Shown: one piece after another, positions 1-28,365 of the stretch
How positions within the stretch are numbered: the first letter of the stretch is position 1
Layout: the number at the start of each line of letters is the position of its first letter
Origin: a virus
Length of the DNA stretch: 28,365 nt
Virus record (IMG/VR): IMGVR_UViG_3300037264_000184
Coordinates: 1 to 28,365 of that record
Strand: one strand, 5' to 3'
Notes under the pieces: model-generated
The model's database searches: none
Seen by the model: only the letters and a program-made list of their open reading frames with translations
Told to the model about the DNA's origin: nothing
Position numbers and translations under genes: made by a program

Positions 1-213
1 TCCGTTTGGATACAATAAGAAAATACTTGCTAACTCAACTTCACATAAAATTGGACCAGGTGCATATTGGAGTGCATACCATGGAGTAGGACTTGCATGC
101 AATCCAGATTTACACATAATTAATGGCCCTTTGTGAATAAGCCATTGTCCATCAGGAGGAATTGGCCGCCCATCTCTAAGTGTATTACCTACAAAATGAT
201 AATAAGGTTTCAT
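1..213 (-). CDS. Partial phage hypothetical protein (GLHAS / ALQYAPG motif)
   Basis: Leftward gene cut by the left edge, with 71 codons visible from ATG at 213. The peptide opens MKPYYHFVGNTLRDGRPIPP and carries CKSGLHASPTPWYALQYAPG, then LCEVEL. This arrangement (a Cys-x-x-Gly-Leu/Phe-His-Ala patch, then a Tyr-Ala-Pro-Gly turn and a Cys-Val-Glu-Leu strand) is one I associate with a widespread family of short phage proteins of unknown function, possibly the group called DUF7666; that assignment is from memory. The Shine-Dalgarno AGGAG (222-226 on the complement) sits 8 bases before the ATG, in the loop region of a GTTAAC hairpin, so translation could be structure-controlled. It starts 4 bases after the stop of the upstream gene and is probably co-transcribed with it. 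No catalytic function can be read from the visible part. Confidence 0.7.
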   Translation of the reverse strand, partial: MKPYYHFVGNTLRDGRPIPPDGQWLIHKGPLIMCKSGLHASPTPWYALQYAPGPILCEVELASIFLLYPNG

Positions 214-216
214 CTG

Positions 217-232
217 GTTAACTCCTGTTAAC
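217..232 (-). promoter_or_regulatory. GTTAAC-N4-GTTAAC element enclosing a Shine-Dalgarno sequence
   Basis: Two GTTAAC hexamers lie exactly 10 bases apart. Each is its own reverse complement, so the leftward mRNA can fold GUUAAC-AGGA-GUUAAC into a 6-bp stem with a tetraloop that belongs to the ribosome-binding site of the gene starting at 213. As DNA, the same spacing puts two identical sites one helical turn apart. Either a protein operator or an RNA switch would fit. Confidence 0.5.
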
Positions 233-481
233 TTCTTTTGATTCGGTATCCCTTTTGGGATAGACCTTGCGACGTACTCTGTGGGGTATTAGGAGTCCGA
301 GAACAATTAAGTAAATTCCTTTTGGTCTATTATGTAAAGCTTTTGCTCTCTCTAATGCCATGCCTTCACAAGCTAGCCACCCTTCCAATCGGCCAGTCCA
401 ATACCTATCTTTTTTAAGAAGTGTTCCAATGAATCCTCCTATTAGGAAAGCAATAATAAGATAACTAATAAATTCTAACAT
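218..481 (-). CDS. Small membrane protein, 87 aa, unknown function
   Basis: Leftward gene with ATG at 481 preceded by AAGGA, 6-7 bases upstream. Residues 4-22 are a strong hydrophobic segment (ISYLIIAFLIGGFIGTLL) and residues 55-66 (GIYLIVLGLLIP) a shorter second one. Between them lies a charged stretch with two Trp and a Cys, and the C-terminus is very basic then polar (HRVRRKVYPKRD). This predicts a one- or two-pass inner-membrane protein. I do not recognise the family. Small membrane proteins in early or accessory phage regions often act in superinfection exclusion or lysis control, but nothing here proves either. Its start lies 37 bases from a GTTAAC pair, and its stop overlaps the GTTAAC pair serving the next gene. 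Confidence 0.7.
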   Translation of the reverse strand: MLEFISYLIIAFLIGGFIGTLLKKDRYWTGRLEGWLACEGMALERAKALHNRPKGIYLIVLGLLIPHRVRRKVYPKRDTESKEVNRS

Positions 482-517
482 GGCTATTTCCTTTTGATTG
501 TTTGCTCGGAGTATGTT

Positions 518-533
518 GTTAACGGCTGTTAAC
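518..533 (-). promoter_or_regulatory. GTTAAC-N4-GTTAAC inverted element
   Basis: Second pair of GTTAAC hexamers with the same 10-base spacing. It overlaps the stop codon of the 56-aa gene (519-521) and precedes the gene starting at 481. In leftward RNA it folds as GUUAAC-AGCC-GUUAAC. The repeat of spacing and position relative to genes argues against chance. Confidence 0.45.
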
Positions 534-689
534 TATGAGCTTTGTGTCTTTTCCCCATTTAGGATAGACCTTAGAAAGGAAAGGTATCCACTTAGATAGT
601 TTACGTTTTGCGCCCTCCTCAGTACGCGCGCTGCATGATACAACAATCCCGTTAAGTAACTTAAAGTAAAAACGGCGACGTGCAAGCAT
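519..689 (-). CDS. Small basic hypothetical protein, 56 aa
   Basis: Short leftward gene of 57 codons including the stop. ATG at 689 is preceded by AAGGA with 8 bases spacing, a good ribosome-binding site. The product begins MLARRRFYFKLLNGIVVSCS, followed by TEEGAKRKLSKWIPFLSKV and a lysine-rich end, giving a strongly basic peptide with mixed aromatic residues. No known motif is recognised. It starts just downstream of a strong leftward terminator (711-748) and I see no promoter in the 20-odd bases between, so expression probably depends on read-through. It fits the spacing of the leftward cluster, with its stop inside a GTTAAC pair. Confidence 0.6.
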   Translation of the reverse strand: MLARRRFYFKLLNGIVVSCSARTEEGAKRKLSKWIPFLSKVYPKWGKDTKLIVNSR

Positions 690-710
690 GATGTTATCCT
701 TTCAATGGAC

Positions 711-748
711 AAAAAAATCCCCGGTCAGCCAATCAAGGCTGACCGGGG
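711..748 (-). terminator. Intrinsic terminator, leftward
   Basis: CCCCGGTCAGCC (719-730) and GGCTGACCGGGG (737-748) form a perfect 12-bp stem with a 6-base loop. On the minus strand the stem is followed by seven T (711-717), the textbook Rho-independent arrangement. It lies 22 bases beyond the stop of the 220-aa gene, so it ends or attenuates the leftward transcript. There is no T-run on the plus-strand side. Confidence 0.9.
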
Positions 749-769
749 TTAAAGGGGAAATAAGAAGAC

Positions 770-1432
770 TTAAGCAGCTTTACGTAGATGCTGCTTCCGC
801 TTTTGTACCAGTCCGGTTATTTGTTCCACTGGAATACGAGTCAGCGTCTCGTGTTTGCTTAAGACTCCAAGCAAGTTAACAAATGCCGTCTCAACCCGTG
901 CAAGCTGAGTCTGGTATGTCTCAGCCTGCTCTGGTGTAGCATTGCGCCCTGGAGTTTCTAGCAAGATACGCTGACATCCCTTAGCCCATACATTGAATTG
1001 GTCGCGAGTAAAAGCCGTCGGCTCACGTTTGCTACGCTTGCCGAACCTCTGCACAGATAGAGCGTACATTTCGTCAAGTGATCTTGCCTTCCGTAGCTTG
1101 TCCAAATTGAACTTGTCGCGGATAGCCTTGACGATAGTTTTGACGCGGGAAAAAGACGCCATGATAACTTTCTTAGCCTTCTGTCCAGCACGTCCTGTTG
1201 CTGTAACTTCTTTCTGTTGCGCGTGCGATGCAGTAACAAGCTCAGTCAATGTATTTTCTAACGTCGGCGCGTTGCAGTCAAACAATCCAAGCAATCTATC
1301 GCGGACTGTTTCGCCTTTCATCGCCTGAGCGATAGCGATTCCTAGACCTTTCGTGATTACTTCCTTTCGTTTTGCGCCCTTAGCTTGGGATTTAATTTGT
1401 CCCATGATGCGCTTTGCAAGTTTGCTAGTCAT
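770..1432 (-). CDS. Basic alpha-helical hypothetical protein, 220 aa
   Basis: Leftward gene with ATG at 1432; GGAG lies 9-10 bases upstream. The protein is rich in Lys and Arg throughout, with predicted helices (TSKLAKRIMGQIKSQAKGAK near the N-terminus, FNLDKLRKARSLDEMYALSV in the middle, LVQKRKQHLRKA at the C-terminus). It has no signal peptide or membrane segment and is almost free of Cys. This looks like a cytoplasmic, possibly nucleic-acid-binding protein, but I recognise no family or catalytic motif. It is the second gene after the leftward promoter at 1769-1800 and is followed directly by a strong terminator. A long hairpin (1461-1507) and a CCAGTTAACTGG palindrome lie in its leader. 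Confidence 0.75.
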   Translation of the reverse strand: MTSKLAKRIMGQIKSQAKGAKRKEVITKGLGIAIAQAMKGETVRDRLLGLFDCNAPTLENTLTELVTASHAQQKEVTATGRAGQKAKKVIMASFSRVKTIVKAIRDKFNLDKLRKARSLDEMYALSVQRFGKRSKREPTAFTRDQFNVWAKGCQRILLETPGRNATPEQAETYQTQLARVETAFVNLLGVLSKHETLTRIPVEQITGLVQKRKQHLRKAA

Positions 1433-1443
1433 TGTAGTCGACT

Positions 1444-1455
1444 CCAGTTAACTGG
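1444..1455. promoter_or_regulatory. CCAGTTAACTGG palindrome
   Basis: Perfect 12-bp palindrome centred on GTTAAC, 12 bases upstream of the ATG at 1432 and overlapping the region of its Shine-Dalgarno sequence. It is the single-site version of the GTTAAC element seen as pairs before other leftward genes. Confidence 0.4.
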
Positions 1456-1460
1456 CGGAA

Positions 1461-1507
1461 TAGCCAGCGTCAAGCGCACTCACTTGAGTGCGCTTTGCGC
1501 TAGGCTA
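1461..1507. repeat. Long nested inverted repeat between two leftward genes
   Basis: The core is an 11-bp perfect stem, AAGCGCACTCA (1472-1482) with TGAGTGCGCTT (1485-1495). It is extended by TAGCC-AGCG (1461-1469) pairing with CGCT-A-GGCTA (1498-1507) across small bulges. It overlaps the stop codon of the 51-aa gene (1500-1502). It lacks a T-run, so it is not a classical terminator. RNA processing, mRNA stabilisation or a protein-binding site are possible roles. Confidence 0.65.
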
Positions 1508-1655
1508 TTTCACTGTCTGCATTCCACATCCCTTCAATGTAAAACATCTGCCAATCACCACGGAATATTTCGATGATTTCGTCAGCACAGTCTGACGAGA
1601 CGATATCCGTAATCACCTCGTTTGTGCCCTTCCATTGCATCACTAGCTTGACCAC
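1500..1655 (-). CDS. Small acidic hypothetical protein, 51 aa, GTG start
   Basis: Leftward gene of 52 codons including the stop. GTG at 1655 is chosen because GGAGG (1662-1666 on the complement) lies 6 bases upstream; the ATG five codons later has no ribosome-binding site. The product begins MVKLVMQWKGTNEVITDIV, then SSDCADEIIEIFRGDWQMFY and ends EGMWNADSEIA. It is compact and acidic, with alternating hydrophobic and charged residues suggesting a small beta-rich fold. I do not recognise it. It is the first gene after the leftward promoter at 1769-1800 and sits immediately downstream of the fourfold GTTAAC array, so it is the gene most directly exposed to any control through that array. Confidence 0.65.
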   Translation of the reverse strand: MVKLVMQWKGTNEVITDIVSSDCADEIIEIFRGDWQMFYIEGMWNADSEIA

Positions 1656-1671
1656 TGTGCACCTCCGAAAA

Positions 1672-1706
1672 GTTAACTGCTGTTAATCGGTTAACACCCT
1701 GTTAAC
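1672..1706 (-). promoter_or_regulatory. Fourfold GTTAAC array in the leader of the leftward operon
   Basis: GTTAAC at 1672, GTTAAT at 1682, GTTAAC at 1690 and GTTAAC at 1701, with start-to-start spacings of 10, 8 and 11 bases. In leftward RNA the outer pairs can fold into two small hairpins just before the GGAGG ribosome-binding site of the GTG gene at 1655. The array lies between the predicted transcription start (about 1762) and that gene. Confidence 0.5.
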
Positions 1707-1768
1707 CTGTACGCTTATACAGGCCATGCGCCCCTGGTCTTAAATCGTTAGACGCGCGCGCGAACTGC

Positions 1769-1800
1769 ATTATATCAAGCTCGGACCTGATTTGGGTCAA
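1769..1800 (-). promoter_or_regulatory. Leftward sigma70 promoter with extended -10
   Basis: On the minus strand, TTGACC (1800-1795) is followed 20 bases later by TATAAT (1774-1769), preceded by TGA in the extended -10 register TGnTATAAT. The spacer is longer than the ideal 17, but an extended -10 tolerates a weak or misplaced -35. Transcription would start near 1762 and give a leader of about 107 bases, containing the GTTAAC array, before the GTG gene at 1655. Confidence 0.6.
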
Positions 1801-1974
1801 GTATATCAAATATATTTAACTCAATTAGTTCAATGGCTTAGCGGAGGTGCTCGTACTCACTCACTAAAATGTCAAGGATTTGAAAAATAAGTCTCAGACC
1901 CCTTGACAATGGGTTAATTCTGTGAAGTGGACCATTGGTCTGCATAGCGGAACGTAACGTATCATTACGATCCA

Positions 1975-1990
1975 CTGTATAAACATACAG
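1975..1990. promoter_or_regulatory. LexA-type box 1
   Basis: CTGTATAAACATACAG is a perfect CTGT-N8-ACAG site, the conserved frame of the LexA (SOS) operator of Gamma- and Betaproteobacteria. With its flanks it matches 15 of 20 positions of the E. coli consensus. Confidence 0.7.
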
Positions 1991-2005
1991 GTCAAGCTGA
2001 GCTGA

Positions 2006-2021
2006 CTGTATTAACTTACAG
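2006..2021. promoter_or_regulatory. LexA-type box 2
   Basis: CTGTATTAACTTACAG, again CTGT-N8-ACAG with an AT-rich centre, continuing into GTA as in the extended consensus. It starts 31 bases after box 1 and covers the -35 element CTTACA (2015-2020) of the possible rightward promoter. Confidence 0.7.
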
Positions 2022-2043
2022 TAGAACCCGACTACTGTATAAT
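2015..2043 (+). promoter_or_regulatory. Possible rightward promoter overlapped by LexA boxes 2 and 3
   Basis: TATAAT at 2038-2043 with CTTACA at 2015-2020 and an exact 17-base spacer. The -35 lies in box 2 and the -10 in box 3, so LexA binding would occlude it. No gene starts within 450 bases downstream, so the product is either a non-coding transcript or a long leader into the gene at 2531. Confidence 0.45.
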
Positions 2044-2050
2044 CATACAG
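2035..2050. promoter_or_regulatory. LexA-type box 3
   Basis: CTGTATAATCATACAG, a third CTGT-N8-ACAG palindrome starting 29 bases after box 2. Preceded by TA, it reads TACTGTATAA as in the consensus. It contains a TATAAT -10 hexamer (2038-2043). The near-regular spacing of about three helical turns places all three boxes on one DNA face. Confidence 0.7.
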
Positions 2051-2261
2051 CTCCCTGAGATCACAGCTTATTCTCTGAAACCAACCTACTCGATTTCTTT
2101 TCACCTACTTAGAGGGGGGGAGGGGGAAAATCTCCCTCGCCTCAAACCGTCGTAACCCCCTTTCCGACGGGTTAAATAACTTTCCTAACTAGTCCCTATT
2201 AAGTATATGGCACCTATTTACCCTCTCCCTCACCTCAAGAGAGGCTCTAGGGGCCTCCTGA

Positions 2262-2344
2262 CGTAGCGTAGCCCCTATTCCGTCGGGGATAGGGCGTAGG
2301 GACCCCCGACGTAGCTTGCCTCTGCCACCTGTTCGTAGCGTAGC
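2262..2344. repeat. CGTAGC short repeats with hairpins
   Basis: CGTAGCGTAGC occurs at 2262-2272 and 2334-2344, with a single CGTAGC at 2310-2315. Between them, 2271-2295 folds as GCCC/GGGC, TAT/ATA and CC/GG with two single-base bulges. No role can be assigned. Confidence 0.5.
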
Positions 2345-2406
2345 ATTGAATATAACCCCACACAACTAGGATTACTACTTACTATATAACCCCTACGGGT
2401 ATCTAT

Positions 2407-2435
2407 ATTATACCATAAAAGGTTTAAAAAGTCAA
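2407..2435 (-). promoter_or_regulatory. Leftward sigma70 promoter (divergent partner)
   Basis: On the minus strand TTGACT (2435-2430), a 17-base spacer and TATAAT (2412-2407) make a near-perfect promoter. It shares TTGACTTTTT and GGTATAATA with the rightward promoter at 2463-2490, and the two -35 elements are back to back with 27 bases between them. Transcription would start near 2400 and run through the hairpin and LexA-box region toward the leftward genes. Confidence 0.75.
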
Positions 2436-2462
2436 GCAAAGAATTATATTTTTGATTTAATA

Positions 2463-2490
2463 TTGACTTTTTCTAAAAATGTGGTATAAT
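2463..2490 (+). promoter_or_regulatory. Rightward sigma70 promoter of the virion operon
   Basis: TTGACT (2463-2468), a 16-base spacer and TATAAT (2485-2490). The start would be near 2497, 34 bases before the GTG of the first rightward gene, with AAGGA as its ribosome-binding site. It is the only strong promoter seen upstream of the packed plus-strand genes. Confidence 0.8.
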
Positions 2491-2530
2491 AGATGCATAT
2501 TATAATATTTCTTTCTTAGAAAGGACCTGT

Positions 2531-2842
2531 GTGAAGTACCTCCTGGCCGTTCTGGCCCTTTTTTTTTCTATTTCAGTCTCTGCTAAATCCCTTATATTCG
2601 AAACTGCTGGAAATACAATGACTTTGTACGACACTCCTTGTGTCGCTGAGAAAGTTGTATCATTAATTAAGCCAGAGGCTCTAAAACTTTATCAAGAAGC
2701 TCATATTTTTTGGCAAAATAACCATTACCAAGCGTGTTGGCGTGTGTCTCCCAACTCACCTGAAGTAGTTTTTATTATTGATGAAGATATGGACGCGGGC
2801 GAAGTTCCCATGTCAGTATTTAAACCAAAGGAAATGATCTGA
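2531..2842 (+). CDS. Small secreted phage protein, 103 aa
   Basis: GTG start at 2531 with AAGGA 5 bases upstream. The N-terminus (MKYLLAVLALFFSISVSAKS) is a clear signal peptide with probable cleavage after SVSA, leaving about 85 residues for the periplasm. The mature part has LYDTPC near the front and a second Cys in YQACW, spaced suitably for one disulfide, and ends with an acidic segment (FIIDEDMDAGEVPMSVFKP). I recall similar small exported proteins beside terminase genes in other proteobacterial phages, without a known function. Being first in the late operon and exported, a role at the host envelope is possible, but this is inference. Its stop codon overlaps the CTG start proposed for the next gene. 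Confidence 0.8.
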   Translation: MKYLLAVLALFFSISVSAKSLIFETAGNTMTLYDTPCVAEKVVSLIKPEALKLYQEAHIFWQNNHYQACWRVSPNSPEVVFIIDEDMDAGEVPMSVFKPKEMI

Positions 2843-3363
2843 CACTACCTGCATCATCGTCCCATCACTGGAATGACGCAAAGAAACTTGAAGTCGTCAC
2901 AACTTACCTCGCGTTAGGCAAAATTCCTCTTGTTGAGGCCATGACTTCAGTTCCACGGGCTACAATTCGCCAGTGGAAGATGCAACCGTGGTGGAAAGAA
3001 CTTGAACTTGAGATCACCTCTGAGGATGATCTTGAATTAAGTGGTAAATTAAAAAAGATCGTTGATCGCTCTCTAGATGCGGTCGTAGACCGTTTACAGA
3101 ATGGTGATTTTATATTTAACTCCAAAACGGGGAAAATTGATCGCTCACCTGTTAAACTTCGAGATGTACATCGTGTATCGGTAGATTTGATTGACAAATA
3201 TAATCTAATCAGAGGTAAGCCTACGTCACGGGTCGAAAAGGTCGCCGTCGAGGATGCTATGATTAAACTTGCTAATCAATTTCAAGAATGGGCCAAGTCT
3301 CTTCGGCCTCCCGAAAAAGTAATTGGAACAACATACGAAGGAGAATTAACAAATGGAAATTAG
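2839..3363 (+). CDS. terS: Putative small terminase subunit (helix-turn-helix), CTG start
   Basis: TerS binds phage DNA and guides the large terminase subunit in genome packaging. The open frame extends upstream of the ATG at 2941 to a stop at 2821, and the upstream codons encode half of a helix-turn-helix (KKLEVVTTYLALGKIPLVEA, then MTSVPRATIRQWKMQPWW, together about residues 15-55). Between 2821 and 2941 there is no in-frame ATG, GTG or TTG. CTG at 2839 has AAAGGA 6 bases upstream and overlaps the previous stop, so I take it as the start, giving 174 aa. After the HTH come a helical oligomerisation-type region (LELSGKLKKIVDRSLDAVVD) and a basic VHRVSVDLIDKYNLIRGKP segment. The position just before HNH and TerL genes supports the assignment; sequence identity of TerS is always weak. 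Confidence 0.65.
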   Translation: MTLPASSSHHWNDAKKLEVVTTYLALGKIPLVEAMTSVPRATIRQWKMQPWWKELELEITSEDDLELSGKLKKIVDRSLDAVVDRLQNGDFIFNSKTGKIDRSPVKLRDVHRVSVDLIDKYNLIRGKPTSRVEKVAVEDAMIKLANQFQEWAKSLRPPEKVIGTTYEGELTNGN

Positions 3364-3496
3364 TACCGTTCAATCTATTGCAGGTAGTGTTGTATTTGTA
3401 GTCGTGGTAGCGGTTGCGTACCGTCTCTTTAGGGGCGATTCAATTAAGGAAATTAGTGCCAAGATCAAAGCTGTATTTAAAAAGGACTCTGTGTAA
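3353..3496 (+). CDS. Single-pass membrane micro-protein, 47 aa
   Basis: ATG at 3353 with AAGGAG about 9 bases upstream, overlapping the end of terS by 11 bases. The product has a short polar N-terminus (MEISTVQS), a Val-rich hydrophobic segment at about residues 9-23 (IAGSVVFVVVVAVAYRLF) and a basic cytoplasmic-type tail (KEISAKIKAVFKKDS). Its stop codon shares a base with the ATG of the next gene. I do not recognise it. The pair of membrane micro-proteins here could be lysis or envelope proteins, but nothing in the sequence decides this. Confidence 0.65.
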   Translation: MEISTVQSIAGSVVFVVVVAVAYRLFRGDSIKEISAKIKAVFKKDSV

Positions 3497-3705
3497 TGAC
3501 TGTACTAGAGATTTACATGGTAATTGTAGGAAGTGCCGGGTTCGTACTAGGTGTTTTATTCCGCTCGGCATTTGTTTCAACCTCGATTTCAGCCATGGCA
3601 GCCCTAGACAACCTTGCTAAGGCTTTGGAGAAAGTCTCTGAAGCTCAGAAGGAAGTTGACTCGGTTAAAGCCAAGCTTCAAGCTGAATTAGACTTACTTA
3701 AGTAA
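3496..3705 (+). CDS. Membrane-anchored coiled-coil protein, 69 aa
   Basis: ATG at 3496 overlaps the preceding TAA by one base; AAAGGA lies about 10 bases upstream. Residues 6-23 (IYMVIVGSAGFVLGVLFR) are a transmembrane segment. Residues 33-69 (AALDNLAKALEKVSEAQKEV and on) follow a heptad pattern ending in DLLK, a good coiled coil. The architecture, an N-terminal anchor plus a periplasmic or cytoplasmic coil, resembles the i-spanin plan, but it is short and sits in the packaging module rather than a lysis cassette, so I leave it unassigned. Confidence 0.75.
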   Translation: MTVLEIYMVIVGSAGFVLGVLFRSAFVSTSISAMAALDNLAKALEKVSEAQKEVDSVKAKLQAELDLLK

Positions 3706-3716
3706 CACTTTTTTAT

Positions 3717-4007
3717 ATGCCATACATGAAGGATGGAAAACGTGATTATCGTCGAGAATACGATAAATATCATGGCCGTCCAGAGCAAATCAAGAATCGA
3801 GATGCTCGCAACAAAGCCCATTCTGACCTCGAAAAAAAGACTGGTCGAGATATTACGGGGGATGTTGATCATGTTAAACCATTATCTCAGGGGGGTTCCA
3901 ACTCCCCTTCTAATTTAAGAGTCACGTCAAAGGGCGAGAATCGTTCCTTTAAACGGGACTCCAAAAGTAAAATGACTTCCCAACAATCCAGACGGGAAAA
4001 GAAGTGA
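3717..4007 (+). CDS. HNH-family nuclease, 96 aa
   Basis: Small basic protein with a betabeta-alpha-metal core: DVDHVKPLSQGG (Asp51-His52), SPSNLRVTS (Asn66) and GENRSFKR (Asn75). This gives an HNN-type arrangement, and no zinc-binding Cys pairs are present. Such HNH proteins next to terminase genes are common in tailed phages, where several are needed with TerL for genome-end cleavage or packaging; that role here is inferred from position. The start is uncertain: neither ATG at 3717 nor ATG three codons later has a visible ribosome-binding site, so translation may be coupled to the preceding gene. It ends directly before the GTG of terL. Confidence 0.85.
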   Translation: MPYMKDGKRDYRREYDKYHGRPEQIKNRDARNKAHSDLEKKTGRDITGDVDHVKPLSQGGSNSPSNLRVTSKGENRSFKRDSKSKMTSQQSRREKK

Positions 4008-5543
4008 GTGCAAAAACTACTTAATGAGCATGTTATCCAAGGCTTTGTGGGAAGTATCCTTGCCAAACGTTTTGATGGCTCTGTCCCTAGCCCTAATTGT
4101 CACCGCGAGTGGTGGGAGCTTTGTACTTCTAACCACAAGTTTGTGGCTATTGCAGCACCCCGAGGATTTGCTAAAAGTACAGCTATTACTTTCAGTTATA
4201 CTCTTGCTTGCGTATTGTTTAGGGAGCGTCGCTTTGTCGTTATCATCTCTGATACCGAAGCCCAGGCAGCCGGTTTCTTAACCTTAATTAAACAAGAACT
4301 CACTGAGAACGAGGAGTTAATCCAACTCTTCCGTATTAAACGAGACGTTAAGCAACGAGTAGTATTTAATAAAGAGACTGAGACTGATCTTGTGGTTTCA
4401 TTCTCAGATGGTGAGAAGTTTAGAATTATAGCTAAAGGTTCTGAGCAGAAACTTCGGGGCCTTCTCTGGAATGGCCTCCGTCCTGATCTCATCGTCTGCG
4501 ATGACATGGAAAACGACGAGATTGTAATGAACAAGGAACGTCGGGAGAAGTTTAAGCGGTGGTTTTATGGTGCCCTAATGCCGTGCCGCTCCAAAGAGGG
4601 TGTAATCCGCTACGTAGGCACAATTCTTCACATGGACTCTATGTTGGAGAATCTGATGCCAGAAGGCTCGGATAAAAAGTCAATCCAGGAAGATCTTAAG
4701 TTATATACTACTAAGCGTTTTGGCGATCACGGATGGAAGTCTGTAAAATATAGAGCTTGCTCAGACGACTATGAAAGCTTACTTTGGCCCGAACGGCATA
4801 CTGCCGACTCTCTTAAGGCCAGTCGTGATGATTATCGACAAAGAGGCTTATCAGATGTGTGGGCTCAAGAGTATCTTAACATTCCCATTGACGAGTCTAC
4901 CTCCTACTTCAAAAAAGCTGACTTCCTGCCTTTAAGAGAAGAAGACTTAAAGTTAATACTTAACTATTATATTACGGTTGATTTAGCCATATCCTCGGAA
5001 CAGAAAGCTGACTTTACCTGTTTCCTTATCGCAGGGGTAGACGAGAACAAACGGATTCATATAAAGAATATAATTAAAGAACGTGGTTTGGATGGACGTG
5101 AGATTGTTGATACACTTATCGCCCTCTCCCGAGCCTACAAACCCGTTGCTGTCGGAATAGAGGAATCTCAGATTTCGCAATCCATTGGTCCTTTCTTAAA
5201 TGAAGCCATGATTGCTTCAAACGAATTCCTCACCCTTTACCCAATGAAGCATATGGGAAAGGACAAAGTAACTAGATGTCGCTCCATTCAAGCCAGGATG
5301 CGCGCCAAGACGATAAAGTTCGATGACCAAGGGGAGTGGTACCAACCGTTTGTAGACGAGTGCTTACGCTTTCCTAGAGACAAACACGACGATCAAGTAG
5401 ATGCCTTCTCTTATCTTGGTCTTATGTTAGATAAGTTAATTGAGGCCCCTACCCCTAAAGAGGTAGAAGAGCAGGATTACATTGAGGAGTATCAACGTAG
5501 TGGATTATTCGAATTCGGACGAAATGGAACTACCGGCTACTGA
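4008..5543 (+). CDS. terL: Terminase large subunit, 511 aa
   Basis: The ATP-driven DNA-packaging motor and nuclease that fills the capsid through the portal. The ATPase domain has a Walker A variant APRGFAKST (residues 50-58), a Walker B DLIVCDD (160-166) followed by MEND, and a coupling motif VGTILH (203-208). The C-terminal RNase H-like nuclease has Asp325 in ITVDLAIS, GIEES (383-387) and the metal-binding cluster KHDDQVDAFSY (459-469). All key residues are present and the length is normal. GTG at 4008 follows immediately after the HNH stop; a purine stretch GGGAAAAGAAG serves as a modest ribosome-binding site. The last codons overlap the portal gene. Its neighbours, TerS, HNH and portal, make up the packaging module. 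Confidence 0.95.
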   Translation: MQKLLNEHVIQGFVGSILAKRFDGSVPSPNCHREWWELCTSNHKFVAIAAPRGFAKSTAITFSYTLACVLFRERRFVVIISDTEAQAAGFLTLIKQELTENEELIQLFRIKRDVKQRVVFNKETETDLVVSFSDGEKFRIIAKGSEQKLRGLLWNGLRPDLIVCDDMENDEIVMNKERREKFKRWFYGALMPCRSKEGVIRYVGTILHMDSMLENLMPEGSDKKSIQEDLKLYTTKRFGDHGWKSVKYRACSDDYESLLWPERHTADSLKASRDDYRQRGLSDVWAQEYLNIPIDESTSYFKKADFLPLREEDLKLILNYYITVDLAISSEQKADFTCFLIAGVDENKRIHIKNIIKERGLDGREIVDTLIALSRAYKPVAVGIEESQISQSIGPFLNEAMIASNEFLTLYPMKHMGKDKVTRCRSIQARMRAKTIKFDDQGEWYQPFVDECLRFPRDKHDDQVDAFSYLGLMLDKLIEAPTPKEVEEQDYIEEYQRSGLFEFGRNGTTGY

Positions 5544-7557
5544 GCAGGCCGCCCCCCAAGGGGCTCGGGCCTTTATTGAGCAGGTTAACATCGCCGAACA
5601 TCTCAAGGAAGCAAAGCTTCTGGAGATTGCCGAGGAAGTTCATTCTGGGTATAAGACAGATCTTCAATCCCGAGAACAATGGGAAAAGAACCTAGATGAA
5701 TGGACTAAACTAGCTCTCCAGTTTAAAGAAGAAAAATCCTACCCCTGGCCTAAAGCCTCCAATATCAAGTATCCCCTCCTTTCTACTGCTTCTCTTCAGT
5801 TTAATGCTCGTGCGTATCCAACACTTATTCCGCCGCAAGGCAATGTTGTAAGGGTCGAGATTATCGGCTCAGATCCGCAAGGGCTTAAAGCAGAGCGGGC
5901 AGATCGGGTGTCTAAATTTATGTCTTATCAACTCATGAAGCAGATGCTCAATTGGGACTCTGATATGGATAAGGCACTTCTGATTCTCCCCATTGTGGGG
6001 ACCCTATTCAAGAAAACTTACTGGGATTCCCAAAAGAAGCAAAACTGCTCTACCCTTATTATGCCCAAGGACCTAGTAATTAATTACTGGGCCAGATCGT
6101 TGGAAACTTGTGAACGTAAAACTGAAGTTATTGAGATGCCCAAACGGGTGCTTAAGGAACGACAGAACGCCGGGATCTTCTTAAATATTGATCTTCCCTC
6201 CCCAACCTCTCAAGGCACAGAAGCGAACCCCAATCTTCAAAAGACCCAGCCGGGTAAAGACGATCGTACTACTCCTTATATTATCCTGGAACAGCATACA
6301 TTCCTGGATCTAGATAATGATGGTTACGACGAGCCTTATATTATTACCTTAGAAGAAGCCTCTAAGAAGGTTCTTCGTATCTGTGCTCGTTTTGATGAAG
6401 AAGGAATTTCAACTAATGAAAAAGGTGACATCACTAAGATTGACCCAATTGAGTATTACACCAAGTATACGTTTATTCCTAATCCTGATGGTGGGTTCTA
6501 TGATGTCGGATTTGGTCTTTTACTTGGCCCAATCAATGATTCCGTTAACACTCTAGTTAATCAACTAGTCGATTCAGGCACTTTAAGTAATCTCCAGGCT
6601 GGATTTATTGGTAAAGGTCTTCGCATGAAAATGGGAGACGCCATGTTTAAACCTGGAGAATGGAAACCAGTTAATGCTACTGGCGATGATATTAAAAAAC
6701 AGATTTTTCCCCTTCCTGTCAATCAACCTTCTAAAGTTCTCTTTGAATTACTCGGTATGCTCGTACAGGCGGTTAAAGAACTTGCTTCTGTTCCTGAGAT
6801 CTTTGTGGGTAAGATGCCAGGTCAAAATACCCCTGCCACTACGACAATGGCTACAATTGAGCAAGGACAGAAAGTCTTTACTGCCGTATATAAACGAGTG
6901 TGGCGTTCCCTTCAAAGTGAATTCAAGAAACTTTATCGTTTAAATCGGATTTATATTAATCCACAAGAAATTGTTAATATCTTAGATCAGCCGGTTACTC
7001 CGGAGGATTTTGACGAATCCAAGTATGATATCTGCCCAGCAGCAGATCCTGCTGCAACCTCTTCCCAAGAAAAAATGGCTAAAGCTCAAGCACTTATTGA
7101 GTTACTGCAACTTGGTACTGTAGATCCAGCGGCTGTAACCATGCGAATCTTGCAAGCTCAAGAGCAGCCGAAGATTGAAGAGTTACTCCCCAAAGGACCT
7201 CCTCCTCCTGATCCCAAAGTCGTGGCCGAACAACAGAAGGCTCAGACAGCTCAAATGATGGCCCAGCAAAAGATGCAATTGGAGCAACAAAAGGCTGAGC
7301 TTAAGATGCGTGAATCTGCTGTTCAAATGCAGATGGAACAACAAATGCAGGCCATGGAACTCCAGCACAAGCAAGCTATTACTCAACTTGAATTACGTGT
7401 AAAGATGATGGAAGCTAATGTTAAAACAGCCGCCACTATACAACAAGCACAAGTTGATAAGCAAGTCGCCGATCAAGATATGAGAGTATCCCAAGCTCAA
7501 CACGAGCAAAAGATGAAGCAAGCTAAAGAAGTTAAACCTAAGAAGGAGAATAAGTGA
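5524..7557 (+). CDS. Portal protein, P22 type, about 677 aa
   Basis: Forms the dodecameric ring through which DNA enters and leaves the head. The N-terminal part holds the portal signature SYPWPKASNIKYPLL (about residues 72-86) and QFNARAYPTLIP, with the core following (LLLGPINDSVNTLVNQLVD and FVGKMPGQNTPATTTMA). From about residue 557 there is a poly-proline hinge (GPPPPDPK), then over 100 residues of Gln/Met/Lys-rich coiled coil, similar to the C-terminal barrel of long portals. The start is uncertain: ATG at 5524 is used; GTG at 5500 with GAGGAG 10 bases upstream or TTG at 5482 would add 8 or 14 residues. It overlaps terL by 20 bases. The last four bases overlap the next gene. Confidence 0.9.
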   Translation: MELPATEQAAPQGARAFIEQVNIAEHLKEAKLLEIAEEVHSGYKTDLQSREQWEKNLDEWTKLALQFKEEKSYPWPKASNIKYPLLSTASLQFNARAYPTLIPPQGNVVRVEIIGSDPQGLKAERADRVSKFMSYQLMKQMLNWDSDMDKALLILPIVGTLFKKTYWDSQKKQNCSTLIMPKDLVINYWARSLETCERKTEVIEMPKRVLKERQNAGIFLNIDLPSPTSQGTEANPNLQKTQPGKDDRTTPYIILEQHTFLDLDNDGYDEPYIITLEEASKKVLRICARFDEEGISTNEKGDITKIDPIEYYTKYTFIPNPDGGFYDVGFGLLLGPINDSVNTLVNQLVDSGTLSNLQAGFIGKGLRMKMGDAMFKPGEWKPVNATGDDIKKQIFPLPVNQPSKVLFELLGMLVQAVKELASVPEIFVGKMPGQNTPATTTMATIEQGQKVFTAVYKRVWRSLQSEFKKLYRLNRIYINPQEIVNILDQPVTPEDFDESKYDICPAADPAATSSQEKMAKAQALIELLQLGTVDPAAVTMRILQAQEQPKIEELLPKGPPPPDPKVVAEQQKAQTAQMMAQQKMQLEQQKAELKMRESAVQMQMEQQMQAMELQHKQAITQLELRVKMMEANVKTAATIQQAQVDKQVADQDMRVSQAQHEQKMKQAKEVKPKKENK

Positions 7558-7760
7558 CGAAAGAGGAATTTGATATTTGGAAACTAGACCCGACTACTCG
7601 GGAGTTTTTAGGTTCAATGAATAGACGTATTAACGATATTAAGGATCAGTTGTTAACTCAAGCCGGGTTTAATGCCGCCGAAGATAGATTCCTCGCTGGG
7701 ATGGCTCATGCTTATAGCGAAGTCAGAGATGTGTCTTTTGAGGATACAGAAAGTGCTTAG
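7554..7760 (+). CDS. Small hypothetical protein between portal and co-chaperonin, 68 aa
   Basis: GTG at 7554 overlaps the portal stop, and AAGGAG lies 5 bases upstream. The product (MTKEEFDIWKLDPTTREFLG, then SMNRRINDIKDQLLTQAGF) is acidic and mostly helical, without membrane segment or Cys. Small helical proteins at this place are frequent in phages with P22-type portals; I know no function. Its end overlaps the GTG of the GroES-like gene by 8 bases, which suggests translational coupling. Confidence 0.75.
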   Translation: MTKEEFDIWKLDPTTREFLGSMNRRINDIKDQLLTQAGFNAAEDRFLAGMAHAYSEVRDVSFEDTESA

Positions 7761-8088
7761 ACCTCTTGGTGGGCGAGTTCTTGTAAGACCAGATAGATTA
7801 GAAGAAGTCGACCCAGTATATAAAGCAGCCCAAGCGGCTGGTTTATCAATTTGGGCCAATGAAAACGATAAAAAGCGAGAAGAACAGGCCGTAGTTAAAG
7901 GCACAGTAGTATCAATAGGCGATATGGCTTTTCAAGCTCCCGTGGGTGATGGTAACCCTTGGGTAATAATTGGTTCCCGCGTGTATTATGCAAAGTATGC
8001 AGGTAAAGAGGTTGAAGATCCAGAAACCAAAGATAAATTTCTGCTCTTAAATGATGAAGATCTTTGTGTAGAGATTAAAGGAGAATAG
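7753..8088 (+). CDS. GroES-like co-chaperonin, 111 aa
   Basis: The protein has the Cpn10 layout: an N-terminal strand LRPLGGRVLVRPD (residues 2-14), a mobile-loop-like stretch at about 17-45, VVKGTVVSIGDMAF (47-60), then IIGSRVYYAKYAGKEV (72-87) and the C-terminal strand FLLLNDEDLCVEIKGE (96-111). In GroES the corresponding parts are the RPL-RV strand, the GroEL-binding loop, and the closing strand with an ESDILA-type end. Phage co-chaperonins such as T4 gp31 replace GroES to fold the capsid protein, and the location between portal and capsid genes fits. GTG at 7753 is chosen because AGGA lies 8 bases upstream and the GroES homology begins at once; an in-frame ATG at 7729 has no support. Confidence 0.8.
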   Translation: MLRPLGGRVLVRPDRLEEVDPVYKAAQAAGLSIWANENDKKREEQAVVKGTVVSIGDMAFQAPVGDGNPWVIIGSRVYYAKYAGKEVEDPETKDKFLLLNDEDLCVEIKGE

Positions 8089-8090
8089 AA

Positions 8091-8909
8091 ATGACCGAAG
8101 GGGTTAAACCAGACGTTAAAGTAGAACAAACTACTACTGTAGATAAATCCGCAGATGTAGTGGTACCTAGTTATACAGTCGAGGAAACTCGGGCGATACA
8201 AGATGGGTGGAAACCCAAAGAAGATTTTGTCTCTAACGGTGGTGACGAATCCACTTGGCGGTCAGCTCGGGAATTTAATGACCGAGGTGAATTATTCGCC
8301 AAAATTGATGACATGAAGAAAGAGTTACGTTCAACCAAACGTAATATGGGTGCTCTAAAAGGGCACTATGATAAGGTTCGAGAAGTTGAATTCAATCGAG
8401 CCATAGACACTCTTAAAAAGCAAAAGAAAGATGCCCTCGAAGATGGGGATGCACAAGAAGTAGTTGATATTGACGAACGTATTGCTTCTACGAAGGAGCA
8501 GATGGTCCAACTTAAACAAGAAGTGCCTGCGGACGAAGGTCAAGTACATCCAGCTTTTCAATCATGGATTGACAAGAATAGATGGTACGAACGTAATGCT
8601 GAGATGCGCGATGTAGCAGACGGTATAGGATACTCCTATAAGAATGCTAATCCAAATTTATCTCCCCAAGAAGTTTTGCAATATGTTACTGATAAGATTG
8701 CTAAGACTTATCCAGATCAATTTAAGAATCCCAAGCGGCAAGCTCCAAACACGGTAGAATCTGGTACGGGACCTCGAAAAGTTACATCATCTTTTGAACT
8801 TTCGGCAGATGAACGCAAAGTAATGAATCGACTTGTATCTAGTGGAGTAATGACTGAACAGAAATATATCGAAGATCTTAGAGATCTCGAAAAACAAGGA
8901 AAGAGATAA
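8091..8909 (+). CDS. Capsid scaffolding protein, 272 aa
   Basis: ATG at 8091 with AAAGGAGAATAGAA upstream, a strong ribosome-binding site. The N-terminus is disordered and acidic. There follow DGWKPKEDFVSNGGDESTW (38-56) and FNDRGELFAKI, typical of phage scaffolds, then a long charged coiled coil (about 70-145), a segment HPAFQSWIDKNRWYERNAEM (153-172), and a basic helical C-terminus (ERKVMNRLVSSGVMTEQKYI). Scaffolds bind the capsid protein with the basic helical end and are removed before DNA packaging. The location upstream of the capsid gene and the high charge without Cys support this. It could carry a fused protease, but I see no protease motif. Confidence 0.85.
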   Translation: MTEGVKPDVKVEQTTTVDKSADVVVPSYTVEETRAIQDGWKPKEDFVSNGGDESTWRSAREFNDRGELFAKIDDMKKELRSTKRNMGALKGHYDKVREVEFNRAIDTLKKQKKDALEDGDAQEVVDIDERIASTKEQMVQLKQEVPADEGQVHPAFQSWIDKNRWYERNAEMRDVADGIGYSYKNANPNLSPQEVLQYVTDKIAKTYPDQFKNPKRQAPNTVESGTGPRKVTSSFELSADERKVMNRLVSSGVMTEQKYIEDLRDLEKQGKR

Positions 8910-8910
8910 C

Positions 8911-9291
8911 ATGGCGAATAAACGCAAATCATATAGAGATTCAATCAATGGCACTCGGGGCGTTCTTACAGTTAAGAACAAAGACCCGAATTATGTCTAC
9001 AGGATTGTGAATGATATAGACGACAGAATTTTAAACTTAACTGAACGAGGTTACGAGATTGTAACCCAAGATACACCCGTAGGTGATAAACGAGTATCTG
9101 TTCCTACAAAGGAAGGTACTCCGGTTCAAATTAGTGTTGGTCAAGGAAAGAAAGCGTATTTGATGCGTATAAAGAAGGAATTCTATGACGAAGATCAAGT
9201 AGCTAAACAGACTGATATTGATGCAAGTGAACAAATCATCCGCTCGGGACAAGGTGGCGATTACGGATCTGTAAAGGTGGAAACCAAGTAG
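8911..9291 (+). CDS. Conserved phage head-region protein, 126 aa
   Basis: ATG at 8911 with AAGGAAAGAG upstream, one base after the scaffold stop. The product starts very basic (MANKRKSYRDSINGTRGVLT), continues with NYVYRIVNDIDDRILNLTER and GYEIVTQ, then VGQGKKAYLMRIKKEFYDED and an acidic, glycine-rich end. It has no membrane segment and is probably beta-rich with a small alpha element. Proteins of this type sit between scaffold and capsid genes in many phages, and a head role is likely from position only. I cannot name the function. Confidence 0.7.
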   Translation: MANKRKSYRDSINGTRGVLTVKNKDPNYVYRIVNDIDDRILNLTERGYEIVTQDTPVGDKRVSVPTKEGTPVQISVGQGKKAYLMRIKKEFYDEDQVAKQTDIDASEQIIRSGQGGDYGSVKVETK

Positions 9292-9334
9292 ATCCAAGAA
9301 GCGCCATCTATTTAACCTTTAAAAGGAAATAAAG

Positions 9335-9946
9335 ATGGCAAATACATCTCGTGTGAATGGGTTTCGCCCGGTCAAATATATGAACGGCAAACCTTACATG
9401 GGCGATGCCAATATCTATGAAATCGCGGTAGGTGATGCAGCGGCTTTGGCAGTTGGGGATCTCACAATTCTCTCTGACCAAGCAGCGACAGATGCTTATC
9501 CGGCGGCTGAACGATTTGGCACTTCCGGTGCTCAAACCGCAGGGTTTGGTGTTGGAGTTGTGGTGGGTTTTGTTGTTGATCCCTTGAATCTTAATACACC
9601 CCAATATCGGGTAGCTTCAACCAAGCGTTTTGCGCTTATAGCTGATGCTACTGATTTGGTTATGGAAGTAGAAGAAGATTCAGTGGGTGGCAGCATTGCA
9701 CTCGCCTCTATTGGTTTGAATTCCGGTTTTATGGCAGATGCTTCCGCCCAACTTGCTGTAACGGGTGCTTCGGGCATGATGCTTGACAGTTCGTCTGTTG
9801 CAGTTACCGCAACTCTTCCGCTTCGTATACTTGGTCAAAGTCGTAAAGTTGATAATGAGCAAGGTACAGCAGGTCGGTGGCTTGTTAGTTGGAATCTGCA
9901 TCAATACGCTGTAACCGGTGTAGCAACTGGCTCTCTGGGGGTCTAA
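9335..9946 (+). CDS. Capsid decoration (cement) protein candidate, 203 aa
   Basis: ATG at 9335 with AAAAGGAAATAAAG upstream. The protein begins MANTSRVNGFRPVKYMNGKP, followed by a beta-rich body dominated by Ala, Gly and Val (VGDAAALAVGDLTIL; GFGVGVVVGFVVDPLN) and ends with a segment LRILGQSRKVDNEQG and HQYAVTGVATG. Many phages encode a protein with the VNGFRPVKY-NG-P opening immediately before the major capsid gene, usually annotated as structural or decoration protein. The high expression context supports a virion part. It might instead be a minor capsid protein; no enzymatic motif is visible. Confidence 0.7.
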   Translation: MANTSRVNGFRPVKYMNGKPYMGDANIYEIAVGDAAALAVGDLTILSDQAATDAYPAAERFGTSGAQTAGFGVGVVVGFVVDPLNLNTPQYRVASTKRFALIADATDLVMEVEEDSVGGSIALASIGLNSGFMADASAQLAVTGASGMMLDSSSVAVTATLPLRILGQSRKVDNEQGTAGRWLVSWNLHQYAVTGVATGSLGV

Positions 9947-9947
9947 T

Positions 9948-10853
9948 ATGGCTATTATTACTAGTTCTAGTTTTGCAAAAGCCTTGTGGCCCGGAGTTAA
10001 TGCTTGGTATGGTAAAGCCTATACTGAGTATCCGGTTGAACACGATAAGCTTTTTGAGAAGTTTAGTTCCACTCGCTCGTGGGAAGAAGACGTGGGGATT
10101 TCGTCCTTTGGTCTTTTGTCTGTTAAAAACGAAGCTGGTGGCATTGTGTACGATACTGAGAAGCAAGGCTTTACTACTCGCTACACGCACGTTGTGTACG
10201 CTCTTGGATTCACGGTTTCTCGTGAAATCTTTGAAGACGACCAATATGATGTAGTGGGTCAACGTAAGGCCCAAGGTTTGGCATTTTCAGCCCGTCAAAC
10301 TAAAGAAGTTGTGGCAGCGAACGTCTATAATCGGGCGTTTAACACCGCATACCTTTTTGGTGATGGTAAGGAATTGCTTAACTCAGTACGTCCTAATATT
10401 GCTGGTGGTACTTGGAGCAATATCATTGCGACTGCGGCTGATATCTCGGAAGCGGCTCTTGAGCAAGCTTTTATTGATATCGCTGGATTCACCAATGATC
10501 GTGGTCTAAAGATCGCTGTCAAACCACAAGCCATTATCGTCCCCTATCAACTTGATTTTGAAATTAACAAGATCATGAAGACAGAGTACGAAGTTGGTAC
10601 TAATAACAACACGGTTAATATTGTTCGTGGCCGATTCCCTGGTGGAGTTATCATGAATCACTATTTGACTGATCCGGATGCTTGGTTCATCAAAACCAAC
10701 ACCCAGCACGGCATGAAGCATTTTGAACGCCGGGCTGATCAGTTCGATATGGATAATGATTTCGATACTGAGAATGCTAAGTTCAAGGTAACTGGACGTT
10801 ATTCATTCGGTATGACCGATCCTCGCGGAATCTATGGTTCTGCTGGAGCGTAA
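9948..10853 (+). CDS. Major capsid protein, 301 aa
   Basis: ATG at 9948 one base after the previous stop, with a GGGG stretch as ribosome-binding site. The protein has an extended N-terminal arm (about 1-40), WEEDVGISSFGLLSVKNEAG and a long helix region around AFSARQTKEVVAANVYNRAF, then GDGKELLNSVRPNIAGGTWS and KIAVKPQAIIVPYQLDFEIN, and a C-terminal DNDFDTENAKFKVTGRYSFG. The pattern, a spine helix, then an Asn-x-x-Thr-like loop, then a strand starting VVP, and a 'tail' beta strand ending near FG, agrees with HK97-fold capsids and recalls Mu gpT-like heads. Downstream lies a long stem (10860-10921), which may shape its mRNA. The composition is moderate and free of Cys. Confidence 0.85.
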   Translation: MAIITSSSFAKALWPGVNAWYGKAYTEYPVEHDKLFEKFSSTRSWEEDVGISSFGLLSVKNEAGGIVYDTEKQGFTTRYTHVVYALGFTVSREIFEDDQYDVVGQRKAQGLAFSARQTKEVVAANVYNRAFNTAYLFGDGKELLNSVRPNIAGGTWSNIIATAADISEAALEQAFIDIAGFTNDRGLKIAVKPQAIIVPYQLDFEINKIMKTEYEVGTNNNTVNIVRGRFPGGVIMNHYLTDPDAWFIKTNTQHGMKHFERRADQFDMDNDFDTENAKFKVTGRYSFGMTDPRGIYGSAGA

Positions 10854-10859
10854 TCTGTA

Positions 10860-10921
10860 AATAGGATTAACGGGGGAACTGCGTAGCGGAACCCTCGTTT
10901 ATCTCCACACGTTAATCTATT
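10860..10921 (+). other. Long-range stem after the capsid gene
   Basis: AATAGGATTAACG (10860-10872) pairs with CGTTAATCTATT (10910-10921) with one bulged base, enclosing a GC-rich segment with GGG (10873-) and CCC patches. The right arm is followed by TTTAAGGAG, so the next ribosome-binding site begins immediately outside the stem. It could be a weak terminator that lowers expression after the capsid gene, or an mRNA stabiliser. Confidence 0.4.
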
Positions 10922-10937
10922 TTAAGGAGTACATAAT

Positions 10938-11645
10938 ATGCCTGCCCCCGTAAGATATCCTTCGGGAATTAGCACCGGCCTTAAAGGTAGTGCTTTGTTT
11001 AACCTTCCTGGGCAAGATCCCACGAAGTTCTATTCGTATTTTAATGATTTCTCTCAATATACAGCCGCTGAATGGACTGTGACTGCTGTTGGTGCTTCTA
11101 CTGTTACTCAACCAGATGCTGCCTTTGGAGAAATTCTTCTTACTACGGCTGCTGCCGACAATGATGGAGTTCAACTTCAAAAATTGGGCGAAGCCTTCCT
11201 GCCAGTTATAGGAAAGAAGATGTGGTTTAAAACTCGTTTTCGTATTTCGGATGCGACTCAATCAGATTTTCTCCTTGGACTAGCTGTGCTAGATACCACG
11301 GCAATTGTTGCTGCCGGTGACGGTGTACCTGATGGAGTATTCTTCCAAAAAGACGATGCTTCCACGTCAGTATCTATTTACTCACAACTTGACACGACTA
11401 CGGGTCAAACTACAGCCGCCGGTGTCCATACTATGGTTGCTGCGACTAATGTTGACTTAGGTTTTGAATATGACGGCCTAGTTTCTATCAAGTATTTCGT
11501 AAATGATGTGCACAAAGGCACCTTGGCTGTAAGTTCACTCTTACTGCCTAATACGGAAATTACACCCACGATTGCATTTCTAACTGGTGAGGCTGTAGCT
11601 AAAACTATGAATGTGGACTACATTTTTGCCGCTATCGAGAGGTAA
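10938..11645 (+). CDS. Structural protein with lectin/LamG-like beta-sandwich, 235 aa
   Basis: ATG at 10938 with AAGGAG 8 bases upstream, the strongest ribosome-binding site in this section. The N-terminal extension (1-25) includes SGISTGLKGSALFNLP. The body runs YSYFNDFSQYTAAEWTVTAV, DNDGVQLQKLGEAFLPVIGK, KMWFKTRFRISDATQSDFLL and GLAVLDTT, then VSIKYFVNDVHKGTLA and a C-terminal VDYIFAAIER. This order of strands, with the KMWFKTRFRISD and GLA blocks and a final aromatic VDYI strand, is that of concanavalin-like/LamG domains in phage head or tail proteins. It directly follows the capsid gene and is likely a head decoration or host-surface-binding protein. Confidence 0.7.
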   Translation: MPAPVRYPSGISTGLKGSALFNLPGQDPTKFYSYFNDFSQYTAAEWTVTAVGASTVTQPDAAFGEILLTTAAADNDGVQLQKLGEAFLPVIGKKMWFKTRFRISDATQSDFLLGLAVLDTTAIVAAGDGVPDGVFFQKDDASTSVSIYSQLDTTTGQTTAAGVHTMVAATNVDLGFEYDGLVSIKYFVNDVHKGTLAVSSLLLPNTEITPTIAFLTGEAVAKTMNVDYIFAAIER

Positions 11646-11648
11646 TAT

Positions 11649-12041
11649 ATGGCTGCCGCTACTAGAGTTTTAATTAAAGGCAATCGCAATGTTGTAGTTA
11701 ACGTCACTGGTACATTTAGTGCTGCTGACGAGACCGACACTATTGTAATTGACAAATCAACTCTTGTGGGACCAACTGGGGCTGAGCCAGGATCAATTCG
11801 GATTGACGAGATTACATGGTCCGTCAGTCCTGAATTTGATAATGTTCTCTTGGAATGGGAACATACTACGGACGATATTGTGGACTATTTTTCTGGTCAA
11901 GGGTATATGGATTATATGCCCTTTGGTGGGAAGAATGATCCTAAATCAGCCGGAGGTACTGGTGACCTTATTCTGTCAACTCTTGGTGGTGTTGCTGGAG
12001 GTTCGTATTCACTCTTAATTTCTTGCACCTTAAAGGCTTAA
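11649..12041 (+). CDS. Hypothetical structural protein, 130 aa
   Basis: ATG at 11649 with GAGAGG about 6 bases upstream. The protein begins MAAATRVLIKGNRNVVVNVT, a beta-strand-rich region, and continues with DEITWSVSPEFDNVLLEWEH, an FSGQGYMDYMPFGGKNDP loop and a hydrophobic C-terminal strand with GGSYSLLISCTLKA. All-beta, with no catalytic motif. Proteins of this sort (a core IDEI-WSV--EFDNVLLEW block) occur in several phages next to capsid genes, annotated as hypothetical. I infer a virion role because of position and composition. Confidence 0.65.
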   Translation: MAAATRVLIKGNRNVVVNVTGTFSAADETDTIVIDKSTLVGPTGAEPGSIRIDEITWSVSPEFDNVLLEWEHTTDDIVDYFSGQGYMDYMPFGGKNDPKSAGGTGDLILSTLGGVAGGSYSLLISCTLKA

Positions 12042-12043
12042 AT

Positions 12044-12532
12044 ATGTTAAAAGTAACAGCAAGCGAAATCGTTGGAGAAATTAAGCGCTCGAAACGAATA
12101 TATGAAATCTTTGATGAAGCTGAAAAGATTCTTGAGTTCTTTGTTGAACGCGAAATTTACAAAAAGCAACTGGAACAAGATATTCATCAATTAAACGAAG
12201 AATCTAAAGTTCTCGAAGTTAAAATTTCAGAACAAATGGTGCATTCGGCTGAAATTCAAAATGATCTTGAAGATCGTATGAAAAAGGTAGATACCACTGT
12301 CGAGCGTAAGCAACAAGAGGTTATTGCTATGGTGGGTAATGCGGCTATAGAGGCCGAAAAATTAATCTCGTCAGCTAAAGTTCAAGTTGTATTACTTCAT
12401 CAAGCCATTGAAGAAACAAAAATTGCGTATAAAATGGCCTTGGATGAACTTCGTGGAGTTCAAGACCAAATCCGAGTTGCTAAAAATGACTTGGAAAAAG
12501 TAAAAACAAAGTTTCTTAAATCATTTAATTAA
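12044..12532 (+). CDS. Coiled-coil protein, 162 aa
   Basis: ATG at 12044, with AGG 7 bases before; an earlier TTG at 12023 lies inside the previous gene and has no ribosome-binding site. Almost the entire product is a charged helix with heptads: KRIYEIFDEAEKILEFFVER, LEQDIHQLNEESKVLEVKIS, EDRMKKVDTTVERKQQEVIA, ELRGVQDQIRVAKNDLEKVK. No Cys, no membrane segment, few glycines. A fibrous oligomer is likely. It could be a structural spacer, a chaperone for fibre assembly or an internal head protein; I cannot decide. It lies between two beta-rich structural genes. Confidence 0.75.
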   Translation: MLKVTASEIVGEIKRSKRIYEIFDEAEKILEFFVEREIYKKQLEQDIHQLNEESKVLEVKISEQMVHSAEIQNDLEDRMKKVDTTVERKQQEVIAMVGNAAIEAEKLISSAKVQVVLLHQAIEETKIAYKMALDELRGVQDQIRVAKNDLEKVKTKFLKSFN

Positions 12533-12543
12533 AGGATATATCT

Positions 12544-12999
12544 ATGGCTCTCTTTTCTGCAATCGCCGAAGCTGCTGCTGTTCCGGCAGTTATTAGTACA
12601 ATTTTAGAAGTTAATCCTCCAGCGAACCGTAGAGCTGTTTTAGCTCAATGGTCAATTGAATTTAGTGGAGTCTCTTCGACTGATGTTCCAGTTATTGTTC
12701 AACTTTGTGAACTTACGGTAACTTCGGCTGCTGGTACAGGAGTAACTCCTGCTGCTATGCGTGATGGTGAAGTTATTGCTGCATCTACATCTAAAAAGTT
12801 ACCTGCCTCGGAAGGGACTGTAACTGTACTTGAAACACACAATATTCCGCCTTCAACAGGATTGGTAATTCAATATCCGCTTGGTCGAGAACCTACTACA
12901 GATGGTGCAGCTTCTACTGCAAAAGGGTTAAGCATTCGTGCTAATAGAGGTGCTGGTGCCGCTATTAATGCGAATTGCACAATGATCTGGGAAGAATAA
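12544..12999 (+). CDS. Beta-rich structural protein, 151 aa
   Basis: ATG at 12544 with AAAGGATATATCT upstream. The protein has a hydrophobic, Ala-rich N-terminus (MALFSAIAEAAAVPAVISTI) and then repeated strand-like segments: AVLAQWSIEFSGVSSTDVPV, CELTVTSAAGTGVTPAAMRD and NIPPSTGLVIQYPLGREP, with final INANCTMIWEE. The same outline, an ILE-type opening, a GVTP turn, a block with thresholds of Thr/Ala and a closing strand, appears in the 142-aa protein at 13266, so the two look like distant relatives (IFMGAATLSTYGLGRPA and GVTPTSPVALLAEDPAE in the latter). I infer a small virion decoration or tail protein. Function unknown. Confidence 0.65.
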   Translation: MALFSAIAEAAAVPAVISTILEVNPPANRRAVLAQWSIEFSGVSSTDVPVIVQLCELTVTSAAGTGVTPAAMRDGEVIAASTSKKLPASEGTVTVLETHNIPPSTGLVIQYPLGREPTTDGAASTAKGLSIRANRGAGAAINANCTMIWEE

Positions 13000-13238
13000 T
13001 GGCTAGGCTAGTCATTCATATTAAAGACGGGCAGACAATTTCTGCCCCCTTTGAAGTATGGTGTATAGCTCTCATTAATTCACTCCCGTCTAATCTTCAA
13101 CACGAAGTTTTTAGACAAGTAAGCAAAATGAATGGTGCGTCGATTATTCCTGATAAATATACTGTATTTGAGGATAATTTAGGCACAATGCAAATTGTAG
13201 AAAACCCACTGATTGATCTTTCAAGAAAGTTAAACTAA
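12999..13238 (+). CDS. Small hypothetical protein, 79 aa
   Basis: ATG at 12999 shares its A with the preceding stop; GGGAAGAATA acts as ribosome-binding site. The product begins MARLVIHIKDGQTISAPFEV and continues with WCIALINSLPSNLQHEVFRQ, VSKMNGASIIPDKYTVFEDN and IVENPLIDLSRKLN. It is short, mixed alpha/beta and soluble. No motif is recognised. Being embedded between two related beta-rich genes it may act with them. Confidence 0.65.
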   Translation: MARLVIHIKDGQTISAPFEVWCIALINSLPSNLQHEVFRQVSKMNGASIIPDKYTVFEDNLGTMQIVENPLIDLSRKLN

Positions 13239-13265
13239 TCAAGCAGCAATTTTAAGGGAATAATT

Positions 13266-13694
13266 ATGGCAATTTATAGTATTGCTCGACGTACTACAAA
13301 TACGACATCTGGTGCATCAGCACACACACTTATTACTACTGCAAACGATCGTGCAGCGATCCTTGAGGCCGGCATCTTTATGGGTGCGGCGACATTGAGC
13401 ACTTATGGCCTTGGACGGCCTGCGGCGAATGGTGTGACGCCAACTTCGCCCGTTGCGTTGCTGGCGGAAGACCCGGCCGAGACAACGGGGCAGACGACCA
13501 GTGCGCTTGCGTGGGGCACTTCCCCAACGAACCCGACGGAAAGTATGCGCCGTTGGGCAAGCCCGGCCACTATCGGAACGGGAGTGATCTTCACCTTCCC
13601 GCGCGGACTTCTGGTCGCAGTCAGCGCGAACTTTGTTCTCCAGAACCTCGCCACGAATGGCGCGGTGGACAGCTACTTCGTAGTGGACGAGTAA
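13266..13694 (+). CDS. Beta-rich structural protein, 142 aa, with GC-rich 3' part
   Basis: ATG at 13266 with AAGGGAATAATT upstream. The protein opens MAIYSIARRTTNTTSGASAH, with AILEAGIFMGAATLSTYGLG, GVTPTSPVALLAEDPAETTG and a C-terminal VSANFVLQNLATNGAVDSYF. Families with this outline are found in phage virion modules. The first ~100 bases are AT-rich like the neighbouring genes; from about 13370 the third codon positions become mostly G or C, without a break in the frame, so the gene appears to be a composite of two sources. It resembles the 151-aa protein at 12544 in outline, which might be an old duplication. Confidence 0.7.
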   Translation: MAIYSIARRTTNTTSGASAHTLITTANDRAAILEAGIFMGAATLSTYGLGRPAANGVTPTSPVALLAEDPAETTGQTTSALAWGTSPTNPTESMRRWASPATIGTGVIFTFPRGLLVAVSANFVLQNLATNGAVDSYFVVDE

Positions 13695-14350
13695 CTTTTT
13701 AAACAGGCTCCTCAGAGCACTATTCCTCATGGCCGCTATTCTCACAGGAACTCCGGTCGCTGTTACGTGGGCGGCGGGCGCAAACCCCGCCGGGCAGAGC
13801 ATTACGATCCCGTCGGATGCGACCGCGGTCTATATGTTCTGGACGTACTTCGTCGCGGCGGCAGGCAACGGCTTGGCGAGCGCCACGCTGAACGGCGTCA
13901 GCCCGGCACAGACCTTCGAGGTAGAGACTGCCCCGACCGACCAGAGCGCGACCGGGGTGGCGGTGTGGTACAACCCGGCCACCGGCAGCCAGACGCTCGA
14001 CCCGGCCTGGGATGCCTCGCCGACGGAGGGCTCGACCTGCATCGTGTTCTTCGTGAAGGATGGCGACACGGCTGCATGGCGTGACGCCGACGCAGCGAAC
14101 GAACAAGGGACCAATGCGTGCTCGGTCACGCTCACCACCGTGAGCGGGGACTTGGTACTGAAGTTTGACCAACGCTTCGACGTGGCTGAGACGGTGCCGA
14201 GCTTGTCCGCCGGCTGGACCAACGGGCAGACGCACGGCAATGTCGACGAGGGCGCGCGCGGGAGCTACATCTCGGCTAGCGGCTCTACGCAGGTCTGCAA
14301 CTCGGAGGACGAGGAATATTCGACCATAGTGGCGGTGTCGATCCCGAGTG
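13370..14350. other. GC-rich island with edges inside genes
   Basis: Within otherwise AT-rich DNA, this stretch is visibly GC-rich with G/C-dominated third codon positions. The left edge lies in the gene at 13266 and the right edge inside the gene at 13729, around codons 205-215. Long spurious antisense frames (13317-13802 and 13720-14235) are a by-product of the composition. No insertion-sequence ends or integrase are seen, so homologous or illegitimate recombination with a GC-rich phage is the simplest account. Confidence 0.75.
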
Positions 14351-14526
14351 GAGCTCCTGCCCCTGGAATTGGCGGCGGCTACTACGACGATCGCTTTCGC
14401 TTTCGCAATCCTGCACTTCTCTCAGGGTCTTCCACCCTTGGAACTAAACGCAATTCATGGCCCGACTCTGTAGCCATAAGCAGCTACGAAGATTTTGTCG
14501 CTGATAATAGGTCGAGATTAATGTGA
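13729..14526 (+). CDS. Beta-sandwich structural protein, 265 aa, composite
   Basis: ATG at 13729 has no clear ribosome-binding site. The N-terminal 205 residues are a beta-rich domain (MAAILTGTPVAVTWAAGANP; TAVYMFWTYFVAAAGNGLAS; SATGVAVWYNPATGSQTLDP), low in Lys, and with AWRDADAANEQGTNACSVTL, of the type found in phage surface and adhesion proteins. After SGAPAPGIGGG (about 205-215) the sequence changes to an AT-rich, Arg/Ser-rich tail (YYDDRFRFRNPALLSGSS; AISSYEDFVADNRSRLM). The switch corresponds to the right edge of the GC island, so this is likely a fusion of an acquired head with a resident tail. A host-binding or decoration role is inferred. Its last bases overlap the start of the next gene. 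Confidence 0.7.
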   Translation: MAAILTGTPVAVTWAAGANPAGQSITIPSDATAVYMFWTYFVAAAGNGLASATLNGVSPAQTFEVETAPTDQSATGVAVWYNPATGSQTLDPAWDASPTEGSTCIVFFVKDGDTAAWRDADAANEQGTNACSVTLTTVSGDLVLKFDQRFDVAETVPSLSAGWTNGQTHGNVDEGARGSYISASGSTQVCNSEDEEYSTIVAVSIPSGAPAPGIGGGYYDDRFRFRNPALLSGSSTLGTKRNSWPDSVAISSYEDFVADNRSRLM

Positions 14527-15395
14527 GTTTTGGTGGAACATCTAGGCCAAGTTGGCCTCTTAATCTTCAAGGAGAAAGTTTACCCCCTCCCCCACCACAT
14601 ACACAAAGTGTTAAAATTAAACTTCAATCGGTGGTTCGTATTTCGATTGCACTACGAACTAAAGGTGACAGTAAACTAACCAAAGTATTTGGAAAATCCA
14701 CAACTAGATCTAAAGTACGTCGGCCTCAAATTTATAAAGGCCCAAAACGTCCACAAACTAAAACTAAAGCACAATTACTTAAGAAACCTCGTTCAACGGT
14801 TGTAATTGTTGTCTCTTACCCAAAACGAATTAAGACAGTTTTTGCCAAACCACGAAAATCAAAAACTAAATCACAATTATTTAAAAGACCAAAATCTACA
14901 GTTGTTTCCAAGTCAGACAAAGTTACAACTGTTTTAGTTAGATATAAACGGCAACTTAAAAGCTTAGTTAGATTTAACAAAATTTATGGAAAGCCAACTA
15001 CAAAATCAAGAGTAGTTCGGCCTACCATTGTAAAGACTAGAAGTAAAGTAAATCCTAAAAGTAGGATTCAATTACTTCGTAAACCAACTGTAACTCAAAT
15101 AGTTGTTGTTGTATATCCAAAAAGAACAAAAACAGTTCTTGTTTCCTATAAAAGACAGATTAGCTCAAATGCTAAGTTTAATAAGACTTCGGGAAAACCA
15201 ACAACAAAAGTTAAAGTTTCAAGACCACAAATTCATTTACAAAATCCCTATAATGTACGGATTAAACTTAAAACAAAAAGCACTTTAATTCAAGTATATG
15301 GAGGAGTTGTAGTTCCTCCTGTAATCACATTTCGTAATACAGGAATGTCAGCAGCTAAACTTACACGAAGACAACGCCAAAGGAATCGGTATTGA
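14523..15395 (+). CDS. Highly basic Lys/Arg repeat protein, 290 aa
   Basis: GTG at 14523 overlaps the previous stop. By my count 73 of 290 residues are Lys or Arg and only three are acidic. After a Pro-rich start (ESLPPPPPHT, 18-27) the chain is built from imperfect repeats. Unit A is GK-TT---V-RP-I: GKSTTRSKVRRPQI (57-70), GKPTTKSRVVRPTI (156-169) and GKPTTKVKVSRPQI (224-237). Unit B is QLLKKP-STVV-VV-YPKR-KTV (84-106), a shortened copy at 118-128 and QLLRKPTVTQIVVVVYPKRT (183-202). It ends RRQRQRNRY. Alternate Lys/Arg and Val/Thr suggests beta-strands with a charged face. It may bind DNA, lipopolysaccharide or an acidic virion protein. I recognise no family; the gene lies between mosaic structural genes. 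Confidence 0.8.
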   Translation: MSFGGTSRPSWPLNLQGESLPPPPPHTQSVKIKLQSVVRISIALRTKGDSKLTKVFGKSTTRSKVRRPQIYKGPKRPQTKTKAQLLKKPRSTVVIVVSYPKRIKTVFAKPRKSKTKSQLFKRPKSTVVSKSDKVTTVLVRYKRQLKSLVRFNKIYGKPTTKSRVVRPTIVKTRSKVNPKSRIQLLRKPTVTQIVVVVYPKRTKTVLVSYKRQISSNAKFNKTSGKPTTKVKVSRPQIHLQNPYNVRIKLKTKSTLIQVYGGVVVPPVITFRNTGMSAAKLTRRQRQRNRY

Positions 15396-15739
15396 TGTTA
15401 AAAAATCATTTTGAATCTGGTCAATGGAATACTATTTGTGACCGTTGTGGATTTAAGTTTAAATCAGGAGAACTCCGAAAAACTTGGGATAATTTCTGGG
15501 TTTGCCCAGATGACTGGGAACCTAGACACGTTGCAGACTTTATCAAAGCCCCAAGACCTGAAAAACCGATTCCCTGGACAAGGCCAGAGCCCTCGGAGAT
15601 TGAGGGTGGTCCAATCTATATTTCAGAATCTATTGGAGTCCAGGAACATCAATTACCTCCTTCTACCCCGCATGGGTCGATAATTATAGAAGAAATCGCA
15701 TTTGACAACGAAACATTTGACTATGGAGTATTCGCCTAA
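15395..15739 (+). CDS. Zinc-ribbon-like phage protein, 114 aa
   Basis: ATG at 15395 shares its A with the previous TGA; AGGA is 10 bases upstream. CDRCGFKFKSGELRKTWDNF and WVCPDDWEPRHVADFIKAP make a familiar phage motif (Cys15, Cys18, Cys37, then W-E-P-R-H-x-x-D-F). Usually the second pair is Cys-x-x-Cys; here Asp40 replaces the last Cys, which might weaken or change metal binding. The C-terminal half is acidic and Pro-rich (PRPEKPIPWTRPEPSEIEGG) and without obvious structure. I recall homologues near tail or fibre genes of many phages. Function unknown; an assembly or connector role is inferred from the position. Confidence 0.7.
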   Translation: MLKNHFESGQWNTICDRCGFKFKSGELRKTWDNFWVCPDDWEPRHVADFIKAPRPEKPIPWTRPEPSEIEGGPIYISESIGVQEHQLPPSTPHGSIIIEEIAFDNETFDYGVFA

Positions 15740-17232
15740 TGGGAATTATCCACGCTAAAGTAAGCACTAAACCAGATCCAATAGATTCTTCCCTAATAGG
15801 AAAGACAGATTGGAATACCCAGCACTTAATTTCAGATTCAATTACTGTTCCTACTAGTGTAATTACCCCGCTTGTCACCTCCGGTGGTGGCAGTGTGCCG
15901 CTGGTGTTGAAGGGCGGAGATGGGACCGTCTATATCTCCACGTTGCAAAGCATTCCTGGGGGTTGGCGAAGTGTGCCAGATGCCGCGAGCGCTGATTTTA
16001 ACGGCATTTTCGAGTTGCAATCCAAAGGGGCTGGAATTTTCAATCGACTTTTCAAGTTCCTTAATAGTTCAGGAACAGAGCTTGGGCACTTTCAAGAAAA
16101 CATCGGCAAGATGTTCTATGACTTCGCCGACAGCGAATTTCGCCGCTTCTCTGACGGCACCACCCAACTCCTCATTACCGGCCCTGCGGGGGCGACACAC
16201 AGCCTTGTCGTTTCGAGTTCGGTAGGGGCTGGTGGATTACTCTCCAGCAATTCAGACTCCGCTCCGATATATCTTCGGGGTGGCACAACTGATGGGAATT
16301 ACTACCAGTTGTTCACTTCCCCGGCTAATGGGGGATGGAAGATACAAGCGTCTGGTGGGAACATTAACGCTGCTCTCACACTTGCCAGCATCAACGCCGC
16401 CATCACACCCATAATTCAATTTGAGGCGTCGGGAGCAAACCAAGCAACTATTGCAGCTCAAGCAGGCATTCTTTATTCCTCTACAGGGACAGAATCTAAG
16501 TTTACAAGGCTTGCCGACGGCTCTACTTCCTTCCGTGTCGCCAACCTCGCCTCCGCCGTCAACAATCTTTTCGTGCAGCCGGCAGTCACAACTGTCGCCC
16601 CTATTCTCCAGGCTGAAGGAAGTGACACCAACATTGGTATAAGTTACGTCAGCAAGGGTACGGGCATCCACTCTTTCACCGGGCCGATGCTTCTGAGCAG
16701 CACCCTGACTTTCAGCACTGCTGCGGGCAAGATCATTCCGGGTGCAACGTCAGTGACCTTCAGAAATAACGCCGATTCTGCCGACAACATTTCGATCGCT
16801 GATGGTGGGAACACCACGTTTCGAGGGAGTATCATTTTTTCTGCGGCTACTTCTAGGATCATTCCAGGGGCCACATCTTTCGCAGTACGAGACAATTCCA
16901 ACAGTTTTAATACTTTGTTGATTGAGAGCAGTGGAAATGTATCCCTAAACAACGGTCTATTTTTTACCGTTGCAGGGTCGGCAGTAATTACAGGAGGAAG
17001 CGCTTCTATTATGTTCCGAAATAATGCCAACAACTTATCCACTTTAGAGCTTGCTGATGGTGGAAATATCACTTGGCAACGCGATGCAAATTTACATCGT
17101 TCTGCCACGGCAATGACAAACGGAGCTGGCGCTTCCGTAGGCACACTTACAAATGCACCGGCAGCCACCAACCCTACGAAGTGGTTAGCTGTTGATGACA
17201 ATGGCACGACACGTTACGTCCCAGCTTGGTAA
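15739..17232 (+). CDS. Tail fibre / receptor-binding protein, 497 aa
   Basis: ATG at 15739 overlaps the previous stop codon by one base. The N-terminus (MGIIHAKVSTKPDPIDSSLI, then GKTDWNTQHLIS) is a fibre adaptor type in which Asp-Trp-Asn precedes -H-I/L. The centre is repetitive and beta-rich, Gly/Ser/Thr/Asn heavy. Three copies of FRNNA/VRDNSN blocks (near IIPGATSVTFRNNADSADN, IIPGATSFAVRDNSN and ITGGSASIMFRNNANN) each precede a LELADGGN-like strand. The end is LTNAPAATNPTKWLAVDDNG, then TTRYVPAW, a closing motif typical of phage fibres. It probably trimerises and contacts the host surface. The DNA of about 15870-16700 is richer in GC than the ends. Confidence 0.8.
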   Translation: MGIIHAKVSTKPDPIDSSLIGKTDWNTQHLISDSITVPTSVITPLVTSGGGSVPLVLKGGDGTVYISTLQSIPGGWRSVPDAASADFNGIFELQSKGAGIFNRLFKFLNSSGTELGHFQENIGKMFYDFADSEFRRFSDGTTQLLITGPAGATHSLVVSSSVGAGGLLSSNSDSAPIYLRGGTTDGNYYQLFTSPANGGWKIQASGGNINAALTLASINAAITPIIQFEASGANQATIAAQAGILYSSTGTESKFTRLADGSTSFRVANLASAVNNLFVQPAVTTVAPILQAEGSDTNIGISYVSKGTGIHSFTGPMLLSSTLTFSTAAGKIIPGATSVTFRNNADSADNISIADGGNTTFRGSIIFSAATSRIIPGATSFAVRDNSNSFNTLLIESSGNVSLNNGLFFTVAGSAVITGGSASIMFRNNANNLSTLELADGGNITWQRDANLHRSATAMTNGAGASVGTLTNAPAATNPTKWLAVDDNGTTRYVPAW

Positions 17233-17238
17233 ACGCAC

Positions 17239-18237
17239 ATGGCACATACAATCTTTACTAATGGAGTTACTCTTACTGAAGCAGCATGGTTCAATGATAT
17301 TGACACAGTTGCTTATACTTATTTTGGTGACTTAACAAATCTTAATACCCCAACCAAAGTAGCAGTAACTATTGGGGCCTTCTCAACTTCAGTTCTGACA
17401 CCACTAATAGATAGTCAAACTAATCCTCTTAATCTTCGAGGTACTTCAACAGTTGTAAGTTGGGCTACGACTACATCGGTTACTAGAGGAGAAGGTCGTA
17501 AGCCTATCGTGGCTAACGGATTTCATTATGAGGTAACAGATGTCTCCCTGACAACTTCGACTTGGGTGACCTTAACACTTTATTCGACGGGGACTTTTGC
17601 TAAGCCTACGGCACCCAATACCTTTAGGTATGAGGCAACTACAGGTGGAACAAGTGACGCAGGTGAGCCTACTTGGCCTACAATCAGAGGCCGTACAGTT
17701 ACAGATGGCACAGTAATCTGGACTTGTCGGGATACTGCTCTTACGGGTGGGTCTGAACCGATTTTCCCAACAACGCCAGGAACTACAGTTGATGATGTTG
17801 CTATTCGTTGGACTTGCCGTACCCCTGGAGTTGGGAATCTTAAGACCTTTATTGGAGAAGGCATAGGCTACCAAGTTGGGGCTAACACCGGAAATTTCAA
17901 TGGTGAGTACCAAATTAATAGTCTTGGAAGTGCACCTCTCAGTATTCTTTCGTTTGCCGATGATGGGATCAAGCATAGTCAAATCACTGGATCTTTATCC
18001 AGTGGTTTTCAATCATATGCCTCAAAACATACTTTTTATAGTTTTTCCGATGGTACTGCCCAATTTGCAATTACAAATACGGCAAATGCTCTATTTCATA
18101 TTACAGTCACAGGTTCTCTTACAAACCCTGTTCTGAGTACAACAGGTGGAAGTCTCTCGATTGATGTACCTGTACTTATTCAAGGATCACCTCCAGATAC
18201 TGGACGATTTGTTAAACAATTTTATCCCTCTTTCTAA
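17239..18237 (+). CDS. Second tail fibre-like protein, 332 aa
   Basis: ATG at 17239, weak ribosome-binding site. The opening MAHTIFTNGVTLTEAAWFND, then IDTVAYTYF, is another common adaptor found at the N-terminus of phage fibres. Residues 110-195 hold two tandem units of the type G-TS-AGEPTWPT--G-TV-DGT-IW-CR (RYEATTGGTSDAGEPTWPTI and SEPIFPTTPGTTVDDVAIRW), a repeat I know from phage tail proteins. The C-terminal part is a beta-rich, Ser/Thr-rich head with FYSFSDGTAQFAITNTANAL and ends RFVKQFYPSF. Together with the preceding fibre it suggests two receptor-binding components. Confidence 0.8.
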   Translation: MAHTIFTNGVTLTEAAWFNDIDTVAYTYFGDLTNLNTPTKVAVTIGAFSTSVLTPLIDSQTNPLNLRGTSTVVSWATTTSVTRGEGRKPIVANGFHYEVTDVSLTTSTWVTLTLYSTGTFAKPTAPNTFRYEATTGGTSDAGEPTWPTIRGRTVTDGTVIWTCRDTALTGGSEPIFPTTPGTTVDDVAIRWTCRTPGVGNLKTFIGEGIGYQVGANTGNFNGEYQINSLGSAPLSILSFADDGIKHSQITGSLSSGFQSYASKHTFYSFSDGTAQFAITNTANALFHITVTGSLTNPVLSTTGGSLSIDVPVLIQGSPPDTGRFVKQFYPSF

Positions 18238-18251
18238 AAGGAAATACTTAA

Positions 18252-18680
18252 ATGCCCGCAAATACTAATCCCATTTCTCCAATAACTCCTTCAGGAAGTT
18301 GGAATCCTATAGCAATTTTAACTAGCAATGTAGCTTTAAATGGAACTGGAACAGTTGGAACAGATATTGAACTTATCTTTACAGCGGGAGCAAATGGCGC
18401 TCGTATACCTCGTGTTCGGGTTGTACATCGTGGATCTAACGTTGCCACCGTACTACGTATTTTTCAAAATAACGGAGCAACTAATGCAACACCATCAAAT
18501 AACTCACTACTTTCCGAAGAGACAATTGCCGCGAATACGCTGTCACAGGTTGCAAAGAGTGTCTTCTACGACATCTACATCAACGCGGTGCTGAAGCCGA
18601 CGTATCGACTGTACTACACGATTGGTACCAACGTCGCCGCAGGCCACGCAGTAAGCACTCCTGACGCCGGAGACTATTAA
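18252..18680 (+). CDS. Tail-associated structural protein, 142 aa
   Basis: ATG at 18252 with AAAAGGAAATACTTAA upstream. The protein is beta-rich with low charge: MPANTNPISPITPSGSWNPI; GTDIELIFTAGANGARIPRV; FQNNGATNATPSNNSLLSEE; AANTLSQVAKSVFYDIYINA. The order (a sandwich-like core with a TG-D--L-F-AG-NG--I stretch) suggests a small beta-sandwich fibre or baseplate-type part of a family I have seen in phage adhesion regions. From about 18500 the DNA is more GC-rich. It sits between a fibre and a glycine-rich adhesin. Confidence 0.65.
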   Translation: MPANTNPISPITPSGSWNPIAILTSNVALNGTGTVGTDIELIFTAGANGARIPRVRVVHRGSNVATVLRIFQNNGATNATPSNNSLLSEETIAANTLSQVAKSVFYDIYINAVLKPTYRLYYTIGTNVAAGHAVSTPDAGDY

Positions 18681-18681
18681 G

Positions 18682-19218
18682 ATGTTTGGAATTCCGCAAC
18701 ATAATACACTGACGAACGCGCCAAACAACGTCGTTCACGGAGCATGGTCGCTGCGTGGGGCGGGAAGTCTTATTGCGGCTCCAGCCCCACAAATATTTTC
18801 TGTGCCAGATGAAGTCTATACGATCTGGGTTTCTATGTGTGCAGGAGGCGGCGGTGGGGCGGCGGGAGGGGTGGGTGGCAATACTACTTTCGGGAATTTA
18901 CTGACCGCGACTGGAGGCGCTGCTGATGGAGGCGCTGCTGGCAGTCCAAACGGACAACTAGGCACAGTTTCGGCAGCAGATGCCTCCGTTGGCGGATCAA
19001 CACCTTTTGGATTTGGGGGATTTGGTGCGCAAAATGGCCGTGGATGGGGTTCTGGTGGCGCAGGTGGTGCAGGTGTTTCTGCTGGCTCTTCAGGAGGATG
19101 GTATCTTAAGCATCAAATTGCTGTAACTCCAGGGATGTCAATCCTATGTACGGTAGGTGCTGGAGATGATGGAGCCGGTTCTGATGGCGCTTCTGGAATG
19201 ATTCTTGTCGAATGGTAA
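18682..19218 (+). CDS. Glycine-rich tail adhesin, 178 aa
   Basis: ATG at 18682 with GGAG 9 bases upstream. After an N-terminal region without charge (MFGIPQHNTLTNAPNNVVHG) comes a beta block (IFSVPDEVYTIWVSMCAGGG) followed by Gly/Ala-rich loops (GGGGAAGGVGGNTTFG; GAADGGAAGSPNG; GGFGAQNGRGWGSGGAGGAG) and a C-terminal VTPGMSILCTVGAGDDGAG, then SGMILVEW. Gly-rich loops between short strands with PG---- VG-GG-G and a final LVEW is the layout of phage tip adhesins and similar receptor-binding domains. It could bind host surface polymers or proteins. The last bases overlap the next gene. Confidence 0.75.
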   Translation: MFGIPQHNTLTNAPNNVVHGAWSLRGAGSLIAAPAPQIFSVPDEVYTIWVSMCAGGGGGAAGGVGGNTTFGNLLTATGGAADGGAAGSPNGQLGTVSAADASVGGSTPFGFGGFGAQNGRGWGSGGAGGAGVSAGSSGGWYLKHQIAVTPGMSILCTVGAGDDGAGSDGASGMILVEW

Positions 19219-19556
19219 ATTTAATTGTAGCAGTTTTTATAGTTCTTGCTTCTTTTGGAATTGAAAATAGCCCAAAACTAGATTGGAATTATACCGGGCC
19301 AGATGTGACTTCAAAAACCTTAGGACCAATTTATGTGGATAAGCGTCAACTACAGGTGGCTTGTCAACATGAATCTTATCGTACAGAACTTGCAGGTTGT
19401 TTTGTTCCACATGGAATTGATGGTGGAGTAATCTATATCCGGTCAGATTTTGCTAGCCGAAATACTCATTTATGTCGGCTACCTAATTTTGAACCTATCT
19501 CAGTAGAAGAGCATGAATGGTGCCACGCAAAAGGATGGGGTCATGAAAATACTTAA
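19212..19556 (+). CDS. Secreted or membrane-anchored HExxHxxGxxH protein, 114 aa
   Basis: ATG at 19212 overlaps the adhesin stop. Residues 3-16 (NLIVAVFIVLASFG) are a short hydrophobic export or anchor segment. The C-terminus holds EEHEWCHAKGWGHEN, giving HEWCHAKGWGH: His101, Glu102, His105, Gly108, His111, which is the full metzincin zinc-binding consensus HExxHxxGxxH. Three other Cys (51, 63, 88) may form disulfides outside the cytoplasm. The protein is too short for a classical metzincin, so it may be a reduced zincin or only a metal-binding protein. I recall similar small phage proteins with an H-E-x-x-H-x-x-G-W end near holin genes. A role in envelope degradation or lysis is inferred. 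Confidence 0.75.
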   Translation: MVNLIVAVFIVLASFGIENSPKLDWNYTGPDVTSKTLGPIYVDKRQLQVACQHESYRTELAGCFVPHGIDGGVIYIRSDFASRNTHLCRLPNFEPISVEEHEWCHAKGWGHENT

Positions 19557-19695
19557 ACTTTGCACTGATGGAGCTTCATGGTGCGTAGTTATTAGTACTA
19601 TAGCTGGATGGCTTCCTCCTATAGCGGCTCTCTTTACTATTGTGTGGACAGGTATCCAAATTTATTCATGGTGGAAGAAACATAATGGCAACTAG
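19543..19695 (+). CDS. Holin candidate, 50 aa
   Basis: ATG at 19543, with AAGGA 8 bases upstream, is used; an upstream in-frame ATG at 19513 lies inside the previous gene without a ribosome-binding site. The product has a Cys-containing N-terminus (MKILKLCTDGASW), a long hydrophobic region (about 13-42: VVISTIAGWLPPIAALFTIV and WTGIQIYSW) split by a Leu-Pro-Pro turn, and a basic tail (KKHNGN). A GWLPP-AALFTI-W core with a charged end is a form I associate with short phage holins. No endolysin is in the window. It overlaps both neighbours, as small lysis genes often do. Confidence 0.65.
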   Translation: MKILKLCTDGASWCVVISTIAGWLPPIAALFTIVWTGIQIYSWWKKHNGN

Positions 19696-20623
19696 TGGTT
19701 CAGTCGATTTCTCTGTAAGTCGTGATGACCTTATCAAGACGGCTCTTCAATATATTGAGGCTATTGGAGAAGGCGTAACACCTAATGCGACTCAACTCTC
19801 TGAGTGTTCAATTCTGCTCAATATGCTTGTTAAGGCTCGCATGGTGGATGGAATGCCTCTGTGGGCACTTAAGACTGGCTATGTACTTCCTCAATCAAAT
19901 GTCAACGATATCAATCTTGGGCCATCAGGTGATCATGCCACTTTAACTTATACACAAACCACTACGACAACTTCAAGTTTAAGTGGAGCTACAACTATTA
20001 CAGTTGCTTCAGTTACAGGGTTTACCAATGGCTACAATATTGGAGTGGAGCTTAATTCAGGTGATATGCAATGGACTACCATTTCAGGAGCACCAGCGGG
20101 CCTTGTAATTACTCTAACAGTGGCTTTGACTGGTGATGTAGCCTCTGGAGCCCAGGTTTATGCTTACCAAACTAAAATTCAACGACCCCTTCGAATTCTA
20201 GATGTCTTCAAATTAGACGTAATTTCAAATACACGCAATCCTATTAATATTGTTTCAAAGAGTGATCTCCTGGGACTGGGCGATCTTACCTCCGAATCTG
20301 AACCAAACCAAGTTTGCTATGACCCACAATTAATTAATGGGATTTTCTCCGTGTTCCCTAGATTCCAAAATGGAGATCATGTAATTCAAATACGTTTTCA
20401 CCGTCCCTTTGAGGATTTTGATGGTGCTGCGGATACACCAGATTTTCCCCAAGAATTTTACCTTCCCCTTATGATTGAACTAGCCGCACTTTGTGGTCCT
20501 AAATATGGGGTTGAATATAAAGAACGCAAAACCTTATTTCAAGAAGCTCAATATTACTTTGATCGTGCTCTGAGTAATGGTACAGAGCAAGCTTCATTTA
20601 ACATTCAACCTGATACTCGCTAA
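19685..20623 (+). CDS. Head-to-tail adaptor (P22 gp4-like), 312 aa
   Basis: ATG at 19685; an earlier in-frame ATG at 19640 lies inside the holin gene. The N-terminal part (SRDDLIKTALQYIEAIGEGV, followed by LLNMLVKARMVDGMPLWALK) and the C-terminal part (FHRPFEDFDGAADTPDFPQE, YLPLMIELAALCGPKYGVEY and helical end KTLFQEAQYYFDRALSN) match P22 gp4-type tail accessory factors that attach to the portal. In the middle, about residues 72-150, is a Thr/Ser-rich beta insert (TTTTTSSLSGATTITVASVT; GVELNSGDMQWTTISGAPAG), resembling a small Ig-like loop domain. The adjacent gp10-like gene strengthens the call. Confidence 0.8.
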   Translation: MATSGSVDFSVSRDDLIKTALQYIEAIGEGVTPNATQLSECSILLNMLVKARMVDGMPLWALKTGYVLPQSNVNDINLGPSGDHATLTYTQTTTTTSSLSGATTITVASVTGFTNGYNIGVELNSGDMQWTTISGAPAGLVITLTVALTGDVASGAQVYAYQTKIQRPLRILDVFKLDVISNTRNPINIVSKSDLLGLGDLTSESEPNQVCYDPQLINGIFSVFPRFQNGDHVIQIRFHRPFEDFDGAADTPDFPQEFYLPLMIELAALCGPKYGVEYKERKTLFQEAQYYFDRALSNGTEQASFNIQPDTR

Positions 20624-20624
20624 C

Positions 20625-22148
20625 GTGCCTGCTACCCTCCAAGACGAAGATGTAATTCGAGTCCCCCTTGTCAATAATACGTTTGTTCGTATTTTTGACT
20701 CAGTAGTTACAGATTCGTCATCTGGTATTGTTGGAATTGGCATTGTGGGAATCATGATTGTCGGCAAGTTGACAGCATCCTCCACTAAAGACCAACACTA
20801 TATTAATTGCTGGCCTGAAAAAGTAGATAATCCTTTTCTTGGGACAAGCCGATATTTTATCTCTAAGCGACCGGGCTTTTTGACTAATCACATTCCAGCA
20901 GTCGGTAATATTGGAACAGCCATTCACATTTGGGCAGGTAAAAGTCCCGGTACTGACATTATCTCAGCCTTTGGCAGCGCAAATAGCACTGTATATAATG
21001 GAACTACGTCGCTTGGCACAGTCAGTGGCCAAATCGTGTCCATTACCGACACACTAGTTGGAGCAGTTCCCAACTTACTATTTACAACTTCCTCAAATCG
21101 TGGCTATTATTATCCAGAAGGTGGGGCTTTAACTCAAATCTTGGATGTAGATTTTCCGATATCTATCACTGGTCAGTTTGTCACTTTGAATGGTTATAAT
21201 TATATTATGACACCTTTAGGACAAATATGGAATTCGGATTTAAATTCGATTTCAAATTGGACATCAACGAGTTTCTTATCGGTGAATAGTAAACCAGACT
21301 CAGGTCTAGGACTACTGAAACATAAAAATTATATTGTCGGATTTGGCAAAGAATCCATTGAATTCTTCCAAAATACAGATAATTTGACGGGTAGTCCTTT
21401 AATTCCAGTGTCACAATTAACTATTAATATTGGTGCAATCAATCAGCACTCATTCAAGACTCTTGATGATACTATTGCTTGGATAGGATCATCCGCCCAA
21501 TCACGTATTGGTGTATATCTGCTCGATGGGTTAAATCCAAAACGAGTAAGTAGTCCTACTATTGACGGTATTCTTTCAGCAATTCCTCCTGAAACTCTAT
21601 ATTTAAACACAATAGTTCTTGCTGGTAAAACCTTTATTGTAATTGTTTCAACCTCTGATTCTCGAACATTTGTTTATTGTTTAGAAGATGGCTATTGGCA
21701 CGAATGGGCTGGAACTACCACATTATGGACACACATGGCTGGCCTTGGTGCTACTACTAAGAATATCTATGCAGTCAGTCGAGCAACCACATCTGGTAAG
21801 GTATATGTAATTACTCCTGTTCGATTTGTTTTTCAAGATGATGGCGTGTCATATACAGTCACCGCTCAAACTATTCCAGTAGATGGAGGTAGTCAACGTC
21901 GTAAATTTGGCTCGAAACTATGGGTAATAGGAGACAAATATTCAACCTCAAATCAACTCTCGATATCCTGGAGTGATGATGATTATACCACATTTTCAAC
22001 TGTACGAACAATAGAACTTAGTTCCACTGATCCATATCTTTCGGCGATTGGAAGTTTTAGACGACGTTCTTTTAAAATTACACAGACAAATTCGATGCCC
22101 CTTAGACTAGAGACTCTGGAAATTCCACTTAAATTAGGACTACACTGA
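20625..22148 (+). CDS. Tail plug / packaged-DNA stabilisation protein (P22 gp10-like), 507 aa
   Basis: The P22 gp10 family closes the portal channel after packaging and carries the tail needle. Visible blocks: YINCWPEKVDNPFLGTSRYF, FISKRPGFLTNH, VGFGKESIEFFQNTDNLTG, DTIAWIGSSAQSRIGVYLLD, RVSSPTIDGILSAIPPETLY and RTFVYCLEDGYWHEWAG; these repeat WD/beta-propeller-like strands. GTG at 20625 (2 bases after the previous stop) is used; ATG at 20577 would add 16 residues inside the gp4 gene. Neither has a good ribosome-binding site. The N-terminus has an odd hydrophobic Gly-Ile-Val stretch (GIVGIGIVGIMIVGKL). Confidence 0.8.
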   Translation: MPATLQDEDVIRVPLVNNTFVRIFDSVVTDSSSGIVGIGIVGIMIVGKLTASSTKDQHYINCWPEKVDNPFLGTSRYFISKRPGFLTNHIPAVGNIGTAIHIWAGKSPGTDIISAFGSANSTVYNGTTSLGTVSGQIVSITDTLVGAVPNLLFTTSSNRGYYYPEGGALTQILDVDFPISITGQFVTLNGYNYIMTPLGQIWNSDLNSISNWTSTSFLSVNSKPDSGLGLLKHKNYIVGFGKESIEFFQNTDNLTGSPLIPVSQLTINIGAINQHSFKTLDDTIAWIGSSAQSRIGVYLLDGLNPKRVSSPTIDGILSAIPPETLYLNTIVLAGKTFIVIVSTSDSRTFVYCLEDGYWHEWAGTTTLWTHMAGLGATTKNIYAVSRATTSGKVYVITPVRFVFQDDGVSYTVTAQTIPVDGGSQRRKFGSKLWVIGDKYSTSNQLSISWSDDDYTTFSTVRTIELSSTDPYLSAIGSFRRRSFKITQTNSMPLRLETLEIPLKLGLH

Positions 22149-22357
22149 TGGAATCAATTCGTCAAGATCTCTCCTTGAATCAAAAATCCTTTAGCTTTTT
22201 GGATATTATTGGCCAAACCCCATCATACTTTCTAACCCCACTTCTACGTCTTCCACATCGGACGGCTCCCAGCACTCCAGTTAATGGGGATATATGGACT
22301 ACACCTGCCGGGCTATTTGTGCGAATCAACGGTGTTACTATAGGACCTTTAGCATGA
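22148..22357 (+). CDS. Small tail protein, 69 aa
   Basis: ATG at 22148 overlaps the preceding stop by one base. N-terminal part MESIRQDLSLNQKSFSFLDI, then LTPLLRLPHRTAPSTPVNGD, then IWTTPAGLFVRINGVTIGPL. The end G-D-x-W-x-x-x-x-G-L-F-x-R-x-N-G-V is a common strand module of phage fibres and needles. The protein is short and possibly a fragment of a former fibre or a small needle-type part. The 4-base ATGA overlap with the next gene suggests coupling. Confidence 0.65.
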   Translation: MESIRQDLSLNQKSFSFLDIIGQTPSYFLTPLLRLPHRTAPSTPVNGDIWTTPAGLFVRINGVTIGPLA

Positions 22358-22830
22358 ATTTTCTATCTAACATATATGGGAAACTTTATAATAAAGTTCA
22401 TCCAAAAAATACAGGTTTACGACGTTTTCATGAAAGTAAAGAGAATCGTCTGTTGGGACATGCTGTAGCTCAATATTATTTTCCCGGTTGGGGCCCTTTA
22501 ATAAACCGCGGAATTATGAATCACGAAGATGACTGGATTCAAAAACGTGACGGCCTTAGACAACGTTCACCTAGATCATTAAATCAAAGTGCCGCATTAG
22601 GCATGGGGGCTGGGTACGGATTATCCCAAATGAATACTCCTGATAATTTTAGGTGGTTCCAAAATACACCTGTAAATGAAGACGATGAAACAGAAGAAGA
22701 ACGGCGTTTTCGACTGCAACAATTGTTTCAGCAACAACAACAACAACAACCGCAAGTGCAACAGGTCAGTCAACCAACATTTACTGGTAATTTAACTAAT
22801 CTTTTTGGAGCGGGCAACCGTAATCTATAA
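22354..22830 (+). CDS. Internal or tail protein with Gln-rich end, 158 aa
   Basis: ATG at 22354 in an ATGA overlap with the previous stop. The N-terminal region is basic (MNFLSNIYGKLYNKVHPKNT, GLRRFHESKENRLLGHAVAQ) with PGWGPLINRGIMNHEDDW. Then an Ala/Gly stretch (AALGMGAGYG), and from about 110 a charged helical part (EDDETEEERRFRLQQL), a polyglutamine run (from FQQQQQQQPQVQQ) and an NLTNLFGAG end. Located between the gp10-like and ejection-type genes, it may itself be an ejected protein. No known family recognised. The CAA run (22732-22749) is a slippage-prone repeat. Confidence 0.65.
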   Translation: MNFLSNIYGKLYNKVHPKNTGLRRFHESKENRLLGHAVAQYYFPGWGPLINRGIMNHEDDWIQKRDGLRQRSPRSLNQSAALGMGAGYGLSQMNTPDNFRWFQNTPVNEDDETEEERRFRLQQLFQQQQQQQPQVQQVSQPTFTGNLTNLFGAGNRNL

Positions 22831-23621
22831 TGGGCGACTTTGATAGTATATTCGAAGGTGGTAGTGGTTGGGACTGGGGTGATTTAGACAGTGGAGGCGA
22901 TTGGGACTGGGGTGATGGTGATTTTGGCTCCTATGATCCTGGTGATGGATACTGGTGGCAAGATTCAAGTGAAACAGGTGCTTTCGACCAATTTGGCTCA
23001 AACAATCCTAGTGGAAATGGGTCGGCTTTTGATTACTCACGCCCATGGCAATCATACCTACCTAATGGATCTTCAATCGGAAATTTGCTTAGTAATTTAT
23101 TTAAGAATCGTCCAGGCCAGTCTGGAACAGGACAAGGCTCTCGTTTAGGTACAGCAGGGGCTGGTGTTGCGGCCTATCAAGGTTTTAAGAATGCTTCAGA
23201 ATTAAGAGACGCCCGTGATCGTGCTGTCCAACGCTCCGATCCCTTTGGGGGTCAACGTCCTGGATATCAGGGTATGCTGGCACGAAGTTATATTGATCCT
23301 AATTTCTTTGAACGTGATCCAGCTTTTGCTGGACTTCGTGACAATGCTATGGATGCCACAAACCGTAAAATGGCTTCACAAGGTTATAATATGTCAGGCA
23401 ATCAACTTCAAGAAGTCAATCGTGCTGGCCTTAATGAAAGTTACAAATATGCTATGCCATTTCGTGAGCACATGGGTCTTCTCTCTGGCATGAATTTCCA
23501 ACCTCAGTATGCGGGTCAAATGGATCTTCAAGGCACTCAAATGGCCGGGCAAGCTCAAGCCAATGCACAAGGGAATGCGGCAAACTTCCTTGGAAACTTA
23601 TTTGGGAATGCAAATGGCTAA
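22830..23621 (+). CDS. Putative DNA-ejection protein with acidic Trp/Asp/Gly head, 263 aa
   Basis: ATG at 22830 shares a base with the previous stop. The first 50 residues are extremely acidic and aromatic, with repeated WDWGDxD: SGWDWGDLDS (12-21) and GGDWDWGDGDF (22-32). By my count there are 14 acidic residues in 50 and no basic ones. From about 60 the chain is Gly/Ser/Asn rich, then helical: GQRPGYQGMLARSYIDPNFF, ERDPAFAGLRDNAMDATNRK, MASQGYNMSGNQLQEVNRAG. The latter block recalls phage ejection or internal proteins of P22-like phages. It ends in a flexible Gly/Ala/Gln region. Its position before two further internal proteins agrees. Confidence 0.65.
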   Translation: MGDFDSIFEGGSGWDWGDLDSGGDWDWGDGDFGSYDPGDGYWWQDSSETGAFDQFGSNNPSGNGSAFDYSRPWQSYLPNGSSIGNLLSNLFKNRPGQSGTGQGSRLGTAGAGVAAYQGFKNASELRDARDRAVQRSDPFGGQRPGYQGMLARSYIDPNFFERDPAFAGLRDNAMDATNRKMASQGYNMSGNQLQEVNRAGLNESYKYAMPFREHMGLLSGMNFQPQYAGQMDLQGTQMAGQAQANAQGNAANFLGNLFGNANG

Positions 23622-24711
23622 TCAAGATTATTTCAATTTAGAGTCAATGAATCCTGCGGGAGGGGCTCCAGGTGGTTGGCGTCCTGAAGGGGCGGCGGCT
23701 GGTATGGAATACTATGACCGCAAGTTCCAGTATGATAAAATGATGGGCCTCAAGCAACTCATGATGGAGATGGACGAACAAAAGCAACGAGGTACTCTCA
23801 AAGATTGGAACACAGCTCGTCCTTCAGCACTTGCCTCGACCATTGCTACCAATGAAGCAGAGACTGGAGCAGTTGGCCCTCGTAAAGCTGGTGAAGCTTT
23901 AAGTACAAAGGTCAAAGGTGATTACGACTTTGGAACACTTAATAGTCGTATTAATGATCTTCTCGATTCAAATGATGAAAAGAAACGGGAACGAGGATTA
24001 AAAGCCATTACCCAAGGTATGCAAGTAATGGATCTTCTTGGGCCTGCTATTGAAACAGGGGATCATGATTTAGTTCGTTCCCTCGCCAAAGGGGCCGGTG
24101 TAAAAGATACTAACCCAATGATTGAGCACATTCTTAAGTCTCAGAATCCAGCGGCAACCCTTAAAACTTGGCGCTCGAACTTTGAAGCGGCCCAAGGTCG
24201 CAGCGAAGCCGGTAAAATTGATCGTAAAGGAGGCTTTGATATTAGAGAACGTGAGATTATGGCCGATGCTCAGAAATTTACGGCCTATATGCATCTTCTT
24301 GCTGCTCAATTTAGAACAGGTAGTCAACAAGCCAAAGAGAAGATTGAAAGTCTTCTGGCTCGTACTACTCAAGCCTGGTTTGACGAAAAAAATCCCACGA
24401 AGAAAGCCGAACTTCTGGAAAAAGTTAATACTCTCAATCAAATGATTCTTGGAATGCGTGCAGCAGGGGCTCCCTATAGTCGTTCAGAGCTTGGAGCTGA
24501 TGTTATGACAAATACTCCACCTAATGCAGCAGGTGCTCCCGCTCGCAGAGCTGGAGCCTTCCCACCTATTCCTCCACTTCAAGGGGGGCAACCACCTGTG
24601 CCCACTTCACCAATTACTAAAGAACAAGTTGAGGGGGCTGGCGAACAATATCAACCTGATAGATATGACTATGAAATGCAAAATGGTCGCTTAATGAAAA
24701 GAGCGAAATAA
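23614..24711 (+). CDS. Putative internal virion / ejection protein, 365 aa
   Basis: ATG at 23614 (GGGA 7 bases upstream) overlaps the end of the previous gene by 8 bases; an ATG two codons earlier is possible. N-terminal Gly/Pro-rich part (MNPAGGAPGGWRPEGAAAGM), then a long helical body: FQYDKMMGLKQLMMEMDEQK, NSRINDLLDSNDEKKRERGL, IREREIMADAQKFTAYMHLL, AQFRTGSQQAKEKIESLLAR. The C-terminus is a Pro/Ala-rich flexible region (NTPPNAAGAPARRAGAFPPI). Helical, Cys-free proteins with flexible ends are typical for ejected proteins that thread through the tail. Position supports it, sequence alone does not prove it. Confidence 0.65.
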   Translation: MANQDYFNLESMNPAGGAPGGWRPEGAAAGMEYYDRKFQYDKMMGLKQLMMEMDEQKQRGTLKDWNTARPSALASTIATNEAETGAVGPRKAGEALSTKVKGDYDFGTLNSRINDLLDSNDEKKRERGLKAITQGMQVMDLLGPAIETGDHDLVRSLAKGAGVKDTNPMIEHILKSQNPAATLKTWRSNFEAAQGRSEAGKIDRKGGFDIREREIMADAQKFTAYMHLLAAQFRTGSQQAKEKIESLLARTTQAWFDEKNPTKKAELLEKVNTLNQMILGMRAAGAPYSRSELGADVMTNTPPNAAGAPARRAGAFPPIPPLQGGQPPVPTSPITKEQVEGAGEQYQPDRYDYEMQNGRLMKRAK

Positions 24712-27700
24712 ATGGCGGGACAGTGGGAACCTGTTGGGCAACCTCGTCAATGGGAGCCAGTAGGTCGTAAAGATCTCGACGAAGGTCTCGGAGAACTAGG
24801 TCAAAATGTCCTAGGAGCTGCCGAGGCCGTAGGAACAGCTTTGCCTCGATTTTTAGCCGCTGGCCCTAGTATTGCCGGACATGGTATAGCTGGAGCAATT
24901 CAAGGACGATCTGCTGAACAGATCTTTGGGGAAGATATGCCCGAAGGGCTTTCACGAACTTTTACCGAGGGTTTTATTACACCCAAAGGTAAAGAGGCCA
25001 TGGAAGCTCTAATGCACTATGCTGGTGAAATCCCACGAGAAGCCAGTGGCTCAGTTGCCTCATTTCTAGGATCCCTTCCTGGACGTATGGCAAGCCCACA
25101 ATATAAACCTCAACCCGGAGAGAGTGACGCCCTATCTCGTGGCATTGGTGAAACTGGTTTTGATGTGGTTATGACACTCCTTGGGGCTCGTGCAGGAGGT
25201 CGCAAAGGTCCTAAACCTTATACACCTGAAGAACAAGCCTTTCTTAAGAAAAGGCAAGAACAACAACGACCCCCTGAAGAACCTATTCGATCTGGCCCAC
25301 AAGGTGAACAGATGGATCTTCCTGGGATGGAACGTCCAATGCTGGAAACTCCTGAACAAACATCAGCTCGTATAGCCGGAGACGAACCTATTAGACGGGG
25401 GCCTGAAGGTGAACAATTACGTTTGTGGGAACCAGTCGGCGAAGAACGTAGGCCCATTCCTATAACTCCTGAAGATGCTCTTCTGGCAGAGCCAGGAACT
25501 GATATTCCAAGTTTAAAGGGTGACAGATTACCGGGTGAAGGACGCTTTGGTGAAGGTGGAGTTGATGTTCAATCTCAACGGCCACAGTTTCCTCTTGATA
25601 TTACTGATCCTTCAGTGATTGACTTCCCATTTAGGCAAGAGGCGCTTGAACGTGATCCTCATATTTACAAACTTCGCCAACAGTATCGTACAGCTCTTAC
25701 AAAGGGCTTGGAACAGCGGGCTAAAAGCATTCTTATGGATGCTGAAATATATGTTGAGAATCAGTATAATATTAGTGCTACTCTTGGGCCTTTGTTTAGC
25801 AGCGACCGTGGAACTGCTCTCCCAATTACAAACAAAGCCCCCATCGAACCCGGAATGACAGGTGGGCGAGCAAAACAATATAAGACAACTCCTAGCCCGA
25901 GCAATATTATTCAGAAAGTCAAGAATTTCCGTCAACGTGGTTCCTTTGATCCTGAAGTATTTCAAGAAGGGGTCGCTAAATTTGCCAATGCGATAAAAAT
26001 TCCTGTCGGACACTTTTTAAACCCTCGTCTGGCAGCAATACAAATGAAATCATTAGCAGATCCCCCAAGATATGACTATATTAGTCGAAATAGTTTAGAG
26101 GTTATTCAAGAATCAAGTCGAAGTCCTTTCTTTAAAGAAGTAGCCAAGATGCTTCTTTCAGATAAGGATTTTAATCCAGGATTTCGTTTAGAGCAGCGAG
26201 AATCTATGCGTAAACGTTCTAACCTTGAAAATGAACCTGTTGGGCAATATCTCCCTCCTGAACATTTAATTGCTATTCGTGAAGGCTATGCTGGCCATGA
26301 AGCCCTATTTATACATGAAGCTATCCATGCCAGATCGTTTGCAGCATTAGAAGCTCTCAAAACTACAACACCTTATTCGTATAATAAAAAGATTCATGAA
26401 TTTAGTCATCCAGCTCGACACTATGCTCAACGAGTAACTGAATTATTTAATAAACTTAAAAACGATTCTGAATTTAAAATTAAGAATATGACGGACTTAG
26501 AAATTCTAAGTCCTGAATATATCAGTCGTTTAGAGGAAATTGGTAATCAATATGGCATAAAAAATCCTCATGAATTTATAGCTGAGGGATTTTCTAACCC
26601 CGAATTTCAAGCACTTTTAAAACAAATTCCTTTACCAAAAGAACTCCAACGTAGAGGAATTAAGTTTTACTGGGACGCCTTTGTTCAAACCTTAAGTGAT
26701 CTTCTCGGTCTTCGTAATTCAAAGAAAAATGAAACCTATATGTCAGCCCTTCTTGAAGCTGGCGCAGGTATGATGCAAGAAATGAACCGCTCGGACCGTA
26801 TGGCCTATGCCTCGTCCGAGGTTCCTAAGTTGCATGGAGAGCGTGGCTCTATTGGCTTTCCTCGTGATCCTAAGTTTGAAGCCTTTAAAGACTCTCTTCC
26901 CGAAGCCATGAAGGGTCGGGCTAAGCTCTTGTACTCAGAGTGGCAAAAGATGCAAAAAGGTGGGCCACCTGAAGTAATCTCTAATGAACGTGCTCTTACA
27001 GCCACTAAGTCAATCCCTGGTATGAAGGATATTTTCTCTGAAGTTGCCTCCATTGAGAAATCAGTAGAAGAACTTAAACCCACAATTCTTACCGAATCGG
27101 ATTTAGGGTCAAGCAAATTGGCTCAAATGGGCCGTCAACTTGTCTCCGGAATTAAGATCCTTGGATTTGGCTCGCAGAACACAGTCGTGCGGCTGGGTGG
27201 ACAAGTCATAGATAACGCTCTCAAACGTGCTGAGAAATTTAATCGGGACGAAGTAGTTAAGAAAGATGCGGGCCTTAAGGCCCGTTGGGAGAAACTTACT
27301 TCGAAAGAACAAGATTCACTTTGGCCCGTGATGATCGCCGCCGAAGGTAAGGAAGTTCTCTCTAAAGAGAGACTCCTTGAACTTGGTATGTCAGACAAAC
27401 AAATTGCAGCTTATCAAAAATCTAGAGAGGTTTTGGATAAAGTTCTCGGACGGGTCAACTCAGCTCGGGAACTAATTGGAAAGAAACCTATCCCTGCTAG
27501 GCAGGGATATATTATGTCCCGGTTTCTTGGAGATTTTAAAGTTGATGTCTTCGATATAGAAGGTAAACGTGTCCATTCGATTGGCGATTCGACCAAATGG
27601 GGCGCGAAACGCGCACGAGAATTATTGAAAACCCAGTACCCAGAGTATACCTATTCAGAAGTTCGTCATGAGCCTATTCATCGTATCGGTTCAACAGATT

Positions 27701-28365
27701 CAGTAACACAAGGTTATCAAGCTCTCTTGCACATGCTCGATGAAAGTGACCCCAGAGTTGCTGCCCTGGAATCAACAATGCAAGAGTGGAATAACTCAAA
27801 AGGATTTGATGCTTTAGGGTATAAGCGACACTTTATACCTAAAAGTGAAGTCCCCGTAAAGGGATTTGAAGGTGCCAAGGAGTGGAAATCTCAACGTCAG
27901 AATACAAAAGAAGGTCTACACGCTACGATGGTCTATGTGGACCAAGCTATGCGGTGGGCGGAACTTCAGGAAGCCAACCAAACTATTAAGCAAATTCTCT
28001 CAGATAAAGAGATAACCAATCAGCACCCTAATGCCACCCAGTTCGTAAAGAATTACTTTGATCAAGTTTCAGGCCGCTCTGTAGGCCTCACACGCGCTAT
28101 TGACACGATGGCAGACTTTGTAGCCGAACACTCGGGTATTGGAAACTCACTTCAAACACGCATTTTGCGTGAAACCAAACAATTCTTTACAAGTCTATAT
28201 CTTGGTGGATGGAATCTGGCCTTCTCGGCTTCACAAATCCTTCAACCACCTCAGATGCTCCCACCCTGGTTTCATTATTTACACCAACGTGGTGCCAGAC
28301 ACATTGGAGATGCTATGGCAGGGGGTATGCAAGATGCCGTCTGGTATGGCTTCTCAGAAAAGAAG
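24712..28365 (+). CDS. Giant ejected polyvalent-type protein with zincin domain, partial (over 1218 aa)
   Basis: ATG at 24712 directly follows the previous stop; the frame stays open to the right edge, 1218 codons, so the protein is incomplete. The N-terminus contains WEPVG three times (residues 6-10, 16-20 and 239-243), followed by a Gly/Ala-rich helical, partly amphipathic region (LGAAEAVGTALPRFLAAGPS). A metalloprotease-like core has FIHEAIHARSF (His535, Glu536, His539) and, about 80 residues on, NPHEFIAEGFSNPEFQ (Glu621 or Glu625 as possible third ligand), as in MPTase domains of polyvalent phage proteins. After it come long helical regions with no obvious enzyme and a hydrophobic segment YLGGWNLAFSASQILQP. 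Such proteins are injected with the DNA and act against host defences or the envelope; the specific target is unknown. Confidence 0.8.
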   Translation, partial: MAGQWEPVGQPRQWEPVGRKDLDEGLGELGQNVLGAAEAVGTALPRFLAAGPSIAGHGIAGAIQGRSAEQIFGEDMPEGLSRTFTEGFITPKGKEAMEALMHYAGEIPREASGSVASFLGSLPGRMASPQYKPQPGESDALSRGIGETGFDVVMTLLGARAGGRKGPKPYTPEEQAFLKKRQEQQRPPEEPIRSGPQGEQMDLPGMERPMLETPEQTSARIAGDEPIRRGPEGEQLRLWEPVGEERRPIPITPEDALLAEPGTDIPSLKGDRLPGEGRFGEGGVDVQSQRPQFPLDITDPSVIDFPFRQEALERDPHIYKLRQQYRTALTKGLEQRAKSILMDAEIYVENQYNISATLGPLFSSDRGTALPITNKAPIEPGMTGGRAKQYKTTPSPSNIIQKVKNFRQRGSFDPEVFQEGVAKFANAIKIPVGHFLNPRLAAIQMKSLADPPRYDYISRNSLEVIQESSRSPFFKEVAKMLLSDKDFNPGFRLEQRESMRKRSNLENEPVGQYLPPEHLIAIREGYAGHEALFIHEAIHARSFAALEALKTTTPYSYNKKIHEFSHPARHYAQRVTELFNKLKNDSEFKIKNMTDLEILSPEYISRLEEIGNQYGIKNPHEFIAEGFSNPEFQALLKQIPLPKELQRRGIKFYWDAFVQTLSDLLGLRNSKKNETYMSALLEAGAGMMQEMNRSDRMAYASSEVPKLHGERGSIGFPRDPKFEAFKDSLPEAMKGRAKLLYSEWQKMQKGGPPEVISNERALTATKSIPGMKDIFSEVASIEKSVEELKPTILTESDLGSSKLAQMGRQLVSGIKILGFGSQNTVVRLGGQVIDNALKRAEKFNRDEVVKKDAGLKARWEKLTSKEQDSLWPVMIAAEGKEVLSKERLLELGMSDKQIAAYQKSREVLDKVLGRVNSARELIGKKPIPARQGYIMSRFLGDFKVDVFDIEGKRVHSIGDSTKWGAKRARELLKTQYPEYTYSEVRHEPIHRIGSTDSVTQGYQALLHMLDESDPRVAALESTMQEWNNSKGFDALGYKRHFIPKSEVPVKGFEGAKEWKSQRQNTKEGLHATMVYVDQAMRWAELQEANQTIKQILSDKEITNQHPNATQFVKNYFDQVSGRSVGLTRAIDTMADFVAEHSGIGNSLQTRILRETKQFFTSLYLGGWNLAFSASQILQPPQMLPPWFHYLHQRGARHIGDAMAGGMQDAVWYGFSEKK

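Follow-up and report, generated by a model that had tools for sequence, protein, structure and literature searches.

LexA, the repressor of the SOS response, is known to control phage genes as well as the genes of its own host. SOS-inducible prophages, such as P2-like phages (Tum) and Gifsy, are integrating phages that carry LexA-controlled antirepressors. On plasmids, LexA boxes gate the lethal and release genes of colicin operons (PMC6182141). In GIL01, a tectivirus of Bacillus thuringiensis, the LexA of the host binds at tandem boxes in the late promoter (PMC6182141), and it is LexA, acting on promoters P1 and P3, and not a dedicated repressor, that holds the lytic genes (PMC6182141, PMC4551915). 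GIL01 also needs two proteins of its own, gp6, a truncated LexA that activates the late genes, and gp7, a cofactor that strengthens the binding of LexA (PMC6182141, PMC4551915).

The DNA analysed here (the window) is an entire IMG/VR record, a linear fragment of 28,365 bases from a tailed phage. Its putative LexA boxes, some of them in tandem, resemble those of GIL01 (tandem at P3); virus family, host and type of LexA box are different. As candidates for an arrangement like that at the late promoter of GIL01, the tandem boxes of the window adjoin the terminase operon, but 480 bp separate them, and the promoter-like site that they cover (2015-2043), from its first ORF, and its strongest promoter-like site is not among the sequences covered. 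The boxes are of the same type as those of the E. coli lexA and recN promoters, each of which has two boxes 21-22 bp apart upstream of it in MG1655, but lexA and recN are genes of cellular repair whose two strong boxes stand closer together, and the window has four boxes in the control region of a phage. Colicin operons encode plasmid toxins, in contrast to the phage packaging genes found here. The window would share with the Tum and Gifsy prophages the use, proposed here, of host LexA as a damage sensor of the phage; unlike them, it has no integrase or repressor that we could see, and its boxes adjoin a terminase operon and not an antirepressor. Control of phage genes by host LexA is already known, for instance in GIL01; what is added here is the recurrence of LexA-type boxes beside the terminase operons of unrelated phages with no detectable integrase or repressor.

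Judging from the sequence, we consider it probable (about 0.6) that the four boxes are operators of the host LexA and give a divergent early/late control region a response to SOS. The DNA itself shows the boxes, their LexA-like form and their position next to the terminase operon, and it shows that such boxes recur at the terS promoter of other lineages. An earlier, sequence-only reading had taken the boxes for operators of LexA type in the control region of a phage. Their fit to an E. coli matrix speaks for it, as does the finding of LexA-type boxes at the corresponding position in phages that are not related, and the interpretation as a whole is partly supported.

Three CTGT-N8-ACAG boxes start exactly where that reading had placed them, at 1975, 2006 and 2035, with start spacings of 31 and 29 bases. 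They had been called perfect palindromes, which holds for the four-base arms of all three; beyond these the symmetry varies, with arms of six bases each in boxes 1 and 3 and of five in box 2. A further perfect box (box 4) had been overlooked; a leftward ORF starts 52 bp downstream of it. The window thus holds four perfect boxes against 0.26 expected, a number reached in none of 100 shuffled sequences, and all four fall inside a stretch of 344 bp that is for the most part non-coding. By a rough Poisson estimate, a group of three such sites in 76 bp would be expected about 6e-8 times per window. A chance origin of the four boxes is ruled out. When one mismatch is allowed, 10 sites are found against 9.4 expected, so that the signal depends on the perfect boxes at one place.

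We scored the boxes with a 20-bp matrix built on 20 E. coli LexA sites, those of lexA and recN having been verified in the MG1655 record. The four scores (Table 1) compare with a span of 12.9-24.6 among the E. coli sites themselves. Only one further site in the window scores (15.7, at 17985), and it lies within a coding ORF. The core of the LexA operator of gamma- and betaproteobacterial type, CTGT-N8-ACAG, is present in four perfect copies, and the scores on the E. coli matrix extend the agreement to the 20-bp consensus, although a strict search of the window for the full 20-bp consensus TACTGTATATATATACAGTA with at most three mismatches returned no site.

Table 1. Coordinates of the features discussed in the text (positions in the window unless another record is named).
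Feature	Position	Strand	Sequence or evidence
Leftward ORF, 220 aa	770..1432	-	No family match; positioned like the first leftward gene of QDWS535
First leftward ORF, 51 aa	1500..1655	-	No family match
LexA-type box 4	1707..1722	.	CTGTACGCTTATACAG; perfect CTGT-N8-ACAG; LexA matrix score 13.1
Possible leftward promoter, TTAAGA-18-TATAAG	1743-1738 (TTAAGA), 1719-1714 (TATAAG)	-	By eye; weak; box 4 covers the -10
LexA-type box 1	1975..1990	.	CTGTATAAACATACAG; exact pattern match; LexA matrix score 21.4
LexA-type box 2	2006..2021	.	CTGTATTAACTTACAG; matrix score 18.8; includes CTTACA, the -35 element of the site at 2015..2043
Promoter-like CTTACA-17-TATAAT	2015..2043	+	Consensus match only; under boxes 2 and 3; points to the terminase operon
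LexA-type box 3	2035..2050	.	CTGTATAATCATACAG; matrix score 22.5; includes TATAAT, the -10 element of the site at 2015..2043
G-tract	2111..2130	+	AGAGGGGGGGAGGGGGAAAA; in the same region in related and several unrelated phages
Strong promoter-like TTGACT-17-TATAAT	2407..2435	-	Consensus match, TG before the -10; leftward early operon
Strong promoter-like TTGACT-16-TATAAT	2463..2490	+	Consensus match; terminase/structural operon; no box overlap
First rightward ORF, 103 aa	2531..2842	+	Signal-peptide-like N terminus
ORF in small-terminase position, 140 aa	2941..3363	+	60% identical homologue in L021
HNH endonuclease	3717..4007	+	phrog_4590 2.4e-16; PF13395 8e-5
Terminase large subunit (TerL)	4008..5543	+	phrog_38 1e-81
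Portal protein	5524..7557	+	phrog_1216 6e-32
Mini-LexA of clade B (examples)	L037:8429-8656; L026:6265-6492; L174:4579-5001		

The rightward genes of the window encode an HNH endonuclease, TerL, a portal and a head-closure protein, and the leftward ones are small and have no assigned family. We found no close DNA relatives of the window in the phage collection and no relatives of its 220-aa leftward protein. The nearest isolates by TerL are Alcaligenes phage vB_Af_QDWS535 (56% over 76%) and MW202796 (48%), phages of about 44-50 kb with replication genes leftward and structural genes rightward. By this layout, the boxes of the window lie in the divergent control region between early and structural genes.

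The rightward CTTACA-17-TATAAT that had been noticed over boxes 2 and 3 is present and matches the consensus at 10 of 12 positions. The leftward transcript that had been drawn from 2400 likewise has a candidate promoter behind it (2435 to 2407), and such a transcript would traverse the G-tract, boxes 3 to 1 and box 4. By eye, comparable leftward sites occur in two relatives (L021 and L061) and comparable rightward sites to that at 2463-2490 in L021 and L060. The first 6 kb contain 10 promoter-like sites against 9.6 by chance, and the promoters of the window are therefore suggestive only. Neither of the two strongest promoter-like sites, leftward at 2435-2407 and rightward at 2463-2490, is covered by a box, which is the main weakness of the LexA reading; the 480 bp between the box-covered promoter and the rightward genes also count against it.

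We infer the binding of LexA, the promoter that it governs, the type of host LexA and the direction of the effect, as follows. The LexA concerned would be of the gamma/betaproteobacterial type, which reads CTGT-N8-ACAG. Dimers on boxes 2 and 3 would cover the -35 and -10 of the promoter at 2015-2043 and most likely shut it, and the whole triplet, together with box 4, would also impede leftward transcription toward the early operon. Upon damage to the host DNA, or when replication of the phage triggers SOS, RecA would make LexA cleave itself and the block would be lifted.

Loss of the palindromes in close relatives with the same gene order had been named as a refutation of this explanation. The three boxes are indeed absent from L021 (TerL 69%), the nearest of the relatives that share the gene order, and from the rest of the terminase family (L005-L024), across which boxes are not conserved: in the 12 relatives whose upstream DNA is long enough there is no comparable cluster, a single weak site (score 12.9) being all that was found in them, and the control regions of QDWS535 and MW202796 contain neither a tandem nor a high-scoring box. 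This absence from the family and from the closest isolates counts against the LexA reading and, taken alone, would argue for a feature private to one phage. It does not refute it, because LexA boxes are also gained and lost among close relatives where their placement is systematic. The control region of QDWS535 (L061) carries three widely spaced copies of another palindrome, TCCTAATATTAGGA, at 1630, 1856 and 2093, and other members of the family may use other regulators there. In L021 a long run of CCTTGA/CCCTGA/CCATGA hexamer repeats (304-536) separates two leftward genes.

Systematic placement was seen in clade B, the TerL relatives of L037. LexA-type sites scoring at least 11 within 3 kb lie upstream of terL in 33 of 57 cases and downstream in only 4 of 67. 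The start of terS could be read in 54 phages, and in 25 of them the 180 bp upstream of it contain a site with a score of 16 or more, against a mean of 0.06 and a maximum of 1 in shuffled sequences, with the centre of the box mostly 49-90 bp from the start codon. In 17 of these 25, the 20-mer is separated by 2-5 bp from an extended -10 (TGnTAnnnT) downstream, which puts the box on the -35 region of a promoter that reads into terS. Some sites are identical to known cellular boxes; one of them, TACTGTATATAAAAACAGTA, is the umuDC box, letter for letter. In clade A, the TerL relatives of L034, only about 9 of 62 members have a strong box in their equivalent of this divergent region, which counts against the LexA reading, as does the different geometry of clade B, where the -10 lies just after the box and not, as in the window, inside box 3. 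In L034 itself (640-801), the unit of an exact 35-bp repeat contains another palindrome, ACTAAGACTTAGT, besides the LexA-type box, so that the three boxes and this palindrome take turns along the array, which two regulators may share.

When 2.9 million viral contigs were scanned blindly for pairs of CTGTAT-N5-TACAG boxes lying 9-20 bp apart, 26 contigs were returned, compared with none in the reversed-sequence control. They come from several unrelated lineages. The fetched flanks of 20 of the 26 include terL, and the best matches of these TerL proteins fall in PHROGs 2, 38, 5902 and 979; of the other six, several end close to the boxes or have adjoining primase-helicase genes. Among 30 distinct sites, the CTG and CAG ends are nearly invariant, and both the flanking bases (TA...TA) and the positions that drift agree with the LexA consensus. 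Three perfect boxes in a row had been thought unusual, and so they are, with 14 viral contigs and 23 matches in 84,980 species genomes; the titles of these 23 records are mostly of other phyla, several of them Nannocystis, and none names a gamma- or betaproteobacterium. Helical phasing was discarded as general evidence of cooperativity, the spacings elsewhere ranging from 16 to 36 bp with no conservation of the exact phase.

Searches of the window and of 18 further records, related or box-bearing, gave neither an integrase (PF00589) nor an S24 peptidase (PF00717), and an AAA_31 ParA-type gene was likewise missing from the window and from the related and box-bearing records checked, so the idea of a phage-plasmid was dropped. 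A dedicated phage repressor was thus not found in the records searched; as several of these are fragments, the missing genes are supportive and not conclusive. Much of the early region of the phage lies outside the 28-kb fragment and could encode a regulator of LexA-like specificity, either a repressor or a late activator in the manner of gp6, whose operators the boxes would then be. That GIL01 gp6 activates late genes favours this explanation, and so does clade B, in which a LexA DNA-binding domain of 73-80 aa without the S24 peptidase is encoded between terS and terL in 75 of 80 loci (profile built here; PF01726 above cut-off in several records). This mini-LexA is comparable in kind to gp6 and might be a late-gene regulator; the 28 kb of the window encode no truncated LexA. 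However, its recognition helix reads KGRGNVHR in place of the RSPNAAEE of E. coli LexA, and N41, E44 and E45, the residues with which LexA contacts bases, are replaced. Phages devoid of boxes (e.g. L196) also encode it, it was not found in most other box-bearing lineages, and it is absent from the window, which makes it an improbable binder of the boxes. Moreover, PF01726 and PF00717 have no match in the window, QDWS535 or MW202796, nor PF01726 in the terminase-family records, and the drift of the boxes tracks the cellular LexA consensus. We therefore regard a phage-encoded regulator as an unlikely owner of the boxes. A PF01726 match in G007 (15 bits) was below the cut-off and belongs to a different HTH-like protein.

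The boxes adjoin terS and terL in unrelated phages, as would also be expected if, together with the G-tract, they were iterons of a replication origin or a pac/cos packaging signal, bound by an initiator or by the small terminase. The recurrence of the G-tract in this region (directly after the boxes in L048) and the exact 35- and 33-bp repeats that enclose the boxes of L034 and L036 are in keeping with such a function. Nevertheless, most members of clades A and B possess at most one box, that of clade B has a fixed promoter geometry, many relatives have the G-tract without boxes, and one LexA-like motif accompanies different terminases, which should recognise different sites; we find this explanation quite improbable. 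That geometry also makes it very unlikely that the boxes are a decoy, titrating the host LexA in multicopy and switching on the SOS regulon with no phage promoter controlled, for titration does not need a single box placed exactly on a promoter, even if four boxes multiplied by many genome copies could, as a matter of arithmetic only, come near the number of LexA dimers, and even if the two strong promoters of the window have no box over them. Finally, the palindromes could act in RNA, for example as a leader hairpin in the leftward transcript, or have no DNA-binding function at all. Both strands fold better than shuffled sequences (z of -3.8 and -3.6), but any repeated palindromes are expected to do so, there is no T-run and no match to an Rfam family, and the boxes retain LexA-specific sequence beyond mere pairing; with chance palindromes excluded by the counts given above, we hold this extremely unlikely.

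Operators of the host LexA, the reading that we prefer for the window, may also have a wider meaning. We suggest tentatively, at less than an even chance, that several lineages of tailed phages, unrelated to one another, mostly aquatic and without an integrase, have put operators of the host LexA at the promoter or in the control region of terS-terL and use SOS as a timer or gate of their late genes, possibly triggered by their own replication, the window with its three boxes plus one being the most elaborate case. No description of LexA control of terS was found in the open-access literature. If this were true, the state of damage of the host DNA would decide when, or whether, phages with neither integrase nor repressor make virions, SOS control would extend to phages that are usually assumed to be purely lytic, and carrier or dormant states of aquatic phages would have a simple basis. 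As about half of the 54 clade B relatives share the box and the way in which it is set on the promoter, the idea is more than a single curiosity.

Other repeated elements accompany these regions. The G-tract, GAGGGGG(A/T)GGGGG followed by TAGGGCC, AAAA or TACAAA, lies upstream of or within the terS-terL region of unrelated phages: at 2111-2130 in the window, at 619 in L006, 62 in L014, 2788 in L021, 2461 in L022, 2610 in L048, 48242 in L059 and 18347 in L060, and in most clade A loci. A role as packaging signal, origin or terminus would be a guess. The hexamer GTTAAC, mostly paired at 10-11 bp (GTTAACAGNNGTTAAC, minus strand), occurs near the starts of leftward genes (217-232, 518-533, 1447 and 1672-1706), with 9 of the 13 copies of the window in its first 1.7 kb, and may mark another regulatory site. 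The 220-aa leftward ORF is followed, at 719-748, by a strong hairpin of 12 pairs and then TTTTTTT, which resembles a terminator for leftward transcription.
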